Shown here: piece after piece, positions 1 to 64,000 of the stretch
Numbering within the stretch: position 1 is the stretch's first letter
Layout: each line of letters opens with the position of its first letter
Virus record (IMG/VR): IMGVR_UViG_3300046517_000355
Span: 1 to 64,000 of that record
Origin: a virus
DNA: 64,000 bases
Direction: 5' to 3' (one strand)
Notes under the pieces: model-generated
What the model saw: the letters and a program-made list of their open reading frames with translations, nothing else
What the model was told of the DNA's origin: nothing
Database searches by the model: none
Program-made: the position numbers and the translations under genes

Positions 1-404
1 GTGCCACGTCCGTTTTGCTGATCCGTTGCGGCTGCCTGAGCATACGCACCGGCTACGTCAGCCGCATTTCGAATGCGACCCTTCTCTGCCGCTGGACCAA
101 CGGCACCGACAATACGCTTGCCGGCTGTGAGTGCCGCGGCGTTACCGCCTGGGAGCGTGACACCGCCCTGCACTCGAACTGTCGCGAACCCATCGGGCTC
201 GACTTTGACCACCTGGCCGATGATCGGATCTCCATCGACTACGAGAGCAACCGTGCGTGCCGCTGAGAGCTTGCACGCGAGATCGACAGCGGCGCTTCCG
301 CGGTCTTTCGTGCTGTCGTAAGTGATCGTGACGCCATCGATCTTGAATGATAGGTCAATAGGATCGACGCCTTCAAAATCAACATCTTGTCTTCCTGTCG
401 CCAT
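1..404 (-). CDS. Putative capsid decoration (cement) protein, C-terminus cut by window edge
   Basis: The frame opens at an ATG at 404-402 and runs off the left edge after about 134 codons. The visible protein has a stretch reading PIIGQVVKVEPDGFATVRVQ, followed by a GG-containing turn and AGKRIVGA. This looks like the small beta-rich head decoration proteins (DUF2190-like) that lie between the prohead protease and the major capsid gene. It follows the protease/scaffold gene in the same direction with a 42-nt gap and has AGGAGAAACTAAA before the start. The family call rests on this motif and on position; the major capsid gene would be expected next, outside the window. Confidence 0.5.
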   Translation of the reverse strand, partial: MATGRQDVDFEGVDPIDLSFKIDGVTITYDSTKDRGSAAVDLACKLSAARTVALVVDGDPIIGQVVKVEPDGFATVRVQGGVTLPGGNAAALTAGKRIVGAVGPAAEKGRIRNAADVAGAYAQAAATDQQNGRG

Positions 405-446
405 TTTAGTTTCTCCTTCTTATAAGAATTTAGTTCTGATAAAACC

Positions 447-1784
447 TTAACGCGCCATGTAGGAAGACTCAGGAAGCATCATCGTCAGTTCCGGTCCAAC
501 CTCGCGTTTGTCCTCATCACCAGTGCCGCCTTCGACCTCAGTGGTGTCGTCTCCGTCCTCTTTCGAGCGACGTCCTCCTGCGAGAGATGCGTCTGCGGCA
601 GCCTCCCACTCTTTGCCGAAGGTTCGCACTTCAGCAACACTCGCACGCTCAAAGAGCTTCGTGTATCGCTCTTTGTCAAACTTGTCGCCTTGAGCGCGAA
701 CACCTTGAGCGATGGCATCTTCTGTCTCGGCTTTCTTAAACTCTGAAAGCTGTGTCTCGATCTCACGAAGGCGGACGATCTCCACCTCCATTTTTCGCGT
801 ACCGTCGGAGACAGTCAAAACTTTCTCCTCAGGCTTCACGATTCCGAGACTGCGAAGCAAAGATGTCAGTCCGTCGGCTTCCTTCGAGAGAGCCTCATTG
901 ACTTTTTCATCAACTTCCATTTTCCTTTCACCTTCCTTTTTTTGTGAATTCGAGACATCTGTCTCAGAACGTCGTTTCCCAGGATCTGCGGTCGATGCAG
1001 ACTTGGGCAATATCATGCGGTAGTTGTGCTCAAGGATCGAGCGTTCGCTTGGCGACAAGAGACCTCGCGCGGCGAAGTTCGTCGCCTTCTCGATCATCGC
1101 GTTTGGCGTCGCGCCGTCATATACGCCAGAGACTTCAGCAAGGCGAGCATTGACTATCCACGCGATTGCCATGCGAGGCTGAAGATCGCCTTGCTGGTCG
1201 GGCACATTGTACTCCATGCCTTGTATATGAGGGCACTCCTCATAGTCGCGAATGTCTCCGCCACAGATCGAGCATCGGAGCATGTACCCATCGCCGCGCT
1301 TGAACCCAACCGAGACATCCTTCGTGATCCCTGCGCGGATCGAGTCAATGATGTGCGTCGTGTTGACTGCTTGATTCTGAAGGTCAGGCAAGATGTAGGT
1401 GCCGGCGTAAACTGAGAAGTTACCATCGACGGTGCCTGCAAGCCCCGCGGCAAACGTGCGGCCTAGTGGTTGCTGGTACGTATTGTGCGAGTCCATGAAG
1501 CCGACGCCGTTGATCGCATCCTCGACGAAGTTTTGCAGTGTCGTCGTCGGATCCATTCTCGTGTAGTAGTAGTCAACCATTGAGTTGGATATCTGAGCGA
1601 CAAAGACGAACGGCGAGCGATCTTCGAAGACAGTAGGATCGACAGCGTGCTCAGAGATCGCCTTCATGATCTGCGACTGCTGGCTCATGTTGAGATCACC
1701 ACTAAGGCTACTCAGCGCTGGAATGTTGCGGAACGCGAGTTGAACTTGAGCGCGAATCCTGTCTTGGATCTGATCTTCTGCCAT
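447..1784 (-). CDS. Prohead protease fused to scaffold domain
   Basis: This 445-aa protein combines an HK97-like prohead serine protease with a charged helical scaffold. The N-terminal half shows the catalytic-type histidine in MDSHNT (H100) and serine in DVSVGF (S158). A cysteine/histidine cluster CSICG...YEECPH (C171, C174, C184, H186) follows, a known variant of phage proteases. From about residue 285 the protein is rich in K, E and D and probably coiled, as in scaffolds cut away during maturation. The start was chosen for GGAG six bases upstream. The frame stays open to 1838, where GTG/ATG codons with their own GGAG exist, but that extension would be encoded by a terminator-like hairpin. 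Confidence 0.8.
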   Translation of the reverse strand: MAEDQIQDRIRAQVQLAFRNIPALSSLSGDLNMSQQSQIMKAISEHAVDPTVFEDRSPFVFVAQISNSMVDYYYTRMDPTTTLQNFVEDAINGVGFMDSHNTYQQPLGRTFAAGLAGTVDGNFSVYAGTYILPDLQNQAVNTTHIIDSIRAGITKDVSVGFKRGDGYMLRCSICGGDIRDYEECPHIQGMEYNVPDQQGDLQPRMAIAWIVNARLAEVSGVYDGATPNAMIEKATNFAARGLLSPSERSILEHNYRMILPKSASTADPGKRRSETDVSNSQKKEGERKMEVDEKVNEALSKEADGLTSLLRSLGIVKPEEKVLTVSDGTRKMEVEIVRLREIETQLSEFKKAETEDAIAQGVRAQGDKFDKERYTKLFERASVAEVRTFGKEWEAAADASLAGGRRSKEDGDDTTEVEGGTGDEDKREVGPELTMMLPESSYMAR

Positions 1785-1794
1785 AGGGTGCTCC

Positions 1795-1833
1795 AGAAAA
1801 AGAGAAAGCCCGCACGGTTTGACCCGTGCGGGC
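1795..1833 (-). terminator. Terminator-like hairpin in the leader of the protease gene
   Basis: On the minus strand a perfect 10-bp stem (GCCCGCACGG with CCGTGCGGGC, 6-nt loop) is followed by TTTCTCTTTTTCT. This T-rich tract runs straight into the Shine-Dalgarno sequence of the protease gene. Because a promoter-like sequence lies about 110 bp upstream, this could act as an attenuator rather than an operon end. Confidence 0.65.
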
Positions 1834-1938
1834 ATCACTCACGCACTCCGACTGAATATTTCACAGCCGATGCTTTTCAAAGGAGATATTCCAATCGAAT
1901 ACCTGCGGATTTTCAAACGGACCTTGTTACGAAAATGA

Positions 1939-1967
1939 TAAAAACACAATATCTTGTGCTCTGTCAA
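1939..1967 (-). promoter_or_regulatory. Probable promoter with internal dyad, upstream of protease gene
   Basis: The minus strand reads TTGACA (1967-1962), a spacer of 17-18 bp, then a T-rich -10-like box (TTTTTA/TTTTAT). The spacer is filled by an inverted repeat CACAA-GATA-TTGTG (1945-1958), as expected for a repressor site. The -10 match is weak, so promoter activity is an inference. Confidence 0.5.
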
Positions 1968-1970
1968 ACG

Positions 1971-1998
1971 AAAAAAGAGCGACGCACCGACGCCGCCC
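1971..1998 (-). terminator. Intrinsic terminator after the MuF-like/secreted-protein gene group
   Basis: The minus strand has GGGCGGCG, loop TCGGTG, then CGTCGCTC (8 bp including two G-U pairs), followed immediately by six T residues. It lies between the secreted-protein gene ending at 2032 and the promoter at 1939-1967, so it would separate two transcription units. Confidence 0.8.
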
Positions 1999-2031
1999 TT
2001 CTCAGGAATTACGGAATGAGCATACTCGCGC

Positions 2032-2298
2032 TTAAGCCCGCATGACGTAACGCACGCGAGAAAACGCAAGTTTCTGATCGAAGATCGTGCGTCGTTCGAC
2101 TGTATTTTCGATCTTGATCTGACTTTTTTCTCTTGTGCTGAGCGTCAATGGCGAAGCGAGTGTCACTGTCTGGATGTCAGAAGCCTTCTTCCCGATCATC
2201 TGCTTGTCTGATCGTGAGGAAGGCACGGTACTGGCGAATGCGACGACCGCAAAGACTAAGGACATCAGTGCGAACGCCGCAAGAAAAGCTCTTTTCAT
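2032..2298 (-). CDS. Small secreted protein, unknown function
   Basis: An 88-aa protein starts MKRAFLAAFALMSLVF, a positively charged then hydrophobic signal peptide with a likely cleavage site after AFAS. The mature part (about 65 residues) is basic and has no recognisable domain. GGAGGG six bases before the ATG at 2298 decides the start; an in-frame ATG four codons earlier overlaps this site. It is the last gene before a clear terminator. Exported proteins inside a head operon may act on the host envelope, but nothing in the sequence shows a specific role. Confidence 0.7.
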   Translation of the reverse strand: MKRAFLAAFALMSLVFAVVAFASTVPSSRSDKQMIGKKASDIQTVTLASPLTLSTREKSQIKIENTVERRTIFDQKLAFSRVRYVMRA

Positions 2299-2347
2299 AG
2301 TTCCCTCCATATATTTGGAATCAGTGAGTTTGCACGAAGATCATAGA

Positions 2348-2590
2348 TCAGATGTGTGATGCCGTCAATCCGTTTTTACGACGACACGGATGCCAGTCGA
2401 AATACGTGAAGCACTCAGGGCATCTTCCGCCATATTGCGTCGTGATGATGTGCAGGATCTTCAGTCGATCCGCCGAGACGACTTCGAAGCGTCTGCCGTA
2501 GTCAATGCCTAGGAGATGACGGCATCGCTCGCACTTGCGATCAATAGCGTCGAGATCAGTGACCATGTAAGAGGGCTTTTCGTAAGTCAT
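2348..2590 (-). CDS. Small CxxC/CxxC protein
   Basis: This 80-aa protein starts MTYEKPSYMV. Its ATG overlaps the stop codon of the upstream MuF-like gene (ATGA), which implies translational coupling. Two cysteine pairs, CERC and CPEC, about 35 residues apart, look like one zinc-ribbon-type site, and the C-terminus is basic. A longer frame to 2653 exists but would lie inside the upstream gene. The function is unknown. Confidence 0.65.
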   Translation of the reverse strand: MTYEKPSYMVTDLDAIDRKCERCRHLLGIDYGRRFEVVSADRLKILHIITTQYGGRCPECFTYFDWHPCRRKNGLTASHI

Positions 2591-3210
2591 TGTCCGCCTA
2601 GGAGAGCGAGATCGTTCGAGAATTCGAAATAGCATCGGCAGTTCGATTTGCACGCACAGTCTTGTCCGATTCCTGGGAGCCTACCTATGAGTTGCCAGTT
2701 TCGAGCGGCATAATCGATGCAGTCGTCGCACGAGTTGTGCGGCTTTCGTATGCGGCGATAGATCGTGAAGCCGCCGAGTGCGACTTCTCGCTGGAGCCGT
2801 GTGTTCTCATACGTCGAATAGCCTGCGAAGGCGTACATCGCGAGACGCGCCTGTGACTGCTTGTCGCTGACCGTCTGGTTGTAAATCTGCGTCATCAGCA
2901 TGTAGAGGTAGGCTTCTTGATCGCGGATATACTGCTCGACAAGCGACGTGTCCTTCTGTTCAAGGTTCGAGAAGCCGCCAAGCGCGAGAGCGAGCGCCAT
3001 ATAATGCAGGTTCTCGATGTTCGACTTGATGTCGTTCATGAAAGCGTCGAACGGAATCTTTCCTGCTCGGTACTCAAGATCGAAGTCGATGAAAAGCAGA
3101 GCGAGCGCTGTCAGGATGTCGTCGAGAATACGCTTGATCTTCGATTCAGGAATGATCGTGCCGTCGTCCTCGCGGTAGACTCGCTTCTCTTTGTCCCAGT
3201 AAAAGCTCAT
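2587..3210 (-). CDS. MuF-like minor head protein
   Basis: A 207-aa protein. The N-terminal two thirds are helical. The C-terminal 60 residues carry RRIRKPHNSCDDCIDYAARN, then PGIGQDCACKSNCRCYFEF. The order of C..C, a P.G..C..C segment and a final C.C matches the cysteine-rich C-terminal core of Mu gpF-type head morphogenesis proteins, which sit inside the head near the portal. Here it is separated from the portal gene by several unknown genes, which is less usual. It overlaps the upstream gene by 4 bp. Confidence 0.6.
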   Translation of the reverse strand: MSFYWDKEKRVYREDDGTIIPESKIKRILDDILTALALLFIDFDLEYRAGKIPFDAFMNDIKSNIENLHYMALALALGGFSNLEQKDTSLVEQYIRDQEAYLYMLMTQIYNQTVSDKQSQARLAMYAFAGYSTYENTRLQREVALGGFTIYRRIRKPHNSCDDCIDYAARNWQLIGRLPGIGQDCACKSNCRCYFEFSNDLALLGGQ

Positions 3211-3590
3211 AGAGATCGCTGGATGATAAACACGCCGTAGGTGCGTTCGCCGTCTTCGTCAATCGGCCAGTACCTTTGTTTTCCTGCCGCATTGAGTCCA
3301 TTGAATTCGAGACGATGCGTTCCTGGCACGATCCCAGGCTGAGCCGCGACTGTGATGTCGAGCGTGCATGTGATCTTGCCTTTGTTCGCCACTTGGTTGC
3401 CGTCGATCACGCATGGAGCATTGTTTATGATCACGGCGCCGAGCGTAGAGGTGACCTTCATCTGCATCTGTGAGTAGGTCGTCAGGTCCTTCGGCAACAT
3501 GTCGCCTGACACAGGATCTGTCTCTTTCAAGATCACGCTGATCACCTTCGCCGTCTCTCCGATCTTCACAACACAAGTCAAATTATCCAT
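3207..3590 (-). CDS. Beta-sandwich-like structural protein (BppU-N-like?)
   Basis: A 127-aa protein, rich in V, I, T and G, with alternating strands. The pattern of a polarity such as AKVISVILKETDPVSGD followed by a tract like PGIVPGTHRLEFNGL resembles the N-terminal domain of baseplate upper proteins (BppU) or related Ig-like phage domains. The Shine-Dalgarno GAGG overlaps the stop codon of the repeat-protein gene just upstream, so the two are probably co-translated. The assignment is weak and virion association is inferred from position. Confidence 0.5.
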   Translation of the reverse strand: MDNLTCVVKIGETAKVISVILKETDPVSGDMLPKDLTTYSQMQMKVTSTLGAVIINNAPCVIDGNQVANKGKITCTLDITVAAQPGIVPGTHRLEFNGLNAAGKQRYWPIDEDGERTYGVFIIQRSL

Positions 3591-3595
3591 AACTG

Positions 3596-5170
3596 TTAGT
3601 CCTCAATATCAAGCGATGAAAGCGTCTGCTTGATGTCGATTGTACTCCCTCCACTCGTGATGTCGAACGCCGATGGAAGCGGCGGCTGATCGATGATCTC
3701 GATTGTACTCCCTCCGCTGATGACATCGAGAGACGCCACCGATCTGATGATGTCGAACGACAGCGGAACGCGGATCGGCGGCTCAAGATTGGCGACGATC
3801 CGTGCCACTCCTGAGATGTTTTGACTGCTTGTGACGCCTATGCGTCCTCTGCCGCTGATCGCTCGCTGTGTCGATGCTCGCACATTGCCGACGCCGTTGA
3901 TCGAGCGACTTGTCGGCGCCGTGACTCGTGCGAGTCCTTGGATGATCTTGTTTGCGAAGACTTGGATCCGCGATCTGCCTGTCGTCGTCTGCAAACTCGA
4001 TGCCGTGACTCGTGCGCGACCTTGCTGAGCTTGCTGTGTCGTCGCACGGATGTCGGCACGACCTTGCTGGTTCTGAGCAGAGACAGCCGTCACTCGTGCT
4101 CTACCTGTCTGCGTGCGAAGCGTCTGCGCCGTGATCCGTGCCTTTCCTAGGGCAGTTTGCGCCGTCGTGACTGTGATGCGTGCTTTGCCAGTGACAGGTT
4201 GACTGGAGATGATCTGAATGCGAGCGAGACCAGTCGTCGTTCGAGTAGTAGTCGCTCGAATGTCTGCTTTTCCTGTGATCGTGCGCGTCGTCGCGCTGTT
4301 CGACACGATGCTCGCGACGCCAGTGATCGTTTGCGAAACGATCTTCTGAATTCTCGCCAGTCCTGTCGTGTTCTGCGAGACGATCTTCTGGATCCGTGCG
4401 AGTCCATTGATCGCTTTGTTGACAAGCGTCTGAATACGGGCTTTACCAGTGGTGGCTTGAGGCGTGGAGACGGTGACGCGGGCTTTACCAGTCGTGCTCT
4501 GAGCAGTCGTCGCAGTGACGCGAGCGCGCCCAGTGACAGGCTGTGCGGTCGTCGCGGTAATGCGTGCTTTACCTGTCGTGGTCTGGGCGACGATCTTCTG
4601 AATGCGAGCAAGACCGTTGATCGCTTGATTCACGAGCTTCTGGATGCGCGCGAGTCCTGTCGTCGTCTTCGTCGTCGTGATCTGGATCCGTGCGAGCCCA
4701 GTCGTGGTGCGGTTCGTCGTCGCACGGACATCGCCTTTGCCTTGGACTGCTTGCTGAGTAGTCGCAGTCACACGAGCTTTGCCTGTCGTGGTCTGGTTCG
4801 CCAAGGTCGTGATGTTCGCCTTGCCTGTGATCGTCTTGGTGGCTATCGTCTGAATGCGAGCGACGCCTGTCTGAAGCTTGCTAGTGAAGACGGTGATCCG
4901 AGCGAGGCCGGTGATCACTTGGTTGACGATCTTTTGAATTCGAGCGAGGCCGCTTTGCGTGCGGCTCGTGATGATCTGTATGCGGGCTTTGCCGGTAGTG
5001 GTCTGGTTTGCTGTCGTCTGAATTCGCGCCTTGCCTGTCGTCGTGCGACTGGTCTGTGCGGTTATTCGAGCGACGCCGGTCGTCGTGCGCGCTGTCGTAG
5101 TGTTTTGCGGCGTGAGAGGCGCAATTTTTGTTGGGAGTTGAGGCTGTGGGGGTGAATAGAAAATGCTCAT
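3596..5170 (-). CDS. Fibre-like protein of 31 tandem 14-residue repeats
   Basis: This 524-aa protein has a short proline-rich N-terminus (1-28), then residues 29-464 made of 31 consecutive units of 14 residues (one has 16). The unit pattern is TTTGKARIQTTANQ: glycine at position 4, small residue at 6, often arginine at 7, I or V at 8. The C-terminal 60 residues carry two further copies of an SGGSTI-D/E-I motif. Such short-period repeats are typical of beta-solenoid or trimeric fibres, so a head or tail fibre or adhesin is likely. I recognise no named family. The ATG overlaps the upstream stop (TAAATG). The repeated DNA is diverged between units, so the array is old and under selection. Confidence 0.8.
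   Translation of the reverse strand: MSIFYSPPQPQLPTKIAPLTPQNTTTARTTTGVARITAQTSRTTTGKARIQTTANQTTTGKARIQIITSRTQSGLARIQKIVNQVITGLARITVFTSKLQTGVARIQTIATKTITGKANITTLANQTTTGKARVTATTQQAVQGKGDVRATTNRTTTGLARIQITTTKTTTGLARIQKLVNQAINGLARIQKIVAQTTTGKARITATTAQPVTGRARVTATTAQSTTGKARVTVSTPQATTGKARIQTLVNKAINGLARIQKIVSQNTTGLARIQKIVSQTITGVASIVSNSATTRTITGKADIRATTTRTTTGLARIQIISSQPVTGKARITVTTAQTALGKARITAQTLRTQTGRARVTAVSAQNQQGRADIRATTQQAQQGRARVTASSLQTTTGRSRIQVFANKIIQGLARVTAPTSRSINGVGNVRASTQRAISGRGRIGVTSSQNISGVARIVANLEPPIRVPLSFDIIRSVASLDVISGGSTIEIIDQPPLPSAFDITSGGSTIDIKQTLSSLDIED
3779..5086 (-). repeat. Coding tandem repeat, 31 units of about 42 bp
   Basis: The DNA encoding residues 29-464 of the fibre-like protein repeats with a 42-bp period. 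Units differ at many synonymous and some non-synonymous positions. The regular composition keeps several other frames open in this stretch, including a long antisense one, but only the minus-strand frame shows the conserved protein pattern. Confidence 0.9.
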
Positions 5171-5638
5171 TTACACGATGCGCATCACACGTCTGATGAT
5201 CTTGCCTTCATAGTCAGCCTCCCAGCCGAGATCGTAGCCTACCTCGGCCCAGTCAGTGCTCTCGCCTCCTCCAGCGGAGACCGTTCGATGTTGTGAGACG
5301 TTCCTGTAATACACGAGGCGAAAGCCTTGCACAGGCTCTGTGTGCTGAAAGAAAGGCACGCCATTGACTTCGAAGTGCCCGTCTTCGAGATCGACGCCAA
5401 ACGTCGGCATGTTTTCTGCGGCGAGCACGACGCACTTGAGCGGACGCTTTGTGATCTCCGCGACATTGAAGTCAGGATACTCATTGTCTGCTACATTCGA
5501 CGCGCCGACGCGGATGTCATAGAAGCAATTCTTCTTTTCATTAGACGGCGAGCGATCTTCCGCATTCTGGAACACCTGCTCGCCGTCTTGAAACGTCGCG
5601 ATAAAAAAGAGCTTATTCGGTACGTTGAGGTCCTTCAT
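5171..5638 (-). CDS. Virion-associated protein, unknown
   Basis: A 155-aa acidic protein starting MKDLNVPNKLFFIATFQDGE. It is mixed alpha/beta with no recognised motif. The ATG lies one base after the stop of the upstream gene, with GAGGTG inside the upstream coding end acting as ribosome site. It sits directly before the repeat-fibre gene and overlaps its start, so the two products may work together, for example as a fibre attachment or assembly protein. That link is inference only. Confidence 0.6.
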   Translation of the reverse strand: MKDLNVPNKLFFIATFQDGEQVFQNAEDRSPSNEKKNCFYDIRVGASNVADNEYPDFNVAEITKRPLKCVVLAAENMPTFGVDLEDGHFEVNGVPFFQHTEPVQGFRLVYYRNVSQHRTVSAGGGESTDWAEVGYDLGWEADYEGKIIRRVMRIV

Positions 5639-5639
5639 T

Positions 5640-5948
5640 TTACTTGAGCACCTCACCGAGATCGCCTACTTCATCAGCGCTGATCGTCTGCGTCTCTTTT
5701 TCTTCATCGCTCGTGATGCCTAGCCATTCGGCAAGATCGCGTTCGTCTTCGCTGATCTCGCCTGCCGGCACTGGCTCGACTGCGTTCGCTTCATTGTGTT
5801 TCGCGATGTGCAGATCGATGTCCTCTCCTGCAGGGAACTTGATGACGCGATTGTCGCGAGTACGGCAAACGTATTCGCCTTGCGGATCGACTTGCACGAG
5901 GCAGTCTTCCTCGCGCCCATCGAACATTAACTTTAATATTTTAGCCAT
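5640..5948 (-). CDS. Small acidic protein, unknown
   Basis: A 102-aa protein, strongly acidic in its C-terminal half (EDERDLAEWLG, DEEKETQ). The N-terminal 50 residues look like a small beta domain (KLMFDGREEDCLVQVDPQGE). A good AAGGAGGAG site precedes the ATG. It is in the head operon between a coat-like protein and an unknown protein. The function is not recognisable. Confidence 0.65.
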   Translation of the reverse strand: MAKILKLMFDGREEDCLVQVDPQGEYVCRTRDNRVIKFPAGEDIDLHIAKHNEANAVEPVPAGEISEDERDLAEWLGITSDEEKETQTISADEVGDLGEVLK

Positions 5949-5959
5949 TTTACTCCTCC

Positions 5960-6574
5960 TTAGTTTTCCTGGTACTGCAAAGTCATCGTCACTGTCGGCG
6001 TGTCGCCAGGAGCAGAGCCGCTGGTCTGAAGCTGAGTGGTCAGGTAGTTCGAATATGCGGGATTCGCTGTCGAAGATGCCGCCTTACCTGTCGCCTCAGG
6101 GCCCGTCGCACCGAAGCACACTGCGACGCCTGATCCGATCGCTATTGCGCTGGTTTGGTTCGTCGTCAAGTTCGCGTTCGTCGATGCTGATGGCGTCGTA
6201 TATGTGAGCTTGTCGCCATCACCGGTACAAGCGGGCGGCCCTTTCAGCGTTTGACCTGCACCGAATGCGACTGATGTGTGCGCCCAGAGTCCGCTCAGGA
6301 TCTGATTGTAGGTACCGCTCAAATGACCAAACATCCAATTGTCGAATGAGTTCGAGCCGTCAGTGATCGGCGCCGCTGAGTAAGCCGTCGCCTCTGTGTC
6401 TGAATTCTTCCAATTGACATCAGTCACGCCAGCGCTTCGAGTTGTACCTTTTGCAGGTGAGCCCGTCGCGGCGCCGTGATCTCTGTCCCAAGCAAACGTT
6501 GCCGTTTCAAGAATCCGTTGACTCTGAAATAACTGGTAGAACATATTGTTTTTACCGTAAGATAAACCTTTCAT
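5960..6574 (-). CDS. Putative virion structural protein
   Basis: A 204-aa protein rich in S, T, A, G and N with few charges, starting MKGLSYGKNNMFYQLFQSQ. The composition (repeated TTNQTSAIAIGSG-like beta segments) is typical of virion surface or decoration proteins. The protein has no signal peptide. It lies in a tight run of minus-strand genes 3' of the portal. The family is unknown and the assignment rests on composition and context. Confidence 0.6.
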   Translation of the reverse strand: MKGLSYGKNNMFYQLFQSQRILETATFAWDRDHGAATGSPAKGTTRSAGVTDVNWKNSDTEATAYSAAPITDGSNSFDNWMFGHLSGTYNQILSGLWAHTSVAFGAGQTLKGPPACTGDGDKLTYTTPSASTNANLTTNQTSAIAIGSGVAVCFGATGPEATGKAASSTANPAYSNYLTTQLQTSGSAPGDTPTVTMTLQYQEN

Positions 6575-6589
6575 AAGATCCTTTGCCTC

Positions 6590-6889
6590 CTATTTAACTG
6601 CCGCTTTTAATCTATCCAATGCCGCGTCCAAATCATCGGCGGATTCGATATTCGTACTAATCCCGCTGAGGTCTTTATATCCGTGGACTTGCGCGATGCC
6701 GTCAGACGGAATGACCTCGACACCCCAGTCCTTTGTTTCGATAAAATACTGACCTATCGTGAAGGAATATTCGCCGCCATGCTTTTTCGCAAATGCCTTA
6801 AGATCATCACCAAAGCCGTTGTCATTAGCAATGACCAGGTAGCCGGCGGCGCTGTCGATGGTTCTTTCAACTTTAATTCGTGTCGGCAT
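6590..6889 (-). CDS. Small protein of head operon, unknown
   Basis: A 99-aa protein starting MPTRIKVERTIDSAAGYLVI, mixed alpha/beta, ending in an acidic helix (ESADDLDAALDRLKAA). It starts one base after the stop of the gene upstream (6891), so it is translated as part of the same operon. No family is recognised. Confidence 0.65.
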   Translation of the reverse strand: MPTRIKVERTIDSAAGYLVIANDNGFGDDLKAFAKKHGGEYSFTIGQYFIETKDWGVEVIPSDGIAQVHGYKDLSGISTNIESADDLDAALDRLKAAVK

Positions 6890-6890
6890 T

Positions 6891-7388
6891 TTAGACTACC
6901 TCCTCGAAAGTCACCATGATCGTCCATCCTGTCAAAGTCGCAGGATCTGCGAGAGTTCGAAATACCCAAACGGTCGACGGAGGAATCACATGCTCTTCCG
7001 GCGGCGTTGGAACGTATAGCCAGCCATTTAGGTTATTGAAGTTCATCACGTAGTCGTCCACATAGGTCGGCGTCGTGTCTGTCGTCACAGGACCACCTGC
7101 GGTGCCTGCCGCGGCGGCTGTGCCTGAGGCTATACCAGAGGCAGGTCCGCCTAGAGGCGTGAGAGGCTTGGGAGTCAGTCCGTTTGTCGCCGTGACGGTC
7201 GATCCTGCGGTTCTACGTGAGAGTGCCGCTCTGATCTGCGCAGACGTGACGGTTCCATTCTGACCGACTTCGATGCGATGAATAGCAAGCTGAGAGCCTG
7301 CGCCTGACGCCGCACTTGAGATCACGAGCAGAGGCTTTCCGGTAGAGATCGTGAAATTCTCTCCGCCAACGGTATATATTCTTCCCAT
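6891..7388 (-). CDS. Putative virion protein with Ala/Gly/Thr-rich centre
   Basis: A 165-aa protein. The N-terminus is beta-rich (RIYTVGGENFTISTGKPLLVI). The centre holds a low-complexity A/G/T stretch around residues 85-105, and the C-terminus ends in aromatic beta strands (VFRTLADPATLTGWTIMVTF). The arrangement suits an external coat or decoration protein with two small beta domains joined by a linker. GGAGG precedes the ATG. No named family is recognised. Confidence 0.6.
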   Translation of the reverse strand: MGRIYTVGGENFTISTGKPLLVISSAASGAGSQLAIHRIEVGQNGTVTSAQIRAALSRRTAGSTVTATNGLTPKPLTPLGGPASGIASGTAAAAGTAGGPVTTDTTPTYVDDYVMNFNNLNGWLYVPTPPEEHVIPPSTVWVFRTLADPATLTGWTIMVTFEEVV

Positions 7389-7398
7389 ACGTTTCCTC

Positions 7399-8232
7399 CT
7401 ATGCCGCCAGCGCTATGATGCGACGCGGTTGCGGTCTAAATAACCCTCTTGAAAAGGACCAAGATCGAGATGTCTTTCGCGCGAAGTCGTCGATGATCTT
7501 TTCGTCTGGCATGTACTGAGCGAGTATCGGTTGCAGTCGCTTCATCGGCGGCTCTGGTAATTGCGGATCAGGCACCGGCACGAGCGTCAGTGTCAAGATC
7601 GACCAGTTGTGGGAAGCCGCCTGGGTACCTATTGCACCTCCTGTGTCATTCGTGCTCGTGACCTTGTAAACCGTGGCAAAGGAACACGTCGTTCCTGTGG
7701 CGGACGTGAGATTGTCTGCCGTGAAGCCGGCAGGAGGATTGCCGCTTGTGAATGCCGCATTACTGTCGCACACGGCTATCGCGATCACTAGCCGATTCGG
7801 ACCTGATACTGTCGCGAAGTCTCGTGAAGGCGACGCAGTGGTTTGGGTTGTTGCACCATTTAGCGGCGGGGAGGAGATCGTGTTGCTGTTGATGTGAGCG
7901 TCTTCCCACGGGTTACCTGTGTTCCTGCATCCACGGATGATGTACGACAGCGAGAACTGGTCAGTTCCCGCCGCCGTGATCGTCGGCGCCGCGTCGTTCG
8001 TTGCCGTCGCACGTCGCCACCAGTAGGCGACATCAGGTGCATTCGAGTCACCGAGCTTGGTCCAGCCTGCGGAGATCGACTGCGCGAGTGATGCTCCCGG
8101 CTGGTTCATCGACGCGATGATGATGATGTCATCGATCTGATGCGCAGGAACTGCCGGAACAGTGCTCGCCGCGCCGGTAATATCCGTTGCTATCGTGCCG
8201 CCGTTTGAGATGAATGAAGGAGCAGTGGGCAT
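7399..8232 (-). CDS. Virion surface protein with lectin-like beta domain
   Basis: A 277-aa protein. Residues 1-215 read like the beta-sandwich found in many phage tail and surface proteins: PAHQIDDIIIIA, GWTKLG, VAYWWRRATA, and SGPNRLVIAIAV. The last 55 residues switch to a basic tail (KRLQPILAQYMPDEKI, then RPQPRR). The start directly abuts the stop of the secreted-protein gene (TAGATG). Glycan binding or head decoration is a reasonable guess; no catalytic motif is seen. Confidence 0.6.
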   Translation of the reverse strand: MPTAPSFISNGGTIATDITGAASTVPAVPAHQIDDIIIIASMNQPGASLAQSISAGWTKLGDSNAPDVAYWWRRATATNDAAPTITAAGTDQFSLSYIIRGCRNTGNPWEDAHINSNTISSPPLNGATTQTTASPSRDFATVSGPNRLVIAIAVCDSNAAFTSGNPPAGFTADNLTSATGTTCSFATVYKVTSTNDTGGAIGTQAASHNWSILTLTLVPVPDPQLPEPPMKRLQPILAQYMPDEKIIDDFARKTSRSWSFSRGLFRPQPRRIIALAA

Positions 8233-8607
8233 CTAATTCTCAAGGTAATAGTAACCGCAGACAGTGCCCTTGTATCGAGCACCGTTATACATGACTCCAT
8301 CGAAGGCAAAGCAGTTCAAGCGCGTCGAGTAAAAGCCGTTGAACCTTGGAGGCTTTTTGTTCCTAGGAATAGCGACGATCAGGACGTTGACTGGGTTCGA
8401 CGTGTCTGCGGCAGGCGTGTAATACATCGCGGCATCTGTCGCGCTGTCTTGATCGAAGAAGTCGAAGGTCGTTCCGTCAGGAACGCTCGATGCATAGAGG
8501 GCTTCTCCGTTGCTGACAGCGACGGCGAAGTCATAGTCGGTCATCTGCGCTAAAACGCCCGCTGTCGCGAGCAGAAGCACGAGAAATAGAGGAATAATGC
8601 GTTTCAT
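8233..8607 (-). CDS. Secreted protein in portal operon
   Basis: A 124-aa protein with a clear signal peptide, MKRIIPLFLVLLLATAGVLA, cleaved before QMTDYD. The mature part is about 100 residues with two cysteines near the C-terminus that could form a disulfide. The leader AAGGAGAACCAACAC before the start is shared with other genes of this phage. It sits between the portal gene and a virion surface gene. The signal peptide argues for export to the envelope rather than assembly in the cytoplasmic capsid. The role is unknown. Confidence 0.7.
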   Translation of the reverse strand: MKRIIPLFLVLLLATAGVLAQMTDYDFAVAVSNGEALYASSVPDGTTFDFFDQDSATDAAMYYTPAADTSNPVNVLIVAIPRNKKPPRFNGFYSTRLNCFAFDGVMYNGARYKGTVCGYYYLEN

Positions 8608-8627
8608 AGTGTGTTGGTTCTCCTTGT

Positions 8628-10376
8628 CTAGTTTTGAAAGTCTTTAGCGTTTAACAAACCTTTGAATGCTGTCGGCGCGTATTCGTCGAACAGCTTGTCG
8701 GCATTGACGACATCTTCCGCAGTCATGCGCATGAGTTCGTCGATGATGATCTTGCGGTTAGCTCCAGGCTCTGCTTGTGCGTCTGCGGCGGCGACGGCGC
8801 CTGGGCTATTGCCTTGGATGCCGATCTTTGCGGCAGCCGCGCGAGGCTCAGGAACATCCGCCTTGTCTTTGCCTGCGGAGAGCTTCGCCATTTCGTCTGC
8901 GCTGATCGAGCCGTTGTCGTATTGAGTGCGCGCCGTCTCTGTCTCAAGAGCTTTGACCTGGGCGTCGCGAAGAAGCTCAGAAGCGCGAAGCTCAGAGAAG
9001 CGGAACTTCGCTTTTGCCTGAATGCCTTTCGCTTGCAAAGCGACATCGAAGTGATCTTCAAGGATCGATTCTGTGTAGTGCTGGATGCTCTTGATGCCTG
9101 CGGCGTATATCTCCCATTGGCGGTTCGCATTCGCTTCACTCACGCCGTCAGTCGTCGCCATGAGCAAAGGCATCGTCTTCAGCGCTCGCGTCGCCATGCG
9201 TTCGAGCATCTTGAGCAGACCATCGACGACGCCGAGGCTCGATGCGTTCATCGTGCCTACTGGCTGGTTGACAGTCACGACCTCAGTGTGGACGAAGGTG
9301 TCGTCAGGCTTCAGCTTGCAGTAAATATCCTGCACCTCAGCGACGATCTGATCTGCCATCGACTTGAGTGCCTTCATGTCTTTTTGCTGAGCCTGTGGCA
9401 CCATGTTGCGAAGCTTGTCGATGTTGACAGCGATGTCCACACGCGGATATCCTTGCTGTCTGATCACTCGCCGAAGGTCTTGCAGTGTTGCGATCAAGAA
9501 GAAGCACACGAAGATCGCAGGACGTGCGAGAGGGCGTCCGCGGTTCGTTCTGAAGAAGCTGTGGATAGGAACGTAGGCGACTGTCGGGATGTTGAGATCG
9601 ACAAGCTGACCGAACTGCCGCTGGTATATCTTCCAGATCATGCCGCGTGTCGGATCGTTTATGCGATGCGATTCGAGTGAGTCAGGATCGATCGGGCAGA
9701 GATCGACGAATTCTCTCCCTCGTTTGTCGAGCACGACTTCACTCGCCAGCCCGCCGCGCAGGAACGCGCTCATGAAATACTTCACGAAGATCACCTCAGG
9801 CGCTTTGTAGAGGACCTTGAGGCGATTCATGCACTCCTGAAGGTAGTCCTGCCCTTGCGGTATCTGCTCGCCGTTCTCAGGATCCTTGACATCGACCGCA
9901 TCGAGTTCCCAGCCTGGGCAACACATGATCAAGAAGTCAAAGAGCGCGCGAGACATCTCAGGCGACGCATTCGAGAGCATTTCGAGAAGCTTCGGCTGCC
10001 GCATGTTGCGGATCATGCGCTCGCTGTATTCGAAGATGTCGCGAGTGTCTTCGTCGGCACCGATCTGCATGAATTCTGTGATCTGAGTGTTCCAACGAAT
10101 GTCAGCCTGGGACTCAACTGAGGCTCTGCCGCCAGATGCACCTGCGCGACCTACGTCATTGAGTGCCCGCGAGTCTTCTGTCTCGCTTTCGTAGCCATAT
10201 TTCGGCTTTTTCTTCTTGAGATTGACCTTGCGGATGTCTTCTGCGCTGATCACAAAGCCGGCAAGCTCTTGTGCTGTAGGCATGCGTTCCTCAGTCAGAT
10301 CGATGACTGTCATTTGAGATCGTAGGAGATCGCGGAGCGATAGGAAGGCATTTTTGATGCTTGAGCGAATTGACAT
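8628..10376 (-). CDS. Portal protein
   Basis: A 582-aa protein, the right size for a portal, forming the dodecameric ring through which DNA enters the head. The centre has the portal-like pattern of helical stem and wing segments (FDFLIMCCPGWELDAVDV, KRGREFVDLCPIDPDSLE, NDPTRGMIWKIYQRQ). A long helical C-terminus rich in A, E and K follows. It is the first gene of the minus-strand head operon. GGAGG nine bases before the ATG sets the start, and a divergent promoter lies just upstream. It is unusual that terminase genes are separated from the portal by a block of opposite-strand genes. Confidence 0.8.
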   Translation of the reverse strand: MSIRSSIKNAFLSLRDLLRSQMTVIDLTEERMPTAQELAGFVISAEDIRKVNLKKKKPKYGYESETEDSRALNDVGRAGASGGRASVESQADIRWNTQITEFMQIGADEDTRDIFEYSERMIRNMRQPKLLEMLSNASPEMSRALFDFLIMCCPGWELDAVDVKDPENGEQIPQGQDYLQECMNRLKVLYKAPEVIFVKYFMSAFLRGGLASEVVLDKRGREFVDLCPIDPDSLESHRINDPTRGMIWKIYQRQFGQLVDLNIPTVAYVPIHSFFRTNRGRPLARPAIFVCFFLIATLQDLRRVIRQQGYPRVDIAVNIDKLRNMVPQAQQKDMKALKSMADQIVAEVQDIYCKLKPDDTFVHTEVVTVNQPVGTMNASSLGVVDGLLKMLERMATRALKTMPLLMATTDGVSEANANRQWEIYAAGIKSIQHYTESILEDHFDVALQAKGIQAKAKFRFSELRASELLRDAQVKALETETARTQYDNGSISADEMAKLSAGKDKADVPEPRAAAAKIGIQGNSPGAVAAADAQAEPGANRKIIIDELMRMTAEDVVNADKLFDEYAPTAFKGLLNAKDFQN

Positions 10377-10411
10377 GAAAAGAAGCCTCCGAACAAAAGG
10401 AATACGCTGAA

Positions 10412-10441
10412 AAGATAAGACGTTAGGCTACTTTGTGTCAA
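10412..10441 (-). promoter_or_regulatory. Promoter for the portal operon
   Basis: The minus strand has TTGACA (10441-10436), an 18-bp spacer and TATCTT (10417-10412). It is back to back with the plus-strand promoter at 10458; the two -35 boxes are 16 bp apart, so one regulator could act on both. Confidence 0.55.
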
Positions 10442-10457
10442 ACAATGAGGAATTCTC

Positions 10458-10485
10458 TTGACATCATTTGCGGATCGTGTAAAAT
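10458..10485 (+). promoter_or_regulatory. Phage promoter of the TGCA-spacer family, copy 1
   Basis: TTGACA, 16-bp spacer, TAAAAT. The spacer has TTTGCGG where other copies have TTTGCAA, and it keeps the ACA...TGT outer dyad. It drives the accessory genes from 10535. Confidence 0.85.
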
Positions 10486-10493
10486 GCAGAGAC

Positions 10494-10508
10494 GCACGCA
10501 AGTCGTGC
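10494..10508 (+). promoter_or_regulatory. Leader hairpin, CAAGT loop
   Basis: GCACG, loop CAAGT, CGTGC. A 5-bp stem near the expected transcript start of the 10535 gene. It is one of eight equivalent hairpins in the window. Confidence 0.7.
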
Positions 10509-10534
10509 CATGATCTGAAGAAAGGAGAAACACA

Positions 10535-10819
10535 ATGGGATCTTTAATTGGAGACGAAAAGCAGAAAGACTGCATTTGTGATCACGCTGTAGGAGCATGC
10601 ACGAGGTTTTCGAAATGCGATATGATCGATTGCAAGTGTGCAAAACGCAACCGCGGAGAGAAGCACAGCGACACCGCTCTGCGCTTCGCACTGAAGCAAT
10701 GTCTGACGCTGGTCGCAGGCGTCGCGCTCATGACCGTCGCCGTGCTGATCTTCGTAGGATGCTTTCTGCTCAGCGAAAGCGAGGTCATCAAGATCAGAGA
10801 AGCGATCTTTGGAGGTTAA
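10535..10819 (+). CDS. Cysteine-cluster membrane protein, accessory
   Basis: A 94-aa protein. Residues 13-36 hold a cysteine cluster with CIC, a central C..., and CKC, spaced like a small zinc site. Residues 55-80 form one strong membrane segment (LTLVAGVALMTVAVLIFVGC), followed by a short charged tail. It is first in a plus-strand unit with its own family promoter and leader hairpin, and AAGGAGAAACACA before the ATG. A similar CxC...CxC cluster is inserted in the 445-aa protein at 11936. The role is unknown; an early membrane-acting accessory protein fits. Confidence 0.7.
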   Translation: MGSLIGDEKQKDCICDHAVGACTRFSKCDMIDCKCAKRNRGEKHSDTALRFALKQCLTLVAGVALMTVAVLIFVGCFLLSESEVIKIREAIFGG

Positions 10820-11191
10820 ATGAAACAAATAGGAGAGAACACAGACTTCACCGTCGGCATTCTGCGCAAGCTATTTGCCAACAAGGTAGCAGTCGAGCGC
10901 ATCGAGGAGGTGATCTTATTCGACACACAAGGAGATCCTCCGCACTATCGCGTCGCGAATTTTGACATCATGCTTCCTGAAGCGGGACGTCCTCATTGGG
11001 AAGTGATCGCTTGGTACGGCGGCAATCAGACATTCGACAACCCAGAGGATCCTTCCGAGTGCGAGCTTGGAACTTTTCGGACGTTTGAAGAGGCAGTCGC
11101 AAAGGTTTGGAGCACTATTGCCGCAGAGGAGCTTTCGAGCTTTTGGGAGAACATGATCGGCGATCTGATCGAGGAGCAACAAAATGTCTGA
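10820..11191 (+). CDS. Accessory protein, unknown
   Basis: A 123-aa acidic protein with several aromatic residues (RPHWEVIAWYGGNQTF) and a helical C-terminus. The ATG immediately follows the upstream stop (TAAATG), with AGGTT in the coding end as a weak ribosome site. It overlaps the next gene by 8 bp. No family is recognised. Confidence 0.65.
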   Translation: MKQIGENTDFTVGILRKLFANKVAVERIEEVILFDTQGDPPHYRVANFDIMLPEAGRPHWEVIAWYGGNQTFDNPEDPSECELGTFRTFEEAVAKVWSTIAAEELSSFWENMIGDLIEEQQNV

Positions 11192-11459
11192 CAGCATAGA
11201 AGCCGCGAGGGAGTTTTTAATGAGTCGAGCAGGATCGTTCCCTGAAGACCCACATCCGACTGTGATAGAACTCGCCGCCTTCGCAGACCAGATATCCGAG
11301 CAGCGGGTAAAGGCTGAAAGGAAACGGCTGTACAAAGAGTTGGACAAACTAGGTAACCACTCGAATCATCGGGCAGATTTCGGATACAAAGTCGATTTAT
11401 GGATGGAGACTGAATTTGCCGAGGAGATAGGAGGAACCGATGTATCAAAAGACGCATGA
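11184..11459 (+). CDS. Small helical protein, unknown
   Basis: A 91-aa charged, mostly helical protein (AAFADQISEQRVKAERKRLYKE). It overlaps both neighbours, by 8 and 20 bp, so the four genes 10535-11859 form one tightly coupled unit. No motif gives a function. Confidence 0.65.
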   Translation: MSDSIEAAREFLMSRAGSFPEDPHPTVIELAAFADQISEQRVKAERKRLYKELDKLGNHSNHRADFGYKVDLWMETEFAEEIGGTDVSKDA

Positions 11460-11859
11460 CTACATTCTCACGTGGACGCCGAAAGGACAGCTTTGTGCGG
11501 CGATCTGCAAAGTGAAAATCTTTCACGAGAAGAAATACCTAGGAGTTGATCGATTCATCATCTTCGTCTCAGAGATGCCGAACAACCCAGGTATGAGCGT
11601 GACGAACGGCTTCGAACAGATCGCCATGGAGATCATCGAGCGCGACTTCTTAGAAATAGTGGCGCGCAACTTCGTCGGCACAAACTTTACTTGGGTTGAG
11701 CACTGGGCGAAGGATCCGAAGCTGAAGCTCGAAGAAACTTTCGACACTGTGACGCTGACATGGCGAGATCGTCGTCTGGCTCTGCCGCAGTGGAAGCGTG
11801 TAAGCTGGTACACACTGTCGCGTATATTAGAGATCGAAGGAGAATTCAAAGACACTTGA
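11440..11859 (+). CDS. Accessory protein, unknown
   Basis: A 139-aa protein of mixed alpha/beta type starting MYQKTHDYILTWTPKGQLC. It overlaps the previous gene by 20 bp; GGAG lies nine bases before the ATG. Its last codons overlap the next family promoter, so the following gene has independent transcription. No family is recognised. Confidence 0.65.
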   Translation: MYQKTHDYILTWTPKGQLCAAICKVKIFHEKKYLGVDRFIIFVSEMPNNPGMSVTNGFEQIAMEIIERDFLEIVARNFVGTNFTWVEHWAKDPKLKLEETFDTVTLTWRDRRLALPQWKRVSWYTLSRILEIEGEFKDT

Positions 11860-11883
11860 CACGATCTGCAATCTGTGTATAAT
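11856..11883 (+). promoter_or_regulatory. Phage promoter of the TGCA-spacer family, copy 2
   Basis: TTGACA, 16-bp spacer with TCTGCAA, perfect TATAAT. The outer spacer arms ACAC and GTGT are complementary. The -35 box lies over the stop codon of the upstream gene. Confidence 0.9.
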
Positions 11884-11891
11884 TCGAGCAC

Positions 11892-11906
11892 GCAGTCACG
11901 AACTGC
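11892..11906 (+). promoter_or_regulatory. Leader hairpin, CACGA loop
   Basis: GCAGT, loop CACGA, ACTGC. The stem differs from the other copies but pairing is kept. It begins nine bases after the -10 box, so it would form the 5' end of the transcript. Confidence 0.75.
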
Positions 11907-11935
11907 CACGATTAACGACAAGGAGAATCAAAACA

Positions 11936-13273
11936 ATGAGTTTATCTGACGACGAATTTCGTGCCGCATTTGCCCGCGGAGCCAAGCGCGCTCGTGACGG
12001 TCGTGGTCCAGTTCCAGACGGAGCAAAGTTTCTCAGTGAATCCCTTCGCAATGGCGACAAGTTCGTCGAGCGCTTGGACAAGTCTAGTAAACGTGAGCTT
12101 GCAGATCACATGATCAACGAATGCGAGAAGCGTCCGTCACTGCTCGAAATGGCAGGAGCCAATGAATACAGACTCGACCCGAACGACATGGGCTCTTTCC
12201 TACTCGGTCCGTCGATCAACTTGCTCAAGAGAAAGTCGCCTGAGGTATACGAGCTTTTCTTCAAGAAGATATACAAACACGTTGATAAGTGGCACGACTG
12301 GCGGTGGCCGAGCTTCCTGCTCTCGTGCTATGCGGCGATGTTCATGGACGGCACCGCAGACCACACAGTCGATGTGCGCGAGATGGCGATCTTTCTCGCT
12401 CAGTGGACGAAAGAGGACATGCCTATCTATTTCATCGAGCCTGATCTGCTCGAAGCGTGTCTTCAGACGAACCCGCCGACAGACATCGACGTGTCTGATC
12501 TCAAGCTTCCGCACCCAGGCTTTATCATGATGTTGCCGAGGGGTAAGTTCAAAGAGGCGAACGAGGACATTCCCTACATCGCAGTCGCGCGATATGAGCC
12601 AGACTTCTTCAGACGTAAGCACTCGATCCATGGAACGACCATCGACGTTACCATCGAAGGAGACTTCGACAAACTTGATGAACCTGAGTTCACCGTCGCG
12701 ACGACGCGAGAAGGCACCTTTCACACGACGACGATGCGCACCATCGCGAGCAAGATCCCTGAATTGCTGAAAGAAGATCACATCGACATCAAGTGGCGCA
12801 CGACAGACACGGACGAGGTCATCGCTATCGCTAACCGCACGCGCATCCTGCACGTAGCGCTCAACTTGATACTGGCTATGGAAGCCCGTCCAACGCTCAT
12901 AGAGCGTGGAAGAAAGATCACTCAGCACAAGAGAGATCGTAAGCAGGAAATATGGCACCCGAACATCATCGGAAGCAAGTATCAGTTCAAGCATGTCACA
13001 GGCGGCGTCGAGAAAGGCAGTCACAGTTCGCCACGCTTTCACTGGCGCCGCGGACACTTCAGACGGCAAGGCATCGGTCCTCGGCTCAACAAATGCACCT
13101 GCGGTGATCTCTATGATCAGCACGTCAGACACGACGACGCGCCTGATGCATTCTGCAAAGTGACGGACTGCCGATGCACGAACTTCACACGAGCGGACAA
13201 GAAGTTCGACACATATCAAACGATCTGGATCGAGCCGATGATGGTCAACTTCGAGATCGAGAAAGCCACATGA
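11936..13273 (+). CDS. Conserved phage-type protein with inserted zinc cluster
   Basis: A 445-aa protein. The C-terminal part has SHSSPRFHWRRGHFRRQGIG and, later, IWIEPMMVN; together these resemble a signature seen in many unnamed phage and bacterial proteins. Between the two halves of that signature sits an insertion of about 45 residues with CTCGDLYDQH and CKVTDCRCTNF, which looks like a small zinc knuckle. The N-terminal 330 residues are helical then mixed, with no motif I can name. It has its own promoter and leader hairpin, so it is probably made early and strongly. The function is unknown; nucleic-acid binding is suggested only by the basic signature and the cysteine cluster. Confidence 0.75.
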   Translation: MSLSDDEFRAAFARGAKRARDGRGPVPDGAKFLSESLRNGDKFVERLDKSSKRELADHMINECEKRPSLLEMAGANEYRLDPNDMGSFLLGPSINLLKRKSPEVYELFFKKIYKHVDKWHDWRWPSFLLSCYAAMFMDGTADHTVDVREMAIFLAQWTKEDMPIYFIEPDLLEACLQTNPPTDIDVSDLKLPHPGFIMMLPRGKFKEANEDIPYIAVARYEPDFFRRKHSIHGTTIDVTIEGDFDKLDEPEFTVATTREGTFHTTTMRTIASKIPELLKEDHIDIKWRTTDTDEVIAIANRTRILHVALNLILAMEARPTLIERGRKITQHKRDRKQEIWHPNIIGSKYQFKHVTGGVEKGSHSSPRFHWRRGHFRRQGIGPRLNKCTCGDLYDQHVRHDDAPDAFCKVTDCRCTNFTRADKKFDTYQTIWIEPMMVNFEIEKAT

Positions 13274-13647
13274 GCCGCCCACAGAGGTGCGGAACGTGCG
13301 ACTGCGATCATGAGACAGAGAGCTTCGAGACACGAGTGCCGAAGCTTCCAAAGCTGAGAGTGATCTGGTGCGGAGAATGCGTTCGAGTAAAAGGAGGAAG
13401 AGAGATGTCAAATCACAATAGCAAAAGCTCGCGAGATGCAAAGCTCGCATGGCTGTCAGATCACCGCGATCTCTGGGAGAAGCATCCGCCGCCAATGCCA
13501 GTCGGCAAAGAGCGATCTGCTTGGATGCAGAAATACGGCACGCAGATCGTCGCTCAGATGCAAGCGGCAGGACTGATCAGCATCAAGACGAATGTTTACG
13601 ATGTCAACGTGCCGCGCATGATATTCGAGATTAACGAACAAGGGTAG
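13270..13647 (+). CDS. Small protein with two CxxC pairs, possible internal start
   Basis: A 125-aa protein when read from the ATG that overlaps the stop of the 445-aa gene (ATGA). The N-terminus carries CGTCDCDH and CGEC, a likely zinc site. A second in-frame ATG at 13405 is preceded by AAAGGAGG, by far the stronger ribosome site, and would give an 80-aa protein without the cysteines. Both forms may be made. The frame could be read further upstream but would then lie inside the 445-aa gene. The function is unknown. Confidence 0.6.
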   Translation: MSRPQRCGTCDCDHETESFETRVPKLPKLRVIWCGECVRVKGGREMSNHNSKSSRDAKLAWLSDHRDLWEKHPPPMPVGKERSAWMQKYGTQIVAQMQAAGLISIKTNVYDVNVPRMIFEINEQG

Positions 13648-13707
13648 GAAGGTACGAGCGAGCAAGGGCAGTGATCTTAAATCTATCAATACGAAAGGAG
13701 AGTGAGG

Positions 13708-13716
13708 ATGAAATAA
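13708..13716 (+). other. Two-codon minigene ATG-AAA-TAA with strong ribosome site
   Basis: AAAGGAGAGTGAGG precedes ATG AAA TAA in the gap before the terminator. It may be chance, the start of a decayed gene, or a translated minigene. Nothing else in 13648-13728 is coding. Confidence 0.3.
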
Positions 13717-13728
13717 ACTTTGAGAAAA

Positions 13729-13754
13729 AATAGGTTATAGTTTGCTTACCTATT
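13729..13754. repeat. Inverted repeat before terminator
   Basis: AATAGGT and ACCTATT are a perfect 7-bp dyad around a 12-nt loop. It could be a stabilising hairpin 5' of the terminator or a protein site. Confidence 0.5.
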
Positions 13755-13765
13755 AGGACGAAAGA

Positions 13766-13796
13766 AGAGGCTGATCAGCGCGATCAGCCTCTTTTT
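13766..13796. terminator. Bidirectional intrinsic terminator
   Basis: An 11-bp perfect stem (AGAGGCTGATC, loop AGCGC, GATCAGCCTCT) has TTTTT on the plus side and an imperfect T-rich tract on the minus side. It separates convergent genes ending at 13647 (plus) and 13820 (minus). Confidence 0.9.
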
Positions 13797-13819
13797 GCGT
13801 CATAGATCAAGCGGAGAGA

Positions 13820-14224
13820 TTAAACGCCGCCAGTCGTGTCATCGACAGGAAGCGTGCTGTCTGCGGCGCCAGTCGCCGGTTCAGTGACTTCCTGAAGATC
13901 AAAGCTCGTGACGTTCTCAGGTGCGGTGGTGATCGTACCTGTACCAACGACCGGAGCGACTTCATCGTCGCCTTTGAGCGGATCGCCATCAGCTTGCAGG
14001 GTGACCGTCGCCACGCTCGCGACAGTGTTGCCGTTATGTGTGACGCTGAGCGAAAGTTCATCGTTCGGATCCTGCGCGACTGAGTAGTCGGCAGACAGAT
14101 CGCTTCCGTCGTCGAGCGCCGTCGCAGAGACAGAAGCCTTGGCGGTGCCGTGCTCGTAATCAGAACCTACCGGACCGACAGGCGTCGCCTTGAATTTTGT
14201 AGTTGCACCAAATGGTTTTCTCAT
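13820..14224 (-). CDS. Putative decoration protein, Ig-like
   Basis: A 134-aa protein with alternating beta strands and T/S/G/D-rich loops (SVSATALDDGSDLSADYSV, LSVTHNGNTVASVATVTLQA), typical of single Ig-like domains used to decorate phage heads or tails. The C-terminal 35 residues are acidic and proline/threonine-rich. The start at 14224 was chosen for AAGGAGA ten bases upstream. The frame is open to 14380, but the added residues look unlike the rest. A dedicated promoter at 14413-14441 suggests separate, probably strong, late expression, and a terminator closes the unit. Confidence 0.65.
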   Translation of the reverse strand: MRKPFGATTKFKATPVGPVGSDYEHGTAKASVSATALDDGSDLSADYSVAQDPNDELSLSVTHNGNTVASVATVTLQADGDPLKGDDEVAPVVGTGTITTAPENVTSFDLQEVTEPATGAADSTLPVDDTTGGV

Positions 14225-14389
14225 TTCTAAATTTTCTCCTTTGATTGTTTGTCCGTCTATTTCAACGGCGAAAGCGAACCTCACACGCTGTCGGCGGTGA
14301 CATCGAACTTCGTCGCCGTAGCCGATATATGCCAACCAGACGAGGAGGTCAAAAGCCTTGCGTGCGATGTGTCTATTCATGGATTTATA

Positions 14390-14404
14390 ACACGCTGAGC
14401 GTGT
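14390..14404 (-). promoter_or_regulatory. Dyad at the start of the decoration-gene transcript
   Basis: ACACGC, TGA, GCGTGT: a perfect 6-bp dyad just downstream of the minus-strand -10 box. Its arms ACACG and CGTGT match the outer arms of the TGCA-family spacer dyad, so it may be an operator, or a 5' hairpin in the RNA. Confidence 0.45.
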
Positions 14405-14412
14405 CGCTCTTG

Positions 14413-14441
14413 ATTCTATTCCACACGCAGACGCTTGTCAA
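14413..14441 (-). promoter_or_regulatory. Promoter for decoration gene
   Basis: The minus strand has TTGACA (14441-14436), a 17-bp spacer and TAGAAT (14418-14413). It lies inside the 3' end of the gene ending at 14416, leaving a leader of nearly 190 nt before the chosen start. Confidence 0.7.
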
Positions 14442-14910
14442 AGCATCGATACATCAGCCCGCGCGCGATGTCTTCGAGGACCTTGGCACTGAGCTTTTGA
14501 CTGTGGAGGCGCCGCATTGGTCGTCTCGATCTGAAGAGGAGACGGCTGTTCCAGACTCGAAACTCGATCAGTCCTGCGTAGTGCGGAAACGGATCGCCGC
14601 GCTTGAGCATGCCTTCAGGCGTGATAAAGGCATAGTAGTTAGGGCACCAGCGAAGCTCAGAGGGTTTGATCGTCTTCTCGTATGCAGAGCGAAGCACCTC
14701 ATGCTTGTGCCTCTTTGATCCGGTCTTCGCTCGAAGCTCGCACATATAATCGGCACGACTCAGCTTGATCTCATAGTCGTAGGTGAAATGTGCGCGCGTG
14801 ATCAAGAGCAGATCAGACTCAGCGGCGTGGACGTGAGAATTGCAGATCGCCAGGTATGGCGTCTTTTCACAGTAGAAATTATTCGCGACGATGCGCTCTG
14901 TGATCTTCAT
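14416..14910 (-). CDS. Possible PD-(D/E)XK nuclease-like protein
   Basis: A 164-aa protein. It contains ESDLLLITRAHFTYDYEIKL, an E..D followed about 13 residues later by E-I-K in a predicted beta strand. That is the core arrangement of PD-(D/E)XK nucleases, and it is followed by basic residues (KTGSKRHKHE). A helical, arginine-rich C-terminus follows. The start at 14910 has the CGAACCAACAC leader shared by other genes here but a poor Shine-Dalgarno. It lies downstream of the terminase genes. DNA processing or repair is possible; the fold call is from motif spacing only. Confidence 0.5.
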   Translation of the reverse strand: MKITERIVANNFYCEKTPYLAICNSHVHAAESDLLLITRAHFTYDYEIKLSRADYMCELRAKTGSKRHKHEVLRSAYEKTIKPSELRWCPNYYAFITPEGMLKRGDPFPHYAGLIEFRVWNSRLLFRSRRPMRRLHSQKLSAKVLEDIARGLMYRCFDKRLRVE

Positions 14911-15076
14911 GTGTTGGTTCGACAGGAAAGATCGGTGCTCTGAATGCATCGCCACACTTCTCGGCGTGCTGTCTGTGCTCTTGGTTGACTGCATCGATGG
15001 CTGCCCAGACATCGCCGTCGCGAGTATCGACTATTCCAGAGAGACCGCATCTGCGGCAATTCCACTCAAGTTGCAT
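14879..15076 (-). CDS. Small zinc-type protein
   Basis: A 65-aa protein starting MQLEWNCRRCG, with one CxxC pair near the N-terminus and H..H/C residues later (HRQHAEKCG), a plausible single zinc site. GAGGAGGAACGGCG precedes the ATG at 15076. It overlaps the next gene by 32 bp and the previous by 11 bp. The function is unknown. Confidence 0.6.
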   Translation of the reverse strand: MQLEWNCRRCGLSGIVDTRDGDVWAAIDAVNQEHRQHAEKCGDAFRAPIFPVEPTHEDHRAHRRE

Positions 15077-15353
15077 CGCCGTTCCTCCTCGCATAGAGGA
15101 CAGTGCCGTGAGGTAGATCATTCAGAGAATAAAGCTTCTCGATGATCGGACCATTCGAGTCTCCTTTCGTCGCGTCGATCATGCCTGCGGCGACAACATC
15201 TGCCTTCTCGAAGTCAAAGACTCGCGGCGTCACTGAGCACGTCTTGATCACATGCTGTGCGAAGGCTCTGATCGCTTCGACTTCAGGCGTGCCTTCAGGA
15301 TATCTCACACACAGATAGTCTTCGACAAAGCTCTCCCATGATGTTTGCTCCAT
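15066..15353 (-). CDS. Small protein of terminase operon, unknown
   Basis: A 95-aa acidic protein starting MEQTSWESFVEDYLCVRYPE. GGAGG precedes the ATG at 15353. The frame stays open further upstream inside the neighbouring gene, but without a ribosome site. No family is recognised. Confidence 0.6.
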   Translation of the reverse strand: MEQTSWESFVEDYLCVRYPEGTPEVEAIRAFAQHVIKTCSVTPRVFDFEKADVVAAGMIDATKGDSNGPIIEKLYSLNDLPHGTVLYARRNGDAT

Positions 15354-15358
15354 ATTCG

Positions 15359-15601
15359 TTATCCTCCGTAAGGTAGTGTTGCGGCGTCGTCTTTTGCCTC
15401 TTGTCCTGTCGTCTTGATCATCGGCTGGATCATGCACCAGTCGTTCCCTGTCGAGGCGTTCGGCGCGATGATCGTCAGACCGCCTTGCGGCTTCCATCCG
15501 CCTTCTGCGAGCTTCGCCTTTACCTTCGAGACAAGATCAAGCGCCACTGCTTTGTAATCAGGGCCTTCAGATACACATCCGTTATAGTCGGTTATTGTCA
15601 T
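15359..15601 (-). CDS. DUF1737-like small protein
   Basis: An 80-aa protein. The run DYKAVALDLVSKVKAKLAEG GW (residues 15-36) followed by P-QGG and a strand ending in MIQPMIK matches the short domain often annotated DUF1737, found in phages and bacteria without known role. GGAGG precedes the start. It directly follows TerL (3-bp gap) and is probably co-translated. Confidence 0.65.
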   Translation of the reverse strand: MTITDYNGCVSEGPDYKAVALDLVSKVKAKLAEGGWKPQGGLTIIAPNASTGNDWCMIQPMIKTTGQEAKDDAATLPYGG

Positions 15602-15604
15602 TTT

Positions 15605-17386
15605 TCATTCTCCTCCAAACCATCCGTTTTTAGTTGAACCGAGCAAGAGCAAGCTCTGATCATCATTTTGATCGAGATCATTGAGATCAGCAAGAAAGGC
15701 GCCATAGCATGACATCGACTGCGCGACAGCCGCGTCGATTCGCTTCGAGTCAACCGTAGTGCCTTTGACGATGCGCAATTTCTCGCCTTCGCTGTATTTC
15801 GCTTTACACGCCGCGAGGTGCTCGTAGAAGTCCTCTCTGCCTTTCGGGATCCAGATCAGCCCGTCTTTGTAGAGGTGATAAAGCATCGTATCTGCTCTCG
15901 TGCGCATCTCGCCTTGGTTGAATTCGATCACGTCGATGCCATAATCCATGAGGTTGAGCCTGATCTGATGAAGCTGGTACGGATCGAAATAGACAGGCGT
16001 GATGTACTTCTCCTGTTTTGCGTCGAAGTAGGAGCGCAAGAGGTTCGCATCATAAAGCTCTTTGACTTTCGTCTCGACAAGCTCATGAAGATCGGCGTCC
16101 TGTCCGTGCGGATCGTGTATCTCGATGTACGGCGTGCAATAAGACTCGCCTTGTTTATCAGAGCCTACGAGAGCGATGCTGTCGTGTCGCATCGCCGCGT
16201 CCACAGCAAGCGTGAAAGGACGTGCATCTTTCTCGTAGGCTTTGATCCAGTTCGACTCGACTTTCGCCGCATCGATCCACGCAGGCTCAAGCATCTCGCT
16301 CGAAGACGCTTGCCAGCGGTTCTGCATGAGTCTGATCGCTTCTGTCCTAGGCAGGTTACGTGACTCGCGCTTGTAGGCTTCATCAGTCTGCCATGGAAGT
16401 CGTCGATCATGATCCCAGAAGATGAACATCTCCTCCTCAGGTATCTCGACACATGCAGGCCGCTGATCTGTGATGATGTCGTCAAGCTCTGCGACGTAAT
16501 AAGCGGCGCTCGTGTTCGGCTCGCTTCCGTCTTGCAGTTCCTTTTCGTCAACACTTGTCCACGCCTTCAGGAACAGGCGGAGAAGGGTTTTCGACTCGTC
16601 AGTGTAGCCAGCGTAAGTCTCGATCCAGCGCATCGACACGCGACGTGTCTCGACAGGCATCAACTCAGCAAAGAGTCTTTCATCAGTCTCGCTCTTGAAA
16701 GCCCATATTTCTGTCCACAGCGTGAGGCAATACGAGTCACCTGCCTCGGTGCTCGGATTGTTCGGCAGTGCTTTGACTTGCGTGCCGTTCGGCAGGAATA
16801 TCTCAGGCTTTGAATTGACTGCCGTCTTCACGTCGCCTCCGAGAGCTTTCAGCATAGGCTTCATTGATCGATAGACACGATCTTGCGCCTGATCTTTCTT
16901 GTTGGCTATCGCGAGCACGACATTAGGAGGATCGACAAGCGCGGCGAAGTAAGCTCCGACACATGCGGCGATCTGCGTCTTGCCGCACTTCTTCGGCTGT
17001 GACCAGATGATCGTCGTGTACTTCGAGAGACGCCCATTGTAGCCTCCGGGTGGAAAGATGTGGCGCAGTATGCGCTTCTGAAATTCTTCGAGGACGATCT
17101 TCTTCGGCGGCTTTCGAGGATCGTCGAGCTTGAGCGTGACTTCGTTCACCGAGGTATAGTCGTAGCAGTTCTCCTCGATCCATTCGTCGATCGGTTGCAA
17201 GAGATCGAAGCGCACGTCGCCGTCAGGCACGATCTGCTCGACGTGAGACGTGTTGCGAGCGCGATCATGTGCATCGAGCTTCGCGCGAAGCTCTGAGGCT
17301 TCTTGATCGTAAAGACGAATAACCTCTCGCGTGGAGAGGTTCGTTGGGAAGAAGAAACGATTAACCTTGAGGTCAGGCAGTGTCAT
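15605..17386 (-). CDS. terL: Terminase large subunit
   Basis: A 593-aa packaging motor. The N-terminal ATPase has a Walker A at SQPKKCGKT (129-137) and a Walker B-like strand LTLWTE ending at E226. The C-terminal RNase H-like nuclease shows FTLAVDAAMR with D396, and YFDPYQ near residue 478 for a second metal ligand. It translocates DNA into the head through the portal and cuts it at the end of packaging. The start at 17386 overlaps the upstream stop (ATGA); the longer frame to 17494 would lie inside the upstream gene. Confidence 0.92.
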   Translation of the reverse strand: MTLPDLKVNRFFFPTNLSTREVIRLYDQEASELRAKLDAHDRARNTSHVEQIVPDGDVRFDLLQPIDEWIEENCYDYTSVNEVTLKLDDPRKPPKKIVLEEFQKRILRHIFPPGGYNGRLSKYTTIIWSQPKKCGKTQIAACVGAYFAALVDPPNVVLAIANKKDQAQDRVYRSMKPMLKALGGDVKTAVNSKPEIFLPNGTQVKALPNNPSTEAGDSYCLTLWTEIWAFKSETDERLFAELMPVETRRVSMRWIETYAGYTDESKTLLRLFLKAWTSVDEKELQDGSEPNTSAAYYVAELDDIITDQRPACVEIPEEEMFIFWDHDRRLPWQTDEAYKRESRNLPRTEAIRLMQNRWQASSSEMLEPAWIDAAKVESNWIKAYEKDARPFTLAVDAAMRHDSIALVGSDKQGESYCTPYIEIHDPHGQDADLHELVETKVKELYDANLLRSYFDAKQEKYITPVYFDPYQLHQIRLNLMDYGIDVIEFNQGEMRTRADTMLYHLYKDGLIWIPKGREDFYEHLAACKAKYSEGEKLRIVKGTTVDSKRIDAAVAQSMSCYGAFLADLNDLDQNDDQSLLLLGSTKNGWFGGE

Positions 17387-17631
17387 TTGCCACGATCTGT
17401 CTCGACTGCTGTGAGCACTTCTGGCGTACACGGCACATACGTCATCGTCGTGTTCCAATGTCCGTTGACGTATAGCGTGACGAATGCAAAGCACTGGCTC
17501 GTCCTAGGATCTTGGTAATAGATCGTGTTCTGCTCCATCCGTGCAGTCGTGACACACGCCATGAAGATCAGCGGCGCGAGAAGCGCGAGCGTTATGTAGA
17601 GACCGAGCCAGATGGTTTTTGTCGCTTTCAT
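17383..17631 (-). CDS. Small membrane or lipoprotein-like protein between TerS and TerL
   Basis: An 82-aa protein with an N-terminal hydrophobic segment (LGLYITLALLAPLIFMAC) that ends at a cysteine, reminiscent of but not matching a lipobox well. Two more cysteines follow. AAGGAGAACT precedes the ATG. Its stop overlaps the TerL start. A membrane or secreted protein between the terminase subunits is unusual; the role is unknown. Confidence 0.65.
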   Translation of the reverse strand: MKATKTIWLGLYITLALLAPLIFMACVTTARMEQNTIYYQDPRTSQCFAFVTLYVNGHWNTTMTYVPCTPEVLTAVETDRGK

Positions 17632-17639
17632 AGTTCTCC

Positions 17640-18314
17640 TTACATCGCATCATGCTCTGGCAGATCAGACGCACGAGGTGCCGGCGTCTCTGGCGATGTT
17701 GTGACGAGCGGCTTCGAGAGATCGAAGTCTGGACGTTTGCGATCTGTCTCCATTTGCTTGAATGCGAGATCGACTCTTTGCTTTGCTTCAAGGAGCTTCG
17801 TGCTGAAGCCAACAAGTGTCTCGAAGACACGAGCCATCTTCTCAGGATCCTGCTTATCGACATACTCTTTGCGGCTGATGTGGATGGCGATCTGTTCGGC
17901 GCTTGTGAGGCAGGTGTTTGTGGCGTTGGCGATGCGTTGGTTGACGGAACCGAGTTCGGCCAGCTCGATCTTCTGCAATTGCTCTGGCGTCGCTTTCGAG
18001 CGCCATGTGCTTACAGTGCTCTTGGCGAGACCGAGCAGGTCTGCGACTTCAGTGATCGACATGCCGCCATAGATCATGAGAGCAAAGGCTTGATTTTTCA
18101 GGTAGTTTCGCATTGACGGCGAGAGGTACGACTTCTTGCCGAGCACGGCGAATTCTACTTGGTTGACTTCATCGAAGTCGCCATCTTCGTTGATCTGGGA
18201 CATGATCTTCGTAAATGGCGGTATGATCGCTTGACGTGAGAGCGAGGCTCCGATGCGTCCTTTCTCGGATTCTGATCCGTGATCTGCGTCTGAGTTCCCG
18301 TTTGTCTTTGCCAT
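17640..18314 (-). CDS. terS: Probable terminase small subunit (HTH protein)
   Basis: A 224-aa protein. Residues 80-106 form a clear helix-turn-helix (GGMSITEVADLLGLAKSTVSTW) followed by basic residues. A long helical segment (residues 115-195) could form the oligomer core. A DNA-binding protein of this size two genes upstream of TerL is most simply the small terminase subunit that recognises the packaging site. A transcription regulator is the alternative. The ribosome site is weak, so an internal start is possible. Confidence 0.65.
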   Translation of the reverse strand: MAKTNGNSDADHGSESEKGRIGASLSRQAIIPPFTKIMSQINEDGDFDEVNQVEFAVLGKKSYLSPSMRNYLKNQAFALMIYGGMSITEVADLLGLAKSTVSTWRSKATPEQLQKIELAELGSVNQRIANATNTCLTSAEQIAIHISRKEYVDKQDPEKMARVFETLVGFSTKLLEAKQRVDLAFKQMETDRKRPDFDLSKPLVTTSPETPAPRASDLPEHDAM

Positions 18315-18361
18315 AATTTTTGAGATCGGCGCGCTGATTTAACGCGAATTGTTTTTCTCGT

Positions 18362-18391
18362 ATTCTGCAATTGAGGTGAGTGTGCTGTCAA
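18362..18391 (-). promoter_or_regulatory. Candidate promoter for terminase operon
   Basis: The minus strand has TTGACA (18391-18386), an 18-bp spacer and CAGAAT (18367-18362). The -10 box is a partial match. It lies 48 bp upstream of the terS start. Confidence 0.4.
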
Positions 18392-18422
18392 GAAAAGCAT
18401 TTACAGCCGAGGTAGAGAAGAA

Positions 18423-18482
18423 GACGGCTCACAAGATCAGTGCTCTGCCACGAACAACTTGATCGAGTTCACCTGAGCCGTC
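18423..18482. repeat. Long inverted repeat in non-coding region
   Basis: GACGGCTCA and TGAGCCGTC, 9 bp perfect, are separated by 42 nt. No T tract follows. The whole stretch 18315-18706 has no convincing long gene. It holds a weak minus promoter, this dyad, a plus-strand terminator and a 13-codon plus-strand ORF, so it may carry a small RNA or be the remains of a lost gene. Confidence 0.45.
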
Positions 18483-18567
18483 CTTTCGTTTGGTAGGTGT
18501 GCTCTTGATCTCTCTTAAGCGGTTGAGCCCCGCGATCTTGAGCGAGGTCAGTATAACAGACGCAGAA

Positions 18568-18617
18568 AATGGCGTCGAGTGATTACCAGTCGTCTCGGCG
18601 CCATTCGCTGTTTTTTT
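18568..18617 (+). terminator. Terminator-like hairpin, plus strand
   Basis: AATGGCGTCGA pairs with TCGGCGCCATT (11 bp, one G-U) around a 16-nt loop. A run of seven T begins five bases after the stem. No plus-strand gene ends nearby, which suggests a short non-coding transcript. Confidence 0.5.
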
Positions 18618-18635
18618 CAATAAGGAGGTTTAACA

Positions 18636-18677
18636 ATGTCCCCATCAACGTCCAAGCACAACCAAAGACGCATCTGA
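18636..18677 (+). CDS. 13-residue orphan ORF with strong ribosome site
   Basis: ATAAGGAGGTTTAACA precedes ATG and 13 codons (MSPSTSKHNQRRI). The ribosome site is as good as those of real genes in this phage, but the product is tiny and the downstream DNA belongs to a convergent gene. It may be a leader peptide or a truncated gene. Confidence 0.25.
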   Translation: MSPSTSKHNQRRI

Positions 18678-18706
18678 ATTCAAAATCAACCGCTTTGATC
18701 TTAGCG

Positions 18707-19072
18707 CTACGGAGCGACTCGTGTCAACACACTTTTATTTTCAACGAAGTCGATCTCGAATCCGTCTCCGTTATCGAATGCAGTATTGAAGACAAACGCT
18801 GGCGGATCGAAGGTGTGAATGCGAGCTTTCGCGCTGATGACGTAATACTTGCAACACGGCACGAGCACAGAGTAGTAGCCGAAGCTCGAAGTCACGGCGA
18901 ATGCGACTGGCAGTGCGAAGTCTGGATCATAGACAGTTATGATCGCACGAGAGATCGGCAGTCTGAGCCCTGTCGCTGTGAGTGTGTAGGCACGGCCTGA
19001 AACTACTGACTGAGCAGGCATGGTGATCGCGAGGATCGCGAGTAGTGAGATCAAGATGATCAGTTTCTTCAT
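18707..19072 (-). CDS. Secreted protein with carboxypeptidase regulatory-like beta domain
   Basis: A 121-aa protein. The signal peptide MKKLIILISLLAILAITMPA is followed by SVVSGRAYTLTATGLRLPIS, then TVYDPDFALPVAFAVTSSFG and YYSVLVPCCKYYVISAK. This is the small prealbumin-like domain (CarboxypepD_reg type) with a TSSFGYY core. I know that core as very common in secreted acidobacterial proteins, where the usual sequence has a G.R...V.L.D pattern before it. GGAGGGAACCACAC precedes the ATG at 19072. It was probably acquired from the host and may act on the cell surface; the role is unknown. Confidence 0.75.
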   Translation of the reverse strand: MKKLIILISLLAILAITMPAQSVVSGRAYTLTATGLRLPISRAIITVYDPDFALPVAFAVTSSFGYYSVLVPCCKYYVISAKARIHTFDPPAFVFNTAFDNGDGFEIDFVENKSVLTRVAP

Positions 19073-19125
19073 GTGTGGTTCCCTCCCTGGTTTGATCGCT
19101 CTGTGGGCGATTCGGCGAGAGCATA

Positions 19126-19188
19126 GCAAATTATTTTGCAAAAAGACACAAAAATGCGGAAAAAGTGTCGAAAAGGGCTGTTTTTCGA
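19126..19188. promoter_or_regulatory. Divergent intergenic region with two dyads
   Basis: Between the genes at 19072 (minus) and 19273 (plus) lie GCAAA-TTAT-TTTGC (19126-19139) and TCGAAAA, 7-nt loop, TTTTCGA (19168-19188). Both are perfect. They suit operators or leader hairpins for the minus-strand gene, whose -10/-35 boxes I cannot place with confidence. Confidence 0.4.
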
Positions 19189-19208
19189 TGTTTAGCCTAG
19201 GATAATGC

Positions 19209-19236
19209 TTGACACGTATTGCAAAGAGCGTAAAAT
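19209..19236 (+). promoter_or_regulatory. Phage promoter of the TGCA-spacer family, copy 3
   Basis: TTGACA, 16-bp spacer with ATTGCAA, TAAAAT. It begins the early plus-strand region. Confidence 0.9.
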
Positions 19237-19243
19237 AGAGCTT

Positions 19244-19258
19244 GTCAGCACGACTGAC
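19244..19258 (+). promoter_or_regulatory. Leader hairpin, CACGA loop
   Basis: GTCAG, loop CACGA, CTGAC, directly followed by TAAGGA, the ribosome site of the 19273 gene. Confidence 0.75.
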
Positions 19259-19272
19259 TAAGGACGAAGACA

Positions 19273-19509
19273 ATGGAAACAATCATCAAAACACACGCAA
19301 GATACAAGATAAACGAGATCAACTCGACATGCTTCACGCTTCATTACACGCTGATCAAGAATGGCAAGGCGTGGGGAACGTTCTACTACATTCGCAAGGG
19401 CGCCGACGCGATTGTCCGAAGTGAGTATGCAATTCATGAAGGGTGGTCGTCACGCGAGATCGTCGATGCGAAGATCGCAGAGAACGAAGCGAGACTCGCG
19501 AGCAAATAG
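19273..19509 (+). CDS. Small early protein, unknown
   Basis: A 78-aa protein with a beta-rich N-terminus (FTLHYTLIKNGKAWGTFYYI) and a helical charged C-terminus. It is the first gene after a family promoter and leader hairpin, so it is expected to be expressed early. A second family promoter follows only 27 bp after its stop, so it is a single-gene unit. No family is recognised. Confidence 0.65.
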   Translation: METIIKTHARYKINEINSTCFTLHYTLIKNGKAWGTFYYIRKGADAIVRSEYAIHEGWSSREIVDAKIAENEARLASK

Positions 19510-19535
19510 CGAGAGGGCGAAAGCCTTCTCTTGTG

Positions 19536-19563
19536 TTGACACGTTTTGCAAAGCGTGTATAAT
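19536..19563 (+). promoter_or_regulatory. Phage promoter of the TGCA-spacer family, copy 4 (best dyad)
   Basis: TTGACA, 16-bp spacer, TATAAT. The segment ACACGTTTTGCAAAGCGTGT (20 nt, from the -35 end to the first base of the -10) is palindromic except for one pair. This is the clearest version of the spacer dyad. Confidence 0.95.
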
Positions 19564-19570
19564 CATGACA

Positions 19571-19585
19571 GCACTCACGAAGTGC
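19571..19585 (+). promoter_or_regulatory. Leader hairpin, CACGA loop
   Basis: GCACT, loop CACGA, AGTGC, then CAAGGAG. Confidence 0.8.
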
Positions 19586-19599
19586 CAAGGAGAAAAACA

Positions 19600-20073
19600 A
19601 TGACAACGAAAATAGAAGCAAGACGATCAGCAAACCGCGGCGACCTTTTCATCAAGCCTGGCAAAGACAAGCTTGTCCGCCAATACAATAGCGACGTGAT
19701 CGACTACAACACAGGCTCATACTACTTCCCGACTGAGATCGAACTGGTCACGATCTTGAGGTCCGGCGATCTGACTCAGAAAGAACGAGACGAACTGAAA
19801 GTCATGTATGGCGACTTTGAACTGACGATGCACGAAGGCACGATGGGAGCACATCCTTCTGATCTCTCCTATGCGACTGTCGATGATCTGATCAACGCCC
19901 TTCGAGCGTTCTCACCTGACGGCACGAAGCCTGTTGAGATCAGCCTCGGGCAGTACAACAAAAAGTATCCTGTCGCATACATGAAGATCGATTCCCTTCA
20001 GTCGAACGGGCAAGACATCCGCATCGTCTGCTCGCTTCCGAACGACATGAGAACATCGACACGCAAAAGCTAA
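19600..20073 (+). CDS. Early protein, unknown
   Basis: A 157-aa protein starting MTTKIEARRSANRGDLFIK. The C-terminal part has a beta-hairpin-like VEISLGQYNKKYPVAYMKI pattern. The start is set by AAGGAGAAAAACA after the hairpin; the frame is open 18 codons earlier but would run through the promoter. It is first in a unit that continues with the 20129 gene. No family is recognised. Confidence 0.7.
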   Translation: MTTKIEARRSANRGDLFIKPGKDKLVRQYNSDVIDYNTGSYYFPTEIELVTILRSGDLTQKERDELKVMYGDFELTMHEGTMGAHPSDLSYATVDDLINALRAFSPDGTKPVEISLGQYNKKYPVAYMKIDSLQSNGQDIRIVCSLPNDMRTSTRKS

Positions 20074-20100
20074 TCAGCAATGTCTCCCACGACATTTACA

Positions 20101-20115
20101 ATCGCCACGAGCGAT
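20101..20115 (+). promoter_or_regulatory. Leader hairpin, CACGA loop, no promoter of its own
   Basis: ATCGC, loop CACGA, GCGAT, then CAAGGAG. No family promoter precedes it, so the hairpin tracks with the ribosome site of an internal gene and is probably read as RNA. Confidence 0.8.
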
Positions 20116-20128
20116 CAAGGAGAAGAAA

Positions 20129-20968
20129 ATGAAAACGATCAAAGTCGAAAACAAAAAGTATAAATCGAACGAAGTCATGAGCACGATCACTTTTGCAGTC
20201 GCGAAGCGCGAGTCTGACAATGCGTCGAATGTGTTCATCAAGAGCATCGAATCAACCGGGCGTTATGCTGGCCTCCAGCGTATGTTCGAACAGCCTGACG
20301 TGCTCGTGAAGCGTGTCGGGCAGATCGAGCGGCTAGGCGACGGCACCTTCGAGGCGAAGCTCGCAAGTCGATACAGCCCGAACGGGCCTCTGAGCTTCGT
20401 CAAAGAGACGCAGAAAGACGCTCTGATGGGGCTCGTGGCGTCGCTTGAATACTTCCAGAGTTATGCTGAGAAGCTTGTCGATCTCACGCTTCCTTATCTA
20501 CAGTCGAAGCGCTTCGAGCACATGTGGACTGATCTTCGTCGCCAGTTTGATCGCGTCGGCGAACGGTACCAGAAGATGTTCGCCGAGATGACGACAGGGA
20601 TGGATGCCGCGAATCCTGGAACAATCATTCATCAGCTTGAGTGGAGAGCAGACGAAATGCTTCATCTCGCTCACCTGCAAGGCTACGCACTGCGCATCAT
20701 CAAGCAACTCGAACGGCTGACGGTCGCAGACGGCGAGACTGTGATCGTCAAGACGGCTGATGCACGACATGCGATGACGATCTTCAGAGACAAGCTTGTC
20801 GAGATTCGCGAGGAGCTTACTGAGTCTCTCCTGCGTCGCAAGTCGTGGGGACAGACATCGAGTGGCACTGGTCAGCGTATGAGCGCCTGTGCTGATGCGG
20901 ATGCACAAGCTGACATGATCGATCTGCTCAAAGACGCGGTCCGATTGATCGATTCTGATCTCAAATAA
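20129..20968 (+). CDS. Helical early protein, unknown
   Basis: A 279-aa protein. The first 90 residues are mixed; the remainder is predicted almost fully helical with long charged segments (KRFEHMWTDLRRQFDRVGER, FRDKLVEIREELTESLLRR), probably a helical bundle or coiled coil. AAGGAGAAGAAA precedes the ATG after a CACGA hairpin. No motif for catalysis is seen. Confidence 0.7.
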   Translation: MKTIKVENKKYKSNEVMSTITFAVAKRESDNASNVFIKSIESTGRYAGLQRMFEQPDVLVKRVGQIERLGDGTFEAKLASRYSPNGPLSFVKETQKDALMGLVASLEYFQSYAEKLVDLTLPYLQSKRFEHMWTDLRRQFDRVGERYQKMFAEMTTGMDAANPGTIIHQLEWRADEMLHLAHLQGYALRIIKQLERLTVADGETVIVKTADARHAMTIFRDKLVEIREELTESLLRRKSWGQTSSGTGQRMSACADADAQADMIDLLKDAVRLIDSDLK

Positions 20969-20972
20969 AGCG

Positions 20973-21368
20973 ATGCGATACACAATGACCAACCCGTGCA
21001 ACCTTTGCCCTTTCAGAAACGACGACAAGCGTCTGACAGTGCATCCAGATCGTCTCCGCGAGTTCGCTCGCGGAGCTTTTGTTTGTCATCAGACTGCGGA
21101 GCTTTTCGAGAGTGACGACTATGAGGAGGAAAGCGGCTTTGTCGATGCAGGAGAATCGAGTCAACACTGTGCAGGCTCGTTGATCTTCCACGAGCATCTT
21201 GAGTGGCCGCATCAGATGATGCGAATCGCAGAGCGCCTAGGCATGTACGACAGGACGAAGCTCAACATGGATGCACCTGTCTTCAAGTGCTGGGAGGAGG
21301 TCTACATAGCAGACGACATGGCAGATCAAGTCGAGTCTCAGGGGTTCATGAAGAAGATCACCGACTGA
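20973..21368 (+). CDS. DUF6283-like cysteine/histidine protein
   Basis: A 131-aa protein. NPCNLCPFR at residues 7-15, CHQT near 38-41 and SQHCAGSL near 63-70 together form the C/H pattern of the DUF6283 family, common in actinobacterial and phage genomes and likely to bind metal. The function is unknown. The start is uncertain: an ATG four codons later (20985) is equally possible and neither has a good ribosome site. It converges with the minus-strand accessory operon, overlapping its last gene by 11 bp. Confidence 0.7.
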   Translation: MRYTMTNPCNLCPFRNDDKRLTVHPDRLREFARGAFVCHQTAELFESDDYEEESGFVDAGESSQHCAGSLIFHEHLEWPHQMMRIAERLGMYDRTKLNMDAPVFKCWEEVYIADDMADQVESQGFMKKITD

Positions 21369-21741
21369 AGCTTGATCGAGAGCCTGACTTGCTGAGCGCC
21401 TCGCTGGAAAGCGGGGCGTTTGGCGCTTCTATCTCGACAAGAAAGCTTCGACCGTCGCCTCCGAGCGCGAGTGCGCAGTCGTCGCAGAAGTTCTCTCTCA
21501 GAAACGGCTTTTGGAAAGCGGTGCGCAGGTGCTCTGGAAGCTCTGAGATCGCTGTGTGTGTCGCGAGCGCACTGCACTTGTCGCCGTCACGGAAAAGCCC
21601 TCCATCGCACTCCAGCTTCACGAGCGACGTGTTTATCCGCCCTGGCATCAGGCGAAACTCGATCACATTCTCTGGGATCGTGCTGGTCTCGATGTCTTTG
21701 CTCGCATTAAGCAGGTCCTTCAGTCGTTTCATCCACTTCAT
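21358..21741 (-). CDS. Last gene of minus-strand accessory operon, unknown
   Basis: A 127-aa protein. A CDDC pair near residue 87 and two other cysteines could bind metal; the start MKWMKRLKDLLN is helical. GAGGAGAGAAT precedes the ATG. It overlaps the upstream gene by 35 bp. No family is recognised. Confidence 0.6.
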   Translation of the reverse strand: MKWMKRLKDLLNASKDIETSTIPENVIEFRLMPGRINTSLVKLECDGGLFRDGDKCSALATHTAISELPEHLRTAFQKPFLRENFCDDCALALGGDGRSFLVEIEAPNAPLSSEALSKSGSRSSFSR

Positions 21742-22351
21742 ATTCTCTCCTCATTTTGCGGTATATGTTGCTCGCAAGCTGATCGTTTCTCGCATTATCG
21801 ACATATTTCGCGATGAAGTCATCGTCACCACTCTCGAAAGCCCTTCTCAGGGCGGCCGTCGCGTCGCAACCACGCAAGCAACTGACAGCGATCTCCGCTT
21901 GCTTCTGATCGACGATCCTCATGATCGAGACGACTGCGAGCGCACTGTCTTTGATCAGGTCCTCGATGATCGTGTCGCCGTCGATCTTGATCTGGTTCTC
22001 AGCACACGCGAGACGAAAGGCACTGATCAGCTTGTCGCGCGTCTCGGCTTCTTCATCATTGAGGTCCTCTTTGTTGTTAAAGATCACCTGCGAGACGTGC
22101 GCGACGACATCGCACTCGATGGTTCCATTGATGTCGCTCAGATCCTTCGTCGTCATCTCTTTGACTCGGATGCCCAATGTCGCCTGTGCGCCTGTGCTCA
22201 AGTCTTCGAGGTGCACAGTGAGCGGCTCCTGCGACACGAAGCTGGCTCTTATCAAGAGAAGCTGGTCGCGCCCGCTTGTCGTGAACATGATCGAGTCTTC
22301 GTCTCTCGTGCAGGTGCTCGCGAGATCGACATTTCCAGTGAACACTCTCAA
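21707..22351 (-). CDS. Accessory protein with TTG start, unknown
   Basis: A 214-aa protein if it begins at TTG 22351-22349, chosen because GGGAGGTTCCTATA lies directly before it and the TTG overlaps the upstream stop (TTGA). The first 110 residues are beta-rich (SGRDQLLLIRASF, PLTVHLEDLSTG); the rest is helical (IIEDLIKDSALAVVSIMRIV). The frame is open to 22441, but without a start signal. No family is recognised. Confidence 0.6.
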   Translation of the reverse strand: MRVFTGNVDLASTCTRDEDSIMFTTSGRDQLLLIRASFVSQEPLTVHLEDLSTGAQATLGIRVKEMTTKDLSDINGTIECDVVAHVSQVIFNNKEDLNDEEAETRDKLISAFRLACAENQIKIDGDTIIEDLIKDSALAVVSIMRIVDQKQAEIAVSCLRGCDATAALRRAFESGDDDFIAKYVDNARNDQLASNIYRKMRREYEVDETTEGPA

Positions 22352-22626
22352 TATAGGAACCTCCCAATGATAACGATGAAGCGTGTCGTCATGATGCCTC
22401 CGATCTGTGATACCGAATCGCTCCTGAGGTAAACAGCACAACGGGTTTGGTTGCCGTTTTCATAGAGGGCGCCAAACAACTCTTGTCCATGGAAGCTCGC
22501 CTTCGCCAGTGCTTCAGTGAGCGTCCTGTCCTTTACCTCGATGCCATAGCCGTGCGGCAAAAGCACGGCATCCTTCTCTATGATCCCAACGTCTGGAATC
22601 TCGATGACAATCGTCGCCTCATTCAT
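22348..22626 (-). CDS. Small accessory protein, unknown
   Basis: A 92-aa protein starting MNEATIVIEIPDVGIIEKDA, beta-rich at both ends. GTAGGAGCACT precedes the ATG at 22626. It overlaps both neighbours by 4 bp. No family is recognised. Confidence 0.6.
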   Translation of the reverse strand: MNEATIVIEIPDVGIIEKDAVLLPHGYGIEVKDRTLTEALAKASFHGQELFGALYENGNQTRCAVYLRSDSVSQIGGIMTTRFIVIIGRFLY

Positions 22627-22946
22627 AGTGCTCCTACAGGCAGAAAGCCTTTCATGATCAGAGTCTCCTTTGCGATCTGAAGCTCGCGAGCACAGACCTC
22701 GCAGAATGCAGAGCGCTCCTTGTCCATGATCTCCATCAGCCGCTTGACATTCTGAGTGTCGACCTCTGCCCATGAGCGCTGAGCGCAGAAGCTTAAGAAG
22801 CCGTCAGTCTCAGTCAGTTCGAGCAAAGCGACGTGCCAGCGGTGGTGATCTTTCTTGAATTTGTAAAAGAGGATCTTCTTGCAGAAGAATTTTTCATTCT
22901 CTGGCGTGATCAGGTCGAAGTCCTCAAGGCGTTTTTCGTTTCCCAT
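22623..22946 (-). CDS. Accessory protein with CxxC, unknown
   Basis: A 107-aa protein starting MGNEKRLEDFDLITPENE. It has one CEVC pair near residue 84 and isolated cysteines. Its start lies 23 bp inside the upstream gene without a clear ribosome site, so it may depend on coupled translation. No family is recognised. Confidence 0.5.
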   Translation of the reverse strand: MGNEKRLEDFDLITPENEKFFCKKILFYKFKKDHHRWHVALLELTETDGFLSFCAQRSWAEVDTQNVKRLMEIMDKERSAFCEVCARELQIAKETLIMKGFLPVGAL

Positions 22947-23208
22947 ATACGAAATAATAAAACTTTTTGCCCGCATACTGCGCGAACAATGACGCGAGAG
23001 TCTCCTCGAAGGTCCACGATCTCTCTCGTGTATAGACGACAAGCTCCTGCAGGAGCTTCACCTTCGATGGAAATACCTTTGTGCTGAGAAAGATCGTGAG
23101 TGCTTCTTCGAAGTGCGTGTGGATGTGATCGACCTCGAATTCATAGACGGCGTGCTCTTTGATCGCCCAGGCAGGAACGTCGATCTGTGGTCGTGCATTG
23201 AGTTTCAT
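22924..23208 (-). CDS. Accessory protein under a structured leader
   Basis: A 94-aa protein starting MKLNARPQIDVPAWAIKEHA, with a histidine-rich centre (DHIHTHFEE). The ATG at 23208 was chosen over GTG 23232 because GGAGAGG lies upstream of it. That ribosome site sits partly in the stem and loop of a strong hairpin (see 23209-23298), so translation may be controlled. The function is unknown. Confidence 0.55.
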   Translation of the reverse strand: MKLNARPQIDVPAWAIKEHAVYEFEVDHIHTHFEEALTIFLSTKVFPSKVKLLQELVVYTRERSWTFEETLASLFAQYAGKKFYYFVYGKRKTP

Positions 23209-23298
23209 GAGAATGCCGGCAACCTCTCCCACAAAGGCTGCCGGCTATTCGAGACAGACCGTTTCAAAAACGTCTACCACGTCCGCCTGTCTCGAAAC
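23209..23298 (-). ncRNA. Structured leader that masks the ribosome site of the 22924-23208 gene
   Basis: The whole 90-nt gap is structured. Read on the minus strand, TTCGAGACAG pairs with CTGTCTCGAA (10 bp, 23248-23296) enclosing a CGTTT/AAACG hairpin (23260-23272). Then GCCGGCA pairs with TGCCGGC (7 bp, plus an inner AGG/CCT; 23215-23245) with GGAGAGG between the arms. It could be a riboswitch-like element or a protein-controlled translational operator; no known class is recognised. Confidence 0.55.
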
Positions 23299-23673
23299 TT
23301 ATTCAACGTCGAGCTTATCGATCTCGCTCACGTTAGTCTTTTTTTTAGTGATCTTGATGCCCCACTTCTCATTGAGGACGACCGTGTCGCCGTCGTCGAG
23401 ATCGTATGTCGGAACATTCGTGCGGCGCATCTCCTCGATCAGATCGTCACGAGCGACGACATACTCATTCCGAAGCTGAAGCATGCCGTCGCGCTTCTGC
23501 TTGCAGAGATCGCCGAGCTTCTTCAGGCGCTTCGAGACGACCGGCTTCACGCCTGGTAGAAACGTATCTCCTTTCGAGTTCGCATCGACCTCAACCATTT
23601 CGTCGTCAGGATCAGGTATCAGGTTATCGTCGGCTATTTCTTCAGCTGGGGCCGACTTCTTCTTTCGTGGCAT
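23299..23673 (-). CDS. Charged small protein, unknown
   Basis: A 124-aa protein starting MPRKKKSAPAEEIADDN. It has a basic N-terminus, an acidic stretch, then a helical region (SKRLKKLGDLCKQKRDGMLQ) and a beta-rich C-terminus. AAAGGAGAACCAACAC precedes the ATG at 23673. The N-terminal KKK and helix suggest nucleic-acid contact, but no family is recognised. Confidence 0.65.
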   Translation of the reverse strand: MPRKKKSAPAEEIADDNLIPDPDDEMVEVDANSKGDTFLPGVKPVVSKRLKKLGDLCKQKRDGMLQLRNEYVVARDDLIEEMRRTNVPTYDLDDGDTVVLNEKWGIKITKKKTNVSEIDKLDVE

Positions 23674-23692
23674 GTGTTGGTTCTCCTTTGTT

Positions 23693-23944
23693 TTAATTTT
23701 CGAGATGCAGGATCTCTGTGATCGTCGGTCGCGGTTCGCCATACTTGACCGTCTCGACGTGTTCTCTCGTACAAATTGGTGGAGCAAGAAGTCGCTGTCG
23801 CTCATGATGCAGAGCAGTGACTTGCGACTGAAGTCGCGCGATCTTTTCGTCACGATCTGCGACTTGTGTGTCATAGAGCGACTTGATGACGAAATAACTG
23901 ACGATGATCGACATCGTGCAGGCGATGATCACGAGCATGTTCAT
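23693..23944 (-). CDS. Single-pass membrane coiled-coil protein
   Basis: An 83-aa protein. Residues 3-24 form a membrane segment (MLVIIACTMSIIVSYFVIKSL), followed by a heptad-like region (DRDEKIARLQSQVTALHHER). The architecture resembles an inner-membrane spanin, but the gene is far from the lysis genes and in the accessory operon. Its start overlaps the upstream stop. The role is unknown. Confidence 0.6.
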   Translation of the reverse strand: MNMLVIIACTMSIIVSYFVIKSLYDTQVADRDEKIARLQSQVTALHHERQRLLAPPICTREHVETVKYGEPRPTITEILHLEN

Positions 23945-24321
23945 CCTGTTATCGGTTCATTCTTTCTGCGCTTCGCTTCTTCGATGTGCGGATAATTCTC
24001 TTTGAAGTGCGCCTTCAGTTTTTCGAGACGGTAGAAGATCGCACCTTCTCTGATCTCGTAATGAACCTTCTCCTTGAGTTCGTTTTGCTCGCGCATCGCA
24101 TAAAGCATCGTGCGTGATGCGCACCAGTCTTCCTTCGTCGCATCCTTCTCTTGAATGAATGCGTCTTTGTCCTTCACCTTCGAAGGCTTCGTCGCAAGCT
24201 CTGTGATGAAATTCTCGACGCGACGCACGAGTGTCGCACCTCCTCGCAGAGCATTCGAGCTTGCCCGATCGGCGATGTCTTTCTCGACGATGATCCTTAG
24301 ATTTTTTGTCCCTGTGTTCAT
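23941..24321 (-). CDS. First gene of minus-strand accessory operon, unknown
   Basis: A 126-aa protein, very rich in K and E, predicted all-helical (EKDIADRASSNALRGGATLV, FYRLEKLKAHFKENYPHIEE). A small DNA- or protein-binding helical protein is possible. The ATG is the three-base loop of a GTGTT/AACAC dyad, which would hide it in the RNA. A clear promoter lies just upstream. No family is recognised. Confidence 0.6.
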   Translation of the reverse strand: MNTGTKNLRIIVEKDIADRASSNALRGGATLVRRVENFITELATKPSKVKDKDAFIQEKDATKEDWCASRTMLYAMREQNELKEKVHYEIREGAIFYRLEKLKAHFKENYPHIEEAKRRKNEPITG

Positions 24322-24334
24322 AACACTGAGCACG

Positions 24335-24363
24335 ATTGTAAGAAGACGTTAACTGCAAGTCAA
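24335..24363 (-). promoter_or_regulatory. Promoter of minus-strand accessory operon
   Basis: The minus strand has TTGACT (24363-24358), a 17-bp spacer and TACAAT (24340-24335), five of six matches in each box. It reads into the seven genes 24321-21358. The dyad GTGTT-CAT-AACAC at 24314-24326 is close to the expected transcript start. Confidence 0.75.
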
Positions 24364-24430
24364 GTAATTTTACTAATATCTTCACAGCCTAGGATTAGAC
24401 GAATTATGTTCCACGGCTCAAACATAGAAC

Positions 24431-24458
24431 TTGACATCATTTGCAATGTGTGTATAAT
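24431..24458 (+). promoter_or_regulatory. Phage promoter of the TGCA-spacer family, copy 5
   Basis: TTGACA, 16-bp spacer with TTTGCAA, TATAAT; outer spacer arms ACA and TGT are kept. It restarts plus-strand transcription after the minus-strand insert. Confidence 0.95.
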
Positions 24459-24466
24459 CGAAGACA

Positions 24467-24481
24467 GCACTCACGAAGTGC
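24467..24481 (+). promoter_or_regulatory. Leader hairpin, CACGA loop
   Basis: GCACT, loop CACGA, AGTGC, then CAAGGAG. Confidence 0.8.
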
Positions 24482-24495
24482 CAAGGAGAATGAGA

Positions 24496-24765
24496 ATGCT
24501 ACAAGTCAACTATTCAACATCGTTAGTAACTTTCAAGGACGGCGAGTTCGTCGCTGAAGCTTCGACGCTTGGGATCGCACCTGGGCGTCGCCCGTCGGGC
24601 ATCACTCTCAAGAGCGACAAGACTGGTCGCTGTGCGACTTTTGCCTACATGACGACAGTCGTCAAGTTCGGCGAAGTCGTCGCGTGGCGCTACGTGCCGA
24701 CACGTCTTGCATGGACTGACAATCGCAAACTACGAGGCACGAGCCTCGTGATCTTAAACGACTAA
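24496..24765 (+). CDS. Small early protein, unknown
   Basis: An 89-aa beta-rich protein starting MLQVNYSTSLVTFKDGE. Of the two close ATGs, the second (24496) has the right seven-base spacing to AAGGAG. It heads the long recombination and replication operon. No family is recognised. Confidence 0.65.
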   Translation: MLQVNYSTSLVTFKDGEFVAEASTLGIAPGRRPSGITLKSDKTGRCATFAYMTTVVKFGEVVAWRYVPTRLAWTDNRKLRGTSLVILND

Positions 24766-24766
24766 C

Positions 24767-24781
24767 GCGAGCACGACTCGC
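24767..24781 (+). promoter_or_regulatory. Leader hairpin, CACGA loop, internal
   Basis: GCGAG, loop CACGA, CTCGC, then CAAGGAG. It lies between two genes of one operon with no promoter in the 29-bp gap. Confidence 0.8.
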
Positions 24782-24794
24782 CAAGGAGATCGAA

Positions 24795-25199
24795 ATGAAA
24801 CAAGGAATCCGAAAACCCATATTTGCTGACGGCGAGCGCGTCGTCAGATCAGTAGGCGAGAAGAAGATCGTCACGCTCAAAGGTACGCCTGAGTGGAACG
24901 GCACCACATTCATGTACGCCTGTGAAGAAGATGCGATGCGATGCGGAGAGGATTATCTTCGCATCACTCTCAAAGAGGACGCAGTGGCACAAGAGCTTGC
25001 TCCTCGTGCTCTTGAGCGAGAGAAATATGAGACGACGAAGGACTTCGCGAGCAGACTTTTGGCGAGCATGTTCCAAGAAGTCTTCGCACACACAGGACGC
25101 GAGATGCCTGCCGAGATGTTTGATCGTGTGAGCGACTTCACGACTCAGATGCTGGATGCGGTATATGACACGTATCACGTCGAAGGGAGGTCATTGTAA
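24795..25199 (+). CDS. Early protein, unknown
   Basis: A 134-aa protein, beta-rich for 60 residues then helical (DFASRLLASMFQEVFAHTG). It has two cysteines (ACEEDAMRCGE). Its stop overlaps the next start by one base. No family is recognised. Confidence 0.65.
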   Translation: MKQGIRKPIFADGERVVRSVGEKKIVTLKGTPEWNGTTFMYACEEDAMRCGEDYLRITLKEDAVAQELAPRALEREKYETTKDFASRLLASMFQEVFAHTGREMPAEMFDRVSDFTTQMLDAVYDTYHVEGRSL

Positions 25200-25501
25200 T
25201 GGCGACACGTCTGAATAAAACGATCAAGCGCGTCACTGAGAGCATCGTCTTCGAGCGAGGCAAGACTCGACAGATCGTCGTCTCGATAGAGCCGACACGC
25301 GATGGCTCTTCCATTGGGCTGAAGCTTTTGGGCAATCGCGACACGTACCGCATCGGCACACAGTCTGTCCTCAACATGGCGATACGTCATCATCAAGACA
25401 AGATCGAGCGACGTACAAAAGCGATCATGAAGGCAGAAGGCATCAACCAGCGCTCAGCACGAGCACGAGCACGCAAGGAGCTTGCGAAGGAGTTGAGATG
25501 A
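25199..25501 (+). CDS. Small basic protein, unknown
   Basis: A 100-aa protein with a highly basic helical C-terminus (INQRSARARARKELAKEL), suited to nucleic-acid binding. GGGAGG lies before the TAATG junction. It overlaps the next gene by 4 bp. No family is recognised. Confidence 0.65.
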   Translation: MATRLNKTIKRVTESIVFERGKTRQIVVSIEPTRDGSSIGLKLLGNRDTYRIGTQSVLNMAIRHHQDKIERRTKAIMKAEGINQRSARARARKELAKELR

Positions 25502-26049
25502 AAGATTCACAGCGAGGCAAAGTCTATACCGCAGAGTGCGAACTGAAGAAGGAGGGAACGAGGTTCACCTCCTACAATGACATGGTGATCTTCATCGAGA
25601 AGATCAGATCAAACGCCTTCCTGCGAAGGCGTTACAACTCACAGCTTAAGCGTCCCATCGGACTGAAGATCAACAAAGGCAAACGTTGGGCGTGGGGCAA
25701 TGCAGATCACATCACGATACCTGAGTTTGGCGCCTGGGCATGGATGCCCGCTGTCGTCTGTCATGAAGTCGCTCACACGATCACGCTTCGCACGCCTCGC
25801 ATTCCTCTGATGCAGTATCAGTCCCACGGACGGCAATTCTGTGCCGTGTACCTGAACGTGGTCAGAGCGATGATGGGACGCGAGTCATACGAAGAATTGA
25901 AGGCATGCTTCAAAGCTCACGGCGTCAAATTCACTCCCAAAAAGAAGACAGCGCCGCTGTCACCTGAGCGACGACAGACCCTTGTCGCAAGTCTTGAGAT
26001 AGCACGCGCGACGCTTCGAGTCTCGCTCGCAAACAAGGAGGAGAAATGA
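25498..26049 (+). CDS. Putative zinc metallohydrolase (TIGR04338-like)
   Basis: A 183-aa protein. VVCHEVAHTIT gives an HExxH zinc site (H89, E90, H93), and SHGRQFCAVYLNVVRAMMG provides the third histidine (H110) in a following helix. The pattern and size match the TIGR04338 putative metallohydrolases seen in actinobacteria and phages. The N-terminal region with basic residues may bind a nucleic acid or protein. The substrate is unknown; a SprT-like protein-DNA crosslink protease role is possible because the gene lies in a recombination operon. Confidence 0.75.
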   Translation: MKDSQRGKVYTAECELKKEGTRFTSYNDMVIFIEKIRSNAFLRRRYNSQLKRPIGLKINKGKRWAWGNADHITIPEFGAWAWMPAVVCHEVAHTITLRTPRIPLMQYQSHGRQFCAVYLNVVRAMMGRESYEELKACFKAHGVKFTPKKKTAPLSPERRQTLVASLEIARATLRVSLANKEEK

Positions 26050-26285
26050 GATTCACACAAGAGGAGCAGGTGATCGCCAATGCGATCTCCACACTGGCAG
26101 ACGATCTCAATGAGAAGATGAAGATCGCAGAACGAAAAGGCATGCAGGTAAACGTCACGCCGACAAAGATCGTCGAGGACGGCAAAGAGGTGCGGCAGAT
26201 CATGGTCCGCATCATGGCTGAGATCAGCGTCACGAAAGCACCGACACGCTTCAGACGCGATAGGGAGGCGCTAGGAAACCGATGA
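26046..26285 (+). CDS. Small helical protein, unknown
   Basis: A 79-aa protein starting MRFTQEEQVIANAISTLADD. GGAGGAGAA precedes its start, which overlaps the metallohydrolase stop; its own stop overlaps the next start. The C-terminus is basic. No family is recognised. Confidence 0.65.
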   Translation: MRFTQEEQVIANAISTLADDLNEKMKIAERKGMQVNVTPTKIVEDGKEVRQIMVRIMAEISVTKAPTRFRRDREALGNR

Positions 26286-26641
26286 TCATGCAGATGACGG
26301 CAAAATATGACAACACTGCTCATGAAGATCGAAACATGCTTCATGTCCTCGCTCACTGTATCAGCCGAGGAGCCGCATTTATGGTCAGCGATGATCGCCG
26401 GTACCTTCTCAAGTTCGCGGATACTCGTGGGGCTTTCACACGAAAGGACTTCGAGCTTGCCATAGGTGTCTGTGATCAGACTGCGGCGCATATCGAGAAT
26501 CATATCGACGCTCTCCTCTCGAAGACAGGACGGGCGCCTGAGACGCACAAGGAACTGAAGATGAAATTCGACGAACTTCAGACCTATTTTGTCGGCACTT
26601 TGTGCTTGATGCAGATCAAAGCACAGGCAGGAGAGAAATAA
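26282..26641 (+). CDS. Recombination-operon protein, unknown
   Basis: A 119-aa protein with helical segments and conserved-looking H/C residues in NMLHVLAHCISRGAA. It is translated by overlap with the upstream stop and lies immediately before the Gp157-like gene. A role alongside recombination is suggested by position only. Confidence 0.6.
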   Translation: MIMQMTAKYDNTAHEDRNMLHVLAHCISRGAAFMVSDDRRYLLKFADTRGAFTRKDFELAIGVCDQTAAHIENHIDALLSKTGRAPETHKELKMKFDELQTYFVGTLCLMQIKAQAGEK

Positions 26642-26643
26642 CA

Positions 26644-27192
26644 ATGGCAACACTTTTCGCACTCACAGGACGCTGGCTCGAATTGAATGGACGACTGTTC
26701 AACTTCGACGGCGAGATCACAGACGCAGACAAAGAGATCGAGATGGATGCTCTGTTCGAGGAGCTTGAGCAGACTATCGATGACGTAGGAGAGAAGATCG
26801 ATTCCTACATCTACGTGATGGCAGAGAATGATCTTCGAGCAGAAGGCATGCGTGCTGAAGCGAAGCGGCTCATTGAGCTTGCAAACAGATCAGACGCGAC
26901 GACTGAGTGGATGACAGCGAAACTCTTGAACTTCTTCAAAGTCACGAACCGCAAGGAGCTTCAGACGCCGAAGCACTCTCTGAAGATCAAAGGTGTAGGC
27001 GGTAAACGGGCAATGGAGCTTGATATGAAGGACGCGAGCGAGCTTCACAGCGAGAGCTTCACGAAGATGACAGAGCCCGTCGAAGCGAAGCGAGTCATCG
27101 ACAATGACAAGGTCAGAAAATACCTAGAAGAAGGAGGCGAGCTTTCATGGGCGCGACTGCGTGAGAAAGGTGAAAAGCTCGACATCAAATAA
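26644..27192 (+). CDS. Siphovirus Gp157-like protein
   Basis: A 182-aa protein. It starts MATLFALTGRWLELNGRLFN, has a long coiled-coil centre (LEQTIDDVGEKIDSYIYVMA, LRAEGMRAEAKRLIELANRS), then KLLNFFKVTNRKELQTPKHS and a C-terminal domain. This order fits the Gp157 family, which in phages lies next to single-strand annealing proteins and nucleases and is thought to assist recombination. AGGAGAGAAATAACA precedes the ATG. Its stop directly abuts the Sak4-like ATPase gene. Confidence 0.75.
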   Translation: MATLFALTGRWLELNGRLFNFDGEITDADKEIEMDALFEELEQTIDDVGEKIDSYIYVMAENDLRAEGMRAEAKRLIELANRSDATTEWMTAKLLNFFKVTNRKELQTPKHSLKIKGVGGKRAMELDMKDASELHSESFTKMTEPVEAKRVIDNDKVRKYLEEGGELSWARLREKGEKLDIK

Positions 27193-27885
27193 ATGCAGAT
27201 ACAGCAAGCGAACAAAGCAAACAAGAAGCTCCGCATCGCTCTCTATGGCGACAGTGGAAACGGCAAGACGCACAGCGCGCTCGACATGGCGCGTGCGTTC
27301 GGAGATCGCGTGCTCGTGATCGACAGCGAAGATGGAGCATCGAACAGCTTCAGCGATCTTTTCGCATTTCATGTGCTGAAGATCGACGATCCTACGCTCG
27401 ACACTTACGCTCTCGCGATAGACATGGCGATCAAAAACCAATCGCAGTTCGACTGCGTGATCATCGACAGCCTGAGTCATGCATGGCAGGACGCGCTGAA
27501 GCAAGTCTCGACATTCAGCAACACGACACTGGGCTGGGGCAAGATCACACCGAAGTGGGACTCGATGATGCACAGGATCAAAAAGTTGAATTGTCATGTG
27601 ATCGTCACGATGCGAGCGAAAACCCGTCAGGAGGGCAACCAATCGTACCTGACCTATGACTCTCGCGATAACTCGGACTATGAGTTCGATCTGATGCTTC
27701 AAATGGTCGGCATCAAAAACGACAACGGCATCACAGTCGCGAAAGCACGAGTCACGAAGAATCGATTCAACACCGACAATCCTAAGCTCAAGATCAATGC
27801 AGAACTGAATGCAGGCGTCTCGCTGATGAAATACATCATCGAGTGGCAATCGACTGCCAAGGAGGTGACGGATGCCAAAGCTTAA
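27193..27885 (+). CDS. Sak4-like RecA-type recombinase ATPase
   Basis: A 230-aa AAA/RecA-fold ATPase. Walker A is GDSGNGKT (19-26) and Walker B is DCVIIDSLSH (D92). This short RecA core without the C-terminal RecA domain is the Sak4 architecture, a phage recombinase that anneals single strands with help from a single-strand binding protein. It follows the Gp157-like gene and precedes a PolB-like exonuclease, a typical recombination cassette. No separate single-strand binding protein is obvious in this window. Confidence 0.85.
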   Translation: MQIQQANKANKKLRIALYGDSGNGKTHSALDMARAFGDRVLVIDSEDGASNSFSDLFAFHVLKIDDPTLDTYALAIDMAIKNQSQFDCVIIDSLSHAWQDALKQVSTFSNTTLGWGKITPKWDSMMHRIKKLNCHVIVTMRAKTRQEGNQSYLTYDSRDNSDYEFDLMLQMVGIKNDNGITVAKARVTKNRFNTDNPKLKINAELNAGVSLMKYIIEWQSTAKEVTDAKA

Positions 27886-28126
27886 AGACTTCGCAAAGGC
27901 AGCCACGATCTGCCAGACAGACGATGACTCGTATGTCGTCGAGGTGATCTACCACGGTGAGCGTCGCACGTTCACCACTCGAAGCCTGTCTCAGGCTTTT
28001 ACTCACTGCGCGGCCGCTTTTCAAGTGCAACCAGGCCAGACTCGTGAGGAATGGCTCGCAGAGAACCGCGTCAGGTTCGCTAAGCGAAAGGAGAACAATG
28101 AACACGATACAATTCATCCACAATGA
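27872..28126 (+). CDS. Small protein between recombinase and exonuclease
   Basis: An 84-aa protein starting MPKLKDFAKAATICQTDDDS, overlapping the recombinase by 14 bp and the exonuclease by 29 bp. GGAGGTGACGG precedes the ATG. It is small and charged, beta then helical, with a C-terminus that shares DNA with the next gene's start. No family is recognised. Confidence 0.6.
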   Translation: MPKLKDFAKAATICQTDDDSYVVEVIYHGERRTFTTRSLSQAFTHCAAAFQVQPGQTREEWLAENRVRFAKRKENNEHDTIHPQ

Positions 28127-29612
28127 GATTTGCATTTTCGACATCGAATTCGTTCCCGATGTGAAGCTCGGACGTCGCCTGCTTGGCGATCATGTCGTCA
28201 GTACAGGCATTCAGAATGAAGGCGAGATCAAAGCGATTAGCGATCTCGACGACACACACGTCGCCGCGCTCATGCAGGAGATGTATGGGAACGACCGAGG
28301 CATCATGAAGACGATGATGTACCAAGTCGTAAGCATCGCCGCTGTGATCAGGCGTTGGAACGGCGAGGTGAAGCTTCAGATCCTAGGACGTCCTGACATC
28401 GAAAAGCTCGAAGACTTCAGCGAGCGCGATCTGATCAGCAACTTCATGAATTACGTCGGAACGAAGAAGCCGCAGATCGTAGGCTACGCGACGCACACCT
28501 TCGATCTCGTGTCGCTGTGGCAGAGAGCGATTGTCAACAAGCTCCGTGTGCCTGAGTTCTGCTCGCGACCTGGGAAGCCTTGGGAGGATGCTCCTGACTA
28601 CTTCGCGACGACGAAAGCGCAGAACGGATACAATGTCGATCTCTTGAAGGTGCTTGGGAATTTCAACCAAGAGCAACCGAAGCTGGAACAGATCGCGCTC
28701 AGTCTCGACATCCCAGCGAAGATCGGCGGCGACGGCTCGAAAGTCGCAGGCATGTGGTTCAACGGTCAGCACAAGGAGATCATCCAGTACAACGAATGCG
28801 ATGCGCTCTCGACATACATGCTCTGGCTCAACTTGGTGCACACGCACGGGCTTTTGTCCACTGATCAATACGATGCAGAGCTTGAACTGTTCGGCGTGTT
28901 GCTGGCGAGCGAGCGAGAGAAGCGTCCGCACGTTGGATTGTTTCAGGACGAATGGCACCGACTCAGTGGAAAAGAGCGCATCATCGATTCGAAAGAGGAA
29001 CGGATCGAGGTCACGAAAGCCGAGCTTGCTAAGGCGGCAGATGTTGTCGCCGCATGCGACACGTCGCAGATCGACGAAAAACCTCCTGAGCAGGCTGGAA
29101 TCGTCTGCATCCAGTGCAAAAAGCCTGCGCCAGAAGGAGCAACCAACGCGGCTTACAAGTGCGCAGACTGTTCACTCGATCCGACGCACGCATTCATCGC
29201 GAAAAACCTTGGCGATCTCGTGACAGGAAAGCAATTGGCGATGATCAAGTCGCTCTGCAAAACACTGAAGACGACGCCTGAGGCGGCTGCCTACGATCTG
29301 TTCAAGTGCAAGTTCGACGAAATATCGAAGCGTGCCGCGTCTGATCTGATCTCTGATCTGCAAGAGCGTATCGCACGAGCAGAGACGACGCCTGTGGAGA
29401 AGACGGAGCCGAAGGAGAAAGGCACGCTGTCTATCGCATTCGGCAATGATTTTTATCGTGTCGAAGTCGATGCTGATCTCGTGCCGAAAGATAACGTCCA
29501 CTCGATGCTATTCGACAAGGAGGGACCTGTCGTTCGATTCTACGATCTTGCAGGTATGGTGCTCGCTGAAGCTCCTTGCAAAGTGCTCAGCGTCGAAGAC
29601 GTTCCATTTTAA
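28098..29612 (+). CDS. PolB-like 3'-5' exonuclease with zinc ribbon
   Basis: A 504-aa protein. The N-terminal 250 residues are a DnaQ/PolB-type exonuclease: CIFDIEFVPD (D15, E17), VGYATHTFDLVSLWQRA, and NECDALSTYMLW for the later acidic motifs. It is close to the predicted exonuclease family related to the PolB proofreading domain. A CIQCKKPAP...YKCADC zinc ribbon follows near residue 335. Next comes a helical segment (QLAMIKSLCKTLKTTPEAAA) like those found in ring-forming phage recombination proteins, and a small C-terminal beta domain. It could resect DNA ends for the Sak4 protein. AAAGGAGAACA precedes the ATG. Confidence 0.8.
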   Translation: MNTIQFIHNEICIFDIEFVPDVKLGRRLLGDHVVSTGIQNEGEIKAISDLDDTHVAALMQEMYGNDRGIMKTMMYQVVSIAAVIRRWNGEVKLQILGRPDIEKLEDFSERDLISNFMNYVGTKKPQIVGYATHTFDLVSLWQRAIVNKLRVPEFCSRPGKPWEDAPDYFATTKAQNGYNVDLLKVLGNFNQEQPKLEQIALSLDIPAKIGGDGSKVAGMWFNGQHKEIIQYNECDALSTYMLWLNLVHTHGLLSTDQYDAELELFGVLLASEREKRPHVGLFQDEWHRLSGKERIIDSKEERIEVTKAELAKAADVVAACDTSQIDEKPPEQAGIVCIQCKKPAPEGATNAAYKCADCSLDPTHAFIAKNLGDLVTGKQLAMIKSLCKTLKTTPEAAAYDLFKCKFDEISKRAASDLISDLQERIARAETTPVEKTEPKEKGTLSIAFGNDFYRVEVDADLVPKDNVHSMLFDKEGPVVRFYDLAGMVLAEAPCKVLSVEDVPF

Positions 29613-29617
29613 CTCTT

Positions 29618-29647
29618 TGACAAGCTCGCAAAGGTGCGAGTATATTT
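29618..29647 (+). promoter_or_regulatory. Promoter with operator-like spacer before initiator leader
   Basis: TTGACA, 18-bp spacer, TATATT. The spacer contains the perfect dyad CTCGCA-AAGG-TGCGAG (29626-29641). It differs from the TGCA-family promoters. Confidence 0.7.
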
Positions 29648-29655
29648 CCGATCTC

Positions 29656-29820
29656 GGTGATCGCTTTTTGGATGGCGGTCACCGACATTCTCAAAATTTA
29701 GACCAGATAAGTGCCTTTAACTCGGCGTCTTAGTGTCCGCGTGTCTTCGCCATCTGGTCGGCTAAGCTCCTCGCGTATTCCAAAGATGCGAGGCGTCGAG
29801 TTAAGGGCATTTTCCTTTTT
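29656..29820 (+). ncRNA. Structured, T-tract-ended leader RNA before the replication initiator
   Basis: The expected transcript starts near 29655. It would contain a 10-bp hairpin CGGTGATCGC/GCGGTCACCG (29656-29685), GACCAGAT (29701-29708) pairing with ATCTGGTC (29752-29759), and TGCCTTTAACTCGGCG (29712-29727) pairing with CGTCGAGTTAAGGGCA (29794-29809, two G-U). A further stem is CCTCGC/GCGAGG (29769-29793). The second and third stems interlock (A-B-A'-B'), so they form a pseudoknot or exclude one another. TTTTCCTTTTT follows the last stem, as in a terminator. This may be an attenuator or riboswitch-like switch, or a free small RNA such as a replication regulator. Confidence 0.6.
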
Positions 29821-29833
29821 CACCTACAAAATT

Positions 29834-30649
29834 ATGTCAATAAAATTGATGTCTTTGGTCTGGGACTCTCGATACTCAAAATACCGACGCAACCCAAAAG
29901 GTAAGTGGATCAAGTCACATTCAAAGCTTCTCGTGATGCTCAAGCTCGCAGATCACGCGAGCGATGACGGCGATTGTTACCCGTCGCAGATCGTGATCGC
30001 AGATAAGGCAAATGTCTCACAGCGCGACATCACACGAGTGCTCCGAGAGTTGGCAAAAGACGGCAAGATCGTGATCACCAGAACCCGCAAAGGAAACCTC
30101 TATAAATTGAAATTCGACGATCTCGATGCTGACTTTCCAGATCAGACACAGTGTCTGGTCCTAAATTCAGAGCGATCAGACACAGTGTCTGGTGAAAGTG
30201 ACGTCCATGTCACTTCCGGATCAGACACAGTGTCTGGTGCTTTATTAAGAGAACCATCAGAAGAACCACCAACTAACCGTCCAAGACGCGCGGCGCGCGC
30301 GGAGAAGGCGGCGAAAGCGCGAGATCCTAGAGCCGATCATGTTGCGATCAAAGCGATCACTGCTCTCATGTCGATTTATCCTCCGAAAGAGCGCTGGGAC
30401 GACATCATCGCGTGGTTCGGAACTGACTTCGATCAGTCTCGCCTCAAAGACTTCTGGCTCGAATGGATCGACAACGGCTTCAGTCGAGTCTCGACGAAAT
30501 GGCTTCGCTGGTATTTCAAAGGCGTCACTGACAAAGGCGGCACTCTGATCACGACGCATCCGCTGAATGTGAAATATGGCTTCTCGAAAGCAAACGGCAA
30601 GGCTCCTGTCAGGAACGCTCCGACAATCGAAGACGAATTAGGAATTTAA
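29834..30649 (+). CDS. Replication initiator (winged-helix, lambda-O-like layout)
   Basis: A 271-aa protein. Residues 13-85 are a helix-turn-helix domain typical of phage replication initiators (SHSKLLVMLKLADHASDDGD, PSQIVIADKANVSQRDITRV, then a GNLYKLKF wing). A linker encoded by three iterons (with SDTVSG repeated) follows, then a charged segment, and a C-terminal domain with RWDDIIAWFG and WLRWYFKGV. It would bind the iterons and recruit the DnaB-like helicase made two genes after the next promoter. The ATG lacks a Shine-Dalgarno sequence, and a second ATG lies five codons on. Confidence 0.75.
   Translation: MSIKLMSLVWDSRYSKYRRNPKGKWIKSHSKLLVMLKLADHASDDGDCYPSQIVIADKANVSQRDITRVLRELAKDGKIVITRTRKGNLYKLKFDDLDADFPDQTQCLVLNSERSDTVSGESDVHVTSGSDTVSGALLREPSEEPPTNRPRRAARAEKAAKARDPRADHVAIKAITALMSIYPPKERWDDIIAWFGTDFDQSRLKDFWLEWIDNGFSRVSTKWLRWYFKGVTDKGGTLITTHPLNVKYGFSKANGKAPVRNAPTIEDELGI
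30141..30238 (+). other. Predicted replication origin: three palindromic iterons inside the initiator gene
   Basis: The 19-bp sequence ATCAGACACAGTGTCTGGT occurs exactly at 30141-30159, 30175-30193 and 30220-30238. Each copy contains the palindrome CAGACAC-A-GTGTCTG. An additional dyad GTGAC/GTCAC lies between copies 2 and 3. The placement between the DNA-binding and C-terminal domains of the initiator mirrors the lambda O/ori arrangement. Confidence 0.8.
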
Positions 30650-30652
30650 CGC

Positions 30653-30680
30653 TTGACACGATCTGCAAAAAGCGTTAAAT
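30653..30680 (+). promoter_or_regulatory. Phage promoter of the TGCA-spacer family, copy 6
   Basis: TTGACA, 16-bp spacer with TCTGCAA, TTAAAT. No CACGA/CAAGT hairpin follows, unlike most copies. Confidence 0.85.
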
Positions 30681-30714
30681 GTAAAACACGACAACCGTCA
30701 ATAGGGAGAATTCA

Positions 30715-31323
30715 ATGTCAATTTACGACGACCTACTCAAAAACTTTGTATTGCCTGACTCATTTCGCTTTGCTATCGAGACGCCTTTCGTCACGAGGCA
30801 CGATGTGAACAAAGTCGCGGCGACTGATGGACACACGCTCATGATCTGCAATCGAGCGAACTGCGACGAACAATATCCGACGCAGGACGCGAAGCACGAC
30901 TTCCCGAATGTGGAGAAAGCACTCAACAAAGGCAAGATGATCGAGCCTATCGAGTTCGACATCGCCACTCGCTGTCAGTCGCTTAAGGACGACGCTGATC
31001 TGTGGCGAATGCTCTGCGGCGAGAATGAGATCAGCATTGATGGGGACACCATGGTTTGGTTCTATGACTCGCTGATCGACTTCAGGTACCTGCGGCGAGT
31101 GCTCGATGTCGCCGTCGCGATAGCCGACGGCAAAGTCATCTTGACGCATACAGGCTTTATGGAAAACTCAGCAAGCAGTGTTGGCGGTGCTCTCCAGTTT
31201 CTCATTGGCGAAGACACGATCATCCTGATCATGCCAATGCGAGGCGACAAGCTCAATGCGAGGGCTCTGATCTTGGACAGCACGCCGCCAACACCGCGTG
31301 AGGACGAGGTGCACAATGGCTGA
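30715..31323 (+). CDS. Early protein, possibly sliding-clamp-like
   Basis: A 202-aa protein. VAATDGHTLMICNRA, a DFRYLRRVL helix, and LQFLIGEDTIILIMPMR near the C-terminus resemble the segment order of beta-clamp-type proteins (ATDG..L, then a late ...I.PM strand). It is shorter than a full DnaN subunit. It lies between the initiator and the helicase genes with a family A polymerase downstream, so a processivity factor would make sense. This is a weak fold guess. AGGGAGAATTCA precedes the ATG. Confidence 0.5.
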   Translation: MSIYDDLLKNFVLPDSFRFAIETPFVTRHDVNKVAATDGHTLMICNRANCDEQYPTQDAKHDFPNVEKALNKGKMIEPIEFDIATRCQSLKDDADLWRMLCGENEISIDGDTMVWFYDSLIDFRYLRRVLDVAVAIADGKVILTHTGFMENSASSVGGALQFLIGEDTIILIMPMRGDKLNARALILDSTPPTPREDEVHNG

Positions 31324-31867
31324 ACTGATCAAAGACATCGAGGCGATCAGCGAGATCGCCGCACGGCTTGAGTTCCCGCACTGGTTCGGCGTCGTCTCTC
31401 AGATCAGAGACAAAGGCAACCTCTACATCGGAGCGATCTGTGACGCAGAGACAGTGAAATGCACGAAGGAGCTTGACTATCCGCATCGCAAGGTTTTCTT
31501 TCGCACTGTGCCGAAGTGGACCGATGTTTACTCGTACAAAGAGCGCACGGTCAGTCTCGCGCTCTCAGTTTATGCTCTGCTCGTAAAGCTCGACGTGTCG
31601 CTCGTGATCACGAAGCCGCAGGATGAAGTCTTCTTCAGCATGATCGCACTCCCGTGGTTCTCGACTGAGAGCGATCTTGGCATCGGCTATCTGCGACGTG
31701 CGTCACGATCTGCGGGCAAGGAGGTTGAAGGCTACGGGTCGCCGTTTCTCGCACCCTCCAACAAGATTTGTGATCTTTGGGCAGAGCCCGTCGCGTCGAT
31801 CATTCAGGAGAAGATCGAGCATCGAAACGTCACCGAATTCGATCCTCGGCAAGACTCGCTTTTCTAA
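31316..31867 (+). CDS. Replication-operon protein, unknown
   Basis: A 183-aa protein starting MAELIKDIEAISEIAARLEF, mixed alpha/beta, ending in an acidic tail. Its start overlaps the upstream stop by 8 bp, with GAGGTGCACA before it. It directly precedes the helicase gene, where loaders are often found. It shows no Walker motif, so an ATPase loader is unlikely. The function is unknown. Confidence 0.6.
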   Translation: MAELIKDIEAISEIAARLEFPHWFGVVSQIRDKGNLYIGAICDAETVKCTKELDYPHRKVFFRTVPKWTDVYSYKERTVSLALSVYALLVKLDVSLVITKPQDEVFFSMIALPWFSTESDLGIGYLRRASRSAGKEVEGYGSPFLAPSNKICDLWAEPVASIIQEKIEHRNVTEFDPRQDSLF

Positions 31868-31870
31868 AAA

Positions 31871-33421
31871 ATGACTTCACAATTCGATAAGGAACAGCGC
31901 GAACAACTCGCGAAAGAGACGGACTTTTTGCGGCAAGATTATCTTTTGCCGTACGATCTCGACACTGAGAAGGACGCGCTTGGGCTGACGATGCTCGACG
32001 AAAAGTGGCGTCTCGCGATGATCAGCGCGCTCAGGCCCGAGGATTTTTATTGCGCACCATACCGTCACACATTCGAAGCGATCTCCTTTCTTGAGACTCA
32101 AGGACTCGAAGTGACGCCGATCACGATCGGTGGCATTCTCAAAGGCAGAGGCTTTCTCGAAAAGATGGGCGGCATCACAGGCATCTCGAACCTGACGCAA
32201 TATTCTGGACGATACGGCTCGCGCAAGCTTGTCGATGAATATGCGCAGAAGCTTCGCGATCTGACAGTCAAGCGGAATGCATTCGTGCTCGCGAAGACTC
32301 TCGCGCTCAGTGCGTTCGATCAGACGAAGACAGCCTCACAGGTGCTCGATCTCGCCGACGAGGAGATGTCGAAGCTTCGAGCGAAGAAAGAGACGCGCCG
32401 CACGGTGCAGACATACGCAGAGATCGCCGTCGAGGCGCGCATCGAGCTTGAACAATATCGAGCAGGAACAGCACGAGGCATCCGCACAGGCATCCCAGAG
32501 CTTGATCGTCGTCTTCGCATGCGAGGACTCGCACGCAAGGAGCTTTATTATTTTGGAGCGATGTCGTCGATGGGAAAGACTGCTCTCTTGCTCCAGATTC
32601 TCGACTACATCAACATGCAGGGGCTTCGCTCGCTTTTCTTCAGCATTGAAATGTCGAAGATACTGCTCCTCTTTCGAACGATCCAACGCATCACGTCCGG
32701 CTTTGAGATCAGTCCCTACACGATCAGAGAGATCAAGGAGCCGAGAAACGAGCGCGAGGAGAAGCGAAAGCGGTACGGCGACTATGTTTACCGCAGAGCG
32801 CTCGAAGTGCTGGTCACGATCTCAGAATGGAAAGGCTTGGTCGATGATGAAACTCGAAGCTGGCAAGACATCAAGGCGAAGATCAGAGAGGAGCATCGAG
32901 CGCATCCACTCGACGTGATCGGCGGCGACTACATACAACTGGCAGAGATCAAGCTTGAATCGAACCAGTCGCGGCGTGATCTCGAAGTCGGAAAGATCAG
33001 CACTGACAGCAAGGCACTCGCGAAGGAGCTTGATGTGCCATTTATCTGGCTCTCTCAGCTTCGCCGCATGAAAGATCGAGCGCATCGACCTGAGATGGAC
33101 GACTTCAGAGAGACAGGTCAGATCGAGAATGACGCGGACTTCATGGGCATTATTTACGGCGACGGACCTGGGAGCGACAACAAAGCCAACGTCAAGCTCT
33201 ATTGCCCAAAGCAGAGAAACGGAATGGCTGGCTGGGAGATCGAAATGGACTTCGACAAGAAGCGCCAATTCTTCAACACCGAGGAGCTTCAACGGCTCAT
33301 AGACAACTCGAATCCCACAGATGATGAAATTTTCTTGCGCGAGTTTTTATCCGAGCGCGATGATGCTCCTCAGCTTCATACGATAGCACCACCGCCGACA
33401 AAAGGAGAGATATTATTTTGA
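31871..33421 (+). CDS. dnaB: Replicative DNA helicase, DnaB family
   Basis: A 516-aa hexameric 5'-3' helicase. The N-terminal helical domain (residues 28-120, PEDFYCAPYRHTFEAISFLE and KGRGFLEKMGG) is of DnaB type. The RecA-like core has Walker A GAMSSMGKT (229-237), FFSIEMSK after it, DVIGGDYIQL as Walker B, and a late SQLRRMKDRAHRP with the arginine-finger region. It ends with an acidic tail. The length is close to usual DnaB. The start at 31871 lies three bases after the upstream stop. The next gene begins at TTG overlapping its stop. Confidence 0.9.
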   Translation: MTSQFDKEQREQLAKETDFLRQDYLLPYDLDTEKDALGLTMLDEKWRLAMISALRPEDFYCAPYRHTFEAISFLETQGLEVTPITIGGILKGRGFLEKMGGITGISNLTQYSGRYGSRKLVDEYAQKLRDLTVKRNAFVLAKTLALSAFDQTKTASQVLDLADEEMSKLRAKKETRRTVQTYAEIAVEARIELEQYRAGTARGIRTGIPELDRRLRMRGLARKELYYFGAMSSMGKTALLLQILDYINMQGLRSLFFSIEMSKILLLFRTIQRITSGFEISPYTIREIKEPRNEREEKRKRYGDYVYRRALEVLVTISEWKGLVDDETRSWQDIKAKIREEHRAHPLDVIGGDYIQLAEIKLESNQSRRDLEVGKISTDSKALAKELDVPFIWLSQLRRMKDRAHRPEMDDFRETGQIENDADFMGIIYGDGPGSDNKANVKLYCPKQRNGMAGWEIEMDFDKKRQFFNTEELQRLIDNSNPTDDEIFLREFLSERDDAPQLHTIAPPPTKGEILF

Positions 33422-35619
33422 TCACCGACGAAGTTAAAACACGAATTCAGAAGGCGCTCGCAAATTGCAACCGACGCACGATCTCCGTACCTGATGAAAA
33501 GGATCCGAAGAAGATGCTCGATGTCGTCATCGAAGGCGATTTTTACGATTGGACGCCGTCGCATCTCAATGCACAGGCTCTCGCTGATCTCGATGCAGTC
33601 GCGGAGAAGTTCTGCGAAGGCAACGCGACAGAGACAGAGATGCGAGAAGCAATCAAGCGGCTGCGCGATCTGTCGCAGGTCGCCTACATCGACCTGCACA
33701 TGCGAGCGAGCGAGCCATCGATCAAAGACGCAGAGATGCTCCAGCGTTTGTTCGACGCGAAGGAGGACGAATATCTCAACCCGACCTACACGGACAACGA
33801 AGGTCGCGACGTGTACCTGCTCGAAAAGACTGCGCGCTGTCTCGATCTCTATCTCGAACAGTTCAAATACGACCGCAGTGGACACGTCACGCTCGGACAT
33901 CACCTACTCAAGACGCATCGGCAGTTCAAGATCCTCTGGCGAAGGTGTCTCGGACGCCCAGGCTATCAAATGAGCGAAGCTGTGAAGCGTCTCTCGACTG
34001 AGTACAAAGAGCGCGACTTCAATGAGCCGAACAATGACAAGGGCCCTGTCGAGATGCTTGCAGAGTACAAGATCGACGACATCGAGCTTTCCCGCGACTA
34101 CTATCCGCCTGAGCCTGAGATCGTGGTCGCTCTCGATCAGACGGCCGGACCTCAGCGCCTAAGCATGACGCTTGAGGATGTGCCGTTCGACGCAGAGATC
34201 GCACCGACGACTCGCTTCGAGGAGCTTCAGAAGATCATTCCTCCGAGCGGAGGCAGCCTGTTCGATAGTGTCGAGCAGATCAAAGAGGAGATGATCGAGA
34301 CAGCGGTTGCCGTCATTGCACTGACCAACGAGCCAGCGCGCGTCGAATCGAGCACGCTCACTATCGAAAACCCTGTGGAAGCCCTCCAGCCCTCTGGAAC
34401 CATAGAATCTGAGCCGGTCGATCTCGAAATGGACACTGAATATCAGGCTTTATCTCAAAAAGTGTATTGCGGACTGAGAATCGAGCGAGCACAGGAGCAG
34501 GAGATCGTGCTGTCAGATGACGAAAAAGCCCTTGCAGGTGCTCTCGCGGAAGACGACGACGGCTCTGAGCCTGACGAAGATCAGGAAGAAGTGCAGGACA
34601 CGCTGTTCTCCGACATGGCGCTCGGCGTCAAGAAAGAGAAAATCAAGATGTTTACCGCAGAGCAGAAGATCGATGCGGCTTTCGAATACCACAGACGCAT
34701 GGGCTTCCCTTATCGAGATGTGAGTCCTGCGATGGCGATGCGCGAGCTTGAGGCACTGGCAAACGTCGATGGGAAAGCTCTGATCTCGACGCGGTTGTGC
34801 TATCAAGTCGCGGACACTTTTCATCGTCATCGACTCGCCGCATCTGCGAACGGCATGAAGTCTCCGCTCGACTCGTACCACGACGACAAGAAACTGCGAA
34901 AGGCGATCACGCTCGAACTGAAGCTTGGCGGAAAGCCTCGCATCTTTGCCGGCGGCATGATGACGCTTGTCAACGGTACGCAGGCATGCTCGAACTTTCG
35001 CCCAGGCTTCGCATCGTACCTATACCGCGAACACTGTCCTGATGATGCTGTCGTGCTCGACACCTCGACAGGTTACGGCGGACGCATGCTCGGCGCTGTC
35101 GCGTCGCGCAAGGTGAAGCATTACATCGGCATCGATCCGAATGTGCCGACCTACAAAGCCAACATCGAAATGATCGAGAAGCTTGATCTGAGATCGATCA
35201 TGGAATTCACGCTGTACAACTTACCTGCCGAGGATGTCGATGTGAATCTCGTGCGCGATCTCTGCGACTTCAGCTTCACGTCGCCGCCTTACTTTGCTAA
35301 GGAGATTTATTCGCAAGACGACACGCAAAGCTGGAAGCGATACTCGACCGGCGAGCGATGGCGTGACGGCTTTCTGAAGAAGATGCTCTATCTGACATTT
35401 GTTGCACTGAAGACAGGCTCGACAGCCATCGTCAACATCGCAGACGTGACAGTCAAAGGCAAGAAGTATCCTCTCGCGCAGTGGACAATCGAGTGCGGTC
35501 AAGAGGTAGGATTCACCTACATCGAGACGCAGAGCTTTCCAATGATGACTAGATTCGGCGCCAACATGGCTGAAGGCGTCGCGACAGAGCCTGTGATCGT
35601 TTTCAAAAAGGAGAAATAA
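33418..35619 (+). CDS. DNA methyltransferase fused to a large N-terminal domain
   Basis: A 733-aa protein with a TTG start overlapping the helicase stop (TTGA) and AAAGGAGAG eight bases upstream. The C-terminal 300 residues are a SAM-dependent amino-methyltransferase: VVLDTSTGYGGRMLGA (motif I, about 545) and FSFTSPPYFAKEI (motif IV, about 620), then DTQSWKRYSTG and GSTAIVNIADV. N4-cytosine or N6-adenine methylation of phage DNA is expected. Residues 1-400 have no recognised fold; they include an acidic linker (about 365-400) that may separate two once-independent genes. Coupling to the helicase suggests action at the fork. Confidence 0.8.
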   Translation: MITDEVKTRIQKALANCNRRTISVPDEKDPKKMLDVVIEGDFYDWTPSHLNAQALADLDAVAEKFCEGNATETEMREAIKRLRDLSQVAYIDLHMRASEPSIKDAEMLQRLFDAKEDEYLNPTYTDNEGRDVYLLEKTARCLDLYLEQFKYDRSGHVTLGHHLLKTHRQFKILWRRCLGRPGYQMSEAVKRLSTEYKERDFNEPNNDKGPVEMLAEYKIDDIELSRDYYPPEPEIVVALDQTAGPQRLSMTLEDVPFDAEIAPTTRFEELQKIIPPSGGSLFDSVEQIKEEMIETAVAVIALTNEPARVESSTLTIENPVEALQPSGTIESEPVDLEMDTEYQALSQKVYCGLRIERAQEQEIVLSDDEKALAGALAEDDDGSEPDEDQEEVQDTLFSDMALGVKKEKIKMFTAEQKIDAAFEYHRRMGFPYRDVSPAMAMRELEALANVDGKALISTRLCYQVADTFHRHRLAASANGMKSPLDSYHDDKKLRKAITLELKLGGKPRIFAGGMMTLVNGTQACSNFRPGFASYLYREHCPDDAVVLDTSTGYGGRMLGAVASRKVKHYIGIDPNVPTYKANIEMIEKLDLRSIMEFTLYNLPAEDVDVNLVRDLCDFSFTSPPYFAKEIYSQDDTQSWKRYSTGERWRDGFLKKMLYLTFVALKTGSTAIVNIADVTVKGKKYPLAQWTIECGQEVGFTYIETQSFPMMTRFGANMAEGVATEPVIVFKKEK

Positions 35620-35784
35620 ATGACGGCAGAAACAAAGAAAGGACTGATCTCTTTCGGCTGGTTTCTTTTTGCCTATCTGCTTATAGCTTTAACGCTGTGG
35701 GAGGGCGGATCGAGCGTGCGTGAATTGAAGCCAGCAGAACAGGCAATTCTTTTCATGCTTGCTTTGGTCTATTCACAAAAATGA
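35620..35784 (+). CDS. Small two-segment membrane protein (54 aa)
   Basis: Two hydrophobic segments, LISFGWFLFAYLLIALTLW and AILFMLALVYS, in 54 residues. AAGGAGAAATAA precedes the ATG, and the stop overlaps the next start (ATGA). Membrane insertion is likely; the function is unknown. Confidence 0.65.
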   Translation: MTAETKKGLISFGWFLFAYLLIALTLWEGGSSVRELKPAEQAILFMLALVYSQK

Positions 35785-36035
35785 TAAGGCGAATAGTTCG
35801 AATCTACACGAAAGATGAAGTGCCTGAGCCTGATCGTGCGATCTTATGCTTCGAGAAGCCATCGCAGATCCGAATTCAGCACAAGATCGTCGAGGGGCAC
35901 GTCCATCCAAAGCCCGTGCTCTATGACGCAAAGCGTCGAGGCTTCTTCTGGCATTACATGCAAGTGTTCCCAGACTTTTGGTGTTATTGTTCCGATTTAC
36001 AGTATGAGGAGGACCTCGATAATGGCGAAGTTTAG
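35781..36035 (+). CDS. Small protein, unknown
   Basis: An 84-aa protein starting MIRRIVRIYTKDEVPEPDRA, rich in basic and aromatic residues (FFWHYMQVFPDFWCYC). It is coupled to the upstream membrane protein and overlaps the next gene by 14 bp. No family is recognised. Confidence 0.6.
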   Translation: MIRRIVRIYTKDEVPEPDRAILCFEKPSQIRIQHKIVEGHVHPKPVLYDAKRRGFFWHYMQVFPDFWCYCSDLQYEEDLDNGEV

Positions 36036-36213
36036 AGTTTTGGAGAGCAAGATATTCCCAGGCGAATGGCTGTGGGTGCTCGAAGATACCGACGGCACCG
36101 ATGTCGTCAAAAACGATCACAACTTCAAGAGCGAGAAGGAGGCACTTGAGCACATCAAAAAGCTGAAGCGAGTCTTCCGCTCTCGATGCATCAAGGTGGA
36201 GGTGGAGAAATGA
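36022..36213 (+). CDS. Small basic protein before SF2 helicase
   Basis: A 63-aa protein starting MAKFRVLESKIFPGEWLWVL, a small beta domain followed by a lysine-rich helix (EALEHIKKLKRVFRS). GAGGAGGACC precedes the ATG, and the stop overlaps the helicase start. It could be a helicase partner; no family is recognised. Confidence 0.65.
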   Translation: MAKFRVLESKIFPGEWLWVLEDTDGTDVVKNDHNFKSEKEALEHIKKLKRVFRSRCIKVEVEK

Positions 36214-37520
36214 GTTTCACACTGAGAGACTATCAAGCGCACGCAGTCGAGAAGATCCTCTGGAGCATGAAGCTCGACGGCAATGATCTGTGCTGTCTGC
36301 CTACTGGAAGCGGAAAGAGCATCGTGATCGCTGAAGTCGCGAATCGTCTGAAGCGCGACATCCTGATCACACAGCCGTCAGTCGAGATACTTCGCCAGAA
36401 CGTCTCGAAGCTCAAGGAGTATGTTGACCCGTGGGAGGTCGGTATCTATTCAGCGAGCGCGAAGCGCAAGACTGTCTCGAAGTACACCTTCGCCACGATC
36501 GGCTCGATATACGAAAAGCCTGAATTATTCGACCACATCGGACTCGTGCTGATCGACGAAGCTCACCTTGTCAATGTGCGAAGCGCAGGCTCGATGTACA
36601 ACTCATTCCTCAACGCTATCGGCAAACCCAAGTGCATTGGCTTCACCGCGACGCCATACCGAAACGTAACAGGGTACCACAAAGTGGCTGGCGGACTCGA
36701 AGCGGCTGTCACGCTGAAGCTCTTGACTCGAATGTGGAGCCCAAAGCAACCCTTCGTCTGGAACCGTCTGCTCGTGAATATCAACATTGGCGATCTCATG
36801 CGCGACGGCTATCTCTGCCCGCTGGAGTATGAGCAGATCGTTACGCTTCGCCACGAGGAACTGAAGCTCAATAAAGCAGAGACAGACTTCGATCTTGACG
36901 ACTACGAAGTGCGGCTTGGCTCTCGCGAGCGACAGATCATCGAACGCATCGCGAAAGCGACTGAGGAGCACAAGTCGATCCTTGTCTTTTGCACCTCTGT
37001 CAGACAGGCAGAGAAGTTCGCCGAGTGCTTTCCTAACGCCTACAGCGTGAGCGCGAAGACAGACGCGAAGACTCGCGATGCGATCATCGACGGCTTCAAA
37101 GACGGACGCATCAAGCTCGTTTTTAATATGGGAGTCCTGACGACAGGCTTCGACCATCCTGCGCTCGACTGCATCGTGCTCATTCGTCCGACTCGATCTG
37201 TGTTGCTCTTTGCGCAGATGGTAGGACGCGGCGTGCGTAATGCAGAAGGCAAGACCTCATGCAAGTTGATCGACTTTTCTGGCTGTGTCGAATCGATCGG
37301 ACGCATCGAGACGATCAGACTGCATAAGGGCGAGGAGAAAGGCGACAAGTGGGAGCTTTACACTGAGACAGGCGAGTGGCACAATAAGCCGCTTTACAAG
37401 TATTTCATCAAACAGTCGAAGATGAACCATCGAGCGACAGACATCGCCGCGGCGGCAAACTCGACCGCAGAGCAGAAGAAACCAGACAGACCTGAGCCGC
37501 TATTCGACGGCTGGGCATAG
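36210..37520 (+). CDS. Superfamily 2 DEAH-type DNA helicase (UvsW/RadD-like)
   Basis: A 436-aa protein. Motif I LPTGSGKS (30-37), motif II IDEAH (115-119), motif III FTATPYR (145-151), GVLTTGFDHP (motif V region) and QMVGRGVRN (motif VI) are all present in order, so it should be active. It resembles the compact SF2 helicases that remodel recombination and replication intermediates. The C-terminus ends in a P/E-rich tail with PLFDGWA. GGTGGAGAA precedes the ATG, which overlaps the upstream stop. Confidence 0.88.
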   Translation: MSFTLRDYQAHAVEKILWSMKLDGNDLCCLPTGSGKSIVIAEVANRLKRDILITQPSVEILRQNVSKLKEYVDPWEVGIYSASAKRKTVSKYTFATIGSIYEKPELFDHIGLVLIDEAHLVNVRSAGSMYNSFLNAIGKPKCIGFTATPYRNVTGYHKVAGGLEAAVTLKLLTRMWSPKQPFVWNRLLVNINIGDLMRDGYLCPLEYEQIVTLRHEELKLNKAETDFDLDDYEVRLGSRERQIIERIAKATEEHKSILVFCTSVRQAEKFAECFPNAYSVSAKTDAKTRDAIIDGFKDGRIKLVFNMGVLTTGFDHPALDCIVLIRPTRSVLLFAQMVGRGVRNAEGKTSCKLIDFSGCVESIGRIETIRLHKGEEKGDKWELYTETGEWHNKPLYKYFIKQSKMNHRATDIAAAANSTAEQKKPDRPEPLFDGWA

Positions 37521-37527
37521 GAGGATT

Positions 37528-37644
37528 ATGGAACGCTTTTTACTTTGGCTTACAACCGATCCGCGAAAACTGATCACGGCATTCGTCCTGCTAGGATTCG
37601 TCCTAGGCTTCGGCGCCTTTTACCTTATCGATAAAATATTTTGA
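37528..37644 (+). CDS. Single-pass membrane microprotein (38 aa)
   Basis: One hydrophobic segment (LITAFVLLGFVLGFGAFYLI) flanked by MERFLLWLTTDPRK and DKIF. AGGAGGATT precedes the ATG, seven bases after the helicase stop. It is too short for a family call. Confidence 0.55.
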   Translation: MERFLLWLTTDPRKLITAFVLLGFVLGFGAFYLIDKIF

Positions 37645-37686
37645 GATCGATGAACAATCGACAATTCTGATCACACATAGAAGCGT

Positions 37687-37899
37687 ATGAAAAAGAAAAG
37701 CACAACCCGACTGCAACCGCGAGAGTGGCAGATGAACAGCAAAAACATCACGACTGCCGAGGTTCAATTCTGGTCCGCTGGCGTCATGTCGTCACGCATG
37801 CCGCTCGACGAAGCCCGCACGCTAGTCGATAACAAGCAAGCCTTCGTCATCGCAGACAACTCGATCGGACTGCTCACGAACGGACGCATGGACTCCTAA
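37687..37899 (+). CDS. Small protein before RusA, unknown
   Basis: A 70-aa protein starting MKKKSTTRLQPREWQMNSKN. The ribosome site is weak; an internal ATG at 37732 with GAGAGTGGCAG upstream would give 55 residues. The stop overlaps the RusA start by one base. No family is recognised. Confidence 0.5.
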   Translation: MKKKSTTRLQPREWQMNSKNITTAEVQFWSAGVMSSRMPLDEARTLVDNKQAFVIADNSIGLLTNGRMDS

Positions 37900-38417
37900 T
37901 GGCATTCAGACTTGATCCAGTCAAAGACAAGGACCTGATCGATAAGCTCTCGAAGCGAACCGGTCAGGACCTTGGCAAGCTCATGCATCGCGAGCGACAG
38001 ACTGCCGCGCAAAAGAAGCTCAAAGCGCTCGACGCTCCACCGCCGTTCGAGCACACAGATCGTGTGATGAAGTTCGTCTTCGCTTATCCGATCTCGACGA
38101 ACCACCTTTATGTGTTCGGCAAAGATGGGAAGCGACATCTTACTGAAGCCGGCAAATCGTACAAGAAGGATGTCGCGGCGCAGGCTCACATCCAAGGAGC
38201 TTTCAAGATGACAGGACTTGTCGAGTTGACTGCGCACGTCTATCGACCTCTCCGCCGAGGCGATCTTTCGAACAGAGTGAAGCTTGTCGAAGACGGGCTC
38301 AAAGGCATCGCGTGGCACGACGACGAACAGGTCGCCATCCTTCACATGTATCGACACTTAGACAGAGAAAACCCACGAATTGAGATAGAGATCAGACAAA
38401 TTCACCAAAACACTTGA
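37899..38417 (+). CDS. rusA: RusA-like Holliday junction resolvase
   Basis: A 172-aa protein. FAYPISTNHLYVFGKDGKRH followed by LTEAGKSYKKDV is the RusA N-terminal pattern, and RRGDLSNRVKLVEDGLKG then IAWHDDEQV gives the acidic catalytic site. The first motif reads DLSN where most members have DLDN, so one acidic ligand differs. An N-terminal extension of about 50 residues precedes the core. It would resolve branched recombination products before packaging. A family promoter overlaps its last codon. Confidence 0.82.
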   Translation: MAFRLDPVKDKDLIDKLSKRTGQDLGKLMHRERQTAAQKKLKALDAPPPFEHTDRVMKFVFAYPISTNHLYVFGKDGKRHLTEAGKSYKKDVAAQAHIQGAFKMTGLVELTAHVYRPLRRGDLSNRVKLVEDGLKGIAWHDDEQVAILHMYRHLDRENPRIEIEIRQIHQNT

Positions 38418-38441
38418 CACGATCTGCAAAAAACGTAAACT
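38414..38441 (+). promoter_or_regulatory. Phage promoter of the TGCA-spacer family, copy 7
   Basis: TTGACA, 16-bp spacer with TCTGCAA, TAAACT. The next gene begins with GTG eight bases after the -10 box, and no hairpin lies between. Confidence 0.8.
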
Positions 38442-38448
38442 GTAAAGC

Positions 38449-38652
38449 GTGAACATTCTGGTTATACAGGCAGAGAACTTGGTGAAGAAGCTCCAGCTGA
38501 TGCGAGAGACAGCACACGCTCGAAAGCTGAAGCTCCACAGATCAGCGACGACAGCCAACACAGTCATCGACTGGAAGATCGCGGAGCTTCGACGCATTCA
38601 TGAAGCCGCAGTCAGACGACTCGGACGGAGGCAAAACAAACATGGAGAATGA
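38449..38652 (+). CDS. Small protein, probably from a leaderless message
   Basis: A 67-aa, highly basic helical protein (ENLVKKLQLMRETAHARKLK, RRIHEAAVRRLGRRQNK). The first codon is GTG at 38449, exactly where the transcript from the promoter at 38414-38441 should begin, and there is no ribosome site. It would be a leaderless gene, or translation starts at the ATG at 38497. The stop overlaps the next gene by 11 bp. Confidence 0.5.
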   Translation: MNILVIQAENLVKKLQLMRETAHARKLKLHRSATTANTVIDWKIAELRRIHEAAVRRLGRRQNKHGE

Positions 38653-38935
38653 AAGCATAACGCTCGCGCAACTTGCAGAGGTCGTCAAAAACATTGAGCC
38701 GATGCAGTTCCTTGGATTCACGTTTTCGCGAAAAGGCTGGGAAGCGATACGGCCGCAAATATCGCACGATCTTCTCGATGTTAAAGGACTGGCATTCGGT
38801 GTTCCTTTCTATGTCGTCGAGACTCAGCGTGCGGACGTTATCGAGTGGAGAGACCGCGTGGAAATGGAACAATATGTCGCAGGCAGTTCAATTCTTCATA
38901 AGCATTTTCAGGAGAGAAAATATGATCACGGCTAA
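38642..38935 (+). CDS. Small protein before oxygenase, unknown
   Basis: A 97-aa protein starting MENESITLAQLAEVVKNIEP. CGGAGG lies before the ATG. It overlaps the oxygenase gene by 14 bp and so is co-translated. No family is recognised; it may partner the modification enzyme. Confidence 0.6.
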   Translation: MENESITLAQLAEVVKNIEPMQFLGFTFSRKGWEAIRPQISHDLLDVKGLAFGVPFYVVETQRADVIEWRDRVEMEQYVAGSSILHKHFQERKYDHG

Positions 38936-40124
38936 AGAGGTGAAGAAGTTCATCAAACGGACAGCGGCGGCCTTCGACAACGGGTCGCCATTTTCAGCAC
39001 TGCGCGAGAATGAGATCGTCGAGCTTGAGCGAAAAGGCAGGCTCTTTCTCGCTGATGCGAACTATGACGGGCTTTTCACGAAGATCGACAGCGTGTCTGA
39101 TCTCTGCGCGGTTTACATCGCGAGAGAGTGCATCAGCGACGCGACACATCGAGACTTCGCACAGCGCGTGATCAAGATCAAAGCGGGCACTGTCTTTGTG
39201 AGCGATGTCTTCTGCTCGCCGGAAGTCGAGGCGAAAGATCGAATGTGCGACTTCATGCGCATAGCCGACAAGCTCGACAACATCTGGCTCAATGTCGAAT
39301 GCTACGCAGAGGACGACAAGACTGTCGAAGCTCTCAAGCTGATGAACTTCGAGCGCGTGATCTCGAAGGTCTCTGCCTTTGCTGAAGTCAAAACGATTTA
39401 CACGAACACTGAGGTGGATCATCCGTGGTTCGATCCTGTCGAAGACGTGACGCTCGCGCAAATCAACCCTGCCTTTATCTCTGAGTATGAGAAAAACTTC
39501 GTCCTCGCTGAGCTTGACGACGCGAGCGACTACGGCGGCAAGTTCGCCAACCACTATTCGATTTATAACAAGGACAATAAGTGGAGCGGCATCACGCTTC
39601 GCGGCTACGACAAGAATGATCCGAGCTTCATCGAGAAGCCGACAGAAATGAGCAAGCGATGGAAGAAAGAGCATCCTGAATTACTCGCAAACGAATGCGA
39701 GGACACGATCATCGCTCCGCACTTCGCCTTCACGCTTCGCCGTGTCCGCGATCTTTTCGGAGAGCAGATCGAGCGCGTTCGCATTCTGAAGCTCGACGAA
39801 GAAGGAACGATCCTGCGCCACTGCGACATTCAAGATCGAGACGCAGGCATCGCAGACGGCAAGATCGCGCGCTTCCACATTCCACTTCAGACGCACGAGA
39901 ACGTCACCTTCAAGTCGTGGGACGCAGACGGCGATCTGATCGAGATGAAGATGCCAGAGTGCTCGCTGTGCTATCTCGATCACAGAAAGCCCCACAGTGT
40001 CGTCAACGCAGGCGGAGAGCGATTGCATCTCGTGATCGATGTCTTCAGTGACGCACGCATCAGGAACTACCTGCGCCGAGCCGCAGGCATACCAGACAGA
40101 GAACAGGAGGGAACCAATGCTTAA
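38922..40124 (+). CDS. 2-oxoglutarate/Fe(II) oxygenase with GNAT-like N-terminal domain
   Basis: A 400-aa protein. Residues 260-380 fit the aspartyl/asparaginyl beta-hydroxylase type of double-stranded beta-helix: ARFHIPLQT (H319), a central ECSLCYLDHRKPHSVVNAG (H358), and GERLHLVIDVF (R367) for 2-oxoglutarate. Residues 1-165 look like an acetyltransferase (GNAT) fold, ending NVECYAEDDKTVEALKLMNF, the usual late GNAT helix and strand. The substrate is unknown. It overlaps a DNA methyltransferase gene by 8 bp, so nucleobase or protein modification are both possible. AGGAGAGAAAAT precedes the ATG at 38922. Confidence 0.7.
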   Translation: MITAKEVKKFIKRTAAAFDNGSPFSALRENEIVELERKGRLFLADANYDGLFTKIDSVSDLCAVYIARECISDATHRDFAQRVIKIKAGTVFVSDVFCSPEVEAKDRMCDFMRIADKLDNIWLNVECYAEDDKTVEALKLMNFERVISKVSAFAEVKTIYTNTEVDHPWFDPVEDVTLAQINPAFISEYEKNFVLAELDDASDYGGKFANHYSIYNKDNKWSGITLRGYDKNDPSFIEKPTEMSKRWKKEHPELLANECEDTIIAPHFAFTLRRVRDLFGEQIERVRILKLDEEGTILRHCDIQDRDAGIADGKIARFHIPLQTHENVTFKSWDADGDLIEMKMPECSLCYLDHRKPHSVVNAGGERLHLVIDVFSDARIRNYLRRAAGIPDREQEGTNA

Positions 40125-40752
40125 TCAATACATACTAGGCGACTGCTTGAATGAGATGCCGAAGCTCACAGAGCGCTCGGTCGATCTGATCTTCACGTCG
40201 CCTCCACACATCAGCGAAACGAAATATAAAAACCTGAAGGACATGCGGCAATTCCAATTGTCGTTTTGCACGCAGATGGTGAACGTTATCAAGAAGGACG
40301 GCTTCATCGTGATCTGCCAAGCGAATCACAGATATAAAGCCGAGGTCGTCTCAAATTACGCGCTCTATTACGAGCTTTTGAGATCGTTCGGCATGAAGCT
40401 CAAGGACGAGAAGATCGTCTACCGACGACCGCCCGTCGGACGCAAGGACCTGTACCGTTTCACCTATCAGATCATGACGATCTGGACGCTCGCTGGAGGG
40501 TTCAAGCGATCAGGCGACTTCTTAGCGGACACGCTGATCGACGAACAGGCTCCAAAGGGCGGAGCGACGCACTGGACTGTTCCATTCTGCGAGCTTGTGA
40601 TCAACGCTCTCACGCAGAAAGGCGAGCTTGTGCTCGATCCATTCGCATCCAGTTGCCCTGTCTTGATCGCGGCAAAGAATCTCAAGCGCGACTTCATCGG
40701 CATCGAGGTCGATCCTGTCGTCCACGAACAGTTCAAGGAGGTGCTCGCATGA
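40117..40752 (+). CDS. DNA methyltransferase (N4/N6 amino type) with variant motifs
   Basis: A 211-aa protein with the beta-class order: MLNQYILGDCLNEMPKL, catalytic motif IV FTSPPH (26-31), then near the C-terminus motif I LVLDPFASSCPVLIAA followed by FIGIEVDP. The usual motifs are TSPPY and DPFAGSG, so the catalytic tyrosine is replaced by histidine and the SAM loop by ASSC. It may be active with altered specificity or be impaired. AGGAGGGAACCA precedes the ATG. Confidence 0.8.
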   Translation: MLNQYILGDCLNEMPKLTERSVDLIFTSPPHISETKYKNLKDMRQFQLSFCTQMVNVIKKDGFIVICQANHRYKAEVVSNYALYYELLRSFGMKLKDEKIVYRRPPVGRKDLYRFTYQIMTIWTLAGGFKRSGDFLADTLIDEQAPKGGATHWTVPFCELVINALTQKGELVLDPFASSCPVLIAAKNLKRDFIGIEVDPVVHEQFKEVLA

Positions 40753-40838
40753 TCACAGACGCCGACACTGATCTCGCTCTGCTCGTGTTCATCGTGATCA
40801 TTCTCGTGATCTTGGCGAAAGGAGGACGAAGACGATGA
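40749..40838 (+). CDS. 29-residue membrane microprotein
   Basis: MITDADTDLA, then a hydrophobic run LLVFIVIILVILA and a basic tail GGRRR. Its start overlaps the methyltransferase stop and its stop overlaps the next start, both as ATGA. The tight coupling and classic single-pass shape argue that it is real despite its length. Confidence 0.5.
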   Translation: MITDADTDLALLVFIVIILVILAKGGRRR

Positions 40839-41101
40839 GCTTGCCTGATCGATACGACGAAGACGACGAATATAGGATCAATTGGGCGCGCCGTCCTGGG
40901 AATTCGTTCGGGCTCGAATATCCTGTCCGATTCGATCACGATGTCCGCATCGGATGGTTCGTCTATGTTTTTGAGACTGGTCAGCTTCTTGCAGAGAACC
41001 TGCGCGAGTGGGAGGTGCAAGGCGTCTGCATTCGTGAGAACGAAAAGCGCGTGAAGCACAAGATCGAACCTGACATCTCTGCGATTGATTCAACTCCTTA
41101 A
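40835..41101 (+). CDS. Small acidic protein, unknown
   Basis: An 88-aa protein starting MSLPDRYDEDDEYRINWARR. AAAGGAGGACG precedes the ATG. It is beta-rich with many charges. No family is recognised. It lies between the modification genes and the Toprim gene. Confidence 0.6.
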   Translation: MSLPDRYDEDDEYRINWARRPGNSFGLEYPVRFDHDVRIGWFVYVFETGQLLAENLREWEVQGVCIRENEKRVKHKIEPDISAIDSTP

Positions 41102-41114
41102 GGAGAACCAACAC

Positions 41115-42140
41115 ATGCCAACATTTGATTTTTCAAAAACATTCACACAGTCGCGTCGCGAGGAGTTCGCTCGCATCCTTCTCGATCTTCAGCACAAGAT
41201 CGGCTTCAAAATATCGAGCCGAGGTTGGTGCTACATCATGGAGAATGCGCGCTACATCAACAAAAACCAATTCAACAAAGTCGAAGCGGCGATCAATAAC
41301 TGCCGCCGCGACGGATATCTTCCAGTGGACTTTGTCGCCGAAGAAGACGCGAGAGCATTCAGTGGCGTCGAGAGCAAGAGCAAAGGCACTGTCAAAGACA
41401 CTTTGAAGTGGATGCTCAGCGACGTTCTCAACGGCTCGCACTATTACACGCCTGATTGGTGGGAGGGCGAAGAAGTTTATATCCAGATGGTCGTCGAGAA
41501 GATCGATCTGAAGACTTTGTTCCAGCCTGTCTGCGAGGAGTATCACATCGCGATAGCCAACTCGAAAGGCTGGTCTTCGATCCTTCAGCGAGCAGAGTAT
41601 GCGAAGCGCTTCAAAGACGCAGAGAACAAAGGACTGGAATGCGTGCTCTTGTATTGTGGCGATCACGATCCTGACGGACTTCGCATCAGCGACACGCTTC
41701 GAGCGAACCTCGACCAGCTTCGATATGTCCGATGGTCGAACGGCGAGAGTGGATATAATCCACGTGATCTCCGCATCGAGCGCTTCGGCTTGAATTACGA
41801 CTTCATTGAGGACAACGGATACACGTGGATCGATAATCTGATCACTGGCTCTGGCAAAGACCTTGCAGATCCGAATCACAAAAACCACGGTCTCGGATAT
41901 GTGCAGGAATATCTCAGCGAGATAGGAGAGCGCAAGTGCGAGGCGAATGCTGTCGTCACGACACCAGACGAAGCACAGCAAATGTGCCGCGACGCTATCG
42001 AGTCATTTGTAGGATCCGACGCGCTTGATCGCTTTGCGGACAAGCGTGCTCAAGTTGATCAGGACTACGACGACCTACTCGAAAGGCTTGATCTCAAAGA
42101 GCGCATCACCAAGATCATAGAAGAAAACGACGAAGAATAA
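41115..42140 (+). CDS. Toprim-domain protein (Spo11/TopoVI-A-like Toprim)
   Basis: A 341-aa protein. The core is EEYHIAIANSKGWSSILQRA followed by LLYCGDHDPDGLRISDTLR near residues 187-205. This has the acidic DxD of Toprim domains in the GDHDPDG form. Helical regions flank it, and the C-terminus (LIKERITKIIEE-like) is charged. A tyrosine nuclease domain is not obvious. It may act as a primase-like, nuclease or topoisomerase-related enzyme. AAGGAGAACCAACAC precedes the ATG at 41115. Confidence 0.65.
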   Translation: MPTFDFSKTFTQSRREEFARILLDLQHKIGFKISSRGWCYIMENARYINKNQFNKVEAAINNCRRDGYLPVDFVAEEDARAFSGVESKSKGTVKDTLKWMLSDVLNGSHYYTPDWWEGEEVYIQMVVEKIDLKTLFQPVCEEYHIAIANSKGWSSILQRAEYAKRFKDAENKGLECVLLYCGDHDPDGLRISDTLRANLDQLRYVRWSNGESGYNPRDLRIERFGLNYDFIEDNGYTWIDNLITGSGKDLADPNHKNHGLGYVQEYLSEIGERKCEANAVVTTPDEAQQMCRDAIESFVGSDALDRFADKRAQVDQDYDDLLERLDLKERITKIIEENDEE

Positions 42141-42144
42141 TTCC

Positions 42145-42507
42145 ATGGCATGCTTCAATTGCCAGCTCGAACAGTGCACCTGTCTGAATGGTCCTTATGT
42201 CATTCAGATAGGTCGCTTCAATTCGTCCGATGAGGATCCTCCTCAGATTGGCATACCTGGCTATTGTCCTGGGACACTGTACCTGAATGCGGAAGAAGAA
42301 AAGATTTTTCTCGCATACCGCAAAGAGCATAAATATATTTCACCCATAGCGGAGTTTGATAAAGCGCTTGAGGAGTTTCGCATTGCGATGATCGGCCTCT
42401 TCCCTCCTGAGACTGAAGAAGAAAAGAGCGCGCGCGCGCGACAAGAGCTTGAGAATGAGAGACAATTTGTGCTCGCTCAAAAACGTCACCGACACAAAAA
42501 TAGATGA
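42145..42507 (+). CDS. Small protein with CxxC..CxC site
   Basis: A 120-aa protein starting MACFNCQLEQCTCLNG, a tight cysteine cluster at the N-terminus, then a helical charged C-terminus. The ribosome site is poor. It overlaps the polymerase start by 4 bp. A zinc or metal site is likely; no family is recognised. Confidence 0.6.
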   Translation: MACFNCQLEQCTCLNGPYVIQIGRFNSSDEDPPQIGIPGYCPGTLYLNAEEEKIFLAYRKEHKYISPIAEFDKALEEFRIAMIGLFPPETEEEKSARARQELENERQFVLAQKRHRHKNR

Positions 42508-44246
42508 AAATTAAATACCTTCAAAAAGCGGAATCGATCCGAGACGTGCGCGATCAGATCATGCAGTCGCGCGTCCTCGGCATCGACACCGAGACGACTG
42601 ATCTCGATCCTCTCAAAGGCGAGCTTCGTCTCCTACAAGTATCACCTGATCCAGAGACATCGATCATCTTCGATCTCAAGAAGATCGATCCTCGCGAGAC
42701 TGAGTTGGACTTCTTGCGCGACACATTCGAGTCTCCAAACTTCGTGAAGATGTTCCATAATGCGAAGTTCGACCTCAAGTGGCTCAAGAAGCATTTCGGC
42801 GTCGGCATGACTGAGTGCGTCTTCGACAGTTACCTAGGCTCTCAATTGATCAACCCTGACGAAATAATGATCAACCACAATTTGAAAGATGTGGCGGCGC
42901 GTTATGCATTCACTGATCTCACGAAAGGCTTCGGCAAGTCTGATTGGTCAGGAGACATCAGCGACGATCAACTCAGATATGCCGCATTCGACTCGACGAC
43001 ACTGCATCCGATCAGAGAGAAGATGAACCAGCACTTCGACGCAGGTGATCTCAGGCGCGTCGCGCTGATCGAGTTCAATGCTGTCGATCAAGTCGCGGAG
43101 CTTGAGCTTGCAGGCTTCTATCTCGATGAAGCGATGTGGATGTCACGAGCGAACCAAGACGAAGTGGTCAAGGCTCAGCTTGCGGCAAAGCTCCATGAAG
43201 CGTTCGAGAAGGTGAGCGATCAGCAAAACTTTTTCGGCGGCTCGCAATTTAACCTCGACTCGACAGACGACATCCGCGATGCTCTGATCAAGCTCGGCGT
43301 TCCGCTCGACGCGAACGCGAGCACGCAGGCTTTCCGCATCGATCACCTGAAAGAGAAGCATCCGATCGTCGCAGACGTGATCGCCTATCGAGAAGCGGCG
43401 CAGGCTGTGAAGACCTACGGTCGTGCATATCCTGACTTCATCAGTCCGAAGACAAGGCGCGTCCACGCAGACTTTCGACAGATCGGTGCTCCTACTGGAC
43501 GCTTCTCGTGCGCAGAGCCGAACCTTCAGCAAATTCCTCACGAGGATGAATATCGTCATTGCTTCAAGGCACAGGGCGACGGACGCAGGCTTATCATCGA
43601 CGACTACTCACAGATAGAGCTTCGCATCATGACTCAATTCAGCCGTGATCCTAAGCTGATGCATGCCTATCTGAATGATGCCGATCTTCATGCTCAGACA
43701 GCGAAGGAGGTAGGAGTTGATCGTGATCTCGGAAAGCGCCTCAACTTCGGCACAGCCTTCGGCATTGCCGCCAAGCGCTTCTCTCTCGTGTCTGGACTCA
43801 AAGAGAAAGAGAGCGAGAAGGTGCTCAAGAAGTTCTGGGAGGTATATTCTGTGCTCGACTCGTATCAAAAAGAGAATGAGCGCATCGCTCGCGAAGATCG
43901 TGAGATGCGCTCGTGGAGCGGACGCACGCTCCGCATCGACTTCAATCTGCAAGATCGCTCAGCGATCGGCGCCATCGAACGACTAGGCAGGAACCTGCCG
44001 ATTCAAGGAACGTGCTCAGACATCCTGAAGCGCTTTCTCTACCTGTGGAATAGAAAGCGCCGCGAGTTCAATAACGCAGACTTGGTCAACATCGTCCACG
44101 ATGAAGTGATCACGGAGTGCGACGCTGATCAGGCTGAGGAAGTTATCAAAGCGCAAGAGCAGTGCATGATCGACGCAGGGAACGAAGTGCTGACCGTCAT
44201 CCCTTGCAAGGTCGAAGGAAAGATCAGCACGAAATGGGAGAAATAA
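42504..44246 (+). CDS. polA: DNA polymerase, family A
   Basis: A 580-aa polymerase with an active-looking 3'-5' exonuclease (GIDTETTDL, D28 and E30; later NAKFDLKWL and a DISDDQLRYAAFDS region). The polymerase core has motif A DYSQIELR (D367), motif B R407...K411..NFG (F415), and motif C VHDE (D533). In motif B the usual tyrosine before the last glycine (E. coli Y766) is phenylalanine (F419). There is no 5'-3' exonuclease domain, as usual for phages. With the DnaB helicase and initiator it forms the replication core. Confidence 0.93.
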   Translation: MKIKYLQKAESIRDVRDQIMQSRVLGIDTETTDLDPLKGELRLLQVSPDPETSIIFDLKKIDPRETELDFLRDTFESPNFVKMFHNAKFDLKWLKKHFGVGMTECVFDSYLGSQLINPDEIMINHNLKDVAARYAFTDLTKGFGKSDWSGDISDDQLRYAAFDSTTLHPIREKMNQHFDAGDLRRVALIEFNAVDQVAELELAGFYLDEAMWMSRANQDEVVKAQLAAKLHEAFEKVSDQQNFFGGSQFNLDSTDDIRDALIKLGVPLDANASTQAFRIDHLKEKHPIVADVIAYREAAQAVKTYGRAYPDFISPKTRRVHADFRQIGAPTGRFSCAEPNLQQIPHEDEYRHCFKAQGDGRRLIIDDYSQIELRIMTQFSRDPKLMHAYLNDADLHAQTAKEVGVDRDLGKRLNFGTAFGIAAKRFSLVSGLKEKESEKVLKKFWEVYSVLDSYQKENERIAREDREMRSWSGRTLRIDFNLQDRSAIGAIERLGRNLPIQGTCSDILKRFLYLWNRKRREFNNADLVNIVHDEVITECDADQAEEVIKAQEQCMIDAGNEVLTVIPCKVEGKISTKWEK

Positions 44247-44247
44247 A

Positions 44248-44550
44248 ATGTTTGTTCAAATGCGATGCAAGGAGTGCCACGTGAAGCTCACTGTCGAAGT
44301 GCCGCCACGACACAAGATGACGACGCTTGAATATTGGATGATGCAGATCGTGTCGCCGCGCATGTACCTGAAGCACCGCGAGCACTCGCCGTTTTGTAAT
44401 GCTGTCCAATTCGATCTCGCGATACAGGTCGAGAAGGAGGCTCTCTCAGGAGAGTCAGGACTGATCGGAGAGGAGCCTACGAATCCAGACCCGTCGGTCG
44501 ACATCTTCGAGAAGTTCGACAAGAAAAAGGAGAATGAAGATGAAGCCTGA
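44248..44550 (+). CDS. Zinc-type small protein
   Basis: A 100-aa protein. MRCKECHVKL and HREHSPFCNAV give a likely C2HC-type metal site; the C-terminal half is acidic and disordered. It starts one base after the polymerase stop. Its stop overlaps the next gene by 11 bp. The function is unknown. Confidence 0.6.
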   Translation: MFVQMRCKECHVKLTVEVPPRHKMTTLEYWMMQIVSPRMYLKHREHSPFCNAVQFDLAIQVEKEALSGESGLIGEEPTNPDPSVDIFEKFDKKKENEDEA

Positions 44551-44743
44551 TCCACTGAAGCCTGACTCACTCTTGCTGATGAAGCTCGGCTCTGCGCTCG
44601 TGCATGCCGAGGAGTTTCTATCAGACAATGGACATCCTGTGGACAAAGTCGCCTTTGACACGATCATGATGAAGGAGCCGACAGTCAGAGCATGGCTCGA
44701 TCAGATGACGGAACTTGCCTTGGTGCCTGTAAAACGAAGTTAA
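44540..44743 (+). CDS. Small helical protein, unknown
   Basis: A 67-aa helical protein starting MKPDPLKPDSLLLMKLGSAL. The second of two close ATGs was chosen because AAGGAG is seven bases before it. It ends the polymerase operon. No family is recognised. Confidence 0.6.
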   Translation: MKPDPLKPDSLLLMKLGSALVHAEEFLSDNGHPVDKVAFDTIMMKEPTVRAWLDQMTELALVPVKRS

Positions 44744-44773
44744 AATATATTCCACCTCCAGCCTACTTTTCTC

Positions 44774-44801
44774 TTGACATGCTTTGCAACTCGTGTTAAA
44801 T
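44774..44801 (+). promoter_or_regulatory. Phage promoter of the TGCA-spacer family, copy 8
   Basis: TTGACA, 16-bp spacer with TTTGCAA, TTAAAT; outer arms ACA and TGT are kept. It drives the DUF932 gene. Confidence 0.9.
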
Positions 44802-44809
44802 TTAGAGCA

Positions 44810-44824
44810 GTCAGCAAGTCTGAC
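44810..44824 (+). promoter_or_regulatory. Leader hairpin, CAAGT loop
   Basis: GTCAG, loop CAAGT, CTGAC. The stem is the same as at 19244 but the loop is the second type. Confidence 0.75.
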
Positions 44825-44857
44825 CACGAAAAACAAACACTAAGGAGAATAAAAACA

Positions 44858-45928
44858 ATGCCTAGAATCGCAACCGCAGACCAAGGAATCAACGCAACCG
44901 CCATCAACATCATGAACGGCGGCAACAAACAATATGCATCAATTTACGCACTAGGAACGAAGATCGACGCTGACAACATGAAAGATGCTGTCAAGCAGTC
45001 GAAGATCGATTGGACAGTTTCGAAAGTTCAACACGTCTCGCCGTTCGACGGTAACCCAGTTCCCAGCTGGGGCGTCTATCGCGACGACTCGAAACAATTT
45101 CTTGGGCAAGTTGGCTCAGACTGGACCGCAGTTCAAACCCTCGACCAGTTCTCATTCGTTGACGATCTCATTCAGCACATCCCGGGCGCTCGCTACACAG
45201 CCGCAGGCACGACAGAGAACAACCAGAAAGTTTTCGTATGTGCCAACATTGGCGACTTCGAAGTTGGCGCAGAAGGCGACAAGCATACTGCTTATTTAGT
45301 CGTCTCCGATTGGAAGAATTCGCGAGGCTCGTGCCGTGCTCAGCTTTCAGTCATCCGCGAGATTTGCGGCAACGGAATGAGCGTCATGATCGACAACAAA
45401 GTGATGACGTTCAAGCATACGAAGTATGTGAAAGAGAGAATGGACAGCGTGTCGCAGTCAGTGAACAACATCACCGACGCTTATCTCTCGCTCAAGTCGA
45501 AGCTCGACACTATCGCGACTCGCACGATCACGAGCAAGGACACAGTGATCGCGATCTTCGACAAGCTGTTCCCTGAGACTGAAGCGGAAAAGAATGGCCG
45601 CGCCAACAACCGCCGCGCCGAGACGCAAGCTTTCGTCGCTGACCTGCTCGCGAAGAATGACGACAATGCGTTCCCATCAGAAGCAAAGACGCCTCTCGCA
45701 GTGTTCAACTCCTACACGAATTTCATCGATCACTACATGCCGATGAAGCAAAGCCGTACGGGCATCAAAGAGGAGCTTCGACGTGCTGACTCTGCTCTGT
45801 TCGGGAACGGTGCTGAATTGAAAAATCGTGCTCTTGAGATCATCCTCGAAGAAACTCGCGACCTGCCTTCGATCACGAAGGGAGCGAGCTTGCTCGACGC
45901 AGTTCTCACGAACGCATCACGCAACTAG
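44858..45928 (+). CDS. DUF932 phage/plasmid-like protein
   Basis: A 356-aa protein. GSDWTAVQTLDQFSFVDDLI, KVFVCANIGDF, DKHTAYLVVSDWKNSRGSCR, then EICGNGMSV and FKHTKYVKERM follow the order of the DUF932 (phage/plasmid-like TIGR03299) family, abundant in phages and without a settled function. It has a private promoter, a leader hairpin and a strong terminator, so it forms a single-gene, probably highly expressed unit. The DNA shows more varied codons than its neighbours at the 5' end. Confidence 0.85.
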   Translation: MPRIATADQGINATAINIMNGGNKQYASIYALGTKIDADNMKDAVKQSKIDWTVSKVQHVSPFDGNPVPSWGVYRDDSKQFLGQVGSDWTAVQTLDQFSFVDDLIQHIPGARYTAAGTTENNQKVFVCANIGDFEVGAEGDKHTAYLVVSDWKNSRGSCRAQLSVIREICGNGMSVMIDNKVMTFKHTKYVKERMDSVSQSVNNITDAYLSLKSKLDTIATRTITSKDTVIAIFDKLFPETEAEKNGRANNRRAETQAFVADLLAKNDDNAFPSEAKTPLAVFNSYTNFIDHYMPMKQSRTGIKEELRRADSALFGNGAELKNRALEIILEETRDLPSITKGASLLDAVLTNASRN

Positions 45929-45953
45929 ACAGCCTTGATCATCTAAACTTTGC

Positions 45954-45979
45954 GGGAGCCTTCGGGCTCCCTTTTCTTT
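45954..45979 (+). terminator. Intrinsic terminator after DUF932 gene
   Basis: GGGAGCC, loop TTCG, GGCTCCC, then TTTTCTTT. It follows the DUF932 stop by 25 bp. Confidence 0.92.
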
Positions 45980-46006
45980 CAACTTACAATAAGGAGATAC
46001 AAAACT

Positions 46007-46249
46007 ATGGCAGACGTAATGCTTCAACAAAGATGGCACTTAACCCTTTCACAGCACGAGCTTCGGCTGGTCAGTCGAGCGCTCAGACTCAGACTCGACG
46101 AAGACAACCCTGAGGAGATCGCCGCGGCAAAAGCGCTTTGCGATCAGATCGTCCTCGGCAAGTCTCAGACAGTCGATCAGATCAAACACGAGCTTGATAA
46201 GCACAAGTCGAATGTCGAGGCGTCGCAAGGAGGTACCGATGCCACTTGA
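46007..46249 (+). CDS. Small helical protein, unknown
   Basis: An 80-aa helical protein starting MADVMLQQRWHLTLSQHELR. ATAAGGAGATACAAAACT precedes the ATG at 46007. It lies after a terminator with no clear promoter, so read-through may supply it. It overlaps the next gene by 11 bp. No family is recognised. Confidence 0.65.
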   Translation: MADVMLQQRWHLTLSQHELRLVSRALRLRLDEDNPEEIAAAKALCDQIVLGKSQTVDQIKHELDKHKSNVEASQGGTDAT

Positions 46250-46670
46250 GCGTAAATGCGGAACGTGCACCGCGTGTTGCACGTATATGGAGATCGCAGA
46301 GATCGACAAGAAAGCAGGGACGCCTTGTCCGAACCTCTGTGCGGCAGGCTGTGGAGTGTATGAGACGAAGCCCGCGGAATGTTCGAGCTTCAAGTGCATG
46401 TGGCTCCACGAGAAGCTCCACTTCAGATTTAAGCCTGACGCGATTGGACTGCTTTTCTTCTATCACATCGCGAAATTCGGACCCTGTGTGATCTGTATCG
46501 AGATGCGAGAAGGAGCCGCAGAGCAAGGCGACGGCGAGGCGGCGATGACTCAAGTCATGAAAGAGCACACAGTCATCCTGTGCCGATTCGATGGGAAGCG
46601 AACGATCAGGACGAACAATCACCAGCATCTTGCGCAGATCGAGCGCATCACGAGGAGGATCAATGCTTAA
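46239..46670 (+). CDS. YkgJ-family cysteine cluster protein
   Basis: A 143-aa protein. CGTCTACC near residue 7, then GTPCPNLCAAGCGVYETKP and ECSSFKC form the eight-cysteine pattern of YkgJ/UPF0153 proteins, which bind zinc or iron-sulfur. The role is unknown in bacteria and phages. AAGGAGGTACCG precedes the ATG. Its stop overlaps the MazG-like gene. Confidence 0.78.
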   Translation: MPLERKCGTCTACCTYMEIAEIDKKAGTPCPNLCAAGCGVYETKPAECSSFKCMWLHEKLHFRFKPDAIGLLFFYHIAKFGPCVICIEMREGAAEQGDGEAAMTQVMKEHTVILCRFDGKRTIRTNNHQHLAQIERITRRINA

Positions 46671-46968
46671 CCGCACCACTTATCTTTTCGTTTGTGTGAT
46701 CGAAGAATGTGCTGAAGTCATCCAGCGAGCGTGCAAGATCATCAGATTCGGCTCGCTGGAGGTCGAGCCTGGGCATAAGGTAGACAATCTTGCGCGATTC
46801 AGCGTCGAGTGGAATGACCTGATCACGGTCGTCCGTCTGCTCAAAGAGAGAAAGGTCGATGTTTTCGAAGATGGTTTTCTGCAAGAGATGAAGCGCGAGA
46901 AAGTGAAGAAGTACATGAATTATTCCGCAGAGCTTGAGATCGTCGAGCCTGAGGAGGTGACAAAGTGA
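46663..46968 (+). CDS. MazG-like nucleotide pyrophosphohydrolase
   Basis: A 101-aa all-alpha protein. FVCVIEECAEVIQRACKIIR contains the EExxE-like metal motif; NLARFSVEWNDLITVVRLL supplies the second ExxD helix. This matches the MazG/phosphoribosyl-ATP-PPase superfamily. It may clean non-canonical or alarmone nucleotides, which would suit a phage with modified DNA. GAGGAGGAT precedes the start. Confidence 0.72.
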   Translation: MLNRTTYLFVCVIEECAEVIQRACKIIRFGSLEVEPGHKVDNLARFSVEWNDLITVVRLLKERKVDVFEDGFLQEMKREKVKKYMNYSAELEIVEPEEVTK

Positions 46969-47180
46969 CACGACACATCTGGGAGACGCAGTTTTTGAAC
47001 GACGACCCTGAGGACTTTCGCTGTGTGATGATCTGCTCGCTGTGCAGGCTGACTGAGAACGAAGTGGACATCGACTCAGCTTGCAAGGCAGGAAAAGCTG
47101 AAGGGGCTGAAGATCAGCCCCGACAGAAGGATCCTCGCGCGAGGGAACCAACACCTAACCGACACGAGGATCCAACCTAA
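46965..47180 (+). CDS. Small protein at end of plus-strand region, GTG start
   Basis: A 71-aa protein from GTG 46965, overlapping the upstream stop, with GAGGAGGTGACAAA before it. CSLC and a later cysteine may bind metal. The C-terminal 25 residues are disordered and proline/arginine-rich, and lie over a DNA hairpin, so the gene end may be recent. No family is recognised. Confidence 0.55.
   Translation: MTRHIWETQFLNDDPEDFRCVMICSLCRLTENEVDIDSACKAGKAEGAEDQPRQKDPRAREPTPNRHEDPT
47103..47121 (+). other. Perfect hairpin inside the last plus-strand gene
   Basis: GGGGCTGA, loop AGA, TCAGCCCC: eight perfect base pairs without a T tract. It may protect or process the 3' end of the long early message. 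Confidence 0.45.
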
Positions 47181-47185
47181 GATCG

Positions 47186-47638
47186 TCAGAGATGACTACC
47201 TAAGAGGATGCCGCCGGCGAGAGTGACGGCGGTTTTCAGCGCGTCGAGAAACTTATCCCAACTAGACTTCGGCTTATTGAGGCGAGCAGTGAGATCGAGA
47301 AGTATTTTTTGTTGCATCTCGACGACCTCCTTGAACATCGTCTTGATGTCTTTGAGATCAGTTATCATACCTTCTTGGACAGCGATCAGCTTGTCATAGG
47401 CGGCATATACTGCTTGAACTGTCGCACGCTCTTTGTCCGTCATCACACGTTCATTGGCAGCCTTCATCAGAGCATCCTTCGCCGCGATCAATTGCTGAGC
47501 GACAGACGCACAAGCATCGATATCCTTCTGCGGTACGAGTTGCCAGCCCGGGGGCACATTGATCTGTGGCGGTGTTGGTTGTGGCGTCTGCGCGAGTGCG
47601 CCGAGAGCCAGCATCAAGATCACGAAAATAGTCTTCAT
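47186..47638 (-). CDS. Secreted protein of lysis region
   Basis: A 150-aa protein with signal peptide MKTIFVILMLALGALA followed by QTPQPTPPQINVPPG, then a long helical coiled-coil region and a C-terminal hydrophobic helix (TAVTLAGGILLGS). Its start overlaps the stop of the membrane coiled-coil gene, as outer-spanin genes often overlap inner-spanin genes. No lipobox is present, so a spanin role is only a suggestion. AAGGAGAGAACCA precedes the ATG. Confidence 0.6.
   Translation of the reverse strand: MKTIFVILMLALGALAQTPQPTPPQINVPPGWQLVPQKDIDACASVAQQLIAAKDALMKAANERVMTDKERATVQAVYAAYDKLIAVQEGMITDLKDIKTMFKEVVEMQQKILLDLTARLNKPKSSWDKFLDALKTAVTLAGGILLGSHL
47211..47236 (+). terminator. Possible terminator of the early region, inside convergent gene
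   Basis: CCGCC, 12-nt loop, GGCGG, then TTTT on the plus strand. It lies 31 bp after the last plus-strand gene and within the 3' coding end of the minus-strand gene. Confidence 0.45.
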
Positions 47639-48039
47639 TGGTTCTCTCCTTGAGCTTTTCTCAGAATTTCTTCCAAGTCCTTTACGGCGACATTTGTCTG
47701 AGCATCATCCTTCGCCTTCTGTATATTCGCGACTGCGCGATCTGTCTCAGCACGCGCCGCATTGGTTGCATTGGTTGCATCGAGACTGTCCTTGACTGCC
47801 TCCTTGAGTTGTTCTGCCGCGACTGCCTTATTGACCTCATCATTGGCGATCTTAGTTTCTTGATTCGCGATCTGTTTGAGCTTGGCATTGACATTCTCCG
47901 CCGCGGCTTGCTGTCGTGACTTGAAGCGACACGATTCTGCTTTTGTCAGAACATACCAAAGCAGAATGAGACCTGCTATGCATGCGATCACGATCCACGT
48001 GATGCGGTGCGTGAAGATCGATTTAACAGTTTCCCACAT
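47635..48039 (-). CDS. Membrane-anchored coiled-coil protein, possible inner spanin
   Basis: A 134-aa protein. One membrane segment (TWIVIACIAGLILLWYVL, residues 14-31) is followed by about 100 residues of A/K/E/Q-rich coiled coil. This is the i-spanin plan, and it lies between a holin-like gene and a secreted protein. GGAGATTT precedes the ATG. Confidence 0.6.
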   Translation of the reverse strand: MWETVKSIFTHRITWIVIACIAGLILLWYVLTKAESCRFKSRQQAAAENVNAKLKQIANQETKIANDEVNKAVAAEQLKEAVKDSLDATNATNAARAETDRAVANIQKAKDDAQTNVAVKDLEEILRKAQGENQ

Positions 48040-48046
48040 AAATCTC

Positions 48047-48214
48047 CTACTTAAAAGTGAGGTAGAGGTAGACGATCATGCCGGCTAAGAATGCCCAGCC
48101 GGAAAGATCATGGATCGATGCTCGAATAAAATCCCAGCGCCCTGCGTTCGGCGGCGGCGGTGCTGAGAACGTGAACACGAGAGCGAAGATCACAACTAAA
48201 ATCAAAAGCGTCAT
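48047..48214 (-). CDS. Two-segment membrane protein, possible holin (55 aa)
   Basis: MTLLILVVIFALVFTF and a second segment WAFLAGMIVYLYLTF flank a PPPP turn and a short amphipathic stretch. AGGAGGAACT precedes the ATG. Size, two membrane helices and place next to spanin-like genes suit a small holin; pinholin or other membrane proteins are also possible. Confidence 0.55.
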   Translation of the reverse strand: MTLLILVVIFALVFTFSAPPPPNAGRWDFIRASIHDLSGWAFLAGMIVYLYLTFK

Positions 48215-48222
48215 AGTTCCTC

Positions 48223-49515
48223 CTATAAGGTTAGTCCGTATTCTGAGAGAGCGTAGCCGACCAGCGTCGTCAGATCAGCACCGGCGATGCCTCCATTGAA
48301 GAAGTCGAATTCCTTAAAATCGACTTGTCCAAAGACCGTGTTCGACGTGTCCTTTCCTATGACGATCGGCACTGTGTTGAGAGCAGTCGCCGGAACCGTC
48401 GCGGTGTGCGACACGCCATTGAAGCGGATCGTCTTCGTCGTTCCTATTCGCTGAATGAGAAAGGCGATCCACGTGCCGAGAGTGTAGGTGTAAAAGTCTC
48501 CATAAGGAGCAGAGCTTTGGACGATGCCGCCGCCAAGATTTCCTGCACTCAGCGCATCAGTGCCTATCCAGAAGCCGTCAGTAAATTGCTTATCCAAGAC
48601 TCGCGTCGCGGCCTCAGTCGTGTTGAAAAGACGAAAGACGCCGAACACTGCGAAGTCGCCGAAAGCATTATTGATGCCTGTCGAGAGAAAATCATCAACT
48701 CCGTCGAGCGAGATATAAGGATCGACGCCGTTCGCTTTATAGATTGGACGTGCGGTGCCTGCGGCTGTCGCATCATGACTTCCGATCGTATCGACAAGCA
48801 GTCCGACAGGATCGTTATCATGAAAGCCTTGCTGGAGCTTTGCCTTATACTGCGTCATGTTCGAGCCGATATTCAGCGAGAAGTCGTCGTAGGTCTCTGG
48901 GATCGAGATCGTCGGCATCTTGTATTGTTTGATGATGCAGTTCAACTCGAAATTGTTCCCGCCGTTCGTCTTCACTTTGACAGAACTGTCGAAGCGCACC
49001 AGCTGAGTCATCTCAAGTTCAGGATCGATAAAATAGAATTCAAGATCGATGTCGTGAAAGAATTCAAACTCCTTGACGACGCTCACATCCATGATCGAGC
49101 GGTTAAGAAAAGAGAGCGGCCAGCTTCCAGAATGCGGCATGCGCCTAAAATATGGCGTATTGTCTTTCGCCTGCACGACTTTCGATCCGACAGGCGTGTC
49201 CATTTCTGTTCCAGCCTGCGGTTGAATTGGGAAGGTGCCGACGACGCTCAGAGTGTGCTCGACAAAGCCGAGCGTGTCCGTCGCTCTGATCGTGACTGTC
49301 TGCGAGCGATTCGCAGGAATGTACTCGAAGACAGATCCGCTGATCACGTTAAACGTGCCGCCTGCTCCGTTGTCGCTCATGATCACCGCACCTGTCGCAC
49401 CTGCAATCGTCACCTGCGGAGGCGCAAGCTCTGGCGCGATGTGCGACGGCTCGATGCTTGCGAACTTCGAGCCTGAGCGGTAGACAAGTTTCGACAGCGT
49501 GAAACTAATTGCCAT
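48223..49515 (-). CDS. Tail or receptor protein with LamG/ConA-like lectin domain
   Basis: A 430-aa protein. The N-terminal 100 residues are Ig-like (APPQVTIAGATGAVIMSDNG, VTIRATDTLGFVEHTLSV). A middle beta region follows. The last 180 residues are a concanavalin-like domain: YISLDGVDDFLSTGINNAFG then FAVFGVFRLFN and TYTLGTWIAFLIQRIGTTK. Such domains bind glycans and occur in phage receptor-binding proteins. The stop/start with the receiver gene overlaps by 11 bp. Host-surface binding is the likely role. Confidence 0.7.
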   Translation of the reverse strand: MAISFTLSKLVYRSGSKFASIEPSHIAPELAPPQVTIAGATGAVIMSDNGAGGTFNVISGSVFEYIPANRSQTVTIRATDTLGFVEHTLSVVGTFPIQPQAGTEMDTPVGSKVVQAKDNTPYFRRMPHSGSWPLSFLNRSIMDVSVVKEFEFFHDIDLEFYFIDPELEMTQLVRFDSSVKVKTNGGNNFELNCIIKQYKMPTISIPETYDDFSLNIGSNMTQYKAKLQQGFHDNDPVGLLVDTIGSHDATAAGTARPIYKANGVDPYISLDGVDDFLSTGINNAFGDFAVFGVFRLFNTTEAATRVLDKQFTDGFWIGTDALSAGNLGGGIVQSSAPYGDFYTYTLGTWIAFLIQRIGTTKTIRFNGVSHTATVPATALNTVPIVIGKDTSNTVFGQVDFKEFDFFNGGIAGADLTTLVGYALSEYGLTL

Positions 49516-49981
49516 TTGCTTTCGTCTCCTCTGGTGTTAGTTCCTGCGTCATCTCCTCAAGCAGGAAGCGCTTCACTGCTCTGATCAGCGTAACAGGTTC
49601 GTAAGGCTTTCGGAAGATCATCTTCACGCCAAGCTCCTCTTTCGCCATCATGATCGGATCGAATTGATTCCTGGGATCAAAGTCGAACCCAGTGAACCAA
49701 AACACCTCAATGCGTCGCTCTTTGCCCCACAGGTTTTCGTTTTGCCTGACCAATCTCGTGAGCGTGATGCCGTCCATAACAGGCATCGAGAGATCGCAGA
49801 TCACTGCATCGACGTTATATTTCAGATCATTGAGAAATTCGAGGGCGCTAGGGCCGCCTTTCTTGATAGCGATCACTGTGTCCTCGATCTCTGCCACAAG
49901 CTCATAGATCGGAACCATGTCAAGATCATCATCGACGATCATGATGCGCCGTTTCGTTTCGCTCATTACCATTATCCCCAT
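49505..49981 (-). CDS. CheY-like response regulator receiver protein
   Basis: A 158-aa single-domain receiver. All key residues are present: acidic D17/D18, phospho-acceptor D63 in VICDLSMPVMDG, T97 in FWFTGF and K125 in FRKPYEP. A 30-residue acidic tail replaces any output domain. Histidine kinase partners are not seen in this window. The start overlaps the upstream stop (TAATG); later ATGs at 49972 and 49966 are possible. A receiver between endolysin and lectin genes in a phage late operon is unusual and may rewire host signalling. Confidence 0.82.
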   Translation of the reverse strand: MGIMVMSETKRRIMIVDDDLDMVPIYELVAEIEDTVIAIKKGGPSALEFLNDLKYNVDAVICDLSMPVMDGITLTRLVRQNENLWGKERRIEVFWFTGFDFDPRNQFDPIMMAKEELGVKMIFRKPYEPVTLIRAVKRFLLEEMTQELTPEETKANGN

Positions 49982-50463
49982 TATCCGTCAAGGTTAAAGA
50001 GATCGTCTTCGTGTCCGTCCCATTTACCTGCAAGCCGTTGCTGTTTGAGTATCGCTTTTGCCTGCAAATTCTGTGTTACCACAGCGCCGTTCGAGACGGT
50101 GAGTCCTTTTATCTGAAACCGCAACTCCTTGACCGTGATCTCTTGGTCCGTTTTGTAGTCAGAAAGCTCGGTTTTCAAATCGTCGAGACGCATTTCCTTT
50201 GCCTCTAAGACTCTTGTAAGGTCGGCATTCGCCTCAATGATCTTTTCATATTTCTTTCGTGAGAAAAAACTCCACACGATATTGACAATGATCGTCAGTA
50301 CCGCCATACCTGAGATGATCCACGTGAAGACCAGCAAGACGCCGGACCTCTCAGGATCCTGAGAGGTCTGTGCGACTGCAACCGTGTAGAAGATGCCGAT
50401 CAAGATGATGATGATCGACGACGGAATGAAGCTGAGCTTCCTCTTTCGAATTATCCCAAACAT
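49981..50463 (-). CDS. Membrane coiled-coil protein coupled to receiver
   Basis: A 160-aa protein. Two membrane segments (IPSSIIIILIGIFYTVAVA and GVLLVFTWIISGMAVLTIIV) are followed by a coiled coil (residues 75-125) and a short tail. Its stop overlaps the receiver gene start, so the two proteins are probably made together. It could localise the receiver to the membrane. No histidine kinase motif is present. The gene begins 11 bp after the endolysin stop. Confidence 0.6.
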   Translation of the reverse strand: MFGIIRKRKLSFIPSSIIIILIGIFYTVAVAQTSQDPERSGVLLVFTWIISGMAVLTIIVNIVWSFFSRKKYEKIIEANADLTRVLEAKEMRLDDLKTELSDYKTDQEITVKELRFQIKGLTVSNGAVVTQNLQAKAILKQQRLAGKWDGHEDDLFNLDG

Positions 50464-50474
50464 CGTTTGCTCCT

Positions 50475-51758
50475 CTAAATCAATGCTATGAGAACGATCA
50501 CCGCAAAAGTCGCGAAAGCGGCTGCCAGAAATGAGACAACCGGATTCGTCGAGAGAGCTTGTGTGAGCTTCGACTTTGGCGGCTCGGTATAGACGACATC
50601 CTTCGTCGTCTGGTCAGTGTTCGTCTTGACGAATAGTTCGTCACGCTTGAACAGATCGAGCTTCTTCGTGAAGTACCAGATGCCGACAAGTATCAGACCT
50701 CCGATGATCAGATACGGAGCGACGACTTTCAGCAAGTCAAGTTGTTTGTCTGAGAGATCGAGCTTCGGAATCGTGTAGGTGCCGGCGAGTATGCCGAGCA
50801 CGACGCCCCAAGCTTTCGAAAATAGTCCGACTTTCTGCTCTGCCGGTATCGAAACGGGCTCGGATTGCTTTGCCTTCTCGATCTTCTTCTCCTCGGATTT
50901 GTCAGCTTCCACGGTGACAGTTTGCTTCACAGAGTCTCCAGACGGCGTATCCGCGACATTGATCACCTGAGAATCGCCCGAATTGCCTGCTGGAGGCTCG
51001 CTGGGGAGGTTTTCGGTACTACTCGTGCTAGATACAGACGGTTCGCTCTCCGCGGTGTCGTCAGGCGTCACGAACGGCGTCGCGTCTGATCCAGCGATCA
51101 GCGACGCACGCAGACACTTCGCGAACGCTGTCGAGTCATTGACGATGTGCGTGCCGACACTCACAGTGTCGCCTTTGTCGTGGTACGCTTTGTCGCCATT
51201 CACGATCTCGCGCGCCATGTAATAGTCGTTCCTGACGGGATTGATGTACCGATCAAGAGTCTGACCTGGGCGATAGAGTCCGAGATGCATGCCGAGCGTC
51301 GTCGCGGCCATCGAGACATCAGGATCGAAAAGCAGATCAGGCGTCTTCACGAGATCGAAGTCAGGAAAGCGGGCGGCTATCTCTGGGAAGTATTTTTTGA
51401 TGTACGCAGTCAGCTTCTTGTAGTTCGCCTCCCATGTGTTTTGCACATGACCGCGTCCGAAGAAAGGATAATATCTGAGATGCTTCCAGAAGCGCCGCAC
51501 TCGATCTGTATTGCCTTGATAATACCCAGGCTCGTCGGCGTCTCCTAGATAGTAGCCTTCAGCGCATGGCTCGAACGAATGAGCAGTCTCGCGCTTGATC
51601 TGCGCGAGTGCATTCGCCATCTGCTCAAGCATGTCCCACCAGCCAAAATACTTCTCGAAGAAGTTGAGGATCTGTGTGAGCGACGCGACTTGATCCTTCG
51701 ACGGCGAGTCAAAATGTTTTTTGTATTCATCAAAGAAAATCTTGCGATCAAATTTCAT
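50475..51758 (-). CDS. Endolysin, GH19-like, with C-terminal membrane segments
   Basis: A 427-aa protein. The first 230 residues have a GH19/lysozyme-like fold: ANALAQIKRETAHSFEPCAE with likely catalytic E57, and YYPFFGRGHVQNTWEANYKK, the conserved substrate-groove segment. A T/S/P-rich linker (about 235-300) follows. Then come hydrophobic segments near 303-318, 333-352 (APYLIIGGLILVGIWYF) and 404-427 (VVSFLAAAFATFAVIVLIAL). A membrane-anchored endolysin of this shape is unusual, with no N-terminal signal. GAGGAGGAACCAAC precedes the ATG. Confidence 0.75.
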   Translation of the reverse strand: MKFDRKIFFDEYKKHFDSPSKDQVASLTQILNFFEKYFGWWDMLEQMANALAQIKRETAHSFEPCAEGYYLGDADEPGYYQGNTDRVRRFWKHLRYYPFFGRGHVQNTWEANYKKLTAYIKKYFPEIAARFPDFDLVKTPDLLFDPDVSMAATTLGMHLGLYRPGQTLDRYINPVRNDYYMAREIVNGDKAYHDKGDTVSVGTHIVNDSTAFAKCLRASLIAGSDATPFVTPDDTAESEPSVSSTSSTENLPSEPPAGNSGDSQVINVADTPSGDSVKQTVTVEADKSEEKKIEKAKQSEPVSIPAEQKVGLFSKAWGVVLGILAGTYTIPKLDLSDKQLDLLKVVAPYLIIGGLILVGIWYFTKKLDLFKRDELFVKTNTDQTTKDVVYTEPPKSKLTQALSTNPVVSFLAAAFATFAVIVLIALI

Positions 51759-51786
51759 GTTGGTTCCTCCTCTGGTAAAGTTCGAA

Positions 51787-52212
51787 TTATCCTGCGGCGG
51801 CCGCAGTCTGCGCCTCCGGCTCCTGCTCTTGATCAACGTCGATGATCAGCCAGTCGAGCAGGTCGAGGTCCATTGTGGTGAATGAGATCGAGGCATTGAA
51901 GTTCGCGAGCTTCAGCGTCGAGGCATTGATCTCGATGTCAACTTCGACAAGCTCCTTGAATTCAGCATCGAATGCCGCACGCGCTTCAGGCGTCGGAAAG
52001 TCCCAGATTTGCGTCTGCTCATTCAGCTTTGCATCGACCTTCTTCAGCATTTCGACACGAGATGTCTCATAGTTCTCCATGATCGGAGCCGTCTGCTTGA
52101 TCAGGTTCCTCAGCTTGAAAGCTGTCTTGATGGGAAGCTCCTTCGACGCGAGACGCGCGAGTGCTCCGCTGTTCACTGCATTAACAAGTTTCGAGAGTGT
52201 TGTCCTTATCAT
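51787..52212 (-). CDS. Late helical protein, unknown
   Basis: A 141-aa protein, helical for the first 100 residues (IRTTLSKLVNAVNSGALARL) with a beta-acidic C-terminus ending EQEPEAQTAAAAG. CAGGAGACATAGG precedes the ATG at 52212. It overlaps the gene before it by 4 bp. It may be a tail-region accessory protein; no family is recognised. Confidence 0.6.
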   Translation of the reverse strand: MIRTTLSKLVNAVNSGALARLASKELPIKTAFKLRNLIKQTAPIMENYETSRVEMLKKVDAKLNEQTQIWDFPTPEARAAFDAEFKELVEVDIEINASTLKLANFNASISFTTMDLDLLDWLIIDVDQEQEPEAQTAAAAG

Positions 52213-52481
52213 CCTATGTCTCCTGGGTCTTGAACTGCGGCTATTGCCGTGGCGGCTGCCGCACCTTGTGTCTGCCGCATATATATCGACTTGAAGTCGC
52301 GAGCGATCTTCTGCTTTGCGAACTGTGCCTTTGTCTGTGGGTTTGGGATCTGCGGTCCGGTAGGATTCTGCGGATCGATGATCGTTGACTGATAACCCCA
52401 CTCCTTCGCGAGTGCGTCGAGCATCGCATTGACTGTGATGCCTGCCGGCAGGTCGAAAGGCGGGATCGTGAGTTGCGCCAT
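52209..52481 (-). CDS. Small tail-region protein, unknown
   Basis: A 90-aa protein starting MAQLTIPPFDLPAGITVNAM. AAGGAGGACACTT precedes the ATG. It lies directly after the giant tail-tip protein and may be a fibre or chaperone factor. No family is recognised. Confidence 0.6.
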   Translation of the reverse strand: MAQLTIPPFDLPAGITVNAMLDALAKEWGYQSTIIDPQNPTGPQIPNPQTKAQFAKQKIARDFKSIYMRQTQGAAAATAIAAVQDPGDIG

Positions 52482-52498
52482 AAGTGTCCTCCTTTAGT

Positions 52499-55400
52499 TT
52501 ATGTTAGTAGAACTTTCTTGATCGTACCACTGTCATTGTAAGCTAAGAACACATCGCCACTAGAAGTGTTCCTGTGAATGCCAAAATCTTTATTCGTCGT
52601 CAACTGCGTGGTAGTGGGGTTGCCGGCCGATGATGTGAATCCTATACATCGTAGGGTTCCGGCGGAAAGCGTCGCCGCAAATAGATCGTTGATACTATTT
52701 ATATCATTCGATCCGAGGTTGATGTCGCTGTTGAAAGTCGTTGGGTTATTGAACGTGAATCCCGCACCAGAGCCAACCGAATCAAACGTCACACCGCCCG
52801 TCGCGCCTATAGTGGTTTTCAAGTAGTTCGAGGCATCGTATCTTTGCCTGATCTCGCGGCCGGTGAAATACAGGACCTGGTTATTGAACTCGCCGTAGAT
52901 CAACGGCGTCGTCGTGTTGGAATTTGATATATAGAGCCGATTCGAGTTTGTCTCTGAATATCCCGCCTGATAACCGATAAAGACGCTGGCTGATCCGCTC
53001 ACGTTTGAGAATCCAGCATTGCTACCAATGAAGGTATTCTGTCCTCCTGTAGTTGTCGAGAATCCCGCCCACGTACCGAACCCTGAATTATTAGCACCAG
53101 ATGATATTGAGAAAAATGAAATATATCCGAATGTGCATAATTCCGTCGCCGTAGAGCCTGCTGTTCCTTGACCTGCATTGCCTCCTACCGCTGTGTTATA
53201 ACTGCCTAATAAATACTGACCAGTAGGCACACCGATGTAGGTATTGCTACTGCCTGTTGAATTCAAGGACATAGCACTAGAGCCAATGGCCACGCATGAA
53301 CTGCCTGACGTTAATGATCCTGCGGCCTGCAAGCCGATAGCTACCGTTGAATCGGCGGTCGTTAAGGCTCCTGCCGCGAGATACCCGATCGCGATGTTGT
53401 AGTTGCCTGTGGTGAGAACAGGTGCGGCCTGTAAACCGATCAACACATTTGCGCCGCCAGAGGTAACATTCGCTCCTGCCGAATACCCAATGGCGATGTT
53501 TCCATCGCCCGTCACAACACCAGCCATTGCCGAGTTACCAATGGCGACGTTGAACCTCCCTGCTGTTATCGCGGCTCCGGCTCCGACTCCGATTGCTGTT
53601 GTAAAGAAACCTGTGTAACCTCCGCCATGCGCCGCGCCGATAAAAATATCACCAGATGCAGGAGAATCGATGATCGCCGCGACGCCTACTGTTAATTTAT
53701 TCCCATCGAATAATAGATTGGCGCTTGTCGCGAAATTCTGCGAGCCGTCGAGGTACGCAACACGATTCGCCGCACCTCCTGACACTGCTCGTCCTACTGT
53801 CAGTGGGTTCGCCCACTTGATGCCTGTCGAGAGTGAACTGTCTGCGGTCAATACGAGATTATTTGCGCCGACTGTTCGGATCGCGGCAGCTCCTGCGCCA
53901 GTGCCGGCAAGCAGATCGCCTTTTGCGGTCCACGCAGGATCCGCAGTGATGCTCGGCGCAGTCGTATTGATCACGTTGCCACTCGCATCAAAAGTCAGGT
54001 ATTGTCCTGTGAGAGGACTCGTGATCGCAAACGGAGGAATGTTATAGACAGGGTTCTCTCCTATGTGCGCATTCTCGACAAGTTGCATCGCGAGTTGCGG
54101 CACGTTTCCCGCCGGCGTGAGTTGCGTCGTGAAAGGCTTGATCACGACGATGCTGTTCACTGTCCAATGAGTGCCGATGCTCCCGTTGAATGCGATGTCG
54201 AGCACGAGCGCATTATTTTTGAGCGATGTAGGCGTCGAGAGCCACGTAAAGATCGGCGCATCATCGACAGAGACAAAGAGGTTCCCGTGCTGAGTGCGTC
54301 CGATGAAGATCGACTCGACGCCAAGAAGCCCTGAAACGCCGCCTGCGGACGGTGTCGGGTTGTGATCGAGGAGCGTGTTGTTATTGTAGGTATCGAGCGA
54401 GCCGTCATCATTGCAGACGACTCGAAACGGCATCGATGTCGTATTCTGATCTGGATCCGTGTTGCTCAGTCCTACAGTCGTGCCTTGGCCGCCGGTGATG
54501 CCTAGTCCGCCTGTCGCCTGAAAGTAAAAGCCGCCTGCTTGATCGGCAGGAATGCCGTCGATAGACAATCCACTACTTCCCCACCCAGTGCCTCCTGTAC
54601 GAGCGGCATTGCCTGTCGTCGAGTTATATGAAGCATTGACAAGGTTCTGCGCAGTCGGAACGATTGTCTGAATGTTGTCGGCAAGGTTTCCTACAAGCAA
54701 AGGCAGAAGATCGATCACTGTTCCGATGCCCGCGCTCGTGAAGCCGCGGACATACATGTGCGACGCTCCGCCTGTCGAAGGGTCGACGCCGTAGTCATGC
54801 ACGACAGTCTCGATAATAGTGTGCCCGACAGTCTTGCGGCGATAGAGCTTGCAGGTCGTCCCAGGTGTGATGTCGATCACATACTCCTCACCGACAACAT
54901 AGGAGCCAAACGAGGAATTGCCTGGGACTGTTCCGAACGTGCCGTCGGCATTGAAGTAAACCGCGATATAAAACGCATCAGGAAACCAAGTGCGTCCTAC
55001 ATCGAGAGCGATGCCTTGACTGACATTGTTTTTATGAGGAGCAACATAGACGCGATTCTGCACCGGTTGCATGATCAGCGCTGTGCTCAGCGTCGCTCCG
55101 CGGTAGGTACCTGTCGCGCTGATCACTTTGAGCGTGTGATCGTCTTGCGAGACTGTCTCGTGGAGATCAGTCCATGCGAATCTGAAAGGCAGGACGAATG
55201 AGAACGTCGCGAACAGCGACGACACTGCTCCAATATTCGTGACTGCATAGACTCTGCGAGTGATGATCGGCTCAGTCGTCCGCACCTCAGAATACTCAGG
55301 AACGAAAGTGATCGCGATCAGACGATCAAATTCATCCGTCACTCGATACGAGGTGACATCTTTCGTCGTGCTCGGATCCCACGTCCACCTGATGCGTGTT

Positions 55401-58183
55401 CCGTCGAACGTCGAGCGCATATTCATCGGTGGGTTCGGGTTGATCTGCTGGACGACGATCTCGCTGATGAACTGAGGATGCGAATCGAATGGGAAAGAAG
55501 CACCGATGCGGTTCTCAGTGACAGCCTTCACGAAATGCTGGCCGAGTTGCGCAGGCACGATCTCAAAGACTGCGTGCTGTGCGATGTCAGGAACCAAAGT
55601 GATCCCAGGCCCTTCCCAGTCGCTTAGGACATGCGCTCTGATCCTGAATGTACCGACAAAGCCGAGCGGCGATCCTGCGAGCGTCGCGCTCACCTGAAAG
55701 CCTGAGCTTGTCGCATTGACGACATACAGCACAGTGCCGACTACATTCAGCGAGTTCTCTGCCGGCAAGGCGTCGTCGCCTGCGAGAAAGACAACCTGAT
55801 CTCCATTGACGAAGTTATTGAAGGCATTACTGAAGATGTCCGTCGCAGGATTCATCACGACGGCTCTGATCTCGGTTGTTGGATGGCGTCTCCATACACG
55901 AGCACGCTGACCGTCGTACGGCGTGAAGGTAACGTCGCCAGTCAGCGCATACGTCCACGAGCCGTCGGCAAGCTGTCGAGCGCTCTCTCCCAATGCAATC
56001 GTTTGCACGAGCGGCGCCGGTCGACGGAATGTGTTGTCGATCGGCGGGATCAGCGGCACCGCCGGTCCGTGATCTGTATCTTGATACCAGTCTTTCGTGA
56101 TCACCTGAAGCGAGAAAGCTCGCACCGGCACTGTGTCCGTGACAACGTTCTCCTCAGTCACGAGAAAGAGTACAGGTGTCAGAAGATCATACCCAGGCGT
56201 GTCGTCGCTCACATTCACATAGTCGCCTATTGCCGCGACGTATGACTGAAAGAAGGAGCTGATCGTTGCGAAGACAGGGAGATCAGACAAGAGCCTCGCC
56301 TGCGCACTGAGAATGCGCTGGCCTTCGCTCTGGTTCATCACGCCGAACTGGAGAAGCCCGCTGTCTCGAAGTGTGCCTCCTACGTCTGACCTCAATTGAT
56401 CGCGATCAACGAAGACAGGCACCTGCTTCAGGAACATGTCCTGCGTGTCTCTGATCACTGCTCGGTAGAAGTTCGTGCGGTTCTCAGGATCAATGCGCGT
56501 CATCTTGACTCCGGCCTGCACAATGTTCGACACGACGCTGGTGTCGGGATCGTATTTGAAGAAGAATGCCTCCGCACGAGTCATGTCCGTGAGCATCTTC
56601 AGCGCGCCATTGACGTCCTGCTTCTCGACGCCTGGGCTTCGTTTGAGCACACCATCGACCGCGTCCTGCATGAGCGTCGGCTGAGGATAGACAACATTCG
56701 ACGTAAAGCGAGGAATGTTGATCGGTGCGCCTCCAGCGGAGCCTGGGACGACAATTGCCGAAGAGATCGCCGCATTCGTGCTGTCAGAACCATGTACTTG
56801 GAAATACATCGTCGATGCCGGAGCAACCGTAGCAGGAACACCTACGAGCCTGACGCCATTCTGATAGCCGACAAAGACTCTGTTCTCTATCGCAAACTTA
56901 ATGCGATCTCCATTTGCCCATGTTCCAATCTGCGTATTTCCGAGCGCGGTGTTGTAATAGAGCTTGCCATCTGGCGCCAGTAGCAGGCCGGAGATATTCC
57001 CTGGATTGGCGCCAACATTTGTACTCACAAAGCCTGGTATGATCTGTCCGGCGACCATCGTTATTTCGACAGAATAATCTTTCTCAGTCGAAAGGATCGC
57101 GCGTCCGACTGCGTTCGCGTGTCCTCCGCTGAAGGTCGTTCGACTTGCGGCTCCGATCGTGTTGTCAACCGTCATCGGACCATTCGTCGTGATCCACTGC
57201 ATCGTGCCTTGCGCCTGCGGGCCGCTTGTCCACGGCAGTGTCGCATTGCATCGATCTCGATAGTCCTTCCACGTCTGCCCTCTGAAGCGTGGCACAGTGA
57301 TGCCTAGGTGCGTGTAGGAGGTCGGCATCTTCGCATCATTGAGGTAGAAGTCGAGGATCTCAAGCGCGTTATTCACGCCGTACGTCGCAGTGCCTACTGC
57401 ATTGAGTGTGATGATGTCAGTCGAAGGATCGACAGTGAAGTCTCGAAGCTTCTTGCCTTGGACGATATAACGCATGTCATCTGGCGCGAAGTCTGTTTGG
57501 AACCGTGCAGGCACTTGCATCTCGATGTAGGCAATGCCTGAAAGCGTGAAGTCGAGCCCAGGCCAGAACTGCGGACGACCTTGATCAGGATCATCGAAGC
57601 CTGCATTCGCTTTGTAAATTCTGATCGTACCTGCTCCGACAGTCGTGAGATCGATTGCCGCACCGCCGACAGTGAGCGAGAGGTCGATGTCGAATGTCGT
57701 GCCTGAGACAAGTGTCTTGCTCTTGATGTAATAGGGAGCATGTTCATCGACAAGCGGAGCCGGAACGGCAGGCTGTGTGACTGCGTTCGAGCCTTCAGCG
57801 ATCACCTTGTAAGTGTCACCGACAGCGACAGAGACAGCGAGAATGCCTGACGGATCATTGAATCTGATCTTATTCCCACTCGTATCTACCGAGACGGCCG
57901 TCGCATAGACAGGAATCTTCGTCATGCGTCCGTCGTGAAAGCGCCAGTTTCGGACGCCGCCTTCGATCTCAGGAATGACAAAGCCTCGGTAGGTGACCAT
58001 CAGCATCTTGTCAACCGCCGCATCGCCGTCGCGTCGCGAGCCTTCACAGATGATCGTCAAGAGCAGATTCGGAGAAGTGAATTCGACATCGAGTCCGCGC
58101 GTGATGCCGACACCGTAGAGCCGAGTAAGATTCGGGTTCTCAGTGTCGCCGTCAGTTCGAAAAACGTATGAGCCTGTTCCCAT
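52499..58183 (-). CDS. Giant tail-tip/fibre protein
   Basis: An 1894-aa protein. The N-terminal 700 residues read like a tail-tip attachment (J-like) protein: YRGFVIPEIEGGVRNWRFHD, a LYGVGITRGLDVEF opening and later mixed beta domains. Fibronectin-type beta domains lie around 850-1000 (NPNPPMNMRSTFDGTRIRWT). Near residues 1530-1750 a row of N.AIG.SAG....G..N..IG repeats forms a trimeric beta-solenoid like those in adhesin heads. It ends in a short Asn/Thr-rich region without an obvious autocleaving chaperone. It should carry host recognition. The start lies three bases after the upstream stop, without a strong ribosome site. Confidence 0.82.
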   Translation of the reverse strand: MGTGSYVFRTDGDTENPNLTRLYGVGITRGLDVEFTSPNLLLTIICEGSRRDGDAAVDKMLMVTYRGFVIPEIEGGVRNWRFHDGRMTKIPVYATAVSVDTSGNKIRFNDPSGILAVSVAVGDTYKVIAEGSNAVTQPAVPAPLVDEHAPYYIKSKTLVSGTTFDIDLSLTVGGAAIDLTTVGAGTIRIYKANAGFDDPDQGRPQFWPGLDFTLSGIAYIEMQVPARFQTDFAPDDMRYIVQGKKLRDFTVDPSTDIITLNAVGTATYGVNNALEILDFYLNDAKMPTSYTHLGITVPRFRGQTWKDYRDRCNATLPWTSGPQAQGTMQWITTNGPMTVDNTIGAASRTTFSGGHANAVGRAILSTEKDYSVEITMVAGQIIPGFVSTNVGANPGNISGLLLAPDGKLYYNTALGNTQIGTWANGDRIKFAIENRVFVGYQNGVRLVGVPATVAPASTMYFQVHGSDSTNAAISSAIVVPGSAGGAPINIPRFTSNVVYPQPTLMQDAVDGVLKRSPGVEKQDVNGALKMLTDMTRAEAFFFKYDPDTSVVSNIVQAGVKMTRIDPENRTNFYRAVIRDTQDMFLKQVPVFVDRDQLRSDVGGTLRDSGLLQFGVMNQSEGQRILSAQARLLSDLPVFATISSFFQSYVAAIGDYVNVSDDTPGYDLLTPVLFLVTEENVVTDTVPVRAFSLQVITKDWYQDTDHGPAVPLIPPIDNTFRRPAPLVQTIALGESARQLADGSWTYALTGDVTFTPYDGQRARVWRRHPTTEIRAVVMNPATDIFSNAFNNFVNGDQVVFLAGDDALPAENSLNVVGTVLYVVNATSSGFQVSATLAGSPLGFVGTFRIRAHVLSDWEGPGITLVPDIAQHAVFEIVPAQLGQHFVKAVTENRIGASFPFDSHPQFISEIVVQQINPNPPMNMRSTFDGTRIRWTWDPSTTKDVTSYRVTDEFDRLIAITFVPEYSEVRTTEPIITRRVYAVTNIGAVSSLFATFSFVLPFRFAWTDLHETVSQDDHTLKVISATGTYRGATLSTALIMQPVQNRVYVAPHKNNVSQGIALDVGRTWFPDAFYIAVYFNADGTFGTVPGNSSFGSYVVGEEYVIDITPGTTCKLYRRKTVGHTIIETVVHDYGVDPSTGGASHMYVRGFTSAGIGTVIDLLPLLVGNLADNIQTIVPTAQNLVNASYNSTTGNAARTGGTGWGSSGLSIDGIPADQAGGFYFQATGGLGITGGQGTTVGLSNTDPDQNTTSMPFRVVCNDDGSLDTYNNNTLLDHNPTPSAGGVSGLLGVESIFIGRTQHGNLFVSVDDAPIFTWLSTPTSLKNNALVLDIAFNGSIGTHWTVNSIVVIKPFTTQLTPAGNVPQLAMQLVENAHIGENPVYNIPPFAITSPLTGQYLTFDASGNVINTTAPSITADPAWTAKGDLLAGTGAGAAAIRTVGANNLVLTADSSLSTGIKWANPLTVGRAVSGGAANRVAYLDGSQNFATSANLLFDGNKLTVGVAAIIDSPASGDIFIGAAHGGGYTGFFTTAIGVGAGAAITAGRFNVAIGNSAMAGVVTGDGNIAIGYSAGANVTSGGANVLIGLQAAPVLTTGNYNIAIGYLAAGALTTADSTVAIGLQAAGSLTSGSSCVAIGSSAMSLNSTGSSNTYIGVPTGQYLLGSYNTAVGGNAGQGTAGSTATELCTFGYISFFSISSGANNSGFGTWAGFSTTTGGQNTFIGSNAGFSNVSGSASVFIGYQAGYSETNSNRLYISNSNTTTPLIYGEFNNQVLYFTGREIRQRYDASNYLKTTIGATGGVTFDSVGSGAGFTFNNPTTFNSDINLGSNDINSINDLFAATLSAGTLRCIGFTSSAGNPTTTQLTTNKDFGIHRNTSSGDVFLAYNDSGTIKKVLLT

Positions 58184-58185
58184 GT

Positions 58186-59394
58186 TTAGTAATACTGGCC
58201 AATGTCTATTTTATTGTGACCTTCAATCGTCAAACCTTTTTCCATGCCTGCGTTATAGTGAGCGGTCTTCGAATTTGCCAGCGTGATCTTGACCACATCG
58301 CCTTTTCCAGCGTCCTTGATGTCGGTGATCAATGCTGACAAAGCCTTGCTCGAATAGTGAGAGAAGCCAACGATGTTCTCTCCTATCTGAAGATCGCTCA
58401 CCACTTTCCCAGGCACATCATCCTTCGAGCGGACAACGGGATGATCGTGACTGCATCTCAGCCACGCGCCTGAATCGAGAAAAAGATCGTATTTCTGAAT
58501 GTTCGGAATGATCGAGTGCTTCTCGACGACGCCACATCGGTCGAAGCTGTCGATCAAGATCATACCGACTTCCACGTCTGCGGCTTTGAGAGAGACGCGT
58601 TTGCCTCGCGTGAGATAGACATCGACGAACGCTTCAGGATCAGGGCAGCCTCCTCCACCTCCGCCTCCGCCAGTGCCGATCGGTCCGCCGCCTGTCGGAC
58701 CTCCGCCGCCACTTCCCCAGCCACCATTGCCGCTGAGGTTTGTGTTGAGTTGCAAGATCGGGACGCCCCAGAAGCGGAACTGCCAGCGCTTCGACAAACA
58801 GCCGTTGACAGGATCGTCGTAAATCTTCGAGCACGTCTCTAGTGGGGCGATCAATCCTGCAGGACGTCCGCATCTATCGTCTCCGTAGACGGCAAGGCAT
58901 CTCTGTGTAAGTGATCGATTTGCGACGCTCACAGATCGCGAGTCCGTGTCTGCGATGAATTCGACCGTGCAGGTATCGTCGTCTGCCTCAGCGCTTCGAA
59001 CGACGCCGACGAAATAGATGTCCGCTTCAGCCGTGCCGTCTGCCTTGATAAAGCAATTAGAGATCACGATGCGACTGCCTTCGAGCACATTCGAAAGCTG
59101 AGACACATTGATGCCGAGCGCGTGATCGAGATCGATGATGTCGATTGTTCCTGTGTTCGGTGACGTTCCTCTCGTGAATTTCGGCGCGGCTGTCTTCGCG
59201 ATCTTCCCAGGATAGAAGACCGGCGTCACTGAGACAGACGTACCAAGCAGGTTGAGCGACGACACGACAAGCTCGATCTCTCCGCCTCTGATCACAGTCA
59301 CGCCGTCGCGCAGTGTGATGTCAAAGCACTGGAACGAATTGTGCGTCTGCGTCGCGATTTGTCCGAGAATGAATGGCGAAAGATCGCGTGGCAT
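58186..59394 (-). CDS. Tail-tip protein with C-terminal HINT (intein-like) domain
   Basis: A 402-aa protein. Residues 1-215 are a tail protein of the DUF2163/BR0599-like kind (FDITLRDGVTVIRGGEIELV, and a cysteine region RCLAVYGDDRCGRPAGL...C...C). A glycine-rich linker (222-249) leads to C250, and residues 250-394 form a HINT domain: SLKAADVEVGMILIDSFDRC, WLRCSHDHPVV (block B, H316 and H318) and terminal EGHN (H393, N394). The residue after HN is lysine, not C/S/T, so cleavage rather than splicing is expected. Release of the C-terminal ten residues or of the domain may time tail assembly. Confidence 0.75.
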   Translation of the reverse strand: MPRDLSPFILGQIATQTHNSFQCFDITLRDGVTVIRGGEIELVVSSLNLLGTSVSVTPVFYPGKIAKTAAPKFTRGTSPNTGTIDIIDLDHALGINVSQLSNVLEGSRIVISNCFIKADGTAEADIYFVGVVRSAEADDDTCTVEFIADTDSRSVSVANRSLTQRCLAVYGDDRCGRPAGLIAPLETCSKIYDDPVNGCLSKRWQFRFWGVPILQLNTNLSGNGGWGSGGGGPTGGGPIGTGGGGGGGGCPDPEAFVDVYLTRGKRVSLKAADVEVGMILIDSFDRCGVVEKHSIIPNIQKYDLFLDSGAWLRCSHDHPVVRSKDDVPGKVVSDLQIGENIVGFSHYSSKALSALITDIKDAGKGDVVKITLANSKTAHYNAGMEKGLTIEGHNKIDIGQYY

Positions 59395-59395
59395 A

Positions 59396-62300
59396 TTATC
59401 GAGTGGTCTCCCTTATAAAGTCTCCAACGAAGCCATCGAAGCCAGTCTGTCTGACGTGGATCGACATCTTGCGTGCGATGGTCCCTGGTCGTGATCTCTG
59501 GACGATAGCATCGGCTGCCTTGTCGTCTCCTACGAGCACGAACAATTGATTTGCCTCTTGGCTGCCTCCATTCTGTGTCGGCGAACTGAGCGACATCGAT
59601 CTCGATGCACTGCCTGTGAGAGGCACTGACGGCATTGATGCAGAACTGTATCCGCGAACGCCGGCTCTCTGCATCGCTCCTGCACCTCCGAGAGCGGCTA
59701 CATCCCGCTGAGTTAGCACGAGTTCATCGTCACGAGTTGCGATCATTGCTCTCTCGCCTCCTTGGGAGCGCGACACAAAGTCGATGTTTCCTCCTGATGC
59801 GAAGGTCGGGACGAGAAGCTTGAAGCGTTCGCTCGCCGCATCACTCTCGTAGCCTGCGGACTGGATCTGACTGATGATCCCATCGAGTTCGCGCACTGTC
59901 GCGACAGCGATGTTGCGCGTCTTCTTGTCTTTAAGTGCCCCGACTTGCGTCAGGTAGTCTGCTCTGATCGCTTGAGCATTCGCGAGAGCCGTCGCGCTGT
60001 CGATGCGACCTCCTCGCAGATCGTCGAGTATCGATGTGAGCTTCGACTTAGAATCTGTCAGGATCGCCGTGCGCTGTTTTTCTTCCGTCTTTCTGAGCTT
60101 GTCGCGTCCGAGCAACCAAGCTCCGATGATCAGCGGCACTGCGACTGCGGCAAGGATGCCTGTCGCGGCGAGCGTGCCGCCCAAAGCACCGACAAGGCCG
60201 CCAATAATGCCGCCTGAGGCGCCGATCGCTCCTGTGCCGATGCCGACTGCGAGTCCGCCAGCGAGTCCGCCAATGCCGCCGAGGATGTTTCCTGTGATCG
60301 AGCTTCCGCCGACTTGAGAACCAAGAGCGAGTCCGAGCAGAGGCGCCGCTTGCCCAAGACCTTTGCCGAGTTGACCGAGCGAGCCGCCTCCGAATATCTG
60401 TGAGAGCAGTCCGCCACCTGCGCCGACTCCTGCTCGTGCGGCGCCGCCCACAGCGCTTCCTCCTGCGCCGGAGATCGATGTAGATGAAAGAGACGGACCG
60501 CCGAGTCCGAGCAGAGCTTGCACTGAAGGAGCGGCAAAGGGATTGCCTCCGTGCCCAAGCGCGCCGCCCAAGAAGCCGCCGCCTGTCGAGCCTCCTCCTG
60601 ATGGAGCGAAGAAGTTACCGACGAAGGGCGGCGTTCCTCCGACTGTCCCATTCGAGAAGATGCCTCCAGACGATGCGGATCCGCCGCCACCTATCGCTTG
60701 TAGCAGTCCGCTCAGAAAACCTCCTCCACCGCCTCCAGAGCCTCCTGCTGATGCGGATCCGCCTCCTTGCTGGTTCAATCCGAACAGTGAAAGGAAGAAT
60801 TTGTTCAAAGATGCCTTGATCAGCGTCGAGAGGAGGTCTTTTAGGATGCTTCCGACGGCGCCAAGTTTCTGCGTCACTTTGTCGAGTCCTTTGTCGATCA
60901 AGCTGTATGTGCCTTGGATGACGCCGATCTTCGCGTCTGCGACTGCATCCGTGACGGTCTTTTGCTGTGCAAGGAATTCGAGCACCTTCGCATTAGCCTG
61001 ATCCGAGTGATAGATCGTCGCATCTGCGATCTTAACCTGCGACGCGATCATTGACTCGCGCGCCGCGATGTCTGCCTCCTTGACCGCATCGAGAGCCTTC
61101 AGCCATGCGTCTTCATATCGAGCCGCTTCATCTTGAGCACGGTTACCGATGTCGTTCGGATCGACAGAGAACAGCTTGCGGCGAAGATCGAGGATCTCCT
61201 GCTGGACTTGAATCGCTTTGCTTGCTCGCTCTGAGTCTTCACGAGCACTCTCTTTTCCGAGAGCAGTAGGATTCCCTACTCGAAGCTGGTTGAGGAATTC
61301 GATTGTCGCTTTCGTGCGACCGATCACATCATCCACATCGTTGATCGCATTGCGCTCGCGCTTATATGCAAGCTCGATCTTGTCCGCAGACTGCTCGGCG
61401 GCGTGCGCGAAGTCGTCGTCAAGGAGATTCAGTTCGATGGCTATCGCGCGAGCTTGAGTCAGCCGCCTCACCTGGTTGTCAGATCGAGCGGCTTCGACAT
61501 CTTTGTCGAGGTCGATCAGCCCTGCCTTGAGCAGAGCTTCATTTGCCAAAATGCGTTTGTTCGCGTCGGCTGTCGCTTTCTCTCGCGCCGCGAGTGCCGC
61601 AAGGTTCGCATTCTGCGTGATCAGTTCGCGCGCATTGACGCCAGCTTGCTTCGTCGAGACAGTGACGATGCCTTGCTCCTCAGGAACTTGATCTTGTGGA
61701 ACCTGCACGCCGCCGACAGTCACGACTGGCAAGCTCGCTGTGTAGGCATTATTCTTCGGGAGCTTCTTGATCCAGTCAGGCGTCGATCCTTTGATCGGTC
61801 CCATCTTCAGATTCGAGCCAGCGACACGCTGACCAGTCGTCGCGTCGATGAAGCTGTCAGAGTTCGTTGTCGCCGCAGGAGTCCCGCCGCCGAAGTGATT
61901 CGCGATCTTCTGCACATCCGACATGATCGATGTCGTGTTGCTCGCTATCGTCTGGATCTCTGTCGGCGTCTGGATGTCTTTGAGGCTGATCTGAGACTCG
62001 ATCTTCGCCTGAATATCTCCTTCGTTGCCTGCGAGTATGAGGTTGAATAGCTTGTTGGACTCAAGCTCTTTGTTCAACGTCTCATTCTCCTTGAGCAAGT
62101 TGAGCCGCAGGTCCTGATAGGCACGGAACGTCGTCGCCGTTTCGTCACGAATGCGGTCTTGCCTGAGCTTCGACTGCACGATCACGTCCGCAGTGAGTTG
62201 CTGGTCAGAGTTCGCGAGATCGCGCACGGCTTTCGAGTATCCGATCGCGGCACGAGTTGCGGCGTCGACCACAGGAAGGTTCTGCGTCTGAAGTGCTATG

Positions 62301-64000
62301 GCAAGATCCTTCTCTGCATCCAATTGCTCATTCGTCGCCTTAGTGACAGCTTCTTTCACATCGACCAGCCGCTTCAATCTTTCGATCTCCTGATCGAGAG
62401 CTTGAGCACCTTGAGGAAAGCCTCCGTCGAGCGGAAGCGCCAGTTCGCGGCGAAGCGTGATGATCTTTTCGAAGTCAGCCTTCGTCCGAGATAGGTCTTC
62501 TTTTTGGAATCGAAGTTGAAATTCTTTCGATGTAAGATCCTGAAAGGATGCGATCTCTGCATTGAGCCGAGCGACATCATCAGTCAACTTCTGGAATTCC
62601 GTCTTCTCTGATCTGCGCTGACTGGGAAAGAGCAGGTCTTCAATCGCCTTCTTCGCATCTTTCGAAAGCTTCTCTGCATCGACCAATGCCTTTAACTGAG
62701 GCGAAAGATTCTGCGCGAAGCGAGCCGCGGCTGCCTTTGGATTCTCACCCGGCCCGACGCCAGCCTCCGTGAATTCAGCGAGAGCACGATCAATGATCTT
62801 GCGGCGCTCAGAGCTTCGCTCGACCACGTCGGTCAGTTCGTTGTATTTATCGATCATCTGATCGATCTGTGAAAGATTTTTCTCGCCTTGATCGTGGTTG
62901 TCCTTCTGGGATCCAGTCAGGTCGATATATTTCTTTTTAAGGTCCTCGACTGAGAGCGAGAGATCACCGTGAGCTTTGGCATTTTCGAGCGCCTTGTCCG
63001 CAGTGACGCCTGTGATCTGGCTGTACCTACTGAGAGCAGATGCCGCCTCTGCCAGTCGCTTCTGATTTTCGTCGATCTCGCCATTCACCTTCGTGAAGAT
63101 TTGCAGGTTGATCGCCTTGAGTTGCGGATCGTCGCTCGCGTTATAGAGTTGCTGGGCCTGCGTTCGCAATTCAGTCAGATCGATGTTTTGCTGTAAAGCC
63201 GCATTAAGCTCCTTTGCTCGCGAGATTCCTTCTGTCTCGATTGCCAATTGATCTGAGGCGAGAAGGTTCGCCCGTTCTGCGACAAGTTGCTTCGTCTGCT
63301 CTGTCTCGCTTTCGAGGATCGAGACGCGCGCCTTTGCAACAGGATTCAGGTCTTTGTAAATCTCAGCAAGTCTCTTTTGCTGATCAGCATTTTCGACGAC
63401 GCCGTCCGTCAGAGTATTCAAGAATTCCGCTTCTTTCGTGAGCGCGTTCGAGTGCTCGACAGTCGTCTTCAATTGATCGTCGGTGAGTGGCTTCAGTTCA
63501 TTCGCCTGAGCAATATATTTACCTACCGCATAAGTGACGCCTGCGAGCACTGCGATCAAGGCGACCCAACCTGCGGTCGCCAAGGCGATCTCTCCTACAG
63601 TGCCTGCGGCTATCACGAGGTTAAGGTTGGTCATCAAAAATGCGAGATTCGCCACACTTTCGATCAATGTTCCAAGTATAGGAAGAGATGCGATCTGTGC
63701 CGTGTTCATTGCTATGATCGCGACAGTGAACAGCGCGACGCCAGCCGTCGCGGCGACGAACGCTTCCGGCGCGGCTGTGAAAATCTGTAAAAACTTCGTG
63801 AAGACCACTACGGCGACGCCTAGGATAGGAATGAACTGTCCGCCAACGGCATCCATGAAGTCCTGCTGGATGCGTTCGAGTGAGCGCATCTGCTTTGCTG
63901 TCGTATCCATTGCGAGACCGTATAGACCCGTCGCTCGTGTGCCGAATTCGAGAATGCCATTGAGGACGGCGAGTTGCTTTTCTTCTGTCGTCAGTTCGAG
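59396..64000 (-). CDS. Tape measure protein, N-terminus cut by window edge
   Basis: The frame is open to the right edge: 1534 residues are visible and the start lies beyond. The visible N-terminus (TTEEKQLAVLNGILEFGTRA, then QQDFMDAVGGQFIPILGVAV) matches the tape measure opening. Hydrophobic stretches (about 40-130) precede long coiled coils (160-1000), then a G/S-rich segment (about 1080-1250) with membrane-like repeats, and a C-terminal tail. It sets tail length and probably helps DNA entry. Neighbours are tail-tip genes downstream; tail tube and chaperones should lie off-window. Confidence 0.9.
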   Translation of the reverse strand, partial: LELTTEEKQLAVLNGILEFGTRATGLYGLAMDTTAKQMRSLERIQQDFMDAVGGQFIPILGVAVVVFTKFLQIFTAAPEAFVAATAGVALFTVAIIAMNTAQIASLPILGTLIESVANLAFLMTNLNLVIAAGTVGEIALATAGWVALIAVLAGVTYAVGKYIAQANELKPLTDDQLKTTVEHSNALTKEAEFLNTLTDGVVENADQQKRLAEIYKDLNPVAKARVSILESETEQTKQLVAERANLLASDQLAIETEGISRAKELNAALQQNIDLTELRTQAQQLYNASDDPQLKAINLQIFTKVNGEIDENQKRLAEAASALSRYSQITGVTADKALENAKAHGDLSLSVEDLKKKYIDLTGSQKDNHDQGEKNLSQIDQMIDKYNELTDVVERSSERRKIIDRALAEFTEAGVGPGENPKAAAARFAQNLSPQLKALVDAEKLSKDAKKAIEDLLFPSQRRSEKTEFQKLTDDVARLNAEIASFQDLTSKEFQLRFQKEDLSRTKADFEKIITLRRELALPLDGGFPQGAQALDQEIERLKRLVDVKEAVTKATNEQLDAEKDLAIALQTQNLPVVDAATRAAIGYSKAVRDLANSDQQLTADVIVQSKLRQDRIRDETATTFRAYQDLRLNLLKENETLNKELESNKLFNLILAGNEGDIQAKIESQISLKDIQTPTEIQTIASNTTSIMSDVQKIANHFGGGTPAATTNSDSFIDATTGQRVAGSNLKMGPIKGSTPDWIKKLPKNNAYTASLPVVTVGGVQVPQDQVPEEQGIVTVSTKQAGVNARELITQNANLAALAAREKATADANKRILANEALLKAGLIDLDKDVEAARSDNQVRRLTQARAIAIELNLLDDDFAHAAEQSADKIELAYKRERNAINDVDDVIGRTKATIEFLNQLRVGNPTALGKESAREDSERASKAIQVQQEILDLRRKLFSVDPNDIGNRAQDEAARYEDAWLKALDAVKEADIAARESMIASQVKIADATIYHSDQANAKVLEFLAQQKTVTDAVADAKIGVIQGTYSLIDKGLDKVTQKLGAVGSILKDLLSTLIKASLNKFFLSLFGLNQQGGGSASAGGSGGGGGGFLSGLLQAIGGGGSASSGGIFSNGTVGGTPPFVGNFFAPSGGGSTGGGFLGGALGHGGNPFAAPSVQALLGLGGPSLSSTSISGAGGSAVGGAARAGVGAGGGLLSQIFGGGSLGQLGKGLGQAAPLLGLALGSQVGGSSITGNILGGIGGLAGGLAVGIGTGAIGASGGIIGGLVGALGGTLAATGILAAVAVPLIIGAWLLGRDKLRKTEEKQRTAILTDSKSKLTSILDDLRGGRIDSATALANAQAIRADYLTQVGALKDKKTRNIAVATVRELDGIISQIQSAGYESDAASERFKLLVPTFASGGNIDFVSRSQGGERAMIATRDDELVLTQRDVAALGGAGAMQRAGVRGYSSASMPSVPLTGSASRSMSLSSPTQNGGSQEANQLFVLVGDDKAADAIVQRSRPGTIARKMSIHVRQTGFDGFVGDFIRETTR

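Follow-up and report, generated by a model that had tools for sequence, protein, structure and literature searches.

The record of this uncultured virus is 71,671 bases long, of which the window analysed here covers 64,000. All genes around the leader point rightward, and the 221-nt gap between the exonuclease and initiator genes contains a promoter, a 5' hairpin and a terminator hairpin. The features of the region, and of a promoter family elsewhere in the window, are as follows.

Upstream neighbourhood, + strand: Gp157/Gam-like gene
Upstream neighbourhood, + strand: AAA ATPase related to Sak4-type annealing proteins
Ending at 29612, + strand: PolB-type 3'-5' exonuclease gene, directly upstream of the leader
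29617–29646, + strand: promoter P29617, TTGACA-18-TATATT, 11 of 12 consensus matches
29654–29685, + strand: 5'-terminal hairpin of 12 pairs including G-U, arms 29654–29665 and 29674–29685, 8-nt loop
29701–29759, + strand: stem A, 8 bp, exact, arms 29701–29708 and 29752–29759; precedes the terminator in growing-transcript folds
29709–29812, + strand: stem B, the terminator hairpin, 23 pairs with G-U, arms 29709–29731 and 29790–29812
29769–29793, + strand: hairpin C, 6 bp, arms 29769–29774 and 29788–29793; its 3' arm shares positions with that of B
29810–29820, + strand: T tract TTTTCCTTTTT of the terminator, 13 nt upstream of the ATG at 29834
29834–30649, + strand: lambda O-like initiator gene without a Shine-Dalgarno sequence (PF13730, phrog_1032, phrog_391, phrog_8540)
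30143–30236, + strand: iteron palindromes CAGACACAGTGTCTG in three identical copies within the initiator gene, laid out as in ori-lambda
30653–30680, + strand: next family promoter, bounding the initiator as a separate unit
Downstream of the initiator, + strand: two unknown genes, then a DnaB-type helicase gene
10458, 11856, 19209, 19536, 24431, 30653, 38414 and 44774, + strand (rightward, early): family of eight promoters, TTGACA-cgNTTTGCAANNcgtG-TATAAT

The initiator gene has the make-up of a lambda O-type initiator with a predicted origin in its own gene, combining an O-like N-terminal winged helix with intragenic iterons. The iterons are 15 bp each, begin at 30143, 30177 and 30222 (spacing 34 and 45 bp), and are followed by an A-rich stretch; together they are the probable replication origin. 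The initiator start has no Shine-Dalgarno sequence (+2.2 kcal/mol with the anti-SD), as the original prediction had noted. About five other starts of the phage also lack one, so the missing ribosome site is not informative and cannot be counted as a special property of this gene. Within the leader, a 9-codon frame (MAVTDILKI, 29672–29701) has its stop codon adjoining stem A and a weak ribosome site (-3.0 kcal/mol); this frame could be due to chance.

P29617 has the organization of a sigma-70 promoter (TTGACA/TATAAT hexamers, 16–18 nt apart), with TTGACA at 29617–29622 and TATATT at 29641–29646 separated by an 18-nt spacer. The spacer carries a dyad, CTCGCA/TGCGAG, at 29625–29630 and 29635–29640, which shuffled spacers yield with a probability of about 0.001. 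A promoter with a dyad of its own in the spacer had been proposed from the first inspection, and both elements are present once the start is corrected to 29617. No further copies of the dyad were found above chance within the window, and we rejected it as a shared operator on these grounds. P29617 is a divergent relative of the eight family promoters, distinguished by its 18-nt spacer and its own dyad. One half of the spacer, GCAAAGGTGCGAG (29628–29640), recurs with two differences as CCAAAGATGCGAG (29780–29792) in hairpin C, and the repeat may mark a second site for a regulator or have arisen by chance. Downstream of the terminator, no promoter with at least 9 of 12 matches and able to serve the ATG is present within 29821–29834; two matches at 9/12 place the -10 box inside the gene.

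The RNA structure and the terminator are far beyond chance. The 5' hairpin starts 8 nt past the -10 box, which is the predicted transcript start, and its region is more stable than 99.8% of shuffles. It had been described as a 10-bp hairpin; the hairpin is there, and with G-U pairs it is longer. Stem B was likewise put at 16 bp, and here too the stem stands at a greater length, with none of 500 shuffles containing a stem of even 16 pairs. Stem B and its T tract form an intrinsic (Rho-independent) terminator in which a G+C-containing 23-pair hairpin leads straight into TTTTCCTTTTT, in agreement with the T tract originally placed directly at the last stem; the 6-bp hairpin C was also recovered. 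Hairpin B encloses a 58-nt apical part, unusually large for an intrinsic terminator, and it is absent from a simple terminator scan because the scan permits only 3–8-nt loops. An ordinary bidirectional terminator is found at 13763–13797, between convergent genes, where a 15-bp hairpin with A and T runs on its flanks is short and compact compared with B.

The whole leader has a folding z of about -6.5 to -6.8. When 5,722 windows from both strands of the record are compared, it has the highest rank by G+C-corrected energy and the second-highest by z. The sole window with a stronger z (-7.2) is at 23201–23370 on the minus strand, where two long hairpins lie around the gap between two leftward frames. 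No Rfam family matched the leader at its gathering score, and a relaxed threshold gave only E = 2.1 and 3.3, in line with the first inspection, which recognised no known riboswitch class.

The most striking claim of the original prediction was that stems A and B interlock in the order A-B-A'-B'. This order exists in the sequence and stem A is exact, but the interlock does not stand out: a perfect stem as long as A occurs in 8.6% of shuffles, and the minimum-energy fold contains neither stem A nor a pseudoknot and draws B as one long hairpin. Forcing A raises the energy from -72.1 to -59.9 kcal/mol, a cost of 12 kcal/mol. The A arm that ends at 29708 is followed at once by B at 29709, and without a linker the complete formation of both would be strained. 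Folds of the growing transcript are more informative: from 29758 to 29800 stem A is in the best fold at 7 of 8 lengths, with C added from 29794, and the switch to B comes at 29806. The pre-terminator fold is matched or exceeded in stability by 4.3% of controls in which the B arms were fixed and the rest shuffled (p = 0.04). This modelled folding order hints at a two-state leader but does not prove one. In such a leader, an early stem A would topologically delay B, and a signal that stabilizes A would open the initiator gene and transcription of the origin; the signal may be a phage protein, a host factor or an antitermination complex. If true, the start of phage replication would be switched at RNA elongation. 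We consider this two-state switch quite unlikely. The interlocked 8-bp stem A is weakly supported, and the interlocked switch is unproven. A reading of stem A as half-iterons for the initiator was rejected, the resemblance extending over only 6–7 bp.

There is no good promoter between B and the ATG, and the next family promoter starts 4 nt past the stop codon, so the initiator gene lies alone between the terminator and a new promoter and would be reached only via the terminator. From this arrangement we conclude that terminator B would gate the initiator gene regardless of the promoter that feeds it. The sequence elements, their statistics, the gene order and the lack of any good promoter from the terminator to the ATG are established. 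Termination, read-through and rationing at the leader are what we infer. Our preferred reading, which we judge to have an even chance of being correct, is that the element is an attenuated leader of the initiator gene, in which terminator B rations the initiator by read-through and yields an RNA of ~165 nt.

An attenuated leader would work as follows. RNA polymerase would start at P29617 (at about 29653) or enter from the exonuclease operon, and would transcribe the 5' hairpin first. Stem A and hairpin C would come next, and the 23-pair stem B with the T tract last. The majority of polymerases would halt near 29820 and release the ~165-nt RNA, while a minor fraction would continue into the initiator gene and across the iterons within it. 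The read-through fraction would then determine both the dose of initiator and transcription across the origin. Read-through could be fixed, or it could be regulated, with the early stem A, a protein or an antitermination complex as the regulator; an unregulated leaky terminator would present identically. Transcription through ori inside O is regarded as a main control of lambda replication (PMC3985674), and rationed read-through would therefore affect initiator dose as well as activation of the origin. If the attenuated leader is real, a single element sets the amount of initiator and transcription across an intragenic origin, giving compact timing of phage replication.

Several rival explanations were considered. 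The original prediction left the choice between a switch and a small RNA, and in the latter case P29617 would give rise to a separate ~165-nt transcript, protected at its 5' end and closed by the terminator at its 3' end, that acts in trans on a protein or on RNA of phage or host, with the initiator expressed by leakage only. An independent small RNA gene is unlikely in our estimation, yet it draws on a promoter of its own, a 5'-terminal hairpin, a terminator, the lack of a ribosome site in the RNA and a largely unpaired linker (29686–29700). Attenuation predicts identical anatomy, and what favours the gate is that no good promoter separates the terminator from the ATG. A small RNA gene would also deprive the initiator of its own transcript. 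Complementarity of the leader to other phage sequence is at chance level only, the longest matches (13–14 nt) falling within coding sequence. The original proposal is supported by the likeness of the promoter to a phage-wide set, by structure and terminator beyond chance, and by the gating position; the pseudoknot as a standout feature is not supported, and neither is a ligand, an antisense RNA or conservation of the pairing. It is quite improbable that the element acts after transcription, with the fold protecting the mRNA or a pseudoknot controlling initiator translation and the T tract serving as a U-rich translation enhancer. The ATG is indeed preceded by a largely unpaired U-rich stretch with no Shine-Dalgarno sequence, and pseudoknot-dependent initiator translation occurs in ColIb-P9, according to the work of Asano and Mizobuchi as cited in PMC10724649. 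Against such a role, the T tract sits exactly against hairpin B, no pseudoknot appears in the minimum-energy fold, and the missing A–B linker (29708/29709) would strain a complete interlock.

The start of the leader can also be read as a nut-like antitermination site, with CTCTTTGACA (29613–29622) as boxA and CTCGCA-AAGG-TGCGAG (29625–29640) as the boxB hairpin, so that transcripts from upstream would carry an antitermination complex through B and transcripts from P29617, having no site, would stop. Both sequences are present in the order of lambda nut sites, boxA then boxB hairpin (PMC6614801), but they overlap promoter elements: the boxA match shares half its length with the -35 box, and the spacer of the promoter doubles as the hairpin. 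The hairpin loop is 4 nt rather than 5, similar CTCTTTGA matches occur at many places, the resemblance was spotted post hoc, and an unsystematic look identified no N-like gene. We regard this reading as very improbable. Less probable still is an attenuator controlled by antisense RNA in the style of pT181 and pIP501, in which a countertranscript of the leader would favour terminator B. The layout is shared, as in these plasmids, too, the rate-limiting initiator mRNA has a leader with a terminator (PMC4981023). They differ in using an antisense RNA and in being plasmids rather than a phage. Here, a scan for sigma-70-type promoters found no minus-strand site at 8/12 or better that could give RNA across the leader, and the one 8/12 match (29632–29606) points away.

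Attenuated initiators are a kind already known: plasmids have them, and so does lambda in a different form. To our knowledge, an O-type gene with a terminated leader on the same strand has no precedent. In the leaders of ColIb-P9 repZ, IncB and IncL/M, a pseudoknot aids translation (works cited in PMC10724649), together with a leader frame and an antisense RNA. The alternating pairings of these initiator leaders resemble the arrangement here, whereas in the phage a T tract follows and the sole leader frame noted is the 9-codon one with its weak ribosome site. The lambda replication region (pR, tR1, pO/oop RNA, and O with ori) also has an O-like initiator, intragenic iterons and an adjacent short RNA; terminators lie en route to O, and transcription across ori matters (PMC3985674). 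In lambda, however, oop RNA is on the opposite strand, antisense to cII, whereas the short RNA here would be on the same strand and end directly before the initiator. Furthermore, ori-lambda has four iterons in the middle of the O gene (PMC3985674) compared with three here, and no N or clear nut site was found in the phage.

Relatives were sought in viral contigs with the exonuclease, helicase, initiator and AAA proteins, an AAA alignment, iteron pairs, the arms of stem B and the promoter family. These searches, which for the AAA alignment cover the matches listed, found one close relative, G001, and no homologous leader. The G001 contig stops within the exonuclease gene, some 900 bases short of the leader, and the next best proteins in the AAA alignment are 30–39% identical among the matches listed. 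Contig L091 has one promoter match in common and zero genes. Bacterial genomes gave no match to the AAA protein and five promoter matches in Clostridia, which look like chance and were rejected as relatives. A covariance model built from the single sequence and run on 1.3 Mb of viral DNA from 83 sources recovered only the leader itself, and nucleotide comparison with phage records gave no match.

The promoter family, which is also found in G001, has a conserved palindromic spacer, CACGN-TTTGCAAA-NCGTG, between the -35 and -10 boxes that is probably an operator for a phage regulator. Six of the eight family promoters have a 15-nt hairpin near the predicted start, followed by an AAGGA-type ribosome site; the hairpin of P29617 is at the same distance but is longer and has no ribosome site after it. 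The 15-nt hairpin (5-bp stem, pentaloop CACGA or CAAGT) precedes the ribosome site of eight early genes (+ strand of the window, at 10494, 11892, 19244, 19571, 20101, 24467, 24767 and 44810), six of which have an early promoter immediately before it. It also occurs in L006, at 756, 1350, 1880, 6836, 7230 and 7531. Six different stems are found with a constant loop, and at one orthologous site the stem shows a compensatory change from GCACT/AGTGC (19571) to GCGAG/CTCGC (L006:1350). With its boxB-like geometry, this small hairpin is possibly the site for an RNA-binding regulator.
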